Shown: positions 1 through 64,000 of the stretch, piece by piece
Layout: every line of letters begins with the position of its first letter
Position numbering within the stretch: the first letter of the stretch is position 1
Assembly: GCA_013214545.1 (NCBI GenBank)
Contig: JABSQB010000010.1
Coordinates: 1-64,000, forward strand
Direction of reading: 5' to 3'
Length of the DNA: 64,000 nucleotides
Source: Henriciella sp.
GTDB lineage: Bacteria > Pseudomonadota > Alphaproteobacteria > Caulobacterales > Hyphomonadaceae
The notes under the pieces: model-generated
Seen by the model: only the letters and a program-made list of their open reading frames with translations
The model's database searches: none
What the model was told of the DNA's origin: nothing
Translations under genes and position numbers: made by a program

Positions 1-357
1 TCCGCGAATAGAGAGGTCTTCGGTGCGCGAGATAAAGTTGCCCGCCGCATTGTTAACGAGGCCGGTCAATGGCCCGTGATTCATCCAGATCTGATCGGTC
101 ATGTCATTGATCGCTTCAGCGACGCGAATATCGCATCCGTGCGCAACCACTTTGCCGCCGTGCGCGCTCATCAGAGCCTCTGCGGTTTCTTCGCAGACTC
201 CGCCGCGGCGGCCGCAGATGTGGACTTCAGCGCCGAGCTTGAGAAAGCCCTCAGCCATTTCCTTGCCGAGACCCGTGCCGCCACCCGTGACCAGAACGCG
301 TTCGCCGTCCATAAGGCCATCGCGAAACATCAATTGAGACATATCCATTTTATTCAT
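1..357 (-). CDS. Short-chain dehydrogenase/reductase, N-terminal part (truncated by window edge)
   Basis: Reverse-strand reading MNKMDMSQLMFRDGLMDGERVLVTGGGTGLGKEMAEGF...LVNNAAGNF; Rossmann TGGGTGLG and NNAAG motifs; 2,4-dienoyl-CoA reductase-like SDR. Confidence 0.8.
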   Translation of the reverse strand, partial: MNKMDMSQLMFRDGLMDGERVLVTGGGTGLGKEMAEGFLKLGAEVHICGRRGGVCEETAEALMSAHGGKVVAHGCDIRVAEAINDMTDQIWMNHGPLTGLVNNAAGNFISRTEDLSIRG

Positions 358-396
358 CCCGCCTGTTTGTCTGTGCAGGAGAGAATAGAGCAAAGC

Positions 397-744
397 TTAC
401 TTACGGAAAGGCAAGCTGACCAAACGCCAGAGCAACCAGATCGGCAGCACGAACGTCGCCCCCGCCAAGGCCGGCTTCCAGAAATTGCGAACCGCCCAGC
501 CCGCGAGGCCCGCGAGCGACTCCAAAAAGCGCTGCATGGCGCCCATCATGTTCACATCTGGCGATGCCGGGTCGAACTCGTTGGCCATGACAAAGAAGCC
601 GACAAGCACGCAGAGCAATGCGAGCTTGATCCAGCCCCACCAGCTGATGCCGAGCAGGCGCAGCAGAATATGACGCTTGGCCTTCGGGAGCTTTCCCGTT
701 CGGGCGGCCTCTTCGCCAATCGTCTCCAGCGCCGGATCGGTCAT
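397..744 (-). CDS. Small hypothetical membrane protein (two predicted hydrophobic segments)
   Basis: 115 aa ORF, 4 nt from the mscS-like gene, hydrophobic segments WGWIKLALLCVLVGFFVM and FWKPALAGATFVLPIWLLW. Confidence 0.65.
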   Translation of the reverse strand: MTDPALETIGEEAARTGKLPKAKRHILLRLLGISWWGWIKLALLCVLVGFFVMANEFDPASPDVNMMGAMQRFLESLAGLAGWAVRNFWKPALAGATFVLPIWLLWRLVSLPFRK

Positions 745-747
745 GAT

Positions 748-1575
748 CTAGGCGACGTTTTTGACGATCTCGACCTGATGCGGATACGGGATCGAGATGC
801 CCTGCTGGTCGAACGCTTCCTTGACCTGTTTGGTCAGATCGAACGTCACGTCCCAATAGTCCGACGAATTGACCCAGTTGCGGGTCGCAATATCGACAGA
901 ACTGTCACCGAGATTGACGACTTTTGCGAACGGTTCAGGGTCGCGCAAAATCCGCTGATCCGCATCGACGATGGATTTGATGATGCCAATCGCCTTATCG
1001 ATATCGTCGCCATAATCGATGCCAAACGTGACATCGACGCGGCGGGTGGAGTAGCCGCTATAATTCTTGATGACGCCGTCAATCGCCTGACTGTTGGGCA
1101 CCATGATCTGGACATTGTCAGGGGTGGCCAGCACCGTCTGGAACAGATTGATGTCTTTCACCGTCCCGGCGGCCCCGGCGGCCTCAACATAATCGCCCAG
1201 CTTGTAAGGGCGGAAAATCATGATCATCACGCCAGACGCGATGTTGCCGAGTGCGCCCTGAAGCGACAGACCAATCGCCAGGGTCAGTGCACCAAGGACG
1301 GCGACGAAGCTCGTCGCTGGAACGCCGAACACCTGTAGGACCGCGATAAAGACGGCGGCGGTGACGGCCCATCGGACCATGGAACCGAAGAAATTGCCGA
1401 GTGTGTCGTCGATATTCTCTTGCTTTAGCGCGATCTTTCGAACCAGTCCGCCAAGCCAGCCTGCAACGCGCAATCCGATGATCAGGACGATCAGCGCGCC
1501 GACGGCCTGGACGGCAAATGCAAGGACGGCGTCGCCATACTCGGCCCACAGAGCCGCAAAATCGATATTGTTCAT
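748..1575 (-). CDS. Small-conductance mechanosensitive ion channel, MscS family
   Basis: 275 aa; MscS core (LGALTLAIGLSLQGALGNIASGVMIMIFRPYKLGDYVE...VPNSQAIDGVIKNYS). Confidence 0.92.
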   Translation of the reverse strand: MNNIDFAALWAEYGDAVLAFAVQAVGALIVLIIGLRVAGWLGGLVRKIALKQENIDDTLGNFFGSMVRWAVTAAVFIAVLQVFGVPATSFVAVLGALTLAIGLSLQGALGNIASGVMIMIFRPYKLGDYVEAAGAAGTVKDINLFQTVLATPDNVQIMVPNSQAIDGVIKNYSGYSTRRVDVTFGIDYGDDIDKAIGIIKSIVDADQRILRDPEPFAKVVNLGDSSVDIATRNWVNSSDYWDVTFDLTKQVKEAFDQQGISIPYPHQVEIVKNVA

Positions 1576-1586
1576 GATCTACCCCT

Positions 1587-2345
1587 TTAGCCTTTAGAAT
1601 TTGAACTCGTATTAAGGCGCCAACGCTCCATTCCGGGGCGGCCCCGGTCCGGGATCAGGCGCTTGTTTGAAACTGGAATGACCGCGCCCCGCGTCATCGC
1701 GAAGACCATCATGCCGCCATCTGGAAAGCACGGCGCATACGCCTCATCCAGCACGTTCAGCCCTCCGGTAAAGGCGCCAAGCGCAGGCATGATCAAGCGC
1801 TCTCCATCCGTCACGAAACACGATCGACGCAAAGTTCGCACGCGGCTCAGCACTTTCGCGCATGGGTGGAGGTGCCCGGCAATTTCGCCGCTTTCCCCGG
1901 TTGGCTCATGGCGGAAGACAATATCCTTGATGCGCAGCACCTTGGCGGCGCGTCCTCCTAATGCTTGCGGCGGATCCGGATCGTGATTGCCTTCGACCCA
2001 AACCCAGTCGGTTGCATTGGTCAAAGCCTTGATCCGCGCCGTGTCCTGCTCGACCAATCGCCACTCGGCGTCGCCGTCATGAAAACTGTCACCGAGAGAG
2101 ATGACACGCTCAGGTGCATAGTCGCGCACCAGGGCCTCAACCACGGCAAGCGTGGCGCTGGTATCATATGGCGGCAGCATCTGTCCTGCGGCGGCGTAAG
2201 AGGAGCCCTTCTCCAGGTGCAGGTCTGAGACCACCAAGGTCCGTTCGCTGCCCCACCACAGCGCGCCCTCTGGCAGAGGGGTCATCAGTTCGCCACGCAC
2301 ATGCAGATGCGTTTCCTGGACCTGTTTTCGGGCAATGGCAGTCAT
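1587..2345 (-). CDS. pdeM: Ligase-associated DNA damage response endonuclease PdeM (metallophosphoesterase)
   Basis: 252 aa; VVSDLHLEKGSS, LGDSFHDGD, GNHDP, GHLHPCAKV metallophosphoesterase motifs of the PdeM type. Confidence 0.82.
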   Translation of the reverse strand: MTAIARKQVQETHLHVRGELMTPLPEGALWWGSERTLVVSDLHLEKGSSYAAAGQMLPPYDTSATLAVVEALVRDYAPERVISLGDSFHDGDAEWRLVEQDTARIKALTNATDWVWVEGNHDPDPPQALGGRAAKVLRIKDIVFRHEPTGESGEIAGHLHPCAKVLSRVRTLRRSCFVTDGERLIMPALGAFTGGLNVLDEAYAPCFPDGGMMVFAMTRGAVIPVSNKRLIPDRGRPGMERWRLNTSSNSKG

Positions 2346-2507
2346 GCGATTACCCTGACGCGCGCCGCGATCAGGGTCAATTCTGCAAGTTCAGGTTTCC
2401 GTTTGGTCATCCCAAAAATGCCATAGCCAGCCGCGGAATCTGAGTTAGCTTGTGGATAAATCAATCAGTCGATTGCGATTGCCGTCAGTACAAATGGAGC
2501 CAGGCAT

Positions 2508-3887
2508 ATGAAACTGATCAGCGATGACATTCTCGTCGATACCGGGGCGCAAGACCCTGTGCACCCGATGACATATCCGATGATCGAAACAGATTTCACG
2601 CTGTGGAACCCAAATTCCTGGACCCGCGGCCACCCCTATGAGCTGTACACCAAGATGCGCAATGAAGCGCCGGTGATGTGGTCCGGCATGCCGCGCGGCG
2701 GCTCCGGCTTCTGGTCAGTGTCGCGCTATGAAGACATCAAGACCGTGGAGCTCGCTCCGGATGTGTTCTCGTCCCAGCGGGGCGGCATCAATCTCGCGGT
2801 GGCGGACCGAAAGCACTGGCGCCCGGAAATCCTGGTGCGCGCGGCGATGGACAATCTCATCTCCATGGATGAGCCGCAGCATATGCAGATGCGGATCCAG
2901 CAGAAGGATTTCTTCATCCCGGCCTATGTCAAAGAGCTGCGCGAGAAAGTCAGCCGCAAAGTTGAATCGCTGTGCGACGATCTCGAAGAAAAAGGCCCAG
3001 TGGTTGATTTCGTGAAGATCTTCTCCAACCAGCTGCCGCTTTACACCTTGTGCGAAATGCTGGGCGTCGATGAAGCCGACCGGCAGAAGATCGTACACTG
3101 GATGCATTATCTCGAAATGGCGAGCCAGTTCATGGCGAACCCGCTGCGCACCTTCCTGGGCGAGCCGCTATTCCCGCTGCGCTTTAAGAAAGTCGTCGAG
3201 GAGATGTTCGCCTATGGCGCCAGCGTCATGGCAGATCGCCGGGCCAATCCGCGCGAGGACCTGCTGACAGTGATCGCCCATTCAAAACTGGAAGGCGAGC
3301 TGCTGCCGCAGGAATATCTCGACGGCTCCTGGCTGCTGATCATCTTTGCCGGCAATGACACGACGCGAAATTCGCTGTCCGGGACGATCAAGCTGATGAC
3401 CGAGTGGCCGGACCAGCGCGCCATGGTGCTCGACGATCCGTCGTTGATCTCACGCATGGCAGAAGAGTCGCTGCGCATGGTCTCGCCGGTCAAGCATATG
3501 CGCCGCACTGCGCTGGAAGACACAGAGATCAATGGCCAGAAGATCGCCAAGGATGAGAAAGTGGTGATGTGGTATGGCGCCGGTAATCGTGACCCGGAGG
3601 TGTTCGCCAACCCGGACACGTTCGACATGATGCGCGACAATGTCGACAAGCACATCGCGTTTGGCCATGGCGTGCATAAATGCCTCGGCTCGCGCGTCGC
3701 TCAGATGCAGCTGCGGGTCGCCTATGAGCACCTGTTTGATCGCTTCCCGAACATCGAGTTCACAGGCGATATCAAGTATGGTCCGAACGCACTCGTGCAT
3801 GCGATCTCTAAGCTGAAAGTGAACCTGTACGGCAAAGGTAATAGCCGTCCGACCAAGGTTCAGGTGAAGAGCCTGGAGAGCGCTTAA
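2508..3887 (+). CDS. Cytochrome P450
   Basis: 459 aa; heme-binding AFGHGVHKCLGSRVAQMQ, I-helix FAGNDTTRNSLSG, EESLR. Confidence 0.95.
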   Translation: MKLISDDILVDTGAQDPVHPMTYPMIETDFTLWNPNSWTRGHPYELYTKMRNEAPVMWSGMPRGGSGFWSVSRYEDIKTVELAPDVFSSQRGGINLAVADRKHWRPEILVRAAMDNLISMDEPQHMQMRIQQKDFFIPAYVKELREKVSRKVESLCDDLEEKGPVVDFVKIFSNQLPLYTLCEMLGVDEADRQKIVHWMHYLEMASQFMANPLRTFLGEPLFPLRFKKVVEEMFAYGASVMADRRANPREDLLTVIAHSKLEGELLPQEYLDGSWLLIIFAGNDTTRNSLSGTIKLMTEWPDQRAMVLDDPSLISRMAEESLRMVSPVKHMRRTALEDTEINGQKIAKDEKVVMWYGAGNRDPEVFANPDTFDMMRDNVDKHIAFGHGVHKCLGSRVAQMQLRVAYEHLFDRFPNIEFTGDIKYGPNALVHAISKLKVNLYGKGNSRPTKVQVKSLESA

Positions 3888-5167
3888 GCCGAGGCTTCAA
3901 ACACTGGCCAGGTGTCGACGATCGCGCCGCCTTCATAGACCGCGATATCCCCGAATTGCAGGAACACCGCTTCGCTCTGATGCGGGCGGAAGAAGACAAA
4001 TTCGTCCGCCGCAATTTCGAGGTCAGGCCCGCCATTCAGCATTTCCTGATTGGACGACCGCCCAAATGTAGAATTGTAGCTGAGCCCCGGCGGATCGACA
4101 GGATCTGCCAGCCAATGCCCGCCATAAATGAAGACGGTCTTGTTATAGTTCGGATCCCAGGCGCGCTTGGCGCTGTCGGCAAATTCGAGGCCCGGCATAC
4201 GCGTCGTTGGCAGCGATTTGATCACCGGCGTGGCGATAAAGCTGGCTGGCAAATGCGGCTCAAGCAGCTCACTGTCAAAATGCGTCGGCTTGACCAGACA
4301 AGACCCAGCCGAAATCTCGTTCGCAATCTCAGTATCTTCGTAATAGCGATAAGTCGGACTGCCAGCTGCGTTACGCGTCAGGTCCTGTAGCGCATCCGCG
4401 CCGAAGACTTCCGCAGCCTGATCCAGGGCGGCGCGATACTTCTTCCAGGCCCCGTTCAGAGCTTTGTCACGCCAGCCGAGCGTGGTTGGCAGGGCCGGAA
4501 TGTGCGGCTCATAGCCCATAAATCCGGAGAGCTTGAGACGATCATTATCGTGGATGGCCTGCAATGTGGCTTGCAGCTCAGCGCCCGGCTCGAACCCGCC
4601 CCGATGCAAGCCGACATCAAGCTCAATATTAATGTCCAGCGTGCGATCTTCGGCGGCGGCGAGATCGGCATATTGCTTCAGGCGACTACCGCTATCGATC
4701 AACCACTGAACTCTGTCCGCGGCTGGCGCGCTTTGCTCGGTCAGCGCAGCGAAGTAATTGCGCGCGGCCTGAACTGGTAATGGCTTGCCGAGCAGTTGAC
4801 TGGCCTCCGGCATGGCTTCGCTGAGCGCTGTCAGCATGGGCTGATTAAACGTCATAAGACGGTCGGTGTTCGCGCGCTGACGAATATGCTCGATAAGGGA
4901 AAGCGAGGGCAGCGATTTTGCTACGATACGATAGCCCATCCGGTCTGGCAGATGACCGACCAATGTATCAATATTGGCGTTTAAACGCGCCCGATCGATG
5001 ACCAGGGTCGGTGTCGCAATTCCGGCTGCGGTCAGCGCGCTCTGCACGTCCAGAAAATATGGGTCACGTGGCCCGCTTTTATCACCCGGTTTCGACATTA
5101 GCGTGCTCACTCCCACAATTGCGGCCCCGCCCAGAAGCAGGTTTCTTCGACTGACTTTAAGCATCAA
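3884..5167 (-). CDS. PLP-dependent alanine racemase/D-threonine aldolase/D-serine dehydratase-like (fold type III) protein with Tat-like signal
   Basis: 427 aa; N-term SRRNLLLGGAAIVGVSTLM; TPTLVIDRARLNANID; IVAKSLPS lysine region; C-term FGDIAVYEGGAIVDTWPVFEA as in DSD/DTA enzymes. Confidence 0.8.
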   Translation of the reverse strand: MMLKVSRRNLLLGGAAIVGVSTLMSKPGDKSGPRDPYFLDVQSALTAAGIATPTLVIDRARLNANIDTLVGHLPDRMGYRIVAKSLPSLSLIEHIRQRANTDRLMTFNQPMLTALSEAMPEASQLLGKPLPVQAARNYFAALTEQSAPAADRVQWLIDSGSRLKQYADLAAAEDRTLDINIELDVGLHRGGFEPGAELQATLQAIHDNDRLKLSGFMGYEPHIPALPTTLGWRDKALNGAWKKYRAALDQAAEVFGADALQDLTRNAAGSPTYRYYEDTEIANEISAGSCLVKPTHFDSELLEPHLPASFIATPVIKSLPTTRMPGLEFADSAKRAWDPNYNKTVFIYGGHWLADPVDPPGLSYNSTFGRSSNQEMLNGGPDLEIAADEFVFFRPHQSEAVFLQFGDIAVYEGGAIVDTWPVFEASA

Positions 5168-6584
5168 ACGACTCCCCGAAAAGCTCCGCCAAATGCGGGT
5201 TCAGGAACTTACCGTCCGGATCCAAGTCGCGGCGCAACTCGGCGAAGCGGCTGAACTCAGGATACAGCATGGCAAAGTCATCATGCTTGAGATTGTGCCA
5301 TTTGCCCCAGTGCGGACGGCCGCCATGGCGCAGGAAGATTGGCTGGAACTCACTAAAGAAATAGTCGAACCGCTCATCCACGGCCGCGTGGATCGCGATC
5401 GACATTCGGGTGCCCCCATTGAACGGACTGAGCCAGGCATCGTCCGGCGCGATGTATCGGATCTCCATCGGGAAGAAGGCGTCTTTGCGCCGGTCCATTT
5501 TCTCGATCACCTGACGCAAGGCTGCGATCCCTTCGTCGCGCGGCAGATGATACTCCATTTCATTGAACTTGATCGGCCGGGTGGTCGCGAGCAATTCCAG
5601 AGAGGCGTCGCTGACATCCTCGATCACGCCGCTTGGCAGCGCCGATTGGGCGATCCGGCGGCGCAGCCATGGCCACCAGCCAAACTGGTCGCGCAGTTGC
5701 TTCAATCCTTCCAGGATCTCATCATCTTCTGAAGGTTGAACGCCTGTGATGTCGCCCTCATGCACGTCATGGCTGAGCGTCGCCGCCATGCCGGTTCCGG
5801 GCAGGTAGAAGACTTCGAAATTGCGATGCGCGGCGGCTCGCGCTTCCAGTTCATCCAGGACTTGCTCGATCGGTTCAGCCCGCACGATCCGGTGCAGATT
5901 GAAGGCAGGGACGGTCTGGACGCTATAGGATGTCATCACCCCAAGCGCACCGAGAGAGACTTTCCCGGCGCTGAACAGGTCCGGATTGGACGCAGCGCTG
6001 ACACCAACAATCTCGCCCGCCGCCGTGACCATGCGAAAGCCGCGAATATAGTCGTGCAGCGCCGTCAGCGTTTCACCCGTACCATGCGTCGCGGTGGAGA
6101 AGGTTCCGGCCAGCGTCTGGTCGACGATATCCGGCAGGTTCAAGAATGCGCGTCCCAATTCGTGCAATTTGCTCGCGGCCTGAAACAGCGTTGTTCCGGC
6201 GCCGAAGGTCGCAATCCCGGTATCGGCGTCATAGTTTTGAAGACCACTCAAATAGCTGACATCAAGAATCGCGCCTTCGCTCGGAACGAGACCTGAAAAA
6301 GAGTGACCAGACCCTCGCGGACGGATGCGGTGCGCGCTGGAGCGAACATATTCGGCGAGTGCTTGTTCTGATTGCGGCGAGGCAAGATCGATAGGCGTCG
6401 CGCGCTGGGCCCCGGCCCAGTTCATCCAGGCTTCTTCCCCGGCAGGCGCGTCCGGATAGTCTGGCGAATAGTCGTCGCGTTCAAACTCACGCATGCCCCA
6501 GGCAACGTGCTGACCAACCGGGATCGCCGTCGCAATCGCGGCGCCTGCCCCAACTTGCAAAAGCCGTCTTCTCGAAACGCCCAT
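5157..6584 (-). CDS. FAD-binding aldonolactone/alditol oxidase family protein with Tat-like signal
   Basis: 475 aa; SRRRLLQVGAGAAIATAIP; RPRGSGHSFSG; C-terminal RPHWGKWH...DPDGKFLNPHL (D-arabinono-1,4-lactone oxidase type). Confidence 0.88.
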   Translation of the reverse strand: MGVSRRRLLQVGAGAAIATAIPVGQHVAWGMREFERDDYSPDYPDAPAGEEAWMNWAGAQRATPIDLASPQSEQALAEYVRSSAHRIRPRGSGHSFSGLVPSEGAILDVSYLSGLQNYDADTGIATFGAGTTLFQAASKLHELGRAFLNLPDIVDQTLAGTFSTATHGTGETLTALHDYIRGFRMVTAAGEIVGVSAASNPDLFSAGKVSLGALGVMTSYSVQTVPAFNLHRIVRAEPIEQVLDELEARAAAHRNFEVFYLPGTGMAATLSHDVHEGDITGVQPSEDDEILEGLKQLRDQFGWWPWLRRRIAQSALPSGVIEDVSDASLELLATTRPIKFNEMEYHLPRDEGIAALRQVIEKMDRRKDAFFPMEIRYIAPDDAWLSPFNGGTRMSIAIHAAVDERFDYFFSEFQPIFLRHGGRPHWGKWHNLKHDDFAMLYPEFSRFAELRRDLDPDGKFLNPHLAELFGESFDA

Positions 6585-6604
6585 TGCCTCCTCCCTGATT
6601 AATT

Positions 6605-6620
6605 GATAGTTATCACTATC
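6605..6620. promoter_or_regulatory. Candidate TetR-family operator, inverted repeat GATAGT-TATC-ACTATC
   Basis: Perfect 6-bp inverted repeat with 4-nt spacer in the divergent intergenic region between the oxidase (starts 6584) and tetR (starts 6671). Confidence 0.55.
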
Positions 6621-6670
6621 GTTTTAGACCTGTCTGTCAAGCACGCGATCAATTCGGAGACTCAAACGCC

Positions 6671-7288
6671 GTGGCCCTCACCACCAACAAACGCGCAACA
6701 CCAAACCAGGACCGCTCACAGCGGACGGTCGAGCGCGTGCTCGAGGCGGCGGCGGCGTTGTTGGAAGAAGTCGGGTTTGAGCGTCTGTCGACCAACATGA
6801 TCTGCAAGCGCGCCGGGCTGACACCGCCGGCCCTGTATCGATATTTCCCGAACAAATATGCGGTGCTGAAAGAACTCGGCGAACGCCTGATGGAGGCGCA
6901 AAACATCCTGCTCGATGACTGGGACCCCGGCGCCGAAAATCTCGTCGAGCAGATTGAGCATTTCCTGCGCGAGACGCTGGATGTGACCCGCCGTTTCAAA
7001 GCTGGCGGCTGGATTATGCGCTCTCTGCACGCCACCCCGGTCCTCACCGATGTCCGTCTCGACTCGCATCGGCGGATGGCGAATATGATGACGGAGAAAA
7101 CCATGGTGCGCTGGCCAGAGCTCGATCGGGCCAAAGTCTTCGCCAATGCCCGGATCGGGGTTGAGATGGGCTATGCGCTGGTCGAAATGCTCTTCGATGA
7201 ACCATCGATCGATGAGGACGCCGCCTTACGCAACACGGCGCAGATGCTTGCCCATCATCAGAGCATGCTTGTGCAGGGGTCTGTATAG
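6671..7288 (+). CDS. TetR/AcrR family transcriptional regulator
   Basis: 205 aa; N-terminal HTH RVLEAAAALLEEVGFERLSTNMICKRAGLTPPALYRYFPNKYAVLKEL; GTG start. Confidence 0.92.
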   Translation: MALTTNKRATPNQDRSQRTVERVLEAAAALLEEVGFERLSTNMICKRAGLTPPALYRYFPNKYAVLKELGERLMEAQNILLDDWDPGAENLVEQIEHFLRETLDVTRRFKAGGWIMRSLHATPVLTDVRLDSHRRMANMMTEKTMVRWPELDRAKVFANARIGVEMGYALVEMLFDEPSIDEDAALRNTAQMLAHHQSMLVQGSV

Positions 7289-7379
7289 GTTCCGTACGCG
7301 TCTCAGGCACCCTTGCGTAGGTCCTCAGCAGTGGCTTAGGTGGGGATTGACCGGGGACTAAGTGAGGAAAGGGATCGGC

Positions 7380-8525
7380 ATGAAGCGTCTGATCTTGAGC
7401 GTTTTGGGGTTGGCCTTGGCGGCCTGCGCGGGGCCGCAAGGCACAGAGCCTGAGGCGGGTGTTGAGCCGCAAACAGGTTCGGAACGCGCCGCCCCGGTCA
7501 CCGTGGAAGACCGGTTTGCCATCCTGGCGCTGGACTGCGTTCACCGGGAGTATCCCAACAAGATCAGCCATGTCCTGCAGTCGGATGAGGACGCCCGCCC
7601 GCCGCGCGAATTGACCCCGGCATTCTATGGCTGTTTTGACTGGCACTCCTCAGTGCACGGCCACTGGCTTCTGACCCGCATACTGACCACGCGGCCCGAC
7701 AGCGTCTATGCTGACGAAATTCGCGCCAAGCTGGCGCAGAGCTTCACCGCTGAGAACATGGCTGGCGAGCTTGCTTACTACACCACCGAAGGCCGCGCCT
7801 CCTTCGAGCGCCCTTATGGCATTGCCTGGTATCTTCAGCTGATCGCAGAGCTTGAGGAAAGCGATGATCCACAGCTCAATGAATGGCGCGAAACCCTACG
7901 TCCCCTGGAAGATGCGATCGTCGAGAAGACCCGCGCCTGGCTTCCAAAACTCTCCTATCCTGTGCGCCTCGGAACCCATAACCAGACCGCCTTCGCGTTC
8001 GGACTGATGCTCGATTATGCCCGCACGGTTGGGAACACCGAGTTCGCCAATGAGCTGGCGCAGAAAGTGGTCTCTTTTCATCAAGGCGATGTGAATTGCC
8101 CGCTGGCTTATGAACCCTCCGGCGAAGACTTTCTGTCGCCCTGCCTGATGGAAGCAGACCTGATGCGCCGGGTTCTGTCGCAGCAGGATTTCGTCGTCTG
8201 GCTTGGCTATTTCCTGCCTCAGATCCCGATTGATGGCCGCGCAGACTGGCTCGAGCCTGGTATCGTGCTCGATGCGTCGGATGGCAAGCTGGTGCACCTG
8301 GACGGGGTCAACCTGTCACGCGCCTGGGCTCTGGAAGGGATCGCCAGCGCCCTGCCCGCCGAAGACCCGCGCCGTCCCGCGCTCATGGCAGCCTACGCTG
8401 TGCATCGCGACGTGGGGATCGCGGCAGTGTCTGATGAGCACTATTCGGGCAGCCACTGGCTCGCCAGCTTCGCGACTTATCTCACCACGCAACGTGGAAT
8501 TTCACCCAACGAGCGCGCCGAATGA
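7380..8525 (+). CDS. DUF2891-like predicted lipoprotein
   Basis: ATG at 7380, signal MKRLILSVLGLALAAC (lipobox LAAC); FYGCFDWHSSVHGHWLL...HNQTAFAFGLMLDYA...SGSHWLASFATYL. Confidence 0.8.
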   Translation: MKRLILSVLGLALAACAGPQGTEPEAGVEPQTGSERAAPVTVEDRFAILALDCVHREYPNKISHVLQSDEDARPPRELTPAFYGCFDWHSSVHGHWLLTRILTTRPDSVYADEIRAKLAQSFTAENMAGELAYYTTEGRASFERPYGIAWYLQLIAELEESDDPQLNEWRETLRPLEDAIVEKTRAWLPKLSYPVRLGTHNQTAFAFGLMLDYARTVGNTEFANELAQKVVSFHQGDVNCPLAYEPSGEDFLSPCLMEADLMRRVLSQQDFVVWLGYFLPQIPIDGRADWLEPGIVLDASDGKLVHLDGVNLSRAWALEGIASALPAEDPRRPALMAAYAVHRDVGIAAVSDEHYSGSHWLASFATYLTTQRGISPNERAE

Positions 8526-9730
8526 AGCTCGGTTTTGGCCCAGGCGTTCTTGTCGCAGCGGCATTTATCGGGCCGGGAACCGTCACGGCTTGCACCCTTG
8601 CCGGGGCCAATTTCGGCTTCGCTCTGATCTGGGCGCTGGTCTTCGCGACAGTCGCCACCATCATCCTGCAGGATATGGCAGCCCGTTTAGGCGCGGGAGC
8701 AGGCCTAGGACTGGGCGAAGCGCTGATGCAAAGCGCGCCAGCACCAGCTTTGAAATGGGCTGCGGGCGGTTTGGTGTTTGCCGCACTACTGATTGGTAAT
8801 TGCGCTTATGAGGGCGGCAATCTCGCGGGCGGGGCGCTGGGGCTCGACGCGCTCCTGACGACGGCCTCTCCGGGACAGAACATACTGGTCGCAACCCTCG
8901 CACTCATCGCAGGGGCAGCGGTCCCGATCGGGCGATATGAGCTGTTGGAAAGACTGCTCGTCGGACTGGTCTTGATCATGAGCGCAGCCTTCGTCCTAAG
9001 CGTGCTGTTTACCCGGCCCAATCTGATCGCCCTGCTCAGCGGATTGGTTCCGCGCATTCCGGATGGCGGAACGCTGACCGCGATCGCCCTGATCGGCACC
9101 ACGATCGTGCCTTACAATCTGTTCCTGCACGCAGCCGCGACCCGCAAGAAATGGCCAGGAGGCGTAAACACGGAGGCCGCAAGACGGGACTCAAGCCTCT
9201 CCATCGGCCTCGGCGGACTGATTTCAATCTTCATCCTCTCCACCGCCGCGACGACGCTGTTCAAGAGTGGTTTGGAAGTCACCAATGCGGCTGACATGGC
9301 CCGCGCCATCGAACCTGCATTCGGCGATGCGGCGCGCTATCTGATCGGCATCGGACTATTCGCTGCTGGCCTGACGTCTGCGATCACGGCGCCGATGGCG
9401 ACCGCTTTTGCCCTTAGCGAAATCATTGGTGGCGATGAGAAACGCAAATCTACCCTGTTTCGAGGCACCGCCCTTTTGGTCGTGATCGTTGGCGCAGCGA
9501 TCAGCTTGTCAGGTATCCGCCCGATCGAAATGATCCTGATCGCCCAATACGCCAACGGATTGCTTCTTCCGCTGATGGCGGGCTTTCTGCTCTATGTGAT
9601 GAATCGCAAAGACTTGCTGGGTCGGCACGCCAACACTCTACTGGCGAACATCGCAGGCAGCGCCATCGTCTTGATCACTCTCGGGCTTGGTCTACGCTCC
9701 ATCCTGCGCGCGGCAGGAGTGATGGCATGA
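8522..9730 (+). CDS. Nramp-family transporter, divergent (lacks DPGN and MPH motifs)
   Basis: 402 aa, multi-TM; FIGPGTVTACTLAGANFG in the TM1 region, TTIVPYNLFLHAAA in the TM6 region; 4-nt overlaps with flanking genes. Confidence 0.88.
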   Translation: MKLGFGPGVLVAAAFIGPGTVTACTLAGANFGFALIWALVFATVATIILQDMAARLGAGAGLGLGEALMQSAPAPALKWAAGGLVFAALLIGNCAYEGGNLAGGALGLDALLTTASPGQNILVATLALIAGAAVPIGRYELLERLLVGLVLIMSAAFVLSVLFTRPNLIALLSGLVPRIPDGGTLTAIALIGTTIVPYNLFLHAAATRKKWPGGVNTEAARRDSSLSIGLGGLISIFILSTAATTLFKSGLEVTNAADMARAIEPAFGDAARYLIGIGLFAAGLTSAITAPMATAFALSEIIGGDEKRKSTLFRGTALLVVIVGAAISLSGIRPIEMILIAQYANGLLLPLMAGFLLYVMNRKDLLGRHANTLLANIAGSAIVLITLGLGLRSILRAAGVMA

Positions 9731-10473
9731 TCAAAACGATCGATCTCAATGCAGATCTTGGTGAAGGTTGCGCCTATGATGCGGAGCTCATGTCAGTTGT
9801 GACCAGCTGCAACATCGCGTGTGGCGGACATGCTGGCGACGCGGACAGCATGCGCACGGCGCTTAAGCTCGCCGGAGAAAACGGAGTATCGGCTGGCGCG
9901 CACCCGTCCTTCCCTGATCGGGAGAATTTTGGACGGACGAAATCGGATCTGCGCGGGGACGCGCTGGAAAAGACACTCCGTGCGCAGGTCAAAGTATTGG
10001 CGGTCCTGGCCGATGAAGCAGGCATCGCACTCAGTCATCTGAAACCGCATGGCGCGCTGTACAATATGGCGGCGCTCGACGTCGAGCTGGCGCAGAGTAT
10101 TTGCGCGGTGCTGCAGGACGCGCTTCCGGGCGCGCGATTGGTTGGTCCGCCCGGCTCGCAGTTACAGATGCAGGCAGAAGCACAAAGTATCCCCTTCGTG
10201 GCGGAAGGCTTTGCCGATCGTGCCTATGAACGCGACGGCCAGCTGCGGGATCGCAAGCTCGACGGCGCCGTCTTTCATGATCCGCAGCAGCAGGTCGCCC
10301 AGGCTGCTGAGATCGCCTTGAAGAAGCAAGTCAGCACGCATGAAGGCGAGGTAATTGCCCTGCCGGCTCAAACGATTTGCGTTCACGGCGATACGCCCGG
10401 CGCATTCGCTGCTGCGCAAGCCATTCGGGCTGCGCTGGAAGCTCAGGAGATCTCGATATGTCCGCCGGATTGA
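9727..10473 (+). CDS. pxpA: 5-oxoprolinase subunit A (LamB/YcsF family)
   Basis: 248 aa; DLNADLGEGCAYDAELMSVVTSCNIACGGHAGD, HLKPHGALYN. Confidence 0.95.
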   Translation: MIKTIDLNADLGEGCAYDAELMSVVTSCNIACGGHAGDADSMRTALKLAGENGVSAGAHPSFPDRENFGRTKSDLRGDALEKTLRAQVKVLAVLADEAGIALSHLKPHGALYNMAALDVELAQSICAVLQDALPGARLVGPPGSQLQMQAEAQSIPFVAEGFADRAYERDGQLRDRKLDGAVFHDPQQQVAQAAEIALKKQVSTHEGEVIALPAQTICVHGDTPGAFAAAQAIRAALEAQEISICPPD

Positions 10474-11078
10474 TTCCAATCCGCATCGCGGACGATGTTT
10501 TCGAATTCAAAGTCGAGACGCCTGCGCAGGCTCAGGCGCTGGCTTCTTACTTGCGCGAGGACTTGACCGCTGAAGACGTCGTCGCTGGGCTCGACCGGGT
10601 TGCGGTTCGATTTGCCCCCGAAGACCTGGATCACGTGACCGCTCGGTTGGCCAAAGTAAAACGCGTTCCCACGGCCGAGCAGGAGACGGGTCCGGCGATT
10701 GAGATCTCAGTCAAATATGGCGGCGAAGCAGGCCCCGACCTGGAGCAAGTGTGCGAGGCCCTGGACCTCACGATCGATGCCTTCATCGCCCTCCACACTG
10801 GCAATATTCACACGGTCGAGATGATCGGCTTCACGCCCGGCTTTTCTTACATTTCTGGTCTCCCCGACGATTTCGCCGTCCCGCGGCTCGACAATCCCCG
10901 CCCCCGCGTGGCCGCGGGCTCGGTCGGGATTAGCGCAGGATTCACCGGCATCTACGCCCTACAAGCCCCCGGCGGTTGGCCGCTCATCGGACGCACAGAT
11001 GCTATGCTTTTCGATGCAGACAGAGACTCTCCTTTTCTGCTGAGCCCCGGCCAGCAAGTAAGGTTCCGAGCAACTTAA
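10458..11078 (+). CDS. pxpB: 5-oxoprolinase subunit B (KipI family)
   Basis: Likely start ATG 10458 (MSAGLIPIRIADDVFEFK); IHTVEMIGFTPGFSYISGLP, PRPRVAAGSVGISAGFTGIYALQAPGGWPLIGRT. Confidence 0.93.
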   Translation: MSAGLIPIRIADDVFEFKVETPAQAQALASYLREDLTAEDVVAGLDRVAVRFAPEDLDHVTARLAKVKRVPTAEQETGPAIEISVKYGGEAGPDLEQVCEALDLTIDAFIALHTGNIHTVEMIGFTPGFSYISGLPDDFAVPRLDNPRPRVAAGSVGISAGFTGIYALQAPGGWPLIGRTDAMLFDADRDSPFLLSPGQQVRFRAT

Positions 11079-12008
11079 ATGATGACCGTCACCAAACCCG
11101 GATTGCAATCGACCCTGCAAGGGCCGCCGCGGCGCGGCTACCGGCATTTGGGCATTCCGTACGCTGGCCCGGCTGATCCTTTGTCCCATGCACTGGCAAA
11201 TCGATTGGTGGGAAATGCGCTCAGTGCGAGTGCGCTTGAAATCACCTACGGGGGATTTGCCGGTGAATTCCGCGAGGATTGCAGCCTCGCCATCACTGGA
11301 GCGTACGGACAGATCCTCGTATCGGGCATGGCAATGCCGGCGCATACGACGCTGCACCTGAAAGCGGGCGATCAGATCGAAATCACGCAATCCGAACACG
11401 GCATGCGCGCCTATCTCGCCATCCACTCAGGATTTGAAGCCGAGACGTTTTTCGGCTCGGGTTCCACGTACCTTCCGGCCGAATTCGGTGGCTTAGACGG
11501 ACGCGCGCTGAAGGCCGGAGATGAATTGTCCGCAAATCAATCGGCGGTGTTCGCGTCAACACTCGAGACGCCGCCAGACTATCGTCCCGCTTTTTCCAAC
11601 GCTGTCGGCCTACGGGCTTGCGCCTCGGCCGAATCGAACCTGTTGATCGGGCAGGACCGGGCATTGCTGTTTGAAGAGACCTTTATCGCCGGACGACAGG
11701 CAACGCGCATGGGCATTGCGATGACGGGCCATAAGCTTTCACCCAACAGCGATGGCAAAATGAAGAGTGCTCCAGTCTTTCCTGGAACCATCCAGTGCCC
11801 TCCCTCAGGCATACCCGTAATACTCCTTTGCGACGCCCAGACCACCGGCGGATATCCGCGAATTGCGAGCATTGCCCGATGTGACCGACATCTGCTCGGT
11901 CAAATACGCCCTGGCGATCATATACGATTGCTCGAACGCTCACCTGAAGCGGCGCTGCAAGACTCTGCGGCGAAACAAAAACAACTAAACGACTGGCTTC
12001 TCACCTGA
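11079..12008 (+). CDS. pxpC: 5-oxoprolinase subunit C (KipA family, biotin-dependent-carboxyltransferase-like)
   Basis: 309 aa; TVTKPGLQSTLQGPPRRGYRHLGIPYAGPADPLSHALANRLVGN, SDGKMKSAPVFPGTIQCPPSGIPVILLCDAQTTGGYPRIA. Confidence 0.94.
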   Translation: MMTVTKPGLQSTLQGPPRRGYRHLGIPYAGPADPLSHALANRLVGNALSASALEITYGGFAGEFREDCSLAITGAYGQILVSGMAMPAHTTLHLKAGDQIEITQSEHGMRAYLAIHSGFEAETFFGSGSTYLPAEFGGLDGRALKAGDELSANQSAVFASTLETPPDYRPAFSNAVGLRACASAESNLLIGQDRALLFEETFIAGRQATRMGIAMTGHKLSPNSDGKMKSAPVFPGTIQCPPSGIPVILLCDAQTTGGYPRIASIARCDRHLLGQIRPGDHIRLLERSPEAALQDSAAKQKQLNDWLLT

Positions 12009-12011
12009 CGT

Positions 12012-13430
12012 TTAGATGTGCATGGCGCGGCCTTCAGACGCCAGCACCGCTTCGTGCATCATTTCCGACAAAGTCGGGTGGGGGAAGATGGTGTGCATCA
12101 GATCTTCTTCGGTCAGCTCGCCTTCACGAGCAATGACATAGCCCTGGATCAGCTCCGTCACTTCTGCGCCAACCATGTGCGCACCTAGGAGCTCACCCGT
12201 CTCAGCGTCGAAGATCGTTTTGACCAGCCCTTCTGGCTCACCGAGTGCGATGGCCTTGCCGTTTCCGATGAATGGGAATTTGCCCACATTCAGTTTCTTG
12301 CCGGTCTTTTTCGCTTCTTCTTCCGTCAGACCAACGCTGGCAACCTGTGGGTGCGAATAAGTACAGCCGGGGACGTTCCAATTGTCGAATGGATGCGCCT
12401 CATCAATCGCGCCGGCGATCTTCTCAACACAAATGACGCCCTCATGGCTGGCCTTGTGCGCGAGCCAAGGTCCGCCGGTTAGGTCACCTATGGCATACAG
12501 CCCTTTGACCCCTGTGCGCCCAAAGCCGTCCACGACGACATGGGTTCGATCAAGTTTGACGCCGAGTTTTTCGAGTCCGAGGCCTTCAGAATTGGCCACA
12601 ATACCGATCGCCAGGATGACGCGGTCGACTTCGATCTTCTCGGTCTTGCCGCCGACGGAAACTTCTGCTGTCACGCTGTCCTCGCCTTTCTTGAGGCCTT
12701 TGACCTGCGCTGCGGTCTTGATCGTCATGCCCTGCTTTTCGAAGGATTTATGGGCGAAGGCGGCGATCTCTTTGTCCTCTGCGGGCAGGATGCGATCCAC
12801 CGCCTCAACAACGGTCACCTCTGAGCCGAGCTCATTGTAGAAACTCGCAAACTCGATCCCGATAGCGCCGGAGCCGATGACCAGCAGGCGTTTGGGCATG
12901 ACGTCCGGGACCATGGCTTCGCGATAAGTCCAGACCAGTTTGCCGTCCGGCTCCAGGCCCGCTTGCGGGATGGCGCGAGCGCGCGCGCCGGTGGCGAGCA
13001 GGACATGCTTCGCCTTGTACGTCGTGTCTTTACCCTTGGCGTCCTTGACGATCACGTCCGGAGCATTCGTCCCTTTTTCAAGGCGCGCGTCCCCTTCGAT
13101 GACCGTGATCTTGTTTTTCTTCATCAGGTGTTTCACACCGCCGGACAGCTGCGCAGCGACGCCGCGCGAGCGTTTCACGACGCCGTCCAGGTCAAAATCG
13201 GCTTTGTCGACTTTCAGACCATAGGCAGATGCCGTTTTGGCGAGGTGCAGCACTTCAGCCGAGCGCAACAGCGCCTTCGTCGGAATGCAGCCCCAATTCA
13301 GGCAAATTCCGCCCAGACTCTCTCTCTCGACGATGGCGGTTTTCATTCCAAGTTGGCTCGCGCGAATGGCAGCAACATAGCCGCCCGGACCAGAACCAAT
13401 GACAATAAGATCAAACTGTTGGTCAGCCAT
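12012..13430 (-). CDS. lpd: Dihydrolipoyl dehydrogenase (E3)
   Basis: 472 aa; GGICLNWGCIPTKALLRS redox-active site, GSGPGGYVAAIRA, C-term HPHPTLSEMMHEAV. Confidence 0.97.
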   Translation of the reverse strand: MADQQFDLIVIGSGPGGYVAAIRASQLGMKTAIVERESLGGICLNWGCIPTKALLRSAEVLHLAKTASAYGLKVDKADFDLDGVVKRSRGVAAQLSGGVKHLMKKNKITVIEGDARLEKGTNAPDVIVKDAKGKDTTYKAKHVLLATGARARAIPQAGLEPDGKLVWTYREAMVPDVMPKRLLVIGSGAIGIEFASFYNELGSEVTVVEAVDRILPAEDKEIAAFAHKSFEKQGMTIKTAAQVKGLKKGEDSVTAEVSVGGKTEKIEVDRVILAIGIVANSEGLGLEKLGVKLDRTHVVVDGFGRTGVKGLYAIGDLTGGPWLAHKASHEGVICVEKIAGAIDEAHPFDNWNVPGCTYSHPQVASVGLTEEEAKKTGKKLNVGKFPFIGNGKAIALGEPEGLVKTIFDAETGELLGAHMVGAEVTELIQGYVIAREGELTEEDLMHTIFPHPTLSEMMHEAVLASEGRAMHI

Positions 13431-13452
13431 GACGTCGTCTTTCTATCAATCT

Positions 13453-14061
13453 CTAAAACTCACCGAATTCCAAGTCACTGCAGGACTCTACTGGTTCCGG
13501 ATTGGCGTAATTATCGGTTCTATTGACCCAGCAATCATCGAGCACCGAACAGTAGCAGATCGCTCCGTCCAGGGCTGTGAGCTCGTCAAAGTAGGTGTAG
13601 ATATTGTCCCGCATGCCGGACGGAATTTGGCCGACTGCCAGTTCCCAATGGGCATCGCCAAGCAATACGGTTTCACCCGCCGCGAGGACCCGGCCCGTGG
13701 CACGCATCGTGTCGAGCTGGAACCGCATGCCTTGCGTGATTTTCAGGCGTCGCTCAAGGAACGCGTCGATATTCGATAGCGGAGCGCCATCCCGGGAGAT
13801 CTGCACGCCTTTAATGATCGCCGGCCCAACCCCGGAGTTGCTGAGCGATACACGCACGCGCGCATTGCGGATATCCTGATCGGTCTCGACATCGAATTGC
13901 ACAACAGGCCAGACCGAAGCCTGCACCGTTTGCTCCATGATCTCGGCTTGGCGAGAGGCGATGCGAGATTGGTCAATGGCGATAAACAGCGCGGCGACAC
14001 CGACCACGACCGCGCTAAGCGCTGTCGTCATTTCCACATTCGGCCACTTCCAGCTCCCCAT
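13453..14061 (-). CDS. Hypothetical protein with N-terminal transmembrane segment
   Basis: Start at 14061 (MGSWKWPNVEMTTALSAVVVGVAALFIAIDQSRIASRQAEIME...) avoids overlap with the E2 gene; located between the E2 and lpd genes. Confidence 0.65.
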   Translation of the reverse strand: MGSWKWPNVEMTTALSAVVVGVAALFIAIDQSRIASRQAEIMEQTVQASVWPVVQFDVETDQDIRNARVRVSLSNSGVGPAIIKGVQISRDGAPLSNIDAFLERRLKITQGMRFQLDTMRATGRVLAAGETVLLGDAHWELAVGQIPSGMRDNIYTYFDELTALDGAICYCSVLDDCWVNRTDNYANPEPVESCSDLEFGEF

Positions 14062-14071
14062 AAGTGCGCTC

Positions 14072-15379
14072 CTAAAGCAGCATGCTTTCTGGGGTTTCGA
14101 CAAACCGCTTGAAAGCTTGCAGCCAGCGCGCACCTTCTGCCCCGCCAATCACACGGTGGTCGCATGTCAGCGTGACGCTCATGACGGTTGCCGCTTTGAT
14201 AGAGCCATCTTCGGCCACAACCGCGCGTTTCTCACCTGCGCCAACGGACATGATCATGCCCTCGGGCGGATTGTTGATCGAGGCAAAGGATTTAATGCCG
14301 AACATGCCAAGGTTCGAGATGGAGAAGGTGCCGCCCATATATTCCTGCGGTTTCAGCTTACGCTCCCGAGCGCGGGTCGCGAGGTCCTTCATTTCGGCAG
14401 AGATTTCGGCCAGGCCTTTCGTCTCGGCGTTGCGAATGACCGGCGTGATGAGGCCGCCTTCAATCGCCACGGCGACCGAAATATGCGCGCCATTATGGTA
14501 GGCGATGCCATTGTCGGAATAGCTCGCATTGCAATCGGGCTCTTCCATCAGCGCCATGGCCGAAGCCTTGATCAAAAGATCATTGACCGAAACTTTGACG
14601 CCTTCAGGTGCCGCTTCATTGATGCCTTTGCGAGCAGCGAGCAGCTTGTCCAGCGCAATGTCCACATTCAGCGGGAAGTGCGGAACTTGCATGAAGCTTT
14701 GCGTCAGGCGGCGGGCAACCGTCTTGCGCATCCCGTCCAGTGGCTCAAGCCGGTAGCTATCCGGCGCATAGACGCGGTCATCAAGAATTTGCGGCAGAAT
14801 CAGACCATCCGGAGACGCAGGGGCAGCGCCTGTAGGTGCAGAGAGGCCAGGCTGCGCATTCTCGACATCCTTCTTGACAATCCGCCCGTGCGGGCCGGAC
14901 CCTTTGCCTTTTAACGCGTTGAGATCGATGCCTTTCAGTGCAGCAATCCGGCGGGCAAGCGGGCTTGCCTTGATGCGGTCATCGCCGGTGCCGAGCGCCG
15001 GCATTTGAACCGGGGTTGAGGCAACTTGCTTGGCTGGCTCTGTTGTGGGCTCTGCTTTCGGGGCTTCTGCGGCTGGCGCTTCTGCAGCGGGCGCTGGGGC
15101 ATCGGCTGGGGCGGCCGAAACAGATCCGGCATCCTCACCATCTTCCGCGAGCACAGCGATGATGGCGTTCACTTTGACGCCTTCAGTGCCAGCATCAACC
15201 AGGATCTGAGCGACGGTGCCTTCGTCCACGGCCTCGACTTCCATCGTCGCCTTGTCGGTCTCGATCTCGGCAATGACGTCGCCAGCTTCAACGGTGTCGC
15301 CAGGTTTGACATTCCACTTGGCGAGCGTGCCCTCTTCCATGGTCGGGCTGAGAGCGGGCATGGTGATATTGATGGCCAT
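14072..15379 (-). CDS. pdhC: Pyruvate dehydrogenase complex E2, dihydrolipoamide acetyltransferase
   Basis: 435 aa; lipoyl domain [18 protein letters not shown]3-binding [16 protein letters not shown], catalytic [21 protein letters not shown]. Confidence 0.95.
15120..15379 (-). repeat. Lipoyl-domain coding copy 1 (in E2), paralogous to 16500-16758
   Basis: Near-identical protein ([15 protein letters not shown]...[24 protein letters not shown]) and closely matching nucleotides, e.g. gtgccttcgtccac?gcctcgacttccatcgtcgcctt. Confidence 0.85.
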
Positions 15380-15381
15380 TC

Positions 15382-16758
15382 TTACATCCCCTCACAAACA
15401 GCTTTGGCGGCCGCGACAATGTCATCTGTATTCGGCAAGCTCAGATCTTCAAGATTGCCCGCATAAGGTAGCGGGACGTCTTTTTGTGTCACACGAGCCG
15501 GTGGCGCATCAAGATAGTCAAACGCCAGTTCAGTAACGCCCGCGGCAATCTCGCCGCCGACGCCCATATGCTTCCAGCCTTCTTCGGCGGTCACGAGGCG
15601 ATTGGTTTTCTTCACGCTCTCGACAATCGTATCCATGTCGAGCGGGCGAATAGAGCGAAGATCGACAACCTCAGCAGAGATCCCTTCGTCAGCCAGTTTC
15701 TCAGCCGCTTCCATGGCGAAACCTGTGCAACGCGAATATCCGACCAGGGTCACGTCCGTGCCTTCACGAATGACCGCCGCTTTGCCGATGGGCAAAGTGT
15801 AGTCTTCGAGATCCGGCACATCATATTCGAGGCCATAAAGCAGCTCATGCTCAAGAAAGACAACCGGGTTCGGATCACGAATCGCCGACTTGAGCAGTGC
15901 CTTTGCAGACCCGGCATCCCAAGGCGCGACGACTTTCAGTCCTGGCACGTGGCCATACCACGCGGCGTAGTCTTGTGAGTGCTGAGCGCCGACACGAGAC
16001 GCAGCGGCGTTCGGACCGCGGAAAACGATTGGGCAACCCATCTGTCCCCCGGACATGTAAAGCGTCTTCGCGGCGGAGTTGATGATGTGGTCGATCGCCT
16101 GCATCGCAAAGTTGAACGTCATGAACTCGACAATTGGGCGCAGGCCGCCAAATGCGGCGCCGACCCCAAGACCGGCAAAGCCGTGTTCTGTGATCGGCGT
16201 ATCTACCACCCGGCGCGGACCAAATTCCCGCAGCAGCTCGCGGGTCACTTTGTAAGCGCCCTGATACTCAGCGACTTCTTCACCCATGACAAACACCGTC
16301 TCGTCGCGGCGCATTTCTTCAGCCATGGCATCGCGCAACGCGTCGCGCAGGACCGTCTTGGTGAAGGTCGTGCCTTCGGGAATATCGGGATTGGTGAGGA
16401 CCTGCGCAGCGGGCGCATCCGCCGCAGCCTGAGCCTCTAGGACTTCTGGCTCAGCCACCGGCTGCACTTTTTCAACGTCTGGAGCGCGCGCCGCAGACAC
16501 GTTGCTCGCATCTTCGCCATCTTCGGTGAGCACAGCGATGACGGCATTTACTTTCACGCCTTCGGTGCCTTCCGGAATCAGGATCTTGGCCAGCGTGCCT
16601 TCGTCCACAGCCTCGACTTCCATCGTCGCCTTATCGGTTTCAATCTCGGCTATCACATCACCGGCTTCAATTTTGTCGCCTTCGCCTTTTAGCCATTTGG
16701 CCAGCGTGCCCTCTTCCATAGTTGGGCTCAGCGCGGGCATGAGAATATCAACAGCCAT
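15382..16758 (-). CDS. pdhB: Pyruvate dehydrogenase E1 beta with N-terminal lipoyl domain
   Basis: 458 aa; N-terminal lipoyl domain plus E1-beta ([31 protein letters not shown]...[32 protein letters not shown]). Confidence 0.96.
16500..16758 (-). repeat. Lipoyl-domain coding copy 2 (in E1 beta), paralogous to 15120-15379
   Basis: See copy 1. Confidence 0.85.
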
Positions 16759-17144
16759 TACGCAGCTCCCTGTTCTGGTGTCACAAAGCCAACAATGTTT
16801 CCTTCACCGTCTTCAACATAGGCCGCACGACCGACACCGGGATAGTCCATTGGCGGAAGCGCTTCTGCACCGCCATTCTCAAGCGCCCAAGCATATGTCG
16901 CGTCACAGTCGTCGACCTCAAACGTCATCGTTCCACCGCGCACGGGACCGCCCGCCTCTGGCGAGTCGCCCATTTGCCGCATCATACCAACGGTAAGTGC
17001 ATCACTGAGATTAGGTCCTTCAGCGAAATGATACTCCACGGCTTCCGCACCAGCCATAGGAGTGTACGTCCAGCCGAACAGACCGGCGTAGAAGGCCTGC
17101 GCGCGGGCAACATCGTTCACGTGTATTTCGAAGTGTCCTGACAT
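16758..17144 (-). CDS. VOC/glyoxalase superfamily protein
   Basis: 128 aa; [24 protein letters not shown]...[27 protein letters not shown] stop/start overlap with pdhB. Confidence 0.88.
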
Positions 17145-18155
17145 TTACGCCTCCACCGGCAGAAGAACATCGGTCCAAAGCTCGGACGGGTCGGGTTCGG
17201 GGCTCTCCAAAGAGAAATCAGCGGACTCTTTGACGATTGCACGGATTTCCTTGTCGACGGCTTTCAGATCTTCCTCGGTCGAAAGCTCGGCTGCCAGAAT
17301 CTGTTCCTTCAGCCCGTCGATTGGGTCCTTGTGGCTGCGAATATCGTCGACTTCCTCGCGCTTACGATATTTGGCCGGGTCGGACATTGAGTGACCGCGA
17401 TAGCGATAGGTCTTCATCTCGAGGATGTAAGGCCCCTTGCCAGACCGCGCATATTTGACGGCCTTTTCACCGGCCTTCTTGACTGCATAGACATCCATGC
17501 CGTCGACTTCCTCACCTTCGATTTCGAAAGAGATGCCGCGTTTGAAAAGTTCAGTTTCAGACGCGTGGCGTTCGACGCTGGTACCCATCGCGTACATGTT
17601 GTTTTCGATGACATAGACAACCGGCAGATCCCAGAGTGAGGCCATGTTGAACGCCTCATAGACCTGGCCCTGGTTCGCCGCGCCATCGCCGAAATAAGCA
17701 AGGCAAACATTGTCCTTGCCGAGATATTTGTTGGAAAAAGCTAGCCCGGTTCCGATCGGCACCTGTGCGCCAACGATTCCGTGGCCGCCGAAGAAGTTTT
17801 TCTCGCGGCTGAACATGTGCATAGAGCCGCCTTTACCGCGAGAATAACCGCCAGCGCGTCCGGTCAATTCCGTCATCACGCCTTTCGGGTCCATATCACA
17901 AGCCAACATATGACCATGATCACGGTATCCGGTTATAACCTGATCGCCCTCTTTCAAGCAGGCCTGCATTCCCGTGACGACCGCTTCCTGACCGATATAG
18001 AGGTGACAGAACCCGGCAATCTTACCCATCCCATACAATTGGCCGGCGCGTTCTTCGAACCGGCGTATAAGCAGCATATCTCGATAGAATTTGAGCGCCT
18101 CGTCCTTCTTTAATTTCGGCGAGGACCGGCGCTTCGGGCTAGCGGCTTTGGCCAT
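17145..18155 (-). CDS. pdhA: Pyruvate dehydrogenase E1 alpha
   Basis: 336 aa; ThDP motif GDGAANQGQVYEAFNMASLWDLPVVYVIENN; YRYRGHSMSDPAKYR. Confidence 0.97.
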   Translation of the reverse strand: MAKAASPKRRSSPKLKKDEALKFYRDMLLIRRFEERAGQLYGMGKIAGFCHLYIGQEAVVTGMQACLKEGDQVITGYRDHGHMLACDMDPKGVMTELTGRAGGYSRGKGGSMHMFSREKNFFGGHGIVGAQVPIGTGLAFSNKYLGKDNVCLAYFGDGAANQGQVYEAFNMASLWDLPVVYVIENNMYAMGTSVERHASETELFKRGISFEIEGEEVDGMDVYAVKKAGEKAVKYARSGKGPYILEMKTYRYRGHSMSDPAKYRKREEVDDIRSHKDPIDGLKEQILAAELSTEEDLKAVDKEIRAIVKESADFSLESPEPDPSELWTDVLLPVEA

Positions 18156-18221
18156 GACTGCTCCCTGGCTGATGCATTTTTGCGCTTAATACGCAGAGGA
18201 TTGACGCAACGTCGAGTCTTA

Positions 18222-18530
18222 TCACCTATGCGTATCTGCATTCCTGACAGCGCGGTCAACTAACACAAGTTCACCGGGGTACACGAAACCGAGATCGCGT
18301 CGGGCGAGGTATTCGACCAAGTCTGGATCAATTTGGCCCGGGGTCAAGCGAGCTATGTCTTTTTGCAGTGCAGCATTTTCTGCTTCGAGTGCCTCAAGAA
18401 TTGCGCGCTTTTCGGACAGCTCCATCTGTTTGTCCGTCCATTGGCCAAGCCCCTGCTCCCCCGCAAAGGCGTGGTAAGCAAAATATGCAATGGTCAAGGA
18501 CATCGCGCCTGCGGCCCATTTAGAGGTCAT
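18222..18530 (-). CDS. ftsB: Septum formation initiator / FtsB-like (DivIC family)
   Basis: 102 aa; one N-terminal hydrophobic segment, coiled coil LEALEAENAALQKDIARL, DPDLVEYLARRDLGFVYPGELVL; located between eno and pdhA. Confidence 0.85.
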   Translation of the reverse strand: MTSKWAAGAMSLTIAYFAYHAFAGEQGLGQWTDKQMELSEKRAILEALEAENAALQKDIARLTPGQIDPDLVEYLARRDLGFVYPGELVLVDRAVRNADTHR

Positions 18531-18533
18531 AAA

Positions 18534-18571
18534 AAAAGGTGCTCCTACGCTTCAGAGTAGGAACACCTTTT
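18534..18571 (-). terminator. Terminator-like hairpin between eno and ftsB
   Basis: Minus-strand AAAAGGTG-T-TCCTAC-TCTGAAGC-GTAGGA-G-CACCTTTT followed by further T and then the ftsB ATG; 14 Watson-Crick pairs plus one U-G. Confidence 0.75.
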
Positions 18572-18587
18572 GTGGTTAAAATCCGCT

Positions 18588-20021
<1,434 letters not shown>

Positions 20022-20082
20022 TCAGACGCCGCCGTTAAGTTTAACGCATAAGCAAAACGGCACCCCTGCGAGCTGAGGGCAC

Positions 20083-21453
20083 ATGATGGGACGATATAGT
20101 TGGGCAAACCTAGTAGCGATCGCGCTGCTCTTCATCAGTTGGAGCGGGTTCGCCGCTGTTGCCCCCGAAGCGCACGCGGACACGGTAACGCATCAAACCA
20201 TCGTAGTGCGCAAGGGTATGTCTTTGCCGGTGCCAGTACGGAACAGCTTTGACCGGATCGCTGTTTCCGAGCCCGAGATTGCTGATGCGGCACCAGTTTC
20301 CTCACGTGAGTACTTTGTTCGCGGCCGCACCATCGGCTCAACCAATATCCTCGTCTATAATGAGCGCGGAAATCTGGTGCAGCTGATTGACGTTCTGGTC
20401 ATGCCCAACCTGGACGCTGTGCGCAGCGATCTGATGGCGCTGTTTCCGTCTTCGAAGGTGGAGCTTCGCCCGGTCGCCAACAAAATCCACATCAGCGGCA
20501 GCGTCGCCGATGAAGAGACCATGACTCAGATCATGGCAGTGGTGGACAGCCACGCGCCCGGATTGGCGATCAATGCCATGGAGGTGGAACTGCCCGCGCA
20601 GGTGCTGCTGGAAGTACGTTTCGTCGAAGCCTCGCGCGATGATATTCGCGAAATCGGCTTCGGGACGGATATTGGCCGTCCGGGCGACTTCCTATTCATG
20701 ACGTCTTCCAGCCTGATCTCCGGCGACCCTGCACGTGCAGTCGGGCAAGTGTTCGGTGGCTCAGGCAATACAAGCATCGATTTCACGCTGCAAGCCCTTG
20801 AAGAACAAGGGGTTATCCGCACCTTGGCGAAACCAAACCTGGTCTCTCAATCGGGTCAGACGGCTTCTTTTCTCGCTGGCGGTGAGTTTCCAGTGCCCGT
20901 AGCAGCTGACCAGGACACAATCACAATCGAGTTCAAGAAATTCGGCGTCTCGCTCGAATTCACGCCGACCATCGCGCGAGAAGACCGGATCGTTTTACAG
21001 GTCGCGCCGGAGGTCAGTAATCTCGATCCGCGCAACTCTGTTCGCCTCGTAAATGTTGAAATCCCAGCGCTCAGCGTTCGTGAAATCCAGACTCAGGTCG
21101 AATTGGGCAATGGTCAGAGTTTTGCCATCGCAGGCCTGATCCAGAATGATTACCAAGCACCCGAACTGGAAACTCCGCTCTTGGGCGATATCCCTATTCT
21201 CGGCAATCTGTTCCGATCGAGCCGCTTCAAGAAAAACGAGACGGAGTTGGTCGTGATCATTACTCCGCATCTGGTCTTGCCCCCTGATACAAATGAAGAG
21301 CTTATCGATCCGATCATGGTGTCGGACGAGCCGAACCAGGTTGATCGATATGCGCTGAGCCGCATCGAAGGATCACCAAAACCAGAATTTGGTCGCTCGG
21401 TGGAAAGCAATATTCAGCGCCAATCCACGGCCACCGACGCTGGAGGACAATGA
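20083..21453 (+). CDS. cpaC: Tad/Cpa pilus secretin CpaC (RcpA family)
   Basis: 456 aa; N-terminal BON-like domain, secretin core VRTLAKPNLVSQSGQTASFLAGGEFPVPV...LGDIPILGNLFRSSRFKKNETELVVIITPHLV. Confidence 0.93.
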   Translation: MMGRYSWANLVAIALLFISWSGFAAVAPEAHADTVTHQTIVVRKGMSLPVPVRNSFDRIAVSEPEIADAAPVSSREYFVRGRTIGSTNILVYNERGNLVQLIDVLVMPNLDAVRSDLMALFPSSKVELRPVANKIHISGSVADEETMTQIMAVVDSHAPGLAINAMEVELPAQVLLEVRFVEASRDDIREIGFGTDIGRPGDFLFMTSSSLISGDPARAVGQVFGGSGNTSIDFTLQALEEQGVIRTLAKPNLVSQSGQTASFLAGGEFPVPVAADQDTITIEFKKFGVSLEFTPTIAREDRIVLQVAPEVSNLDPRNSVRLVNVEIPALSVREIQTQVELGNGQSFAIAGLIQNDYQAPELETPLLGDIPILGNLFRSSRFKKNETELVVIITPHLVLPPDTNEELIDPIMVSDEPNQVDRYALSRIEGSPKPEFGRSVESNIQRQSTATDAGGQ

Positions 21454-22649
21454 CGATGTCTTCTGCCCGTGGTGTTTTTGCGGCCGCCAAGCTGCATATT
21501 CTCAGCCAGAGCTTCGATGAGCCCATCGCCCAGGCGTGGCGCGAAAAAGGTGGTCAGCTCACAGTCGTGCACGAGTCCTATGCCGGACTGATGGATGGCC
21601 TGAATGAAGAAGGCATGCACATTTGCGTGTTTGAGCATGCGCCGGAAACCGACTTGGCAGAATGCCTGACGGCGCTCGCCATGACCGGACAGAACATCCC
21701 AACGATCGTCATCGGACAAAACCTGCCCGTCAGCGCGTTGCGTGTACTGATGGGGCTGCCTTGCTGGGACATCCTCGACGCGCAGGTGAGTTTTGACGCC
21801 GTCCACAAAGCCCTGACCCGTGCGGCGGAGGCCCTGACTGAGGCGAACATGCAGGCCGTCGCCAATACCAATTCGCAATGTTGGACCTTTGTCTCATCAG
21901 TCGGTGGTGCGGGGGCAACATTGCTAGCGTGCGAGACCGCCTATCAGCTCAGCCAGCTGAAAAGCAAACCGCGCGTTGTGCTGTTTGACCTCAACTTCGT
22001 CGACGGCAGCTGCGCCACCTATCTGAATTGTGAGTCGAACCTGCTGCCGACCATCTTCCAGAAAGATCCGCACAAGATTGATGATGTCTTCCTCAAAACG
22101 ATGACGACGCATCACCCGTTTGGCTTCGACCTCCTCGCCATGCCGCGTTGGAGCGAGATGGAGACGCCGCCCTCGCGAGATGTGATCCTGCAATGCCTGA
22201 ATGTCGCTTGCGAGACTTATGATTTCGTCATCGTCGACAGCCCGCGCTGGCCGACTGAATGGAGCAGCGACATGTTCCTAGGCAGCGACGAGGTTATCCT
22301 GGTGACGGAGCTGTCTGTGCCCGCCCTCAATGCGTCGCGCCAGTGGGTTGAGCAGTTTGCATCCGACCCCGAGTTTCCGTCCATCCGCGCCGTGCTGAAC
22401 CGCCGCCAAAAGGGTATGTTCGGCGCCAAAGTGACTGAGGAGCAGGCACGCGCGGCCTTGGAGATGGAGGTGTTTGCGTCAATCCGATCCGACTGGCCGA
22501 CTGCTCTAAGCGCTGTGAATCTCGGCCAGCCGGTCAGCGACATGAAGCCAGGATCGCCGATTCCAAAGGACATTGGTGATCTGATCAGCAAGCTGCGGCA
22601 CGACAAAGACTCTCCCAAGGCTTCTGAAACCATGAGGGCTGCATCATGA
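21450..22649 (+). CDS. cpaE: CpaE-like (TadZ-type) pilus localisation protein, MinD/ParA-like with degenerate Walker A
   Basis: 399 aa; receiver-like N-terminal half, then WTFVSSVGGAGATLLACETAYQL...VVLFDLNFVDGSCATYLN...YDFVIVDSPRW; position in tad cluster. Confidence 0.85.
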   Translation: MTMSSARGVFAAAKLHILSQSFDEPIAQAWREKGGQLTVVHESYAGLMDGLNEEGMHICVFEHAPETDLAECLTALAMTGQNIPTIVIGQNLPVSALRVLMGLPCWDILDAQVSFDAVHKALTRAAEALTEANMQAVANTNSQCWTFVSSVGGAGATLLACETAYQLSQLKSKPRVVLFDLNFVDGSCATYLNCESNLLPTIFQKDPHKIDDVFLKTMTTHHPFGFDLLAMPRWSEMETPPSRDVILQCLNVACETYDFVIVDSPRWPTEWSSDMFLGSDEVILVTELSVPALNASRQWVEQFASDPEFPSIRAVLNRRQKGMFGAKVTEEQARAALEMEVFASIRSDWPTALSAVNLGQPVSDMKPGSPIPKDIGDLISKLRHDKDSPKASETMRAAS

Positions 22650-24094
22650 GCCGTTTCGTACTCAAACGCCGTCCCGTCGAAGAACAATCCTTAGAACCGG
22701 CAGTCGATCCGCACGTTGAAGCCGAGACGCCCATCCAGGAACCGGTTTCGCCTTCCCCGAGCGAGCCTGCCCCGCAGCCTAAGGAGCGACCGGACATTGA
22801 CGGCGACATGCTTGAGGCCAAGCTTCAAATCCACAACAAGCTGATTGATGAGCTGGATCTCTCCAATCTCGATCAGATGACGCCGGAAGAGTTGCGCACG
22901 CAGATCGGTGTCTTCGTAACCAAGGCGATTGCCGATCAGCGCCTTCCGATGGGCGCGGCAGAGGTGAAGGACTTCACCGATGATATTGTCAATGAAATGG
23001 TTGGTCTCGGCCCGCTGGAACCGCTGCTTCAAGACGATTCCATCGCTGATATTCTGATCAACGGCTACAATCAGGTCTACATCGAACGTAGCGGCGAACT
23101 CGAGCTCTCCAATGCCCGTTTCCGTGACAATCTCCACTTACGACGGATCATCAATAAGATCGTGTCGGCGGTTGGTCGCCGGGTCGATGAAGGCTCGCCG
23201 CTGGTCGATGCGCGCCTCGCCGACGGGTCGCGGGTCAATGCCGCAATTGAACCGATCGCGATTGACGGTCCTCTGGTTTCAATTCGGAAATTCTCCAAGA
23301 AGCCGTTCACTCTGGAAAAATTGGTCGAGTTTCAGGCGATCCCGAAACCGGTCGCCGACTTCCTCTATGGCGCTGTGAAGTGCCGCGTCACCGCAATCAT
23401 CTCCGGCGGTACCGGCTCTGGAAAGACGACGCTATTGAACGCGCTGTCGGCCGCCATCAGCCATAAAGAGCGCCTCATCACGATCGAGGACGCCGCCGAA
23501 TTGCAGCTTCAGCAACCGCATGTTGCCCGTATGGAGACGCGCCCAGCCAACCTCGAAGGCAATGGCGAAATCAAACAGCGGGAGCTGGTGAAGAACGCGC
23601 TTCGCATGCGTCCTGACCGCGTCATCTTGGGCGAGGTGCGTTCGGAAGAAGCCTTCGACATGCTGCAGGCTATGAATACCGGCCACGAAGGCTCAATGGC
23701 CACCATTCACGCCAACAATCCACGCGAAGCGATCACCCGTCTGGAGCAAATGGTCGCGATGGGCGGTCTGCGCATCTCACAGGAAGCCGTGCGTGGACAG
23801 ATCTCGGCCGCCATCGGTATCATCATTCAGGCCCAACGCTTATCCGATGGCTCCCGCCGCATCACGCATGTGACTGAGGTCACCGGCATGGAAGGCGAAG
23901 TAATCCAGATGCAAGATCTGTTTGTGTTCAAGCGGGTCGACACGGGCGAAGATGGCACTGTCATTGGCGAGTTTCGCGCCACTGGCCTGCGCCCGAAATG
24001 CCTCGATGAAATGACCCGCAAGGGCATTCACGTCCCGACCGAGACGTTTGATCCATCCAAACCGTTGCTGAGCGTCGGGGGTAAAAATGGATGA
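22646..24094 (+). CDS. cpaF: Tad pilus assembly ATPase CpaF/TadA
   Basis: 482 aa; Walker [55 protein letters not shown]. Confidence 0.97.
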
Positions 24095-25037
24095 ACAGGT
24101 CATTCTATATGTCCTGGCCTTTTCTTCGGTCTTTCTTGGCGCGCGCTCACTGATCGATTTCGGCCAGGAGGCGCGCGACAAGTCGCTGGTCAACAAGCGC
24201 CTAAAAGCTCAGGCCGAAACGGACTCAATCGCCGAAGCCGTCCTCCAACTACGGCGTAAGCGCGGTCTGGATGAAGACGGCAACCGCGTCATCAAGAATG
24301 CCTGGCTCGGACGTCTCGTGGCGCGGTCAGGACTGGACTATAAACCCGCGAGCTGGGCAGCAATGGCGCTCGCCGCAGGCGTTGTCGCTGCGGGCCTCGC
24401 TTACTATTTTTCAGGGCTTGCCGCAGCGATCGCGGCCTTCCCGGCCATCGCAGTCGGCGGACCATACCTTGTCCTCAGCATGCTCGGCTCGAAGCGTGAA
24501 CGCGCACTTGGAGAGCAATTGCCGGACGCCTTGGAAATTGTCGTGCGCAGCCTGCAGGCCGGTCACCCGGTGCCCACGGCGATTGCGCTGGTCGGCAAGG
24601 AAACACCTGACCCGCTCGGCTCTGAATTTGGCCTCGTGGCAGATGAGATTTCATTCGGATCCAGCCTGGACCAGGCGATTGAGAAAATGGCCGCGCGCAC
24701 TGAGCACCCGGATATCAATCTGTTCAGCGCGATTGTCCGTCTGCAAACGCGTACGGGCGGTAACCTGGCTGACCTTCTGGCCACCAATTCAAGAACCATC
24801 CGCCAGCGTCAGAAGATGCGCCTGAAGATCAAGGCTGCCTCGTCCGAAGGGCGGATGTCCGCTCTGATCCTGACCGCGGCGCCATTCGTCGTACTGGCCA
24901 CGATGCATATGTTGACGCCAAACTTTTATGGCGACGTCATTCACGTACCGATGATCCAGTACGCGTTAGGTGGCGCCCTGGTCTGGATGACAATTGGCAA
25001 CCTCGTCATGCGCAAGATGACAAATTTCAAGATTTAG
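24087..25037 (+). CDS. tadB: Tad inner-membrane protein TadB (type II secretion F domain)
   Basis: 316 aa; GEQLPDALEIVVRSLQAGHPVPTAIALVGKETPDPLGSEF...SSEGRMSALILTAAPF. Confidence 0.93.
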   Translation: MDEQVILYVLAFSSVFLGARSLIDFGQEARDKSLVNKRLKAQAETDSIAEAVLQLRRKRGLDEDGNRVIKNAWLGRLVARSGLDYKPASWAAMALAAGVVAAGLAYYFSGLAAAIAAFPAIAVGGPYLVLSMLGSKRERALGEQLPDALEIVVRSLQAGHPVPTAIALVGKETPDPLGSEFGLVADEISFGSSLDQAIEKMAARTEHPDINLFSAIVRLQTRTGGNLADLLATNSRTIRQRQKMRLKIKAASSEGRMSALILTAAPFVVLATMHMLTPNFYGDVIHVPMIQYALGGALVWMTIGNLVMRKMTNFKI

Positions 25038-25047
25038 GAGTGCGGAC

Positions 25048-25980
25048 ATGATTGAAACCATCCTCAACAGCCCGAGCCTGCTGCTGCTCTGCGTCTCCGC
25101 GATCAGTCTGGCATTATTCGTTCCGGCAACAGTCATCGCGTCTCGGTTCCGCAATCGCATTGAAGGTCGTCTGGTTGGAAGCTCGGGCGGCGGCGCCACT
25201 GTCTCAGAGAAGCCTCGGCACGGCTGGCTAGCACAACTTGGCCAGACCGGCGACGGCGCGCCGAGCGAAGAGGAAACCCGACTGCGCAGTATGATGATGC
25301 GCGCCGGCTATTTCTCGCGCAATGCGCCATACATTTTTTTCGGAATCCGCGCGGTCAGTCTGATTGCGCCGCAGTTCCTGTTGTTTATCGCTGCACCGTT
25401 GCTGCCGTTTAAGCTCACGGGCTTGACCCTGCTCGGGGCTTCCATTTTTGCCGCCGCTTTCGGTTACATGCTCCCATCCATGCTGCTGAACCGGCAGATC
25501 GAACAACGCGAGCAACAATACCGCGACGGGTTCCCGGATATGATGGACTTGCTCGTCGCCTGCGTTGAGGCAGGGCTGAGTCTGGACGGCGCTATCATTC
25601 GCATCGCTGAGGAATTGCAGTTCCGTTATCCAGTACTATCTCGGCAGCTACACTTAATGAGCCTGGAAATGCGCGCAGGACGCGACCGCAACACAGCCTG
25701 GGGAAATTTTGCAGAACGCCTAGGCCTGGAAGAAGCGCGGTCACTGGCGACCATGCTGAAACAGTCTGAAGAGCTCGGCACCAGCATTGGCGAGACTTTG
25801 CGGGTTTACGGCGCCGATATGCGCGAGAAACGCATGTTACGGGCTGAAGAAAAGGCGCTGGCTCTGCCCGCGAAACTGGTCCTGCCCCTGATCATGTTTG
25901 TGTTCCCCACCCTATTGGTCGTGCTGATGATGCCGGCCGTGGTTCGCATGATCTGGGTGTTCAGCGGCGAAGCCATTTAA
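25048..25980 (+). CDS. tadC: Tad inner-membrane protein TadC (type II secretion F domain)
   Basis: 310 aa; YRDGFPDMMDLLVACVEAGLSLDGAIIRIAEEL...EKALALPAKLVLPLIMFVFPTLLVVLMMPAVV. Confidence 0.93.
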   Translation: MIETILNSPSLLLLCVSAISLALFVPATVIASRFRNRIEGRLVGSSGGGATVSEKPRHGWLAQLGQTGDGAPSEEETRLRSMMMRAGYFSRNAPYIFFGIRAVSLIAPQFLLFIAAPLLPFKLTGLTLLGASIFAAAFGYMLPSMLLNRQIEQREQQYRDGFPDMMDLLVACVEAGLSLDGAIIRIAEELQFRYPVLSRQLHLMSLEMRAGRDRNTAWGNFAERLGLEEARSLATMLKQSEELGTSIGETLRVYGADMREKRMLRAEEKALALPAKLVLPLIMFVFPTLLVVLMMPAVVRMIWVFSGEAI

Positions 25981-26104
25981 AGGCCGGCACAAGCGACCCT
26001 CCCCCTCGACCCATTTAAGTCTCTTTGCTGGCGCTTCGCGCCATTCCGCCCGCCGTGTAAACTCAACGAAGCTTGTGAGCACCGCGACCGCCGGGCACAA
26101 TAAA

Positions 26105-26141
26105 GCCCGGCACCATAACCTGCTGGAAAGTGGTGCCGGGC
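26105..26141 (-). terminator. Hairpin terminator downstream of cpaB
   Basis: Perfect 11-bp stem GCCCGGCACCA...TGGTGCCGGGC; on the minus strand followed by TTTATTG. Confidence 0.6.
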
Positions 26142-26213
26142 CGTCAGTCTGCGAATTCAACGGAGATCAATGAGCCGACCCGATCTCAGTGGGTCTTGCA
26201 TTTTGGTTTGCCG

Positions 26214-27134
26214 CTAAGAGGTCGGAGCCGGGATGAGCTTGGTTGGCGCTGAGGCTTTTTTCTCGGCAGCAGTTGGCACTTTGACTTCGCTTTCTTCAGT
26301 GCCGAGCATGACTTTGATCTGTTTGTCGGCTGGGCGACGTGCCACCACGCGGCGAGAGACCCAGCGCGGCGGGGTGCGCGCGGCAGCGACCTTCGCAGCT
26401 GGCATCGATAAAGGTTTCTGATCTGGCTCGCGTGATCCGCGCAGCGCCAGAGACAAGTCGCCCAACCCTGAAGCTACAGATAGCTTTTTGGCGTCTTCCA
26501 CATTGACAGCCAGCGTCGCACGCGCAAACACGCGGGGATCTTCGCTCAGCGGATTATAATTCGAGTCGACCGCGAGCACTTCAACATTCTGTAGCAGCAC
26601 TTCGGAAACGAGGTTTACGGTCCGCGCATTGCGGCCTTTATCCTGCGTGAACAGGACGTCGACTTTATCGCCCGGCAACACGAAGCCCGCGACGCCGCGT
26701 ACATCGTCCATGCGCACCGTATAGGCCCGGTACCCAGGTTCCAACCGCCCCGCCAACGAGGCACGCGTGCCTAATGGCGACAGGCGAGAATCAAGAATTG
26801 GGTCACCTGGCTGGAAGTCCGTCAGCGCCAAACGCTGGGCGTATTCATTCGAGCCGATTTCCAGGCCATGACTGAAATATCCATAAGGCGCTTTGCTTTC
26901 AGGCCAGCGCTCAACCGTGACATTCTCGACGGTCACAGCATCGCCGCGCACGATCACGTCAGAGGCCACCACAACGCTCACCTCGTTTTCGACGGGTAGC
27001 GAGACCTCGGTCACTTCCGGTTCGGCTTTCGGCTCAGATTTGGTCATTTGCCAAGCGACATACGTGGCCGCTAAACCAAGAACAGCAGAGGCGCCAAGTG
27101 AAATGGCTGGGGACATACGCATAGTGAGCTCCAT
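26214..27134 (-). CDS. cpaB: Flp pilus assembly protein CpaB/RcpC
   Basis: 306 aa; N-terminal TM, SAF-like domain VVASDVIVRGDAVTVENVTVERWPE, LEPGYRAYTVRMDDVRGVAGFVLPGDKVDVLFT. Confidence 0.9.
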   Translation of the reverse strand: MELTMRMSPAISLGASAVLGLAATYVAWQMTKSEPKAEPEVTEVSLPVENEVSVVVASDVIVRGDAVTVENVTVERWPESKAPYGYFSHGLEIGSNEYAQRLALTDFQPGDPILDSRLSPLGTRASLAGRLEPGYRAYTVRMDDVRGVAGFVLPGDKVDVLFTQDKGRNARTVNLVSEVLLQNVEVLAVDSNYNPLSEDPRVFARATLAVNVEDAKKLSVASGLGDLSLALRGSREPDQKPLSMPAAKVAAARTPPRWVSRRVVARRPADKQIKVMLGTEESEVKVPTAAEKKASAPTKLIPAPTS

Positions 27135-27242
27135 TCCTATCCTGCCAGTCTACAGGCAGGCCTTTAAACGGAGCCCTAGGGTAATCAGGCAAAATGACGG
27201 GCCGCATTAAGCATAACGGGCGCGCCAGCGCCTCAATCGCGC

Positions 27243-27274
27243 AAAACAAAACCCCTGCCAAAGAAGCAGGGGTT
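27243..27274 (-). terminator. Rho-independent terminator of rpmF
   Basis: Minus-strand AACCCCTGC-TTCTTTG-GCAGGGGTT followed by TTGTTTTGC. Confidence 0.8.
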
Positions 27275-27301
27275 AAGTACTCTACAGATTCTACGCCGAG
27301 C

Positions 27302-27484
27302 TTAGTCGTCAGACGGCTCGAGAATCTGGCGACCACGATAAATGCCTGATTTCAGGTCGATGTGGTGCGGACGGCGAAGTTCACCAGAATCCTGGTCTTC
27401 GATATAAGTGTTGCCTTTCAGGCGGTCGTGAGAACGGCGCATGCCACGGCGCGACTTCGTAATCTTACTCTTAGGGACAGCCAT
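27302..27484 (-). CDS. rpmF: 50S ribosomal protein L32
   Basis: 60 aa; [22 protein letters not shown]...[23 protein letters not shown]. Confidence 0.96.
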
Positions 27485-27580
27485 TTGCTTGCTCCAAAAC
27501 GGGTGCCGAGGCGAAACCTCGTGAAATTCAAACCGCGCACATACCGGAACGGGCCGCGGCGCGCAAGGGGGGATTGCTGC

Positions 27581-29745
<2,165 letters not shown>

Positions 29746-29830
29746 GTCAGGTTCCTGAATCTCAAGCCGCGGGCCTTACGCTTTTATCGGGCTTTCGCCA
29801 ACCCCCGAGGGTCAGTGAAGCTCAATCCGA

Positions 29831-30577
29831 TCAGGCAACCGCTGCTGCGTAAATGGCCATAAAGTCGTCAGCCTTCAAGCTCGCACCACCAATCAAGCCG
29901 CCATTGACGTTTTCAATGGCCAGAATTTCGGCCGCATTGCCTGGTTTCATCGACCCGCCATAGAGAATGCGAATATCGTTCCCGCGGTCCTGATACAGCT
30001 CTACCAGCAGACTTCGAATGACGCCGTGCACTTCCGCAATCTCGTCGCTGCTCGGCACCAGGCCGGTTCCAATCGCCCACAGCGGCTCATAGGCGACAAC
30101 CAGAGTTTCATTCTCCGTCAGAGTCGGGAGAGATTTGCGCAGGATGCGCATCACCGTATCCTTGGTTTCACCGCGTTCGCGTTGCGCATAACTCTCGCCA
30201 ACACAAATGATCGGCGCGATGCCCGCGCGCAGGCAGGCATGGGCCTGTTCCTGCACATATGCACTGCGCTCGCCATGCTCTGAACGGCGCTCGGAGTGAC
30301 CAACAATCACGTAAGAAGCGCCCGCATCAGCGAGAATTTCCGCCGATAGGTCGCCCGTAAAGGCTCCGGCGGCCTCCGGGTGACAGCTCTGCCCGCCAAC
30401 CATGAGCCGGTCGCCCGCAGCTTCTTTCATCGGCACAATCAATGTCGATGGCGGACAGATCAGGCAGTCTGCCTCATCTGGGAAATCCTTGAGCATTTCA
30501 GTTGTTTTTTGCGCCTCTTGGAGGCTCGATTTCAGGCCATTCATTTTCCAGTTGCCTGCGATCAGTGAACGCACCAT
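29831..30577 (-). CDS. tpiA: Triosephosphate isomerase
   Basis: Start MVRSLIAGNWKMNG at 30577; VIVGHSERR, VVAYEPLWAIGTG, ILYGGSMKPGNA. Confidence 0.97.
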   Translation of the reverse strand: MVRSLIAGNWKMNGLKSSLQEAQKTTEMLKDFPDEADCLICPPSTLIVPMKEAAGDRLMVGGQSCHPEAAGAFTGDLSAEILADAGASYVIVGHSERRSEHGERSAYVQEQAHACLRAGIAPIICVGESYAQRERGETKDTVMRILRKSLPTLTENETLVVAYEPLWAIGTGLVPSSDEIAEVHGVIRSLLVELYQDRGNDIRILYGGSMKPGNAAEILAIENVNGGLIGGASLKADDFMAIYAAAVA

Positions 30578-30666
30578 ACCAGTCACCATCTTGAACAAGT
30601 TTCTGCGCTCGCCTAGCAAGCTGGGCTGAAACTCTCAAGCGATGTAGAAGTAAAAGGTCTGATCAA

Positions 30667-32565
30667 ATGCTCACTCCGTTGCGAAACATGCTCCGTTCGC
30701 CCTGGGCTGGCGGAATATTCCTTATCGTGATCATCTCGATGGCGGCATGGGGTGTGACTGATATTTTCACCGGTGGTTCTGGCCGTAGTCTGGTCAGTGC
30801 GGGCGATCGCGCTGTCTCGGATCGGGTGTTTGATTCGACCCTGGAGCGGGTCTTACGCACCCAGACCGATGAACGCGGTCGCTCCATGACGAAGGAAGAG
30901 GCCATGGGTCGCGGTATTGTCGACCGCCTCTATCAGGATTTGTCGCGCGAGACTCTTCTGACGTCCTACGCCGACAAGCAAGGCATATCAGCGACAACCG
31001 GGGCGATTGCAGATCGAATCCGCACCGATCCGCTGTTTCAAGATACGACCGGCGTATTCGACCCTTTGAGATATTCGCAATTGCTGGACGCAAACGGCTA
31101 TCGGGAAGCTGACTATGAAGCTGACCTCGAAGCTGAGATGACACTCAGCCGCTTGCAACGGGTTCCGATCGAAGGACTGAAAGTCCCGACGGCACTGGCG
31201 CGCCTTCAAGCCGCCTATTCTGGCGAGCTTCGCGGCGCGTCGTGGTTCATTCTTGAGGAGTCGCAGCTGCCGGAAGTTACCGAACCGAGCGAGGAGGAGC
31301 TGCTCGCCCTCTATGAATCCCGCAAAGACTTCCTGCGCGAACCAGAGCGACGCGGCATCAGTCTCATTCACTTGACCGCTGACGACTTCATTTCTGCGAG
31401 CGAAGTCACCGAAGATGACGTGCTAGCGTTCTACGAAGCTTATAAATCCGAGCGCTATACCGGTCCGGACACGCGCACCTTCACTGAGTTCGTGTTTCCA
31501 AGCGAAAGTATAGCCCGCGGCGCCCTTGGTCGCATTGCTGGCGGCGCCGCAGCCGACGCCATTGAAACGGCACTTTCCACGCAAGAGCGTACGGGCCGTC
31601 GTGAGCTGATCGCGAATGATCGCCTCGCTGACCAGGTCTTTTCGCCGGGCGCTCAGGAAGGATCCATTCACGGGCCGCAGCCTGTGGGTGATCAATATGT
31701 CGTGATCCGCCTGGAATCGATTACCCCGGGCGACGCGACTCCGCTGGAAGATGTGCGAGAGCAAATCGAAACCGAACTCGCCCGCGATCTTGCCATTGGC
31801 TATTTCTACGACGCCCTGCCCCAGTTTGATGATTTGCTCGGAACTGGTGCAGATCTGGAAGGCATCGCGGAAGGGATCGGCACGCCGGTCCTGTCATTCG
31901 CACCCGTCGACGCCAATGGCGTGACCAAAGATGGTCGCCGGTTTCTGCCACTCGTCACAGCGCCGGGTCTGCTCCAGATGATCTATGCGCAAGCTGAAGG
32001 TCAGAACACCGAGCGTTTCGGTGAGGATGAAAGCACTTGGTTGGCGCGCGTCGACAGCATCGTGCCTGAACGCCTGCCGGCCTTCGAAGAAGTGCGCGAC
32101 ACTCTGATCGAAACTTGGAAACAGGATCAGAAGGCCAATCAACTGCAAGCTGCAGCGGCCGAGATCGAGGCTTTGATAGCTAGCGGAGACAGCACGCTCG
32201 ACCAGGAAGCCGCAAAGTATGCGACGAGTGTCGAAAGCTTGCCACGACCGATCACGCGCACCAATACCGACCTGCAAATGCCGCGTCCCCTGATCCTGGG
32301 CATGTTCGCTGCCAATGAAGAAGGCGAAACGTTCGCGACTGCAGGCATGCAGAACCAGATGATCATCATGCAGGTAACCAGCATCGATCGACCGGCAGAT
32401 GAAACTCTGGACATTCTGGCACAATCCAGCGCGCTGGAAATTCAGAACGGTGTCGCAGAAGATCTGTTCGCAGCCTATGTCCTCGGCATCTCGACGGATA
32501 TTGAGCTGAACACGAATGGCGCCGCGTTTGAGGCCTACAAAAGAAGCCTCGTGACAGAACAATGA
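30667..32565 (+). CDS. ppiD: Peptidyl-prolyl cis-trans isomerase PpiD-like / SurA N-domain protein
   Basis: 632 aa; N-terminal TM WAGGIFLIVIISMAAWGVTDIF, SurA_N-like helices, parvulin-like middle. Confidence 0.87.
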   Translation: MLTPLRNMLRSPWAGGIFLIVIISMAAWGVTDIFTGGSGRSLVSAGDRAVSDRVFDSTLERVLRTQTDERGRSMTKEEAMGRGIVDRLYQDLSRETLLTSYADKQGISATTGAIADRIRTDPLFQDTTGVFDPLRYSQLLDANGYREADYEADLEAEMTLSRLQRVPIEGLKVPTALARLQAAYSGELRGASWFILEESQLPEVTEPSEEELLALYESRKDFLREPERRGISLIHLTADDFISASEVTEDDVLAFYEAYKSERYTGPDTRTFTEFVFPSESIARGALGRIAGGAAADAIETALSTQERTGRRELIANDRLADQVFSPGAQEGSIHGPQPVGDQYVVIRLESITPGDATPLEDVREQIETELARDLAIGYFYDALPQFDDLLGTGADLEGIAEGIGTPVLSFAPVDANGVTKDGRRFLPLVTAPGLLQMIYAQAEGQNTERFGEDESTWLARVDSIVPERLPAFEEVRDTLIETWKQDQKANQLQAAAAEIEALIASGDSTLDQEAAKYATSVESLPRPITRTNTDLQMPRPLILGMFAANEEGETFATAGMQNQMIIMQVTSIDRPADETLDILAQSSALEIQNGVAEDLFAAYVLGISTDIELNTNGAAFEAYKRSLVTEQ

Positions 32566-33995
32566 CCCGCGATCAGTTATTGGTCCGGCGCCGGCCGGGC
32601 GATCTGGAAACGCCGGTCTCGGCAATGTTGAAGCTGGGCGCTGACGAGCCCGGCAGCTTTCTGTTTGAGTCCATCCATGGCGGCGAGCGTCTTGGCCGGT
32701 ATTCCTTTATCGGGATGCACCCGCAGCGTTGGCTACGGATCTTGGACGGCGTCGGTGAGGAAAGCGTAGAGCGAGATTTCTCTGACGCCCAAAAACTCGA
32801 CCTGCCTGCGTTGGACGCGCTCCGGTCGTTTGCCGATCAAGGCCGCGCGGATGCTGATTCGCAAGAAGAGCTACCGCCGATGGCGAGCGGTGCGTTTGGC
32901 TATATCGGTTATGACTTCATCCAGCATGTCGAACCGGTTGCGATCACAAATCCGGATACGCTGAATGTGCCAGAGGCTTTATTGGTCATTCCCGGCGTGG
33001 TTCTGATCTTTGACCATCTCTACCAGGAACTGATCCTAGTCGGACGTCACGCGCCCGGTGACGAAGCGCGCGCGAATATCCTCCTAGACAAGGTCGAGAA
33101 CGCTCTGGAAAGTCCGCCGCCAATATCGCCGCGCGAAGGATCGAGCGAGGATCTGGAGTTTTCCTCCAACACCACGCAGGACCAGTATTTCGATATGGTC
33201 GATGCGGCTCGCGATTACATCAAAGCCGGTGATATCTTTCAGGTCGTTCCAAGCCAGCGATTCAGCGCGCCATACAAACGCAAGTCGATCAGCTTCTATC
33301 GCGCCCTTCGACGGCTCAATCCCTCCGCTTTCATGTTTCATATGAATCTGGGGGATGTCCGTTTGGTTGGGTCGAGCCCGGAAATCCTCGTCCGTGTCCG
33401 CGATGGCCGAGTTGCAATCCGTCCGATTGCAGGCACACGCCCCCGGTCCGGCGACCCGGTTGTTGATGCGGAACGCAAGGCTGACTTGCTCGCGGATCAA
33501 AAGGAGATTGCGGAGCATTTGATGCTGCTGGATCTTGGACGTAATGATGTCGGCCGCGTCGCAGCCTATGGCAGCGTCGAAGTGACGGAGCGTTTCATAG
33601 TCGAGCGCTATAGCCACGTCATGCACATCGTCTCACATGTCGAAGGCGATTTGCGTGAAGGGTTTTCTGCTGTCGATGCGCTGATTGCGGGCCTTCCGGC
33701 CGGAACCGTTTCTGGCGCTCCCAAGATCCGGGCCATGCAAATCATCGATGAGCTCGAACAGAACGCGCGCGGAATTTATGGTGGCGCGATTGGTTATTTT
33801 GGCTGGAACGGTGATCTCGATACATGCATTGCGCTGCGGACCGCCGTGCTAAAGGATGGACAGCTCCATATCCAGGCGGGTGGCGGCGTCGTCCTCGATT
33901 CCAATCCGCAATATGAGTTCGATGAAACCGTCCACAAAGCCAATGCTTTGAAGAAAGCCGCGGCGCTGGCAGCAAGTTATGAGTTTGATCAATGA
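32562..33995 (+). CDS. trpE: Anthranilate synthase component I
   Basis: 477 aa; IAGTRPRSGDPVVDAERKADLLADQKEIAEHLMLLDLGRNDVGRVA, GLPAGTVSGAPKIRAMQIIDELE. Confidence 0.97.
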   Translation: MTRDQLLVRRRPGDLETPVSAMLKLGADEPGSFLFESIHGGERLGRYSFIGMHPQRWLRILDGVGEESVERDFSDAQKLDLPALDALRSFADQGRADADSQEELPPMASGAFGYIGYDFIQHVEPVAITNPDTLNVPEALLVIPGVVLIFDHLYQELILVGRHAPGDEARANILLDKVENALESPPPISPREGSSEDLEFSSNTTQDQYFDMVDAARDYIKAGDIFQVVPSQRFSAPYKRKSISFYRALRRLNPSAFMFHMNLGDVRLVGSSPEILVRVRDGRVAIRPIAGTRPRSGDPVVDAERKADLLADQKEIAEHLMLLDLGRNDVGRVAAYGSVEVTERFIVERYSHVMHIVSHVEGDLREGFSAVDALIAGLPAGTVSGAPKIRAMQIIDELEQNARGIYGGAIGYFGWNGDLDTCIALRTAVLKDGQLHIQAGGGVVLDSNPQYEFDETVHKANALKKAAALAASYEFDQ

Positions 33996-34570
33996 GCGGC
34001 GCCAAACAGATCCTTGTCATCGATAATTATGACAGCTTCACCTGGAATCTCGTCCACTATCTGGAAGAGATCGGCGCACGCACACAGGTCATCCGCAACG
34101 ACGAGGTTTCCGCCGCTGCAGCCCTCGACATGAAGCCGGACGGAATTGTTCTTTCGCCAGGTCCATGCACCCCAAAAGAGGCGGGCATCTGCGTCGATGT
34201 GGTGCAGAAGGCTGCCAGTGATTTGCCGATCCTGGGCGTCTGCCTCGGCCATCAGAGCATTGGCGCGGCCGAAGGCGGCGATATCATCACCGCGCAAGAG
34301 ATCCGGCACGGAAAGATCAGCCAGATTCGACACGATAACGGCCCGCTGTTCCAGGGTCTGCCGGAAACCTATGACGTCGTGCGCTACCACTCGCTCTCAA
34401 TCAAACCGGAAAACTTGCCGGATACCCTGATAGCCGACGCGTTCACCGCGGACGGAGAGATCATGGCGGTGCGCCACACATCCCGTCCGGTTTTTGGCGT
34501 ACAGTTTCATCCGGAGAGCATACTCACCGAACACGGCCACGCTCTGCTCAAAAACTGGCTAAATATCTAG
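33992..34570 (+). CDS. trpG: Anthranilate synthase component II (glutamine amidotransferase)
   Basis: 192 aa; VIDNYDSFTWNLVHYLEEIGA, LGVCLGHQSIG, GVQFHPESILTEHG. Confidence 0.97.
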   Translation: MSGAKQILVIDNYDSFTWNLVHYLEEIGARTQVIRNDEVSAAAALDMKPDGIVLSPGPCTPKEAGICVDVVQKAASDLPILGVCLGHQSIGAAEGGDIITAQEIRHGKISQIRHDNGPLFQGLPETYDVVRYHSLSIKPENLPDTLIADAFTADGEIMAVRHTSRPVFGVQFHPESILTEHGHALLKNWLNI

Positions 34571-35005
34571 ATCCAGATCAGCCTCTAGCTCCTCCATTCC
34601 AGACTCGCCCACCGCTTGAGCGATGGACGCTGCCTCGCCTTTGCGCAGCGGGAATTTCAGGAAGTGCTTGAACACGATGTAGGCCATACCCAGCATCACC
34701 GCCGCGGCAGCACCGGCCTCAACCTGAGGCAGCATCTCGACCTCTGCACCGTTGAGGAACGGGTTCACAGCAACCCACCCTAAGAGACCTGCCATCGCGA
34801 CCTGCATCAGCGTATAGAAAGAGCGATACAGAAACTCGAAGATCGGCTGGAAGAAACGCTGAATCGCGATCGCGATGCGCTTGAGGAATCCACCGATGAT
34901 CCTTAGCAGTTTCAGAAGCGGACGCCCCAAAAACCAAAGCAGGATCCAAAATCCTGCAATTATGCTCGCATTTCCAAGCGGCCACACAACAGCGTCTGCT
35001 GGCAT
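34559..35005 (-). CDS. Hypothetical membrane protein
   Basis: Start at 35005 or 35020; several hydrophobic segments; convergent 12-nt 3' overlap with trpG. Confidence 0.6.
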   Translation of the reverse strand: MPADAVVWPLGNASIIAGFWILLWFLGRPLLKLLRIIGGFLKRIAIAIQRFFQPIFEFLYRSFYTLMQVAMAGLLGWVAVNPFLNGAEVEMLPQVEAGAAAAVMLGMAYIVFKHFLKFPLRKGEAASIAQAVGESGMEELEADLDLDI

Positions 35006-35107
35006 GATCTCTCTCCCCAATCATTCATTAACTGCGCGTAATGTTACCGCACTATCGGCACAAAACTGGAGAGGAGGCAAATTTACGGCTGTATACCGGG
35101 CACGCTG

Positions 35108-35707
35108 TTAGACATCGAGGCTGAAATTATCGCCGGGTTCGACCAAGGGCCAACGCCGCCAGGTGCTGATTGAAATCGGTGCTTTCAGATCTATCAGGCG
35201 ACGCTCAGACAGGTCCCAGCCACCCGTGCGCAGCACATCATCAACCGTGGTCTTTCGATCGCAGGCTGCGAGCAATTTCAGCCCGTCTTGTATGGCGATG
35301 CTTTCGGCGCGGCACACATGAAGCACGTTGAGCCCGTTCTCCATGAAGTGCTCCAGCGTGGTTTGCCCACCATTAACGGCGACCTTTCCGCCGGCCGACG
35401 CCACCATTCTGAGTATATTCTCGAGAGACATTGTTGCCGGGTTCCACCACCAGCCGCCTTCCTTGTGCTCAAGCGCGGTCACGCTGCGGGTAAGGATGGT
35501 CCGGACGCGGCCCTTCGCGTTGGGAATGCTATCATGCGCGCGGTGCCCCATGATCACCGCCGCGCAGGCATCCAGCTCGGCTTGAAACTTTTTGCTGTCG
35601 ATCGCATATTGAAGCGCATCCGGTATCTCGCCCAGACTGGTGGCAATACAATCATTGCGACACGTCATGGCAAAGCCGTGCAACTCCCACGTCTCCGTCT
35701 CGCTCAT
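35108..35707 (-). CDS. Dihydrofolate reductase-like (RibD C-terminal-like) protein
   Basis: 199 aa; AVIMGHRAHDSIPNAKGRVRTILTRS resembles DHFR VMGRxTxxSI..GR..ILSR; KVAVNGGQTTLEHFMENG resembles the xxGG motif. Confidence 0.55.
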   Translation of the reverse strand: MSETETWELHGFAMTCRNDCIATSLGEIPDALQYAIDSKKFQAELDACAAVIMGHRAHDSIPNAKGRVRTILTRSVTALEHKEGGWWWNPATMSLENILRMVASAGGKVAVNGGQTTLEHFMENGLNVLHVCRAESIAIQDGLKLLAACDRKTTVDDVLRTGGWDLSERRLIDLKAPISISTWRRWPLVEPGDNFSLDV

Positions 35708-35794
35708 CCTATTGTTCCCCTCACTTCAGCCGTGCTCGGAATAACGCTCAAAACCCCCTAGGCACAAAAAGACACTGCTTTATACCGGCCAATC

Positions 35795-36832
35795 ATGACC
35801 ACACACTCAATATCTGCAAGCTTGAAATTGCTTGCCGCCGGACAATCGCTTTCTGCGGCAGACCTGGAAGAGACATTTGGCGCGATCCTGTCGGGCGATG
35901 TCCCACCAGAACAGATCGGAGCCTTTCTGATGGGGCTCGCCGTCCGCGGAGAAACCGGATCTGAGCTGCTCGCTGGAGCCAAAACACTGCGCGCCAATGC
36001 CCGCAAGATCGACTTGGCGGGCCCCACGCTCGACACGTGCGGCACGGGCGGCCTTGGCTGGACCAGCCTCAACACATCGACCGCGAGCGCAATTGTCATC
36101 GCAGCGGCAGGCGGCCGCGTCGCGAAGCACGGCAATCGCTCGATCCCACCTAAGACGGGCAGCGCTGACGTGCTCGAAGCGCTTGGTGTGGAGCTCGACC
36201 TTACCGAGTCCAGGTTTCGCGAATGTGTAGATCAAGCAGGTGTCGGATTCTTGTTCGCGCGGTCGCATCACAGCGCCATGCGCCACGTCGCGCCGGTAAG
36301 AGCCAGCCTCGGCATTCGAACGATTTTCAACCTTCTAGGTCCCCTTTCCAACCCGGCGTCAGCGACCCATCAGGTGCTGGGCGTCAACGAAGCGCGCTGG
36401 TTGTCACCAATGGCAGAGGCTTTGCGCGATCTCGGTATTACGCGGGCATGGGTGGTACACGGCAGTGATTCGGATGGTACCGTCATTGATGAGCTATCAA
36501 TCGCAGGCGAAACCCAAATCATCGAGGTGAAAGGCGGCCAACTGACTGAACTCACCATCGTGCCCGAAGATGCGGGATTGTCGCGCAATCGATTAAGCTC
36601 GCTGGCAGGCGGGCCACCAGAAGAGAACGCGATCGCTATTCGAGAATTGCTTGACGGTCGCCCTGGCCCCTTCCGCGACGCCGTGACGCTGAACGCCGCA
36701 GCTGGATTGCACGTCCTGGGTCTTGCGAGTGACTTGAAAAGCGGCGCCGCCAAAGCCGAACAGGTGATCGAATCTGGCGTAGCAGCGGAAACGCTAAAAT
36801 CGCTCGCTGCAGCGTCCAGAGGCCAAGCCTGA
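35795..36832 (+). CDS. trpD: Anthranilate phosphoribosyltransferase
   Basis: 345 aa; DTCGTGGLGWTSLNTSTASAIVIAAAGGRVAKHGNRSIPPKTGSADVLEALG. Confidence 0.97.
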   Translation: MTTHSISASLKLLAAGQSLSAADLEETFGAILSGDVPPEQIGAFLMGLAVRGETGSELLAGAKTLRANARKIDLAGPTLDTCGTGGLGWTSLNTSTASAIVIAAAGGRVAKHGNRSIPPKTGSADVLEALGVELDLTESRFRECVDQAGVGFLFARSHHSAMRHVAPVRASLGIRTIFNLLGPLSNPASATHQVLGVNEARWLSPMAEALRDLGITRAWVVHGSDSDGTVIDELSIAGETQIIEVKGGQLTELTIVPEDAGLSRNRLSSLAGGPPEENAIAIRELLDGRPGPFRDAVTLNAAAGLHVLGLASDLKSGAAKAEQVIESGVAAETLKSLAAASRGQA

Positions 36833-37626
36833 TGCCCACGGCCCTGGATCGCATCATTGCCTACAAGCATGACGAAGTTGCCGCACTCAAGCGCGAATGC
36901 AGCGAGCAGGATTTTTTGTCTCAAGCGAAGACGCAGCCTGCGCCGCGCGGTTTTGCCCGCCGCTTGAGTGAGATTGCCGACAGCGGTAAGAACGCTCTGA
37001 TTTGCGAAATGAAGCGCAAGAGCCCTAGTGCAGGAGAAATCCTGCCTGGTGCCGATCCGCGCGACATCGCGGCGCAGTATGAACGCGGTGGCGCAGCTTG
37101 CTTGTCCGTCTTGACCGATGGCCCGAGTTTCGGCGGCAATCTCGAAGATTTTGCTGCCATCCGGACCGCGGTCGCCCTGCCTATGCTGCGCAAGGACTTC
37201 ATGGTCGACACGATCCAGGTCGCGGAAGCGCGCGCGCATGGCGCGGATGCGGTCTTGGTCATCATGTCATGCTCTGATGACGCTTTGGCGCTGGACCTCA
37301 CCCAAGCGGCCTTGGCCCTTGGTATGGACGCGCTGATTGAGACGCATGATGCAGATGAGATCGAACGCGCGCTCGCGCTCCCATCCCCGCTGATCGGGAT
37401 CAATAATCGCGATCTGAAAATCATGAAGACGGATCTGGCCACGAGCGAAACTTTGGCCGATTTGATTCCTGATGATCGAGATTTCGTCTCTGAAAGCGGC
37501 ATTAGCGAACCGCAAGATATTGCTCGATTGCGAAAAACCGGCGCGCGTCGTTTTCTGATCGGGGAAAGCCTGATGAAGCGTCCTGATCGCGAACAACACG
37601 TGACTGCCTTGCGCCGCGCGCAATAA
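36832..37626 (+). CDS. trpC: Indole-3-glycerol phosphate synthase
   Basis: 264 aa; CEMKRKSPSAGEILPGADPRDIAAQYERGGAACLSVLTDGPSFGG...LPMLRKDFMVD; starts at TGATG overlap with trpD. Confidence 0.97.
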   Translation: MPTALDRIIAYKHDEVAALKRECSEQDFLSQAKTQPAPRGFARRLSEIADSGKNALICEMKRKSPSAGEILPGADPRDIAAQYERGGAACLSVLTDGPSFGGNLEDFAAIRTAVALPMLRKDFMVDTIQVAEARAHGADAVLVIMSCSDDALALDLTQAALALGMDALIETHDADEIERALALPSPLIGINNRDLKIMKTDLATSETLADLIPDDRDFVSESGISEPQDIARLRKTGARRFLIGESLMKRPDREQHVTALRRAQ

Positions 37627-38153
37627 TGTTCAGCCTGCGCAGATTTGAGAAGAGCGATATACGCGATCTGTTCACCTGGTTCGAAACAGAGCGCGAGGCT
37701 CTGCAGTGGGCTGGTGCCGCGCTCTCTTGGCCGTTGCGACGCTCTGAACTTATCGATCTTATCAAGCAACATCGCGGGCCTGAACCGACGAGAGAGGTCT
37801 GGGCCGTGATGCGCGGGGAAGACATGATTGGGCATTTCCAGATCGGCCTCAATCGTCGCCTACGGACTGCGGGCCTAGGTCGGATCGCGCTCGCACCTCC
37901 TTTCAGAGGTCAGAGCCTCTCGGCGCCGCTGATGAATCTCATCCTTGGGCAAGCCTTTTCGCATGATTGGGTGCATCGCGCCGACCTGTTGGTTTACAGC
38001 CACAATCACGCCGCCATTCGCGCTTATGAGCACGCTGGCTTTGTCCACGAAGGCACGCGCCGGGAATCGACGCCCATCGGGGACGAAATCTGGAACAGCC
38101 ATATGATGAGTCTCCTAAGACGCGAATTTGACAAAAGAACAGAACGAGAATAA
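37626..38153 (+). CDS. GNAT family N-acetyltransferase
   Basis: 175 aa; [28 protein letters not shown]...[32 protein letters not shown] overlap with trpC. Confidence 0.9.
38137..38151. promoter_or_regulatory. Candidate LexA (SOS) box, GAAC-N7-GAAT
   Basis: GAACAGAACGAGAAT, one mismatch to alphaproteobacterial GAAC-N7-GAAC; about 40 bp upstream of lexA, overlapping the GNAT stop codon. Confidence 0.35.
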
Positions 38154-38191
38154 ACATAACAGGAACAGATTTGATTTCCTGGAGGAATTCC

Positions 38192-38869
38192 GTGCTCACA
38201 ACCAAGCAAAAAGAGCTGCTTCTCTTTATTCACGAACGGATTAAGGCCGATGGCGTTTCTCCCTCTTTCGATGAGATGAAGGAAGCCTTGAACCTGGCCT
38301 CGAAATCAGGGATTCACCGCCTGATTGTTGCGCTGGAAGAGCGCGGCTTCATCCGTCGGCTCGCCAATCGAGCGCGAGCGCTGGAAGTCCTAAAGATGCC
38401 AGATTCAGCAACGCCTGCTGCACCCCCACGCGGGCGCCAGACCTTCCGACCGAGTGTAGTCGGCTCCAAAACACCGGAAATGGGCCGCAACACCATTCCA
38501 GTACTTGGACGGATCGCTGCCGGGGTGCCGATTACTGCCATCCAGAATGAAGTCGACCGGGTCACTCCACCTGAAGAATATGCCGACAGCGACGCGCACT
38601 ACGCGCTGGAAGTCAAAGGCGATTCAATGATCGAAGCTGGCATTCTCGATGGCGATATCGTCATTCTTCGGCGCACCGACAGCGCCAATTCAGGTGACAT
38701 TGTTGTCGCCCTGATCGATGACGAGGAAGCGACACTGAAGCGCCTGCGCAAGAAAGGCGAATCGGTCGCGCTGGAAGCGGCCAACCCGGCTTACGAAACG
38801 CGGATTTTCGGCCCCGACCGGGTTCGGGTACAGGGCCAACTGGTGGCACTGATCCGGAAGTACGAATAG
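38192..38869 (+). CDS. lexA: LexA repressor
   Basis: GTG start at 38192 preceded by [44 protein letters not shown]; cleavage site IAAGVP; catalytic [14 protein letters not shown] and ATLKRLRK. Confidence 0.95.
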
Positions 38870-38899
38870 GTTAGCGCTGCGCCGCACATGGCGCGTGTA

Positions 38900-40936
38900 T
38901 CAACATCTACACCAGGGCCGACTATCACAAGCTAGCTTCTCGCGTTTCACCAGCGCGCCGCCTCGCCGTTCCAGGGTGATCCCATTCTCGCGGATGACAG
39001 CGGCCCAAAGCACTAGGTTCGAGGCGGCAAACTGCGAGCACGCCTCCAAGCGCGAGCGCGAGAGAATGATGTCGGCGGCCTCATATTCAACGCAGGAGAT
39101 GCTTGCAGCGTCCGGAACCAACAGAACCTGTTGATCTCGCAGCCTGAGCCTACAACCCTTTTCGGTCCGGCACGCAGCGTCAATGGCGAGATCCGAAAAG
39201 CGAAGCGGTCCGAGACCGCTCCCATCGACAAACGCGACCCGTTGAACCTCGCCCCAGCCCTGCTCAAGATAGACGTCCCCTGAAGGCGCCCAATGGAGGC
39301 GGTCGCGGGGTGATGCCGCCCAGAAAACGAAGGCCAGTAGCGCAAAAGCAATGGCGCTATAGGTCCGCGTTCGACCCACATCGAAGACACAGCCGGTGAT
39401 CAGTGTGGATGCAAACAAAGCAAGGCTAATCGCCGGCAGTTGTGGCAATCGGACGCCGTCCAACAATCGCCACCCACTCGCGGCATGCGCGATCGCCAAT
39501 ATCCACTCCAGCGACAGTCCGAACCCGCGCAGAGCCAGGCCATCCAGCCCTAGCGGTGCGAGCATAAGCGCCATCGCGGCGAGCGGCGCGCTGAATAGGC
39601 TGATGATGGGCATCGCCGAGACATTTGCGATCACACCCATCCCAGCGACGCGGTCAAAATGATAGAGCGCAAAGGGCATGGTCGCGAGGCTGGTGACACC
39701 AGACGTTATGAGCAGTGATTTCAGCCAGAAGCCTAGCCCTCGCGAAGCGATGGCCGACTGCTCGCGCCGCCTCTGCCAGCTCTCATAGGTCGAGATCAGC
39801 ACCAATGTCGCTGCAAACGACATCTGAAACCCGGGAGAAAGGACACTCCAGGGCGCCAGGATTATGATCACCATCATCGCGATCGCGAGCGAGCGCTGCG
39901 TCAGCGCCGCGCGGTCAACCAGGACCGCACCGAAAAAGATGACTGCCATGGCGAACGCGCGCTGCGTCGAGACGCTCGCACCCGAGATGATGAGGTACAG
40001 CCCGCAAATAAAAATTGCAGCCGCCGCGGCGGGCTTCTTAACCGGCCACCGCAAGGCAATCGGCTCAATCAAGGCCAGTCCGCGCCAAACAATGACGAAC
40101 ACCAAGCCGCCCACAATACCGATATGCAAGCCGGAAATGGCCAGCAGGTGCGCTAAACCTGCACCGCGTAGCGCGTCCTGATCGGCCGCGGACAAGTAGC
40201 TTCGATCCCCGGACGCCAAAGCCGCCGCAAGGCCGCCAGCACGCTCACCGGCCTTCGTGCGGACATGCCGCGCCAATTGCCTTCGAGCTTTACCCACACG
40301 CAACTCGCTAGATCTAAGCCAGCCTGTCGGCGGTCCGAGCGCCCCGCCCTGACAGCGCCCCTGGATATAGCCCACGCCGCCTAGGCCGCGATACCAGGCT
40401 TGCCGATTGAACGGGTAGTCGCCTTCGATAACGGGCATGGGTGGTGGCCGCAGGACGGCCCAGCAACGCACAAAACGGCCCGGTTCTGTTTCGAACCGCG
40501 CAATATGCGTCAATCGCACTAGTTCGGGTGTTTGCTCAGCCGGTAATTGGTCAATCGCATGAACTCGTAGCACCACCCTAACCCCGCGTTTGGCCGGTTG
40601 GACAGCCGTCACCCAACCTTCGACCAGAACCGGCCCGGTGGGTGAGGCGATCTGGGTGTGGGAGAGCAGCTGGGTCGCGGCGCCGCCCGCCAACGCACCT
40701 AGCGCTGCGGAGAATGCCACCAATGCAACCGCGAAGACGCCCGTCGATCGCGCGAAACTGGCGCTCAGCCAGACGCAACCGCCACTGATGACTGAGATCA
40801 ACACCAGCGCAGCAAATGGCGGCTCGAAATCGATTGAGAAGTAGATAATCGCCCCGACCAACATGCCGAGGGCGAAGTAAGACGGGAGGCGCTCGCGCGA
40901 GGTGAACTGCAATAAGGACGACGGAAAACGTCGCAT
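38900..40936 (-). CDS. comEC: ComEC/Rec2 family competence/DNA-uptake channel protein
   Basis: Start MRRFPSSLLQ at 40936; LRGAGLAHLLAISGLHIGIVGGLVFVIVWRGLAL, SGASVSTQRAFAMAVIFFGAVLVDR. Confidence 0.9.
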   Translation of the reverse strand: MRRFPSSLLQFTSRERLPSYFALGMLVGAIIYFSIDFEPPFAALVLISVISGGCVWLSASFARSTGVFAVALVAFSAALGALAGGAATQLLSHTQIASPTGPVLVEGWVTAVQPAKRGVRVVLRVHAIDQLPAEQTPELVRLTHIARFETEPGRFVRCWAVLRPPPMPVIEGDYPFNRQAWYRGLGGVGYIQGRCQGGALGPPTGWLRSSELRVGKARRQLARHVRTKAGERAGGLAAALASGDRSYLSAADQDALRGAGLAHLLAISGLHIGIVGGLVFVIVWRGLALIEPIALRWPVKKPAAAAAIFICGLYLIISGASVSTQRAFAMAVIFFGAVLVDRAALTQRSLAIAMMVIIILAPWSVLSPGFQMSFAATLVLISTYESWQRRREQSAIASRGLGFWLKSLLITSGVTSLATMPFALYHFDRVAGMGVIANVSAMPIISLFSAPLAAMALMLAPLGLDGLALRGFGLSLEWILAIAHAASGWRLLDGVRLPQLPAISLALFASTLITGCVFDVGRTRTYSAIAFALLAFVFWAASPRDRLHWAPSGDVYLEQGWGEVQRVAFVDGSGLGPLRFSDLAIDAACRTEKGCRLRLRDQQVLLVPDAASISCVEYEAADIILSRSRLEACSQFAASNLVLWAAVIRENGITLERRGGALVKREKLACDSRPWCRC

Positions 40937-41027
40937 CTTTCCTCCCACCCCTTGCGAAACTGTAACAGAGCGTGTTGAAGCGGGGAAGATTCGTCCCAAG
41001 TGTTCTATCAATCACTGAAAGCCGTCG

Positions 41028-42497
41028 ATGACTGTCGTTACTCGCTTTGCCCCTTCCCCGACTGGCATGCTGCATATTGGCGGCGCACGAACGGCCCTCT
41101 TCAACTATCTTTTCGCTAAGCGACACGGTGGCAAATTCCTGCTTCGTGTTGAGGACACTGACAAAGCGCGTTCAACCGATGAAGCCACGCAAGCCATTCT
41201 TGATGGCATGAGTTGGCTCACCCTGAACGCCGATGAAGAGCCTGTTTTTCAAAGCAAAAATGCCGCGCGGCACGTGGAATGCGCGGAGCAGATGATCGCA
41301 AATGGCAAAGCCTTCAAGTGCTATGCCACCCCTGAAGAACTGCAGGCACGGCGCGAGGCTGGGGAAGCCAAACGCGCACAGGGCAAGCAAGAGGGACTTA
41401 GCGAAGCTGATCGCAACGGCCTTCTCGCCGAGGCGAATGAGCTGCTCGCACCTTATCGCTCCCCCTGGCGTGATGGCGGCGATCCGCCGGTGCCAGATGC
41501 ACCATTCACGGTACGACTACGCGCCCCGGATGATGAGGAAATCGCGGTTTCAGACCATGTTCAGGGCGATGTGACGCTGAAAACGCGAGAGATTGATGAT
41601 CTCATCCTGCTGCGCGCCGATGGCACTCCGACCTACATGCTCGCGGTCGTTGTTGATGACCATGATATGGGCGTCACGCATGTCATCCGCGGTGATGACC
41701 ATTTCCGCAACACGTTCCGCCAATTGCCAATTTTCGCAGCCATGGGCTGGGATATCCCGGAATTTGCCCATGTTCCGATGATCCACGGTTCCGACGGCGC
41801 CAAATTGTCGAAACGCCACGGCGCGCTGTCGACGCTTGCCTATCGCGATATGGGCTATTTGCCGGAAGCGATGAATTCCTATCTCGTTCGACTCGGTTGG
41901 AGCCATGGCGACCAGGAAGTGTTCACCCTGGGCGAAGCGGCCGCGGTTTTCGACCTCGCCGGGATCAACAAGGCCCCGGGACGCCTTGATCTGGAGAAGC
42001 TCGGCGACGTCAACGCACACTTTATGCGGAATACCGACGCAGCCCGCCTGATGGCGCTTTTAGAGCCTGAAATCGAGAAGCTTACGACTCTTGATGTGGG
42101 TCTGACTGAGCGCCTGCAGCATGCTTTGCCAACCTTGAAGGAACGCGGTCAAACCCTGCCAGAACTGGCTGAATCCTGCCGTTTCCTTTGGGATAGCAAT
42201 GCTGAAAACCTCAACAAAAAGGCCCGTAAAGCCTTACGCGAGGACGGGATCAAACGGTTATCAGAACTCCGTGAAGCACTAGACGGCGCGGATTCTTGGA
42301 CTATTGAAGCATTGCAGGGTGTTCTGGACGCTTATTGTGCAGCGCACACACTCTCCATGGGACAGGTAGGCCCGCCGCTGCGAGCCGCGCTGACCGGAGG
42401 TCTGCCAGCGCCAGATCTCGCGCCCGTTATGTATTGGCTGGGCCGCGATGAAGTTTTGGCACGAATAGAGAAACATTTGCCTGCCACGGGTAGGTGA
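41028..42497 (+). CDS. gltX: Glutamyl-tRNA synthetase
   Basis: 489 aa; FAPSPTGMLHIGGARTALFNYLFAK; DGAKLSKRHGALST. Confidence 0.97.
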   Translation: MTVVTRFAPSPTGMLHIGGARTALFNYLFAKRHGGKFLLRVEDTDKARSTDEATQAILDGMSWLTLNADEEPVFQSKNAARHVECAEQMIANGKAFKCYATPEELQARREAGEAKRAQGKQEGLSEADRNGLLAEANELLAPYRSPWRDGGDPPVPDAPFTVRLRAPDDEEIAVSDHVQGDVTLKTREIDDLILLRADGTPTYMLAVVVDDHDMGVTHVIRGDDHFRNTFRQLPIFAAMGWDIPEFAHVPMIHGSDGAKLSKRHGALSTLAYRDMGYLPEAMNSYLVRLGWSHGDQEVFTLGEAAAVFDLAGINKAPGRLDLEKLGDVNAHFMRNTDAARLMALLEPEIEKLTTLDVGLTERLQHALPTLKERGQTLPELAESCRFLWDSNAENLNKKARKALREDGIKRLSELREALDGADSWTIEALQGVLDAYCAAHTLSMGQVGPPLRAALTGGLPAPDLAPVMYWLGRDEVLARIEKHLPATGR

Positions 42498-42524
42498 GAG
42501 AACGGAAATTGCGAGAGGGCTGAG

Positions 42525-43826
42525 ATGATCAACAAAACCAAACAAACCGACACCGCTAAACTCGAGATCAAGGCTCAAACGCTTGAACTCCCTGTTTTGA
42601 GCGGCACGCACGGCCCTGATGTCGTCGATGTCAAACGCCTGTATGCTGAAGCTGGTGTCTTCACCCTCGACCCTGGTTTCACTTCTACCGGTTCCTGCGA
42701 AAGCCAGATCACGTTTATCAACGGCGAGGAAGGCATTCTGCTGCACCGCGGCTATCCGATCGATCAACTGGCCGAACAATCGGGTTTTCTGGAAGTCGCT
42801 TATCTGCTGCTGAATGGCGAGCTGCCAACTCAGGCAGAGTTTCGTGAGTTCAATGGCCGCGTAACCCAGCACACATTGCTCCACACCCAAATGGACCGAT
42901 TCTTTGACGGGTTCCGCCGTGACAGCCACCCAATGGCGATGCTGACTGGCACAGTCGGCGCCATGTCGGCCTTCTATCCTGGCGCCATGGACAGCTCCGA
43001 CCCGGTAGAACGCAATCTCGCTTACATTCGTCTGATCGCGAAAATGCCGACCCTGGCCGCTCGCATTTACAAGTACACGCAAGGCCAGAAATTCGTCGAT
43101 CCAGTAAATGAATTGTCTTACGGCGAGAATTTCCTGCGTATGTGCTTCTCGGTCCCAGCTGAGAAATACAAAATCAGCCCAACACTCGCCCGTGCCATGG
43201 ACAAGATTTTTATCCTCCACGCGGATCATGAGCAAAACGCCTCGACCTCGACTGTACGTCTCGCCGGGTCTTCTGGCGCACACCCTTACGCTGCCATTGC
43301 AGCTGGTGTTGCTTCGCTTTGGGGCCCAAGCCATGGCGGCGCAAACGAAGCGTGCCTGAACATGCTGCGCGAGATCGGCACCGTCGATCGCATCCCGGAA
43401 TATATCGAAAAATCAAAGGATAAGTCCGACAGCTTCCGCCTGATGGGCTTCGGTCACCGCGTTTACAAAAACTATGATCCACGCGCGACGGTGATGCAGA
43501 AAACCGCGCACGAAGTGCTCGATGAGCTCGGGATCGATACGCCGATTCTTCGCGTGGCCCGCGAGCTGGAACGTCTGGCCTTGGAAGACGAGTACTTCCG
43601 CGAAAAGAAACTCTACCCGAATGTCGACTTCTATTCCGGCGTAATTCTCGATGCGATGGGCTTCCCGACTGACATGTTTACCGTGCTATTCGCCCTCGCA
43701 CGGACCGTCGGCTGGTGTTCACAGCTGAACGAATTCATCGAAGATCCATCTCAGCGCATCGGTCGCCCGCGCCAAATCTACACGGGCGCAGCCCAACGAG
43801 ACTTCGTACCGATTACTGAGCGCTAA
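42525..43826 (+). CDS. gltA: Citrate synthase
   Basis: 433 aa; [62 protein letters not shown]. Confidence 0.97.
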
Positions 43827-44973
43827 CAACGCCCAAAATCGCTTTTGCGGCAATAACAGGCGCCGCCTCATCGCGCTCTCCCATTCGGGAGAGCGCTTTG
43901 TTTTGCGCGTCTGTTTGGGCCTTCAACGCCGCCGCGTCGGTGAGCAACGCCCGTGCTCTCTCTGACAGCAGATCGGCCCGAAAGCGCGTCTGAACAAATT
44001 CAGGGGCGACTTCTGTGTCATCGGCGGCGATGTTCAGCAGCGTTATATGAGCCGGTTTGTAGAGCAGGTATCGCGCCAGCATCCACGTGATCCAGCCGGT
44101 TTTATAGCCAACAATAAACGGCGTTCCCTGAACCGCGAGTTCGCTGGTCACCGTGCCTGAACAGGCCAGCGCGAGATCTGCCGCGGCCAGGATATCTGCT
44201 GAAGCGTCCGCCTCATCTGTCAGGACTGCCCAATCTTCTAGCTTTGGGAATTCATCGAGAAACTGCGCCCGCACAGAGGGCGCTGGCGCTGCCACCACTT
44301 TCAAGTAGGGCTGCTGCGACTTTAACAGCCAGGCGGCCTCCATCAGAACTGGCGCAACGCGCTTGATCTCGCTCGGTCGGCTGCCAGGCAAGATAAGCAG
44401 CATTTGATCACCGCCCGATAATCCAAGCCTGCTGCGATAGGAATTTCTGTCGCCGCGCTCTGTGCGGCTGAGCGCGGGATTACCCATCACGGTAACAGGC
44501 AATCCGTGCGGCTCGTAGTAGGCGGTCTCCATATGATGCAGGCAGATCAGATGGTCGACCAGTCCTGCCAGCGTCCTGGCGCGCCCGGGACGGGTTGCCC
44601 AGACCTGCGGCCCGACCAGTTTGATCAACTTGATACTGGGATCACGATCGCGCACGCGCTGCGCCACGCGCAGCATGAACCCCCAGGAGTCGACCAGGAT
44701 CACCGCGTCGGGCTTGAAGTCCAGAATGGCATCTGCAGCTTGATCAGCGAGCTTCACGACCGTGCCGTAAGCCTTCAAACCTTCAAACAGGCCCAGGATC
44801 GACAAAGGCGCGATATCGATCGGCGAGTCGATGCCGATTTTCTTCAGTTCGCCGCCGCCAATTCCGGCAAGCATCACCTCCGAATTGAGCATTTTCAGGG
44901 CCTCAGCAGTTTCTCGCGCCAGAAGATCTCCCGACGGTTCGGCAGCTACCAGGAAAATGCGGGGCGCGCTCAC
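43813..44973 (-). CDS. lpxB: Lipid-A-disaccharide synthase
   Basis: 386 aa; [49 protein letters not shown]. Confidence 0.95.
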
Positions 44974-45812
44974 GCGCCTTTGTCCTGAGGCAGGCCATAT
45001 AGAAACAGTCCGAGAGCCTCTGCATGCGCTTTCACGGTGTCGACGTCGACAATCAGGGCGCCACCTGCCTCATATCCGATTCCGGCCAAACCGGCGGCCG
45101 CGGCACCATCCAAGGTTTTCTTGCCGATTGTTGGAAGATCGATACGCCGTTCCTGTTGCGGCTTGGGACATTTGACCAGCACGCCGAGCCGTTCGGTTTC
45201 AGACCCGCGGATTTCGAGCGGTAGACCGGCGCACCGCTTTAGCATCTCATCAGTTCCCTCCTGCGCCTCAACGCAAAGGACCAGGCCATTGGCCACAATC
45301 GCGCCTTGCCCGATGTCGAGACGGCCAATCTCGCGCGCGACATGCGCTGCCTTTTTGAGATCGTCCATTGCGGCATCAGATGGCTGAGGACCGACGAGCA
45401 AGCCTTCCGGAGCTTCCAGACGCCCCGCCGCCACGTCGGCGCCGATGATCTCAAAGCCTTCATCTTCGAACACACTGATCATGAAGGTCAGCAGAGCGTC
45501 GTCACCTTTACGCGCCGCTGCAATGGCCTTGGGAAGCAGCGACATACCTTTCATGTCGGGTTTCAGCGCCTTGAAATCAGGACGCTTGACGATGCCAGCA
45601 AAACAAATCTGCTCGCACCCCGCATTGCGGAATGCTTTGAACGCTTTACCGATCTCGGCAATGCCGCTGACCTCGCCAGGGAATCGCTCCAGAGCCGCTT
45701 CTTCGAAGCCTCTCAGTCGCAGTACGTATACGCCCTGTCCGCGTTCCAGTGCGGCCTCAGCGACCTGAACGGGCAGTTCGCCCAAGCCTGCAATAATCCC
45801 GAGTGGTGCCAA
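44970..45812 (-). CDS. lpxI: UDP-2,3-diacylglucosamine diphosphatase LpxI
   Basis: 280 aa; LGIIAGLGELPVQVAEAAL; PTIGKKTLDGAAAAGLAGIGYEAGGALIVD. Confidence 0.93.
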   Translation of the reverse strand: MAPLGIIAGLGELPVQVAEAALERGQGVYVLRLRGFEEAALERFPGEVSGIAEIGKAFKAFRNAGCEQICFAGIVKRPDFKALKPDMKGMSLLPKAIAAARKGDDALLTFMISVFEDEGFEIIGADVAAGRLEAPEGLLVGPQPSDAAMDDLKKAAHVAREIGRLDIGQGAIVANGLVLCVEAQEGTDEMLKRCAGLPLEIRGSETERLGVLVKCPKPQQERRIDLPTIGKKTLDGAAAAGLAGIGYEAGGALIVDVDTVKAHAEALGLFLYGLPQDKGA

Positions 45813-45821
45813 GCCTGCCTC

Positions 45822-46613
45822 CTATCGCGGCAAACACAATGCGCGGTTCTTGCTGCTGCGAATGAAATCAACGATCTGCATGACTTCTGCAGTCTCGGCA
45901 AATGCGGCAGCAGTATCTTCGAGCCGCTCAGAGAACGTGCCCTCCTTCGCATAGAGCATGCGATAGGCCGAGCGCAGGCTGCGTATGGTCTCTCTGGAGA
46001 AGCCGCGGCGTTTCAAACCGACGACATTCAAACCGGCAAGGTGCGCGTGATTCCCAACAACCGAGCCAAATGGAATAACATCCGCAACCAGGATCGAACC
46101 TCCGCCAACAAAGGCATGATCGCCAATGCGGCACCATTGGTGCACCGCCACAGCGCCTCCAAACCAGACCTGTTCCCCGACTGTGACGTGCCCGCCAATA
46201 TGGGTGTTATTGGCGATCACACACTTATTGCCAACAACACAGTCGTGCGCTGCGTGCGTATGCGCCATGAACAAGCATTCTTCGCCGACCTTGGTCACAC
46301 CGCCATGCTCCGGGGACCCGGCGTGCAGCGTGGTATGCTCGCGCATCACGGTTCCAGCGCCCACTTCAAGACGCGATTCTGCACTATCGCGATAGCCTAG
46401 CACCTGGGGCGGGCCACCCAGAACAGAGCCGGGAAACACCTCGACGCCTTCGTTGAGTAGCGTCCGACCAATCACAGTCGCCTTGGGATGCAGCGTGACA
46501 TTATCGTGCACAACCGCGTCCGGCCCAACATAAGCCATCGCGCCCACGGTCACGTTGGTTCCGAGCTCAGCGCCGGATTCAACAACGGCGGTAGGATGGA
46601 TGGTAGCCGTCAT
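45822..46613 (-). CDS. lpxA: UDP-N-acetylglucosamine O-acyltransferase
   Basis: 263 aa; hexapeptide repeats, IHPTAVVESGAELGTNVTVGAMAYVGPDAVV, LNVVGLKRRGFSRETIRSLRSAYR. Confidence 0.96.
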   Translation of the reverse strand: MTATIHPTAVVESGAELGTNVTVGAMAYVGPDAVVHDNVTLHPKATVIGRTLLNEGVEVFPGSVLGGPPQVLGYRDSAESRLEVGAGTVMREHTTLHAGSPEHGGVTKVGEECLFMAHTHAAHDCVVGNKCVIANNTHIGGHVTVGEQVWFGGAVAVHQWCRIGDHAFVGGGSILVADVIPFGSVVGNHAHLAGLNVVGLKRRGFSRETIRSLRSAYRMLYAKEGTFSERLEDTAAAFAETAEVMQIVDFIRSSKNRALCLPR

Positions 46614-47614
46614 TTTGGTTTCTTCTTCGGAGCAACTTGCTTTTGGATCCAGGCGATCTCGCGCAGATACTGCCGCAAGGGACGCGCCGGGCTGCCGCCC
46701 CAGGTCTCTCCCGCAGGAATGTCGCGAAAGATGCCCGATGCCGCCGCGAGCTGCGCGCCGGCGCCAATATGCACATGGTCAGCGATGCCAACGCGGCCAC
46801 CCATGACCACACCATCGTCGATCGAGCTAGTTCCCGAAATACCTGTAAAGCTCGCCATCATGACATTTCTTCCGATCACAACATTATGCGCGATCTGCAC
46901 CAGATTATCGATCTTGGTGCGCTCACCGATGATCGTATCATCAAAGGCGCCGCGGTCGATGCATGTGTTGGCGCCGATCGTCACAAGGTCCTGAATGATA
47001 ACGCGCCCCCATTGCGGCACGTCCTCAGCCCCCTCAGGTCCAGCTGTTACGCCAAACCCAGCCTCGCCGATACTGGCGCCGGCCAGAATGGTCACATCAT
47101 TACCGATCAGGGCGCAGCGAATGCTCACGTTCGGCCCGATCTTGGTCCGAGCGCCAATCTGCACACCTGGGCCAATCACAACACCGGGCGCAATTTCAGC
47201 TTCTTCACCAATCGACGCGCCAGCGCCAATGACTGCTGAAGGCGCAACCTTAGCCGTCTCGTGAATTGACGCGGCTTCGCCAGATTCAGTCCACGACTTC
47301 AGTTCAAACAACTCCTCTGACGCCCGCTTCTGAGCAAAGCGCGGGTGTGAAACAACTACTGGGGTGACGCCATCCGGCAGCGCTCCAGCGGCATTATCGT
47401 GGACAAAACACGCCGTTGCTGATGCGCTGACATTCATACTGCGCTTTGGATCACCCTCGAAGAAGCAGATATCGCCTTCGCGCGCACTTGCCGCGGCAGC
47501 GATGCTGCTGATCTCCGGGTCAGCGCTAACACTTGTGTCGAGACCGCAGACGTCCAAAAGGGTCCGCAGAGACTGCGGACCCTTATAGGTGTAAAAGCGT
47601 TCGTCGACTGGCAT
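46610..47614 (-). CDS. lpxD: UDP-3-O-(3-hydroxyacyl)glucosamine N-acyltransferase
   Basis: 334 aa; hexapeptide repeats; CIDRGAFDDTIIGERTKIDNLVQIAHNVVIG. Confidence 0.96.
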   Translation of the reverse strand: MPVDERFYTYKGPQSLRTLLDVCGLDTSVSADPEISSIAAAASAREGDICFFEGDPKRSMNVSASATACFVHDNAAGALPDGVTPVVVSHPRFAQKRASEELFELKSWTESGEAASIHETAKVAPSAVIGAGASIGEEAEIAPGVVIGPGVQIGARTKIGPNVSIRCALIGNDVTILAGASIGEAGFGVTAGPEGAEDVPQWGRVIIQDLVTIGANTCIDRGAFDDTIIGERTKIDNLVQIAHNVVIGRNVMMASFTGISGTSSIDDGVVMGGRVGIADHVHIGAGAQLAAASGIFRDIPAGETWGGSPARPLRQYLREIAWIQKQVAPKKKPK

Positions 47615-47632
47615 CAGCCCCCCGATGCTTGC

Positions 47633-48226
47633 TTATTGTTGTGCTTGCGGCGGCGGAAGTTTCTGGCGCGTCACGGTAATGGTCGGTGTTGCCGCATCCA
47701 GTTTCGCAATAACAGTTGCCGTCAGATCCGTGGCTTGATCGGTGAACACCACGTTGGAGCGATCGAGAATAACGTTAGCGTTGTTCTCCGTGACCACTTC
47801 CCGCAGGATTGGAACCAAAGCGTTGTTAAGGTCGATCAGGGCCTTGCGCTCAGTCAGCGCCAGTTCCTGTGATGCGATTTGACGATCACGATTGAATTCA
47901 TTTGCCTTACGCGCGTAATTTTCGACTTCGGTTTTCAAAGCCGCATCAGCACGCATGGCTTCTGGCGTCATATTTGCGGTCTTTGCTTCGATAGCAGCGC
48001 CTTCAGTTTGAAGCTGGGTTACAGTCGGTTGAAGCTCCGCCTGCATCGCGGCCTCGATACCCTGAATTTTGGTCGCAACATCCTGACCGGCTTTGCTCTG
48101 CGTCAGAATCTGTGTGCGGTCTATAACAATCACATTGGTGCCTTGCGCATAGGCAGGCGCAGCAATCGTCAGCGGCGCGGCGACGGCCATGGAAAGCGCC
48201 GCGAGAATAGCTTTAACGGGAAACAT
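47633..48226 (-). CDS. skp: OmpH/Skp family periplasmic chaperone
   Basis: Start MFPVKAILAALSMAVAAPLTIAAPAYA at 48226; coiled-coil OmpH-like body. Confidence 0.88.
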   Translation of the reverse strand: MFPVKAILAALSMAVAAPLTIAAPAYAQGTNVIVIDRTQILTQSKAGQDVATKIQGIEAAMQAELQPTVTQLQTEGAAIEAKTANMTPEAMRADAALKTEVENYARKANEFNRDRQIASQELALTERKALIDLNNALVPILREVVTENNANVILDRSNVVFTDQATDLTATVIAKLDAATPTITVTRQKLPPPQAQQ

Positions 48227-48257
48227 GTGTCTCTCTCCTGTGAGAACAATGATTAAA

Positions 48258-50855
48258 CTAGAAGCGAGTGGACGTACTGAATCGGAAGGTCTCCGTCCGG
48301 TCGTACTCCTCCTTGCGTAGGATTTGTGAAAAGTCGAACTGGATAGGTCCGAACGGTGAGTCCCAGCCCACTGAAAGGCCCGCTGAAGCGCGAAGCCCAA
48401 GTGCATCTCTAATGGTTCGGGAAGCGGGTAGGCCGCCCGGAATGTTGTTGAACTGTCCGGCCCGGGTGGTGAAGAAAATCTCTGTCTCCCCGGTGGTCTC
48501 GTTCAGGACCAGATCAGAATCGTCCAGGATGCCGACAGACCCTGCCTCAACGAACAGCTTGGTCCGAATACCATACTCTTCGGGCAGATAATTCGGAATC
48601 GTGATCTCACCTGTGCCTTGGTAATAGACTTTGCCGCCAAGCGAGTTTTGCGCGATAACGTCAATGACATTACCTTCAGTGTCAGCGATCACATCGACAA
48701 CGCGAGGACCGAGGCCAGCAACATCAAAGCCGCGGAACGAAGATCCGCCGCGGAAGAAACGGTTGTTAATCCGGATGCTGTCATCATCTCCCCAGGGTTC
48801 GATCACACCGCCAGACAACCGCACGCTGGCGCGGACACCTTTGAAGATTCCGCGATAGGCAGCGCCGGTCAGCTCCGTTCGGACGTACTGCACGTCGCCG
48901 CCGAAGCCAGCAAAATCTTGTGAAATCGAGAGGTCGAAGCCGCCGGTTGGCGCAATCGGGTCATTCCGCCGGTCCCAGTTAAAAGAGTATCCGATCAGCG
49001 ATGTGATATCCGAACGCTCACTGTTACAAATCGTCGAACGGAAGGCGTAGAGCGGCGAACACTGGTCTACAATAATTGTCCCATCCGGCAAAGGTGTACG
49101 ATCAATCGGGATCGGCACCTGAACCGCAGTATCGTCGCTTGGGTCATCGGGCGTCGCGGGGATGTTGCGATCGATCAGGATTTCTTCGGTCGCCAGCCCG
49201 CCGCCATCTTCGAAGATAACAAGTTGGGTGTCTTCAACATTAATCTCATCCGATTGCAGGCGATAGCGCAGCTGCAGTCCTGTATTGTCGGTGACCGGGA
49301 AGCCAAAGCTCACACCGGCACCAATGGTTTCGGACTCAAAGTCGGAAACATCGAGGAAGTCTGAACGGGTCGAGAAAAGCTCGAGGCCGGCTGACAGGTT
49401 GCGATCCAGAAAGCGCGGTTCCTGAAATCTAAAATCGACAAACTGTTGACGATCCGATGCCGACACGCGGGCGATCAGAGTTTGCCCACGGCCACGTAAG
49501 TTGCGCTGAGACACACTCAAATCGATCAGGAAGGCGTCTACAGAAGAAAAACCGGCCGCAAACGACAATTCGCCGGTTGCCTGTTCCTTCACCTCAAGAT
49601 CGACAACGGTGCGGTCCGGGCGCGTGCCGGCCCGTTCAGTGATTTCAACCTCTTCAAAATAGCCAAGCGCGCGAACCCGGTTTCGCGAACGATCAAGCAG
49701 AACGCGGTTAAACGCATCGCCTTCAGCAACGCGAAGCTCTCGCCGTATGACCCGGTCGAGCGTGCTGGTGTTACCGACAATATTGATCCGTTCGATATAG
49801 ACACGCGGTCCTTCATCGATAGCGAAGGTTACATTCACCTTACGGGTTTCGGGATCGGCTTCGAGCCTCGGATTGATGTCAACAAAGGCATATCCAGCGA
49901 TACCAGCGGCATAGGTCAGTGTATCAATCGTGTCTTCGATCTGATCGCCGCGGAACAAATCGCCATCCTGAATGGCAATCGCACGGCGTAGGCCTTCTGA
50001 ACTCAGCTTATCGAGCGCGGTCTCAACCTGAACGTCGCCAAACGTATACTGCTCGCCCTCTTCAATCGTGTAGGTGATGTAGAAGTCTTCGCGGTCCGGC
50101 GTTAGGTCAGCAACCGCAGAAATTACGCGAAAATCATAATAGCCGCGATTTTGATAGAACTGGCGCAGAAGTTCGCGGTCATATTCGAGGCGGCCAGGGT
50201 CATAGTTGTCGTTCGAGCTGAAAAAGCGCCACCAGCGCGATTGTTTGGTTACGACCTCACTGCGCAGACGTCGGTCAGTGAACTCATCATTGCCGATAAA
50301 GTTGATAGCGCGCACACCCGTAACCGGACCTTCAGTGACCACGAACACCAGGTCAACGCGGTTTTGATCCAGCGGCTTGTATTGCGGTTCCACCGTGGCA
50401 GAGAAGCGTCCAGACTGCCGGTACAACTCAAGAATGCGCTGCACATCCGCCTGTACGCGTGCGGCGGTAAAGATACCGCGCGGAGCGGCTTGAACTTCTT
50501 CCCGCAATTTATCGTCATCCAGGGCGCGATTGCCTTCAAACAAGACGCGGTTGATGATCGGGTTCTCAACCACGCGCACGACCAGATCCGGACCGGCTTT
50601 TTCAAAGCTCGCATCCGCAAATAGGCCCGTGGCAAACAGTGTTTTAAGCGACAAGTCGATGCGAGACGGATCAAACGTATCACCTGGCGAAACCAGCAGA
50701 TAGGACTGTACCGTGCGGTCTTCGATACGCTGATTGCCTTCAATGCGGATCTGGCGAATCGTCTCGGACGATTGCGCAACGGCCTCCAGAACGGGTGTTC
50801 CAGTTAGAGCAAGCGCGCTCGTCGCCATGAAGGCTGCAGCCAGTACTTTACGCAT
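48258..50855 (-). CDS. bamA: Outer membrane protein assembly factor BamA
   Basis: Start MRKVLAAAFMATSALALTGTP at 50855; POTRA repeats (IRQIRIEGNQRIEDRTVQSYLLVSPGD) and C-terminal barrel ending FRFSTSTRF. Confidence 0.96.
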   Translation of the reverse strand: MRKVLAAAFMATSALALTGTPVLEAVAQSSETIRQIRIEGNQRIEDRTVQSYLLVSPGDTFDPSRIDLSLKTLFATGLFADASFEKAGPDLVVRVVENPIINRVLFEGNRALDDDKLREEVQAAPRGIFTAARVQADVQRILELYRQSGRFSATVEPQYKPLDQNRVDLVFVVTEGPVTGVRAINFIGNDEFTDRRLRSEVVTKQSRWWRFFSSNDNYDPGRLEYDRELLRQFYQNRGYYDFRVISAVADLTPDREDFYITYTIEEGEQYTFGDVQVETALDKLSSEGLRRAIAIQDGDLFRGDQIEDTIDTLTYAAGIAGYAFVDINPRLEADPETRKVNVTFAIDEGPRVYIERINIVGNTSTLDRVIRRELRVAEGDAFNRVLLDRSRNRVRALGYFEEVEITERAGTRPDRTVVDLEVKEQATGELSFAAGFSSVDAFLIDLSVSQRNLRGRGQTLIARVSASDRQQFVDFRFQEPRFLDRNLSAGLELFSTRSDFLDVSDFESETIGAGVSFGFPVTDNTGLQLRYRLQSDEINVEDTQLVIFEDGGGLATEEILIDRNIPATPDDPSDDTAVQVPIPIDRTPLPDGTIIVDQCSPLYAFRSTICNSERSDITSLIGYSFNWDRRNDPIAPTGGFDLSISQDFAGFGGDVQYVRTELTGAAYRGIFKGVRASVRLSGGVIEPWGDDDSIRINNRFFRGGSSFRGFDVAGLGPRVVDVIADTEGNVIDVIAQNSLGGKVYYQGTGEITIPNYLPEEYGIRTKLFVEAGSVGILDDSDLVLNETTGETEIFFTTRAGQFNNIPGGLPASRTIRDALGLRASAGLSVGWDSPFGPIQFDFSQILRKEEYDRTETFRFSTSTRF

Positions 50856-50884
50856 CGATCCCTCGATCCTCCTTGGTAAGCGTC

Positions 50885-52060
50885 CTATTCGCTTGTTGGT
50901 CTTTCGAAAAGACCGGTTTCCAGAACATCGCCCCAAGTGATGAAAACGAACATGGTCAATAGCAGACCGAGCCCAGCCATCAATGCCACCTCCTGCACCT
51001 TTTCAGGCATGACCTTACCGGTCACGAACTCATAGGCATTGAAAACGAGGTGGCCACCATCAAGAACCGGTAACGGCAACAGGTTGAAAAAGCCGATCCC
51101 GATTGAGATCAGTGCGCATAGCTGCAGCACGGACCATCCAAGTGTGCTCAGCCGCGTGGTCAGCGGCACGGCGTCTGCGCCCATGGCCTGATTGACGATA
51201 CGACGCCCGGCATCACCAATCGCGATCGGGCCGCTCATCAAAGCGAGCGGCTCCTTGCCGGTGACGATTCTACCGAGCATATAAACGGTGTGCTCAACGG
51301 TGCTCTTGGTTTCCAGCACACCTTTGCTGAGGGCGCTGATCGGACCGTAGCGGCGATACTCTACGCTTTCGATCACCGGCGCTGGCGCGATACCAATTGT
51401 GCCCTGAGGAACAATCTGACCGAGTTGATTCTCTCGTACTTCGCGCCGCGGCGTCACCGACAAAGTGAGCGATTCTGAACCGCGCTGGACATCGAAGTCG
51501 AGCGCCCGCCCGGACGACATGCTGGTAATGACAATGAGATCTGAAAGCGCCTGAATGGGTTTGCCGTCAATCGAACGGATGACATCACCTGGCTGCATGC
51601 CTGCAGCTTCAGCCGGATAATCAGGCGCTACGCTGTAGGCATAAACATCATAAGTCTCCACCCCGCGAAATGCGAAGAAAATGGCAAATAGCAAGACGGC
51701 GAGAATAAAGTTGGCCGCCGGTCCTGCTAAAGCCACCAGAGAACGCGCGCCCACGCCGAGCTGCGGATAGGGTTTGCCGACAGGGCCGTCTACGACCTTA
51801 CCAACATCATTCGGCAGCTGGCTCTCACCCACGAATTTGACGAAGCCGCCGAGCGGAATCCAATTCACGCGCCAACGGGTGCCATTCTTGTCCTTGGTTT
51901 CGAAGATCGGTTTGCCAAATCCGACAGAAAACGACTCAACGGCGGCGCCATACCATCGACCCATCCAATAATGGCCGAGTTCGTGTATGATCACGACGAC
52001 GCCCAATAAGAACGCTAGGCATACCAGAAATATCGGGCCCTGCGACAGAATCTCGGTCAC
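50885..52060 (-). CDS. rseP: Site-2 metalloprotease RseP
   Basis: 391 aa; VVIIHELGHYWMGRWYG; PDZ PAEAAGMQPGDVIRSIDGK; NLLPLPVLDGGHLVF. Confidence 0.96.
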   Translation of the reverse strand: MTEILSQGPIFLVCLAFLLGVVVIIHELGHYWMGRWYGAAVESFSVGFGKPIFETKDKNGTRWRVNWIPLGGFVKFVGESQLPNDVGKVVDGPVGKPYPQLGVGARSLVALAGPAANFILAVLLFAIFFAFRGVETYDVYAYSVAPDYPAEAAGMQPGDVIRSIDGKPIQALSDLIVITSMSSGRALDFDVQRGSESLTLSVTPRREVRENQLGQIVPQGTIGIAPAPVIESVEYRRYGPISALSKGVLETKSTVEHTVYMLGRIVTGKEPLALMSGPIAIGDAGRRIVNQAMGADAVPLTTRLSTLGWSVLQLCALISIGIGFFNLLPLPVLDGGHLVFNAYEFVTGKVMPEKVQEVALMAGLGLLLTMFVFITWGDVLETGLFERPTSE

Positions 52061-53271
52061 GCTGTACGCTCCTGCTTCTGGCTCTTCACTTCATCCAGAA
52101 GCGCGCCCGTCAATCTTTCAGCTTCGGATTGTATTGCTAGAATCGCTTCCAAGTTTTCGCAATCCTCACAAGACATTGATCCGGTCAGAAACCGCTCCAT
52201 CACAGTCTCCACAATCCAGCTTATGTCGAGGAATCCGCATTGGCCCGCGAGAAATGCAGCTACGGCCCCTTCATTAGCGCAATTTAATACAATCGGCGCG
52301 CCTTTTGCGAGATTTATCGCTCGGCGCGCAAGATCAACCGCGGGAAACTTCGAGGCGTCGAGCGGCTCAAAATCAAGCTGACTCAGAGCCACCAGGTCCA
52401 GTCGATCGACGGGTGTTGACTCGCGCCGCTCGGGCCACGTTAATGCATGCGAGATCGGTGTGCGCATGTCAGGAACACCCATCTGCGCGAGCACTGAGCC
52501 ATCGCGATAGGCGACCGCAGAATGCAGAATCGATTGCGGATGCACCACAACTTCAATCTGATCTTCGGGTAGGTCGAAGAGATAGCAGGCTTCGATCAGT
52601 TCGAGCCCTTTATTAAACAGGGTCGCGCTATCGATCGAGATTTTCTCGCCCATGTCCCAGCGCGGATGCGCTAAAGCACGGCGGGGCGTGACTGTTTTCA
52701 GGTCTTCCCTCGTCGCTGTTCGAAACGGCCCGCCAGAGGCAGTGAGAATGATGCGCTCCACATCCTCGCGACGCTCCATAACCTGAAACATCGCATTGTG
52801 TTCGGAATCGGTAGGCACGATCTCGGTACTTCGTTCTGCCGCGATCCGCTTCAAAAGCGGTCCAGCGCAAACCATGCTCTCTTTATTGGCGAGCGCGACG
52901 GAGTTTCCAGCATCCACGGCCGCCAGAGTGGACGGCAATCCGGATATTCCGACAATCGCTGCAAGCACGCGGTCGACCGGGCGACGAGCGGCGTCGTCAA
53001 CGGCGTCCGAACCGGCAGAAACCTCAATATCGAGGCCTGAGAGCGCATCGCGCACCAATTCGAGCTTAGACTGGTCAGCGATCACCACGCATTGGGGCTC
53101 GAATTCTCGCGCTTGCTCAATCAATAAATCCGCGTTTCGCCCTCCGGCGAGTGTGTCGATCGCGAAGACAGGGTCTGATGACTGCACATTCGCGTGCGCA
53201 ACCACCGACAATGCCGATGTTCCGATAGATCCGGTTGACCCCAGAATCGAGATGGTTCTAACGCCACTCAT
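52057..53271 (-). CDS. dxr: 1-deoxy-D-xylulose 5-phosphate reductoisomerase
   Basis: Start MSGVRTISILGSTGSIGTS at 53271; IVPTDSEHNAMFQ; ASGGPFR. Confidence 0.96.
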   Translation of the reverse strand: MSGVRTISILGSTGSIGTSALSVVAHANVQSSDPVFAIDTLAGGRNADLLIEQAREFEPQCVVIADQSKLELVRDALSGLDIEVSAGSDAVDDAARRPVDRVLAAIVGISGLPSTLAAVDAGNSVALANKESMVCAGPLLKRIAAERSTEIVPTDSEHNAMFQVMERREDVERIILTASGGPFRTATREDLKTVTPRRALAHPRWDMGEKISIDSATLFNKGLELIEACYLFDLPEDQIEVVVHPQSILHSAVAYRDGSVLAQMGVPDMRTPISHALTWPERRESTPVDRLDLVALSQLDFEPLDASKFPAVDLARRAINLAKGAPIVLNCANEGAVAAFLAGQCGFLDISWIVETVMERFLTGSMSCEDCENLEAILAIQSEAERLTGALLDEVKSQKQERTA

Positions 53272-54086
53272 GCGTCTAGCCCTAATACGCGAACGAAGCT
53301 TGGGGCAAACACAAATGCCAGCGCGGAAACGACGCAAACCAATCCGAGACCATCGACTCGGTCCAGCAACCCACCATGGCCAGGCACAAATCCGCTCGAA
53401 TCCTTGATGCCATAGCGTCGTTTCGTGGAGCTTTCGAACATGTCGCCAAACTGCGCCACGATCGAGATCAATGCCCCCAGCGCAATCCAAGCGATTTGGT
53501 TCCCGCCCGTTATATTCGCCGCCAGGATACCGCAGGCCGCGCTGAATACGACGGCGCCAATTGCGCCGCTCCAGGTCTTGGACGGAGAGTCAGAATGCAA
53601 TAGCGGACCGCGCAAGAGCCGTCCGGTGAAGTAGGCAGCGGAGTCTGAGCCCCAGACAATTCCCATGAAGATAAGTGCCGCAGTCGCGCCGTCCCACGAC
53701 CCCTCCCGCAAGTAAAACAAGGCGAGCGGCATGCCCGCGACGTAGAGCAGACCAAAACTTTCCGCCCCGCGCCGGGAAGACACCGGGTGCGTAATACTCG
53801 CGACCAACATGGCGCCGATCAAAGCCCAAAGCGCCCAGAGATGCTCGCCCATGGCCACAGGAATGAATGGCAGGATCGCCAGCGCGACGAAGGGTTTCAT
53901 CGAAGGTGATGCCGTCATCCGCACCCATTCGTAGGCCATTAACGCGGCGAATATGGCGCAAGCGACTGCCAGCAGAGCGCCACCCGTCCAAACCACAAAC
54001 AAGCCAAATGGGATTAAAATAGCGGCTGAGATTAGTCGCAGACCAAGATCGCCGAGTTGGCCGTCATGTTGCTTCTGGCGGCTCAT
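53268..54086 (-). CDS. cdsA: Phosphatidate cytidylyltransferase
   Basis: 272 aa; SPSKTWSGAIGAVVFSAACG; SSTKRRYGIKDSSGFVPGHGGLLDRVDGL. Confidence 0.95.
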   Translation of the reverse strand: MSRQKQHDGQLGDLGLRLISAAILIPFGLFVVWTGGALLAVACAIFAALMAYEWVRMTASPSMKPFVALAILPFIPVAMGEHLWALWALIGAMLVASITHPVSSRRGAESFGLLYVAGMPLALFYLREGSWDGATAALIFMGIVWGSDSAAYFTGRLLRGPLLHSDSPSKTWSGAIGAVVFSAACGILAANITGGNQIAWIALGALISIVAQFGDMFESSTKRRYGIKDSSGFVPGHGGLLDRVDGLGLVCVVSALAFVFAPSFVRVLGLDA

Positions 54087-54088
54087 GA

Positions 54089-54853
54089 TCAGGCTGTCCC
54101 GGAAGCCAATCCGCCAAACCGACGCTCGCGTTTCTGAAACGTCTCGATTGCTTCAACCAGGTGCTCTTTACCGAAATCTGGCCACAGCACATCCATGAAG
54201 ACAAGCTCTGCATAAGCGGCCTGCCAAATAAGAAAATTGCTAAGCCGGTACTCACCGCTGGTGCGAATAACGATATCCGGATCCGGCACATCTGCTGTAT
54301 CAAGAAAGCCCTGAAACGCCTCTTCGCTCAGCTCAGCGGTATCGAGAGAGCCATCCGACAAGGCCGCGGCGGCGGCTTGCACAGCCCTGACGATTTCTTC
54401 TCTTCCGCCATAATTGAATGCGATGCAGAGATTGAATTCGGAGTTTTCCCGCGTACGCGCCTCGGCCCGATCAACCAGTTCACGAATATCATCCGGCAAG
54501 CCCTTGCGCGTCCCCAGGATACGGACACGAACGCCTTCATTCGCCAAGCGATCCAGATCGCGCTTCACATAGGCTTTTAGCAAACCAAACAGCGCGTTCA
54601 CCTCGGAAACGGGACGGCGCCAATTCTCGGTTGAAAACGAGTAAACAGTGAGATTTTTGAGCCCAACTTCTTGCGCCGCCTCTACGGTCCGGCGCAGGGC
54701 TTCCACACCGCGCTCATGACCAACCGCACGAGGCAGGTTTCGCGCCTTTGCCCAGCGACCATTCCCATCCATGATAATGGCAATGTGCTCAGGAAAACTG
54801 CCGGTTGGAGGCCCACCCTCCCCGGTCTGGGCAGCTGATGGGGCGGAGGTCAA
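54089..54853 (-). CDS. uppS: Undecaprenyl diphosphate synthase
   Basis: 254 aa; [61 protein letters not shown]. Confidence 0.96.
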
Positions 54854-55404
54854 ACCTGCATAATCTCCGCTTCTTTATTCTTCAGTGCATCGTCGACTTT
54901 GCTGACAAAACTGTCGGTCAGTTTTTGAACTTCGTCAGACAGCGAGCGATGTTCGTCTTCGCTGATATCGCCGTCTTTTTCCATTTTCTTCAGCCCGTCC
55001 ATGCCGTCGCGGCGAACATTGCGAACCGCAACTCGCGCCGCCTCCGCATACTTGCCAGCCACTTTAGTGAGCTCGACCCGGCGCTCTTCGTTGAGCGGAG
55101 GAATCGGAATGCGCAGCGTCTGTCCATCAACCACCGGGTTGAGGCCCAAGCCCGACTCGCGGATGGCTTTGTCAGCGGCTCCCACGAGGCCCTTGTCCCA
55201 TATGTTCACGCCGATCATTCGCGCATCCATAACGGAGACGGAGCCGACCTGATTAAGCGGCATCAACGATCCATACGCTGAAACCTGCACGCTATCGAGC
55301 AAGTTCACTGAGGCGCGGCCGGTGCGCAGACCCTGCAATTCGGTCTGCAGAGAACTTATCGCGCCGTCCATACGACGCTCTAGGTCTTTTTTATCGTAGT
55401 TCAT
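54850..55404 (-). CDS. frr: Ribosome recycling factor
   Basis: 184 aa; [56 protein letters not shown]. Confidence 0.96.
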
Positions 55405-55414
55405 TTTCTTTCCC

Positions 55415-56155
55415 TCACGAACCGGAGATGAGTGTGCTAGGGCCTTGTCCTGTCAGGACATCCTGCAAAGCCCCTTTATGATGCAGGGAGAAAACCACAA
55501 TCGGTATGTTTGTGTCACGCATAAGGCTGACCGCCGACGCGTCCATGACTTTCAGATCGCGCGCCAGCACATCCTGATAGGTCAGTCTGTCATAGCGCTC
55601 TGCATTCAGATCGGTCTTCGGATCAGCTGAATACACGCCATCAACTTGTGTGCCTTTCATCATCGCTTCGCAATGCATTTCCGCGGCGCGCAAAGCGGCG
55701 CCCGTATCGGTGGTAAAATAAGGATTGCCTGTACCCGCGGCGAAAATCACCACGCGGCCTTTTTCCATATGGCGAATGGCGCGCCGGCGAATGAATGGCT
55801 CGCAGATTTCGTCCATGCGAATACCGGACTGCACGCGGGTCTGTACACCGATCGACTCTAGCGCACTTTGCATGGCGAGCGCATTCATGATCGTCGCCAG
55901 CATGCCCATGGAGTCCGCTTGCGAGCGCTCCATGCCCTGGGCCGCGCCTTTCATACCCCTGAAGATATTACCGCCGCCAATAACCAGGCAGATCTCAACC
56001 CCGAGTTCGCGAGCGGCGGCGATTTCTTCGGCGAACCCGAGGCACGTCGGCATATGAATGCCGTAATCGGTGGGGCCCATCAGGGCTTCACCGGAGATCT
56101 TCAAAAGGACGCGCTTAAACCGCAGTTCACTTGAGGGTTCTGATTCACCTGACAT
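55415..56155 (-). CDS. pyrH: UMP kinase
   Basis: Start [27 protein letters not shown] at 56155; [31 protein letters not shown]. Confidence 0.96.
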
Positions 56156-56191
56156 TACGCGTCTCCAATATCCCAAGAGGGCATAAAAGAT

Positions 56192-56220
56192 TCCCGGCCA
56201 CCTGTCATCGGTGGCCGGGA
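56192..56220 (-). terminator. Terminator/attenuator hairpin between tsf and pyrH
   Basis: Perfect 11-bp stem TCCCGGCCACC...GGTGGCCGGGA; minus strand continues ATCTTTTATG. Confidence 0.6.
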
Positions 56221-56247
56221 CCCAAAAGCACTTATTTTTTTAAGGCC

Positions 56248-57147
56248 TTAAGCCTTGGTCATGGAGGCAACTTCGTCAGCGAAATTGTCTTCCACTTTTT
56301 CGATGCCGTCACCAAGCTTGAACATAACAAAGCCAGCCAGCTCTGCGCCGCTATCAGAAATGAACTGACCAACGGTCTGATCTGGATTCATAACGAATTG
56401 CTGCTCAACAAGGACGACTTCTTTATAGAACTTCTTGATCCGGCCTTCGATCATCTTTTCGATGACATTGGCGGGCTTGCCGCTTTGCTCAGCTTGCTCA
56501 GTCAGAATCTGCTTCTCACGAGCAACCAGCTCTTGGTCGAGATCAGCAACAGTGGCGGAGGCTGGCGAGGTCGCGGCGACGTGCATCGCAACCTTCTTGC
56601 CCGCCTCGGCGAGGTCACCAGAGCCGTTGAGACCAACAAGCACGCCGATTTTGCCCATGCCGGGGGCTTCCGCGCTATGTATGTAGGCAGCTACAGAGTC
56701 GGCTTTGACCTGAGCCGCGCGGCGCAGGGTCATGTTCTCGCCGATCGTGCCGACGAGGCGCTTGATCATGTCCTCGACCGAACCGTCACCATCTGGGGCA
56801 CCGGCAGCAGCCAGCGCCTCTGTCGTGCCTTCCGTTGTGAGCGCGATACCAGCAATGTCACTGAGCGCCTTCTGGAAGGTTTCGTTACGCGCCACAAAAT
56901 CGGTCTCAGCGTTGAGCTCGACCACAGAACCGGTCTTGCCATCGTCTGAAACAACTGCTGCGACGAGGCCGTCAGCCGCGGTGCGGCCAGACTTTTTCGC
57001 GGCCTTGGACAGGCCTTTCGCGCGCAGCCAATCGATTGCGGCTTCGACGTCACCGTCATTCTCGACGAGCGCCTTTTTTGCATCCATCATACCTGCGCCA
57101 GTCTTGTCACGCAGATCCTTGACGAGGGCAGCAGTGATTTGAGCCAT
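56248..57147 (-). CDS. tsf: Elongation factor Ts
   Basis: Start [33 protein letters not shown] at 57147. Confidence 0.97.
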
Positions 57148-57180
57148 CCTGGTCTTCCTTCTGTTCAAACCTGTGTTTGT

Positions 57181-58005
57181 TTAAGCTTCAGTCTTGTCTT
57201 CTGACGCTTCCTCGGTCGCAGCTTCTTCTTCGGCTGCGTCGGCTGCGGCTAGATCCGCTTCGACCAGGGCTTCGACATCTTCCGCCTCGCCAAGGTCAAT
57301 CCCAAGTCCCGCAGAAGACTCTGCGAGGCCGTCGAGCACTGCGTCTGCAACTAGGTTGCAGTAGAGCGAAATTGCGCGCGCCGCATCATCATTGCCCGGA
57401 AATGGGAAATCAGCATCATCGGGATCGCAATTGGTGTCGACAACGGCGACAACCGGGATGCCCAGCTTACGGGCTTCCTTGATCGCAATCGCTTCCTTAT
57501 TTGTGTCGACCACGAAGATCAGGTCTGGCAGGCCGCCCATATTGGCGATACCGCCCAGTGCTTTGTCCAGCTTTTCGCGATCACGCTCCAAGTTGAGGAG
57601 CTCTTTCTTGGTCAGACCTGATGTCTCTTTGTCGCCAAGGACTTCTTCCAGCTCACGCAGGCGCTTGATCGAGTTCGAAACCGTCGACCAGTTGGTCAGT
57701 GTGCCGCCGAGCCAGCGGTGGTTCATGTAATACTGAGCGCAACGCTGCGCTGCTTCAGCGACCGGCTGGGACGCCTGGCGCTTGGTGCCGACGAACAGAA
57801 CGCGGCCGCCTTTGGCAACCGTGTCACGCACTTTGACCAGCGCTTGGTGAAGCAGCGGGACAGTCGCCGATAGATCCATAATGTGAATGCCAGAACGCGC
57901 GCCATAGATGAATTGCTTCATCTTGGGGTTCCAGCGATGTGTTTGGTGACCGAAGTGAACGCCAGATTGCAGCAGTTCACGCATTGTGAATTCAGGCAAT
58001 GCCAT
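57181..58005 (-). CDS. rpsB: 30S ribosomal protein S2
   Basis: Start [29 protein letters not shown] at 58005; acidic C-terminal extension. Confidence 0.97.
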
Positions 58006-58104
58006 CTTAGTTTTCCTTATCCGGTTGACCGGCATGATCCCTATCGAGCCTCACTTGAGGACCGACACCGGAAGGACCACGCATCGGGGGTTATGGCGCG
58101 GGTC

Positions 58105-58132
58105 TATACATGAATTGGCGGCGGGCGCAACC
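58105..58132 (-). promoter_or_regulatory. Candidate sigma70 promoter for rpsB-tsf
   Basis: Minus strand TTGCGC (58132-58127), 16-nt spacer, TATAGA (58110-58105), upstream of rpsB and just past the dnaE stop. Confidence 0.4.
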
Positions 58133-58154
58133 GTACAGTTCAGATTGCAACCAA

Positions 58155-61100
58155 TCAGGCCGCTTCGTGGTCGACGCGGGCGACACCCGGCGCGGTTTTC
58201 AGCGCCCGCAAGGCTTCAATCCCAGTCGGGTAAGTATCAGGCAATCGAAGTGTCACGACACGACCATCGTCGATCGGCATCCGGACAAAGATTTCGCCGC
58301 GATCCTGCCCGGACGCGCCCTTCAGACGCGCAGCGATGGCTGCAAGGCCCGTCACGTCCGCACCCTTCTCCATCTTCACTGAAAGCGCCGGCGCTTTCTT
58401 GGCGATCCGGGCCTGTTCGATCGGCTGGACTCTACGGGCGGACAGACGGATTTCGTCGTCGCGGCGGCGCACTTCGGTGAGGATCACAACCGCCGCGCCA
58501 GGCTCCAGCTGCTCGCGCACATCGGAGAGCAGTTCCGGCATCACCATCAGCTCCACTTCGCCGGTGGGGTCAGACAGGGTGAGGAAGGCGAACTTGCCAC
58601 CATTTCGCGCCGGCTTTTCAACCCGGCGGCGGACCACGCCGATCAGCTCCATTGGTCTGCCATCGACGGCCGATTCCTCGATATTCATCGCATAGGTGAT
58701 CCGACCGTCTTCGAGACTGTCGAGAATATCGTCCAGCGGATGGCCGGAGAAGTAAAAGCCGATGGCGGCAAACTCCTGATCCAGCTTTTCCTGCATGTTC
58801 CAGGCGGCCGCTTTGGGCAGATCTGTCCGCATGGCTGGTTCCGCGTCGCCGAACAGACCGCCCTGCCCGCCCGCGCGATCTTCCGCTGAAGCAGCGCAGG
58901 CCGAGGCCAGCATCGGCGCTGATTTCAGCGCCCGCGCCCGGTTTGGCTCGAGCTGATCGAACGCGCCAGCTTTTGAGAGCTGCTCGAAACACTTCTTGTT
59001 GATGTCTTTCGGGTCCACCCGCTCAGCGAGGTCATGGAGGCACTTGTAGTCGCCGCCCGTTTCGCGCTGCAGAACGAGGTTCTTCATCGCTTCTGGTCCA
59101 ACACCTTTCAGCGCGCCGAGGGCATAGACAATCGAGCCATCCCGGACATCGAAGTCGGCGGTCGATTCATTCACGTTCGGCGCAACCACCGGGATCTTCA
59201 GACGCCGGGCCTCCTGGAAGAACGCGGCGAGCTTGTCCGTATTATGCAGATCAAGGCTCATTGAGGCCGCGAGGAATGCCACTGGGAAATGGCGCTTCAG
59301 ATAGGCGGTATGATACCCAATCAGGGCGTAAGCGGCAGCATGAGATTTGTTGAACCCGTAGCCGGCGAACTTCTCCATCGTATCGAAGATGTCATTCGCG
59401 AGCGGCGCTTCGATCTGTTTCAGCTCTTTCGCCCCTTTCAGGAAGCGCTCTCGCTGAGCGACCATTTCTTCGAGCTTTTTCTTACCCATGGCGCGGCGCA
59501 ACAGGTCCGCTTCGCCAAGCGAATAGCCAGCAATTTCCTGCGCCATCCGCATAACCTGTTCCTGATACACAGGCACACCGTAGGTTGCCTGCAAGATCGG
59601 CTCGAGGTCAGGATGCTGATACTTGATCGTGTTGGGGTCTTCCTTACCCGCGACATAAACAGGGATGTTGTCCATCGGGCCCGGACGATAGAGCGAGATA
59701 ATCGCGATCACGTCTTCCAGATTGCCCGGTCGAACTTTGCGCAGCGTGTCGCGCATGCCCTGGCCTTCCAGCTGGAACACACCGAGCGTCTCACCAGAGG
59801 CCATCAGCTCGTACGTCGCCGCGTCGTCCAGACTATGCCATTCAGGCCCGACATCCTGGCCATCGCGGCGAATGAATTTCAGGGCCCGGTCAATCACGGT
59901 CAGCGTTTTCAGGCCAAGAAAGTCGAACTTCACCAGACCCGCAGATTCAGCCCATTTCATATTGAACTGGGTCGCAGGTAGATCGGCGCGCGGATCGTTA
60001 TAGAGCGGCACCAGCTCGGTCAGCGGCCGGTCACCGATGACGACACCCGCAGCATGCGTTCCGGCATTTCGGTACATGCCTTCCAGCGCCAGTGCCGTAT
60101 CCAGCAGTTCGCCTACGCGGGGATCGCGGCTGATCTCCTCGTCAAACTTCGGTTCGTCGTCGATCGCTTCGGAAAGCTTAGGAGGCTTGGCCGGGTTGAA
60201 CGGGATCAGCTTAGCGAGACGGTCGACCTGGCCGTAGGGCATCTGCATGACGCGGCCAACATCGCGGACCACAGCCTTGGCCTGCAATGTGCCGAAGGTG
60301 ATGATCATGGCGACCGATTCCGCCCCGTACTTGTCGCGCACATAGCGGATCACTTCGCCGCGGCGTTCCTGACAGAAGTCAATATCGAAGTCGGGCATCG
60401 AGACCCGCTCCGGGTTCAGGAAGCGTTCGAACAGCAGATCAAAGCGCAGCGGATCGAGGTCGGTAATGGTCAGCACCCAGGCGACCAGCGAGCCCGCACC
60501 AGACCCCCGTCCTGGTCCGACCGGAATGCCCTGTTCCTTGGACCATTTGATAAAATCGGCAACGATCAGGAAGTAGCCGGGAAAGCCCATGCCTTCGATA
60601 ATGCCCAGCTCATAGTCCAGCCGCTCGAAATAGGTCTCGCGCGGCGCATAGAGTTGCGGCGCTTCGGCAAGGCGGGCCTCCAGACCTTGCCTGGCTTGCA
60701 GTTTCAGCTCGTCGATCTCAGACCGCGATCCATCGCCAAAGTTCGGCAAGATCGGGTTTCGTTTGACCGATCGGATCCCGCAGCGCCGGGCGATTTCGGC
60801 TGTCGTGTCGATCGCCTCCGGTAGATCAGCAAACAGCTCACGCATCTCGGCGTCGGTTTTGAGATATTGCTGCGCCTCAACCTGCGGTCGGTCTTCCTGT
60901 CCGAGATAGGCACCATTAGCGATGCACATCATGGCATCATGCGCGCCCGCGTCGTCGGACTTCATGAAGCGGGCGTCCTGGGTGGCGACGATGGGCAGGT
61001 TCAGGTCATAAGCAAGCGCCAGGAGGCCTGGTTCTGTCTGCATTTCTTCGGCTGATCCGTGACGCGTGATCTCGACATAGCAACGCCCGGGGAATTGATC

Positions 61101-61595
61101 GGCGAGGGTCTGGAGCGCGCGCTTGGCATCCTCCGTTTTGCCACGCAGAAGATGGCGCGCGACCTCGCCTTGAGCGCCGCCGGTCAGAACGATAAGGCCG
61201 TCCGTCTTCTCTTCCAGATAGCGTCTATGAATGCGCGGCACGCCATCTTCTGCATCCAGGTAAGCGTAGGATGAAAGCGCCATAAGGCGTTGATATCCAA
61301 CCTCATTCTGCGCGTAGAGCGACAGCCGGGTTATCGTCTCCTGGTGCGCGCCATCGGTGACATCGAAACAGACAGCCATGATCGGCTGCACCCCAGCGCC
61401 CGCCAGGCTTTCGGACAGTTCCAGCGCGCCGAACATATTGTTTCGGTCAGCAACAGCGACCGCGGGCATCCCTTGATCTACGCACCATTTGGTCAGGCCC
61501 TTGGTGCCTATCATGCTCTCCAACAGCGAGAAGGAGGTGCGCACGGCGAGATGGATGAAAGGCGTCTGTCCCACGAATGCTCCCTTTGCGTTCAA
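58155..61595 (-). CDS. dnaE: DNA polymerase III subunit alpha
   Basis: 1146 aa; PHP domain HLAVRTSFSLLESMIG; GPGRGSGAGSLVAW; DFDIDFCQERRGEVIRYV. Confidence 0.98.
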   Translation of the reverse strand: MNAKGAFVGQTPFIHLAVRTSFSLLESMIGTKGLTKWCVDQGMPAVAVADRNNMFGALELSESLAGAGVQPIMAVCFDVTDGAHQETITRLSLYAQNEVGYQRLMALSSYAYLDAEDGVPRIHRRYLEEKTDGLIVLTGGAQGEVARHLLRGKTEDAKRALQTLADQFPGRCYVEITRHGSAEEMQTEPGLLALAYDLNLPIVATQDARFMKSDDAGAHDAMMCIANGAYLGQEDRPQVEAQQYLKTDAEMRELFADLPEAIDTTAEIARRCGIRSVKRNPILPNFGDGSRSEIDELKLQARQGLEARLAEAPQLYAPRETYFERLDYELGIIEGMGFPGYFLIVADFIKWSKEQGIPVGPGRGSGAGSLVAWVLTITDLDPLRFDLLFERFLNPERVSMPDFDIDFCQERRGEVIRYVRDKYGAESVAMIITFGTLQAKAVVRDVGRVMQMPYGQVDRLAKLIPFNPAKPPKLSEAIDDEPKFDEEISRDPRVGELLDTALALEGMYRNAGTHAAGVVIGDRPLTELVPLYNDPRADLPATQFNMKWAESAGLVKFDFLGLKTLTVIDRALKFIRRDGQDVGPEWHSLDDAATYELMASGETLGVFQLEGQGMRDTLRKVRPGNLEDVIAIISLYRPGPMDNIPVYVAGKEDPNTIKYQHPDLEPILQATYGVPVYQEQVMRMAQEIAGYSLGEADLLRRAMGKKKLEEMVAQRERFLKGAKELKQIEAPLANDIFDTMEKFAGYGFNKSHAAAYALIGYHTAYLKRHFPVAFLAASMSLDLHNTDKLAAFFQEARRLKIPVVAPNVNESTADFDVRDGSIVYALGALKGVGPEAMKNLVLQRETGGDYKCLHDLAERVDPKDINKKCFEQLSKAGAFDQLEPNRARALKSAPMLASACAASAEDRAGGQGGLFGDAEPAMRTDLPKAAAWNMQEKLDQEFAAIGFYFSGHPLDDILDSLEDGRITYAMNIEESAVDGRPMELIGVVRRRVEKPARNGGKFAFLTLSDPTGEVELMVMPELLSDVREQLEPGAAVVILTEVRRRDDEIRLSARRVQPIEQARIAKKAPALSVKMEKGADVTGLAAIAARLKGASGQDRGEIFVRMPIDDGRVVTLRLPDTYPTGIEALRALKTAPGVARVDHEAA

Positions 61596-61767
61596 GCCCT
61601 ATAAAAGCGTGTCAGAACCCACGACAGTGACGCGATTCTTCGCTGCTGAAACACGTGCGACACACGACCCACACACGCCTCACTCGCGACTCAGAAGTGG
61701 CTCGCACGCGACCCCGCGCATGACTGTTTTTTATGTATCAGCTTTTCGATAAGAACAAAAGGCGAAC

Positions 61768-62451
61768 TCAGGTGAAATCTGTGAGTTTTCCATCTTTGAG
61801 TGTGAGCACGCGGTCCATGTGCTCCGTCAACGCCATATTGTGGGTTGCGACCAGCACGGCAGCGCCTTCGCTGCGCGCCATCCGGATCAGGCTCTGGAAG
61901 ACCCGCTCCGTCGTCGCCGGATCAAGATTGCCTGTCGGCTCATCAGCGATCACCAGCCGCGGATCATTGACCAGCGCCCGGGCAATCGCGACTCGTTGCT
62001 GCTCCCCGCCGGACATCTGGCCAGGCTGGTGCTTGGTTCGATCTGAGAGCCCCATTTCAGCCAGCAGCGCATCCGCCTTTTCGCGTGCCTGGCGGCGTTT
62101 CATTCCGCCGACCATTAATGGCATGGCGACATTATCGCGGGCATTGAACTCGGGCAGCAAGTGGTGGAACTGATAGACGAAACCGAGCTTTTCGCGGCGC
62201 AGGCGCGTGCGGCCGGAATCGCCCAGCGCGACGCAGTCCTCACCTTCCAGAAAGACTTGTCCGCCTTCCGGCTTTTCAAGCAGGCCGGCCGTATGAAGCA
62301 GGGTCGACTTACCGGAGCCGGACGGCCCGACAAGGCCAACCAATTCACCCGGATTGAGGGTAAGATTAGCCCCGTTCAGGACGCTCAGTATCCCAGCTTC
62401 CGACTTGTACTGCCGGACAATATCGCGGAGTTCGAGAACCGCTGTCATCAC
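61768..62451 (-). CDS. lolD: Lipoprotein-releasing system ATP-binding protein
   Basis: 227 aa; [55 protein letters not shown]. Confidence 0.94.
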
Positions 62452-63719
62452 TCAAACCTCAGCGCTTCAACCGGGTCGAGACGGGCCGCCGCCCAAGCTG
62501 GCCAAATTGTCACCAGCATTGACATGCCCATGGCCCAGAGCGTGACCAACGTGACCTCGGTCCAGTCCAGCACAGCCGGTAGGCCATCAAGGCCATAGAC
62601 GGTTGGCGGAAAAAGCTCGCGGCCAATCAACGCGCCTACACCATCAATCACGACATTGATGTTCATCACGATAGCCACGCCAAGTGCTGCCCCGATTAAC
62701 GCGCCCGTCAAACCCAGCAGCGCACCGATCATCAGGAAGACCCGCATAACAGAGCCGCGCGACGTACCGACCGTGCGCAGGATCGCAATGTCGCTCGTCT
62801 TGTTCTTCACCAGCATCACAACACCGGTAATGATATTCAGAGAAGTGATCATGATCAGGATCAGCATGATGATCATCATCATCGAACGTTCAGTGTTAAG
62901 CGCGCTGAAATAGGCCTCACGCTGCACTTTCCAGCTTTGGGTTGGGAAGCGATAATTGAGCGCTTCTTGCACCGCTGCTTCGGCGCGCTCCGTGACCATC
63001 GGATCGGGCAAACGCAGGTCGATCTTGTCATAGACATCCTTGCGTCCGAAAAAGAGCTGCGCCTGTTCGATCGGCATGAGAATGTAGAGCTGATCAAGTT
63101 CGACGCTGCCCGTTTGAAAAAAGTTTCCGACCGTATAGGTCTTGCGCCGCGGCGTGACCCCAAACGGGCCTTTAATCCCCTCTGGAGTGATCAGGGTCAC
63201 CTTGTCGCCCGGATAAAGGCCAAGCTCAGCTCCGAGAAACCGGCCGACCATAATCACATCGCCGCCATTGCGGCCCTCGCCAAAGCCGAAGGCTTGCGCT
63301 GCCGCCGCACCGCCATCGAGGAAAGGAAGATTGTCGAGATCGTCGGTGCGCACACCACGAACGATCGCGCCGCTCTGGCGTCGATCTGTCGTCGCGAGGA
63401 CCTGTTGTTCGATGATCGGCATCGCCTGTTCGACTTCAGGCAAAGCTTCGATTTTCAGCGCGAGATCGTCGACACTTGTGGCAGGTTCGTCCTGCGTGAA
63501 AACAAAGACATGCCCCTGCCCGCCCAGCATCGCATCAAGCAATGTGGCGCGAAAGCCGCTCATCACCGACATCACGACGATCAAAGCCATGACGGCCAGA
63601 AGGATTCCGATAAAGGATACGATGGACACAACAGACACACCGCCATTCGCCCGGGTCGCCCGCAAATAACGCCAGGCCAGCGTGCGTTCGACTTGTCCGA
63701 AAGGCGTGGCTCTGCTCAT
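62448..63719 (-). CDS. lolC: Lipoprotein-releasing ABC transporter permease LolC/LolE
   Basis: 423 aa; MacB-like periplasmic domain and three C-terminal TM segments; 4-nt overlap with lolD. Confidence 0.92.
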   Translation of the reverse strand: MSRATPFGQVERTLAWRYLRATRANGGVSVVSIVSFIGILLAVMALIVVMSVMSGFRATLLDAMLGGQGHVFVFTQDEPATSVDDLALKIEALPEVEQAMPIIEQQVLATTDRRQSGAIVRGVRTDDLDNLPFLDGGAAAAQAFGFGEGRNGGDVIMVGRFLGAELGLYPGDKVTLITPEGIKGPFGVTPRRKTYTVGNFFQTGSVELDQLYILMPIEQAQLFFGRKDVYDKIDLRLPDPMVTERAEAAVQEALNYRFPTQSWKVQREAYFSALNTERSMMMIIMLILIMITSLNIITGVVMLVKNKTSDIAILRTVGTSRGSVMRVFLMIGALLGLTGALIGAALGVAIVMNINVVIDGVGALIGRELFPPTVYGLDGLPAVLDWTEVTLVTLWAMGMSMLVTIWPAWAAARLDPVEALRFE

Positions 63720-63767
63720 GCTTGGATCGCTAGTTGGTGAATGTGGAGAAATCGTGGAGCACTGGCA

Positions 63768-64000
63768 TCACGTGCTCATCACCTTGTTAATCGCCGATTC
63801 CAGCGACAGGTCTTCCTTCTCGCCGCTCGCCCGGCGTTTCAGCTCGACGGTGCCAGATTTTACACCGCGCGGCCCGACTGTGATCTGCCACGGCAAACCA
63901 ATCAGCTCCATGCGCGCGAATTTCGGTCCGGCGCGGTTTGCGCTTTCATCATAGAGCGGGTCTTTGCCAGCCTCGACCAGTTTGGCATAGGCCTCGTCTG
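63768..64000 (-). CDS. proS: Prolyl-tRNA synthetase, C-terminal part (truncated by window edge)
   Basis: Reverse-strand reading DEAYAKLVEAGKDPLYDESANRAGPKFARMELIGLPWQITVGPRGVKSGTVELKRRASGEKEDLSLESAINKVMST*. Confidence 0.9.
   Translation of the reverse strand, partial: DEAYAKLVEAGKDPLYDESANRAGPKFARMELIGLPWQITVGPRGVKSGTVELKRRASGEKEDLSLESAINKVMST

Follow-up and report, generated by a model that had tools for sequence, protein, structure and literature searches.

Nramp-related proteins that lack the DPGN and MPH motifs and are encoded in an operon with pxpABC have been described as PxpT in C. glutamicum, YcsG (= MntG) in B. subtilis and MumT in A. baumannii. PxpT is needed for growth on 5-oxoproline (PMC13274462), and uptake of both 5-oxoproline and Mn2+ has been claimed for YcsG/MntG and MumT, and for PxpT through its reported identity. 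Another transporter, made up of DUF969 and DUF979 proteins (C. jejuni cj0552-cj0553) of Pfam families other than PF01566, was proposed to carry 5-oxoproline with a DUF2891 protein as operon partner, and the ability to use 5-oxoproline was lost in a cj0552-4 mutant (PMC12795558). For the other Nramp-related groups, the available text of Ray, Berry and Gaudet gives the description entirely uncharacterised (PMC12873925). Neither that text nor the available part of PMC10606218 names a substrate or a 5-oxoprolinase neighbour for proteins of the kind reported here, and our literature search found no characterised or assayed member of their clade.

An operon linking an Nramp-related gene to pxpABC

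The window, a stretch of 64,000 nucleotides from Henriciella sp., contains the following features.

7380..8525, forward strand: DUF2891 gene (Pfam PF11199, 445 bits)
8522..9730, forward strand: Nramp-related gene of the GPGT/VPY clade, encoding a predicted importer of 5-oxoproline (402 aa)
8570..8581, forward strand: TM1 site G17-P18-G19-T20, at the DPGN position of metal binders (alignment to DraNramp)
8819..8821, forward strand: TM3 N100, at the E134 position of DraNramp (invariant in the clade)
9107..9115, forward strand: TM6 site V196-P197-Y198, at the MPH position of metal binders (alignment to DraNramp)
9727..10473, forward strand: pxpA, 5-oxoprolinase subunit A (NCBIfam NF003814, 259.9 bits, cut-off 226; Pfam LamB_YcsF)
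10458..11078, forward strand: pxpB, 5-oxoprolinase subunit B (TIGR00370, 150.6 bits, cut-off 145.55)
11079..12008, forward strand: pxpC, 5-oxoprolinase subunit C (TIGR00724, 238.2 bits, cut-off 230.2)

The preliminary description had placed 4-nt overlaps on both sides of the Nramp gene and pxpA, pxpB and pxpC downstream of it, which agrees with the profile matches and with the DNA. Both junctions read ATGA, with ATG 8522 on the stop codon at 8523-8525 of the DUF2891 gene and ATG 9727 on that at 9728-9730 of the transporter gene. pxpA and pxpB overlap by 16 nt, and pxpC follows pxpB without a gap. All three subunits passed a curated model, pxpC only TIGR00724, a broader 5-oxoprolinase/urea amidolyase model, since it scored 217.3 bits against the PxpC equivalog NF045499, under the NCBIfam cut-off of 500. 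A TetR gene further upstream (6671-7288) was considered as a conserved regulator and set aside, having just 2 matches across all loci.

The upstream DUF2891 gene (445 bits) had been left unnamed in the preliminary description. Its product begins MKRLILSVLGLALAAC, with a lipoprotein-type signal; GTG 7362 is an alternative start. An AF2 model matched the crystal structures 8ieu and 8iev of C. jejuni Cj0554 with TM scores of 0.78-0.90, and the fold gave a good match only to its own family, other (alpha/alpha)-barrel enzymes matching weakly. Among 168 relatives of the transporter (see below), a DUF2891 gene adjoins the transporter gene in 43, and 34 of 44 DUF2891 proteins were predicted lipoproteins, which suggests that their business lies outside the cytoplasm.

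Substrate-site residues and placement in the Nramp family

The open reading frame at 8522-9730 is a full-length match to Pfam Nramp (PF01566, 260.5 bits, cut-off 29.8), and its AF2 model (pLDDT 88) had only Nramp-family structures as top Foldseek matches. Compared with canonical Nramp/MntH proteins (DraNramp and BfraNramp), it has the same fold and length at 21-27% identity, with TM scores of 0.81-0.92 (0.68-0.85 for two inward-open apo DraNramp entries), but the metal and proton-pathway residues are replaced. In the HMMER alignment to DraNramp, figpgtv lies over ymdpgnf and ttivpynl over atvmphvi, so that D56, N59, M230 and H232 correspond to G17, T20, V196 and Y198. The protein thus carries GPGT and VPY in place of DPGN and MPH, as the preliminary description had read in TM1 and TM6 when it concluded that the metal-binding Asp, Asn and Met are absent. 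It had also allowed that the equivalent residues might lie elsewhere in the protein, and the DraNramp alignment placed none there. The TM3 acidic pair of the proton pathway (D131/E134) is represented by E97 and N100, and the MntH model scored the protein at 140.5 bits (cut-off 430).

We collected 168 distinct relatives carrying this signature, selected by motif and blind to their neighbours. They form one clade with 99% support, in which G17, P18, G19, V196 and Y198 are invariant and T20 (99%), N100 (invariant), T194 and N345 are conserved at 99-100%. Because G-P-G, V and Y served as the selection criteria for the class, with T20, N100, T194 and N345 playing no part, independent support comes from the single clade and from the conservation of these four residues; judged from these alignments, the GPGT/VPY motif is no chance occurrence. 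The replacements at the D56, M230, H232 and E134 positions are invariant in the clade, and N59 is also replaced. Position 97 is E in 91% of members and otherwise mostly Q, and the TM6 signature in haloarchaeal relatives is VGY. No relatives were found in viral contigs.

YcsG/MumT-type sequences share with this clade the GPG of TM1, N100 (invariant in them too), Y198, N345 and the TM3 glycines. They differ in lying on a very long branch and in reading GPGF in TM1, GGY in TM6 and FNxGN in TM3, where the window clade has GPGT, VPY and YExGN; their loci often contain ycsI and biotin carboxylase genes, unlike those of the window clade. The window protein shares the operon with pxpABC and lacks GPGF and GGY, the two clades stand apart with SH-aLRT values of 99 and 100, and identity of YcsG and MumT to the window protein is 18-26%. 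A single clade of YcsG, MumT and the window protein is therefore ruled out by motif, tree and identity. The parallel with B. subtilis YcsG drawn in the preliminary description thus does not extend to a common branch: identity in the structural match is 18%, and apparent YcsG orthologues sit in the separate GPGF/GGY clade. The placement of YcsG rests on B. badius plasmid synteny and this 18% identity (YcsG structure 9a52), and that of PxpT on a published figure of 50% identity to YcsG (PMC13274462); a search of 199 Actinomycetota genomes gave no strong match to YcsG/MumT-type genes.

The closest solved structure was that of the EleNRMT-type Mg2+ transporters (DxGx/xPW), at 29% identity in the structural match. 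These differ in their TM1/TM6 residues (DAGG/APW), fall outside the window clade and have no oxoprolinase link, and the window protein has neither the DxGx/xPW residues nor a place in their clade. It agrees with the SLC11 'orphan' outgroup of Cellier in the text available (PMC10606218): the h3 'GYGNGG' fits G92, Y96, G99, N100, G103 and G107, the h6 V-Y fits V196/Y198 and the substituent T fits T194. At the level of these motifs, compared with the text of that paper, the window clade matches the 'orphan' outgroup.

Neighbouring enzymes and the predicted substrate

Counting enzymes within 6 kb, 125 of the 168 relatives have a 5-oxoprolinase-family neighbour (84 PxpABC, 41 OPLAH/HyuAB, 0 both), and the 43 others include some with cut flanks. 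Placing the protein in an Nramp tree and counting its pxpA neighbours, as had been suggested, thus gave one GPGT/VPY clade with half of its members beside pxpABC. The link is near-exclusive to this clade among the sampled Nramp classes, being found in 3/119 other Nramp-family genes and, where at least 2.5 kb of flank was present on both sides, in 81/116 relatives versus 2/67 other Nramp genes; association p-values were computed without regard to shared ancestry. None of 33 canonical MntH genes, most with short flanks, lies beside these enzymes. In same-strand linked loci the nearest enzyme gene is within 60 nt in 107 of 120. Genomes with a lone transporter encode PxpA elsewhere in 31 of 34 cases and the OPLAH/HyuAB type in the other 3. 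In Bacteroidota, PxpA occurs in 26/35 genomes with the transporter and 7/112 without it, and 7 of the 9 transporter genomes without PxpA have an adjacent OPLAH/HyuAB gene.

PxpABC and the eukaryotic-type 5-oxoprolinase/hydantoinase enzymes, OPLAH/HyuAB, are unrelated, non-homologous proteins, and at least four switches between them are forced by starred branches. One took place within the genus of the window, and the transporter gene retains its overlapping junction there. In the family to which the window belongs, PxpA is present in 17 transporter genomes and absent from 12; in 11 of these 12 a HyuA/HyuB chain stands next to the transporter, mostly with a 4-nt overlap, and wherever the flank is long enough to show it the chain is fused, at about 1200 aa. 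OPLAH-type chains in relatives have 1194-1252 aa with Hydant_A_N, Hydantoinase_A and Hydantoinase_B, and a fused chain is characteristic of oxoprolinases, whereas hydantoinases are unfused (PMC8453981). Haloarchaea, Actinomycetota and some Bacteroidota have split HyuA/HyuB pairs, which could be hydantoinases. HyuA/HyuB follows the transporter in 12 of 13 loci from haloarchaea; an Asp/Glu racemase-family gene is also present in several, and glutamate dehydrogenase lies nearby in two. No NCBIfam equivalog separating oxoprolinase from hydantoinase reached its cut-off, and the best solved match of the HyuAB-type neighbour bears the name N-methylhydantoinase.

5-Oxoproline is common to both unrelated enzymes, and its uptake is therefore the best explanation of these loci. 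We consider it probable that the product of the Nramp-fold gene is a secondary transporter with the LeuT fold (APC superfamily) and imports 5-oxoproline (pyroglutamate); PxpABC from the same operon would then use ATP to open the ring, yielding glutamate. The unwound segments of TM1 and TM6, the metal site of canonical Nramps, would instead hold an organic substrate, in a pocket whose lining comprises G17-P18-G19-T20, N100, V196-P197-Y198 and N345. As the canonical TM3/TM6 proton-pathway residues are replaced, coupling by that route is unlikely. The 5-oxoproline link proposed in the preliminary description is thus strongly backed by genome context and by the absent metal ligands, transport itself being a prediction.

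Alternative readings and the origin of the metal site

A divalent-metal (Mn2+) importer supplying a metal cofactor to the 5-oxoprolinase of the operon appears improbable. In B. subtilis, cellular Mn2+ rose when YcsG was overexpressed, and MntR binds the promoter of the operon (PMC10448178), and mumT deletion lowered Mn in A. baumannii and was complemented (PMC5050338), but these reports concern the other clade, at 18-26% identity. EleNRMT, in the available text of PMC12873925, moves metal without DPGN/MPH; in the window clade, however, D56, N59, M230, H232 and E134 are all replaced, all except N59 invariantly, and the tetrad G/T/V/Y offers no acidic or sulfur ligand. OPLAH/HyuAB-family enzymes do carry a metal site, yet the metal of the related CapAB has been tentatively identified as Zn, Mn and Fe having been excluded (PMC8453981), and the canonical MntH genes, mostly with short flanks, lack such neighbours (0/33). 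Both published sides of the Mn2+ versus 5-oxoproline dispute were studied in the other clade, and in the clade described here the non-homologous enzyme swap, read from gene neighbourhoods, argues for an organic substrate.

In a further reading, other cyclic amides or small organic acids (e.g. hydantoins) are transported and 5-oxoproline is one of several substrates or not the main one. The HyuAB family also includes hydantoinases, caprolactamase and carboxylases (PMC8453981), and the best NCBIfam match of the haloarchaeal racemase-family gene is arylmalonate decarboxylase, below cut-off. We regard this reading as unlikely, since in 84 loci the same transporter has the prokaryotic 5-oxoprolinase, PxpABC, as its neighbour, the fused chains are typical of oxoprolinases and not hydantoinases, and nearly all genomes with lone transporters carry PxpA. 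Export of excess 5-oxoproline from spontaneous cyclisation of glutamate or glutamine, as damage control, seems very improbable: B. subtilis without oxoprolinase builds up 5-oxoproline inside and outside its cells, but deletion of PxpT, of the other clade, stops growth of C. glutamicum on external 5-oxoproline (PMC13274462), and the DUF2891 partner, so often a predicted lipoprotein, suggests a role outside the cytoplasm.

The wording of the preliminary description that the branch was 'repurposed' presumes a lost metal site. The branch may never have had one, since the rooted phylogeny in the available text of PMC12873925 nests canonical metal-binding Nramps inside paraphyletic Nramp-related proteins. 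We tentatively suggest that at least two distant Nramp-related clades (GPGT/VPY, and GPGF/GGY with YcsG/PxpT) may be organic-substrate transporters for 5-oxoproline that have a G-P-G / N / Y / N site in common. Given the nesting, an amino-acid-like substrate site of the APC superfamily may then have been the origin of the Nramp metal site, and not the reverse.

If correct, the 5-oxoproline reading would assign a substrate to an 'orphan' branch whose family is annotated in databases as divalent metal transporters. It would also put right an annotation error that persists in bacteria and haloarchaea, and would bear on the evolution of the Nramp metal site. DUF2891 emerges as a new candidate component of 5-oxoproline use.

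The window operon and its Nramp-fold protein

The window contains five tightly joined genes, in which the Nramp-fold gene shares an ATGA overlap of 4 nt with the DUF2891 gene on one side and with pxpA on the other:

7380-8525 (7362-8525 with the alternative start), + strand: DUF2891 gene, first of the run
8522-9730, + strand: Nramp-fold gene, Pfam Nramp match
9727-10473, + strand: pxpA
10458-11078, + strand: pxpB
11079-12008, + strand: pxpC

The Pfam Nramp profile covers the entire length of the window protein (260.5 bits), which is encoded by the only Nramp-family gene found in this genome. Alignment with DraNramp places G17, T20, V196 and Y198 at the metal-binding D56, N59, M230 and H232; the replaced site holds no acidic or sulfur metal ligand, and the canonical proton-pathway residues are also substituted. 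The AlphaFold2 model (pLDDT 88) most closely matches EleNRMT, DraNramp and BfraNramp, with TM1 and TM6 broken in LeuT-fold style at G17-T20 and V196-Y198. The alignment, gene coordinates and profile matches confirm the preliminary description, which had reported the absence of DPGN and MPH, the 4-nt overlaps and pxpABC downstream, and the site modelling it proposed found both helices unwound at the replaced residues; the DUF2891 gene was absent from its naming. Further upstream, a TetR-family gene (6671-7288) had two matches among relatives and is thus not conserved. Two exported-looking genes on the minus strand (3884-6584, with a short overlap at 5157-5167) were inspected by eye: one product looks like an amino-acid racemase/aldolase, the other like an FAD-linked oxidase whose start is twin-arginine-like.

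The GPGx/VxY clade and its enzyme neighbours

Nramp-family genes and their flanks were collected by five routes: relatives of the window genome, a GTDB genome motif scan blind to neighbours, a PF01566 search over 299 Pseudomonadota genomes, profiles run against genomes of Actinomycetota (199) and Bacteroidota (148), and plasmid records. Once duplicates were removed, the TM1/TM6 motifs divided 287 genes into clear classes: GPGx/VxY (168), DxGx/xPW NRMT-like (41), canonical DPGN/MPH (33), DPSG/SPY (31) and others (14). Placement in an Nramp tree, as previously suggested, resolved the window-type GPGx/VxY proteins as a single clade (SH-aLRT 99) apart from the canonical clade (SH-aLRT 100), by maximum likelihood on 113 representatives. 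The class-defining residues G17, P18, G19, V196 and Y198 are 99-100% conserved, as are N100, T20, T194 and N345, which played no part in the definition. The clade's TM3 residues (G92, Y96, G99, N100, G103 and G107) and TM6 residues (T194, V196 and Y198) fit the SLC11 "orphan" outgroup as Cellier describes it (PMC10606218). One genome with several Nramp-family genes (G105) encodes two very divergent family proteins, with sites reading GPGS/PPN (L169) and GPGA/SIN (L205).

The neighbourhood count that had also been proposed found pxpA, pxpB or pxpC within 6 kb of 84 of the 168 GPGx/VxY genes and HyuA/HyuB-family genes near 41, with none of these 168 loci carrying both PxpABC and HyuA/HyuB; either enzyme type lay near only 3/119 other Nramp-family genes. 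The Fisher p of 3e-39 for this association is an overstated value, as it takes no account of shared ancestry. Flanks of canonical Nramp genes were mostly 1.5 kb only; where flanks reached at least 2.5 kb on both sides, 81/116 clade genes were enzyme-linked versus 2/67 other Nramps. The nearest enzyme gene was at most 60 nt away in 107 of 120 linked same-strand loci.

Exchange between unrelated 5-oxoprolinases

PxpABC and the eukaryotic-type 5-oxoprolinase are without sequence similarity (PMC8453981, PMC13274462). In the window's own family, the transporter is present in 29 of 37 genomes, and PxpA occurs in 17 of these 29 and in only one of the eight transporter-less genomes. Among the 12 transporter genomes lacking PxpA, 11 have the transporter gene immediately next to one for a HyuA/HyuB chain, and the two usually overlap by 4 nt, as in the window. 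This chain is fused (1194-1207 aa) wherever the flank was long enough to read through (Henriciella; loci L039, L040 and L048), which is the oxoprolinase architecture, related hydantoinases having separate subunits (PMC8453981). Well-supported branches of a careful tree of 44 members force at least four changes of enzyme type.

In Bacteroidota (148 genomes, one with a truncated hit excluded from the count), PxpA is present in 26/35 genomes with the transporter versus 7/112 without it (p ~3e-15). Eight of the nine transporter genomes without PxpA were looked up, and HyuA/HyuB is adjacent in seven and elsewhere in the genome in one. In two of the seven genomes with PxpA but without the GPGT/VPY transporter (G585 and G698), a remote Nramp-family match directly adjoins PxpA. 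In 34 genomes, the same-strand neighbourhood of the transporter lacks any 5-oxoprolinase-type enzyme; PxpA is encoded elsewhere in 31 of them, and the remaining three have OPLAH/HyuAB-type genes.

In haloarchaea, HyuA, usually with HyuB, directly follows the transporter in 12 of 13 loci read; several loci include an Asp/Glu racemase-family gene, and two Haloarcula loci have a glutamate dehydrogenase gene nearby. On haloarchaeal plasmids (L032, L036 and L315-L324), this arrangement, often with the racemase-family gene and with a CopG-type regulator upstream, is possibly an archaeal 5-oxoproline or hydantoin operon.

Related transporters and the proposed substrate

We found no paper assigning a substrate to the GPGT/VPY clade, and Ray et al. 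describe every Nramp-related group beyond those of EleNRMT and MntG as wholly uncharacterised (PMC12873925). Their rooted tree nests canonical Nramps among Nramp-related proteins, and therefore loss of a metal site need not be assumed for the window clade. Among known systems, C. glutamicum PxpT is needed for growth on 5-oxoproline (PMC13274462). B. subtilis YcsG was earlier reported to be needed for 5-oxoproline use, in work cited by PMC13274462, and was later reported as a Mn2+ importer and renamed MntG (PMC10448178); A. baumannii MumT is likewise a reported Mn2+ importer (PMC5050338). Membership of PxpT, YcsG and MumT in the window's clade was considered and rejected, as GPGF/GGY sequences separate on the tree. 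The Nramp-family proteins encoded at L329 (A. baumannii, genes ordered as in mum) and L325 (Bacillus badius, gene order pxpA-Nramp-ycsI) both read GPGF at TM1 and GGY at TM6, and form a long-branched clade of their own in the maximum-likelihood tree; PxpT would be placed there by its reported 50% identity to YcsG. The structural models of YcsG and the window protein match at 18% identity, and the two clades have GPG, N100, Y198, N345 and a pxp operon setting in common.

The A. baumannii mum operon (L329) has been assigned to urea metabolism. It encodes a homologue of PxpA together with fused PxpB/PxpC, and its enzyme may therefore belong with biotin-dependent relatives of 5-oxoprolinase instead of being a urea carboxylase. 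On a Klebsiella pneumoniae plasmid, pKpN06-SIL (L330), a YcsG/MumT-type Nramp is accompanied by pxpA and ycsI as well as genes for a urea amidolyase-like protein and a biotin carboxylase; about 100 Klebsiella and Enterobacter plasmid records resemble it, with the Nramp annotated as a divalent metal transporter.

DUF2891, coupled upstream in the window, adjoins 43 of the 168 GPGx/VxY transporters, and 12 of its 27 occurrences in the 299 Pseudomonadota genomes lie beside DUF969/DUF979 (DUF2891 loci: window and L354-L380). C. jejuni cj0552-4 encodes DUF969, DUF979 and DUF2891, and a mutant cannot use 5-oxoproline (PMC12795558); the window DUF2891 model matches the crystal structure of the homologue Cj0554 (8ieu/8iev). 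DUF2891 is a predicted lipoprotein in 34/44 cases beside an Nramp-type transporter, and a lipobox was found in 0/12 loci beside DUF969/DUF979. It is a partner common to two unrelated proposed 5-oxoproline transporters, the GPGT/VPY Nramp and DUF969/DUF979.

Supply of 5-oxoproline is the simplest role, because the transporter accompanies whichever of the two unrelated 5-oxoprolinases is present. The two enzyme types have in common the reaction 5-oxoproline + ATP -> glutamate. In the transporter, T20, N100, Y198 and N345 may provide contacts to a carboxylate and a lactam. The window protein is probably a 5-oxoproline importer from an uncharacterised Nramp-related clade; as a predicted importer, it would work like PxpT, lies outside the YcsG/MumT clade and is no canonical Nramp. 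Judging from genome context, the transporter would supply 5-oxoproline to whichever 5-oxoprolinase the genome has.
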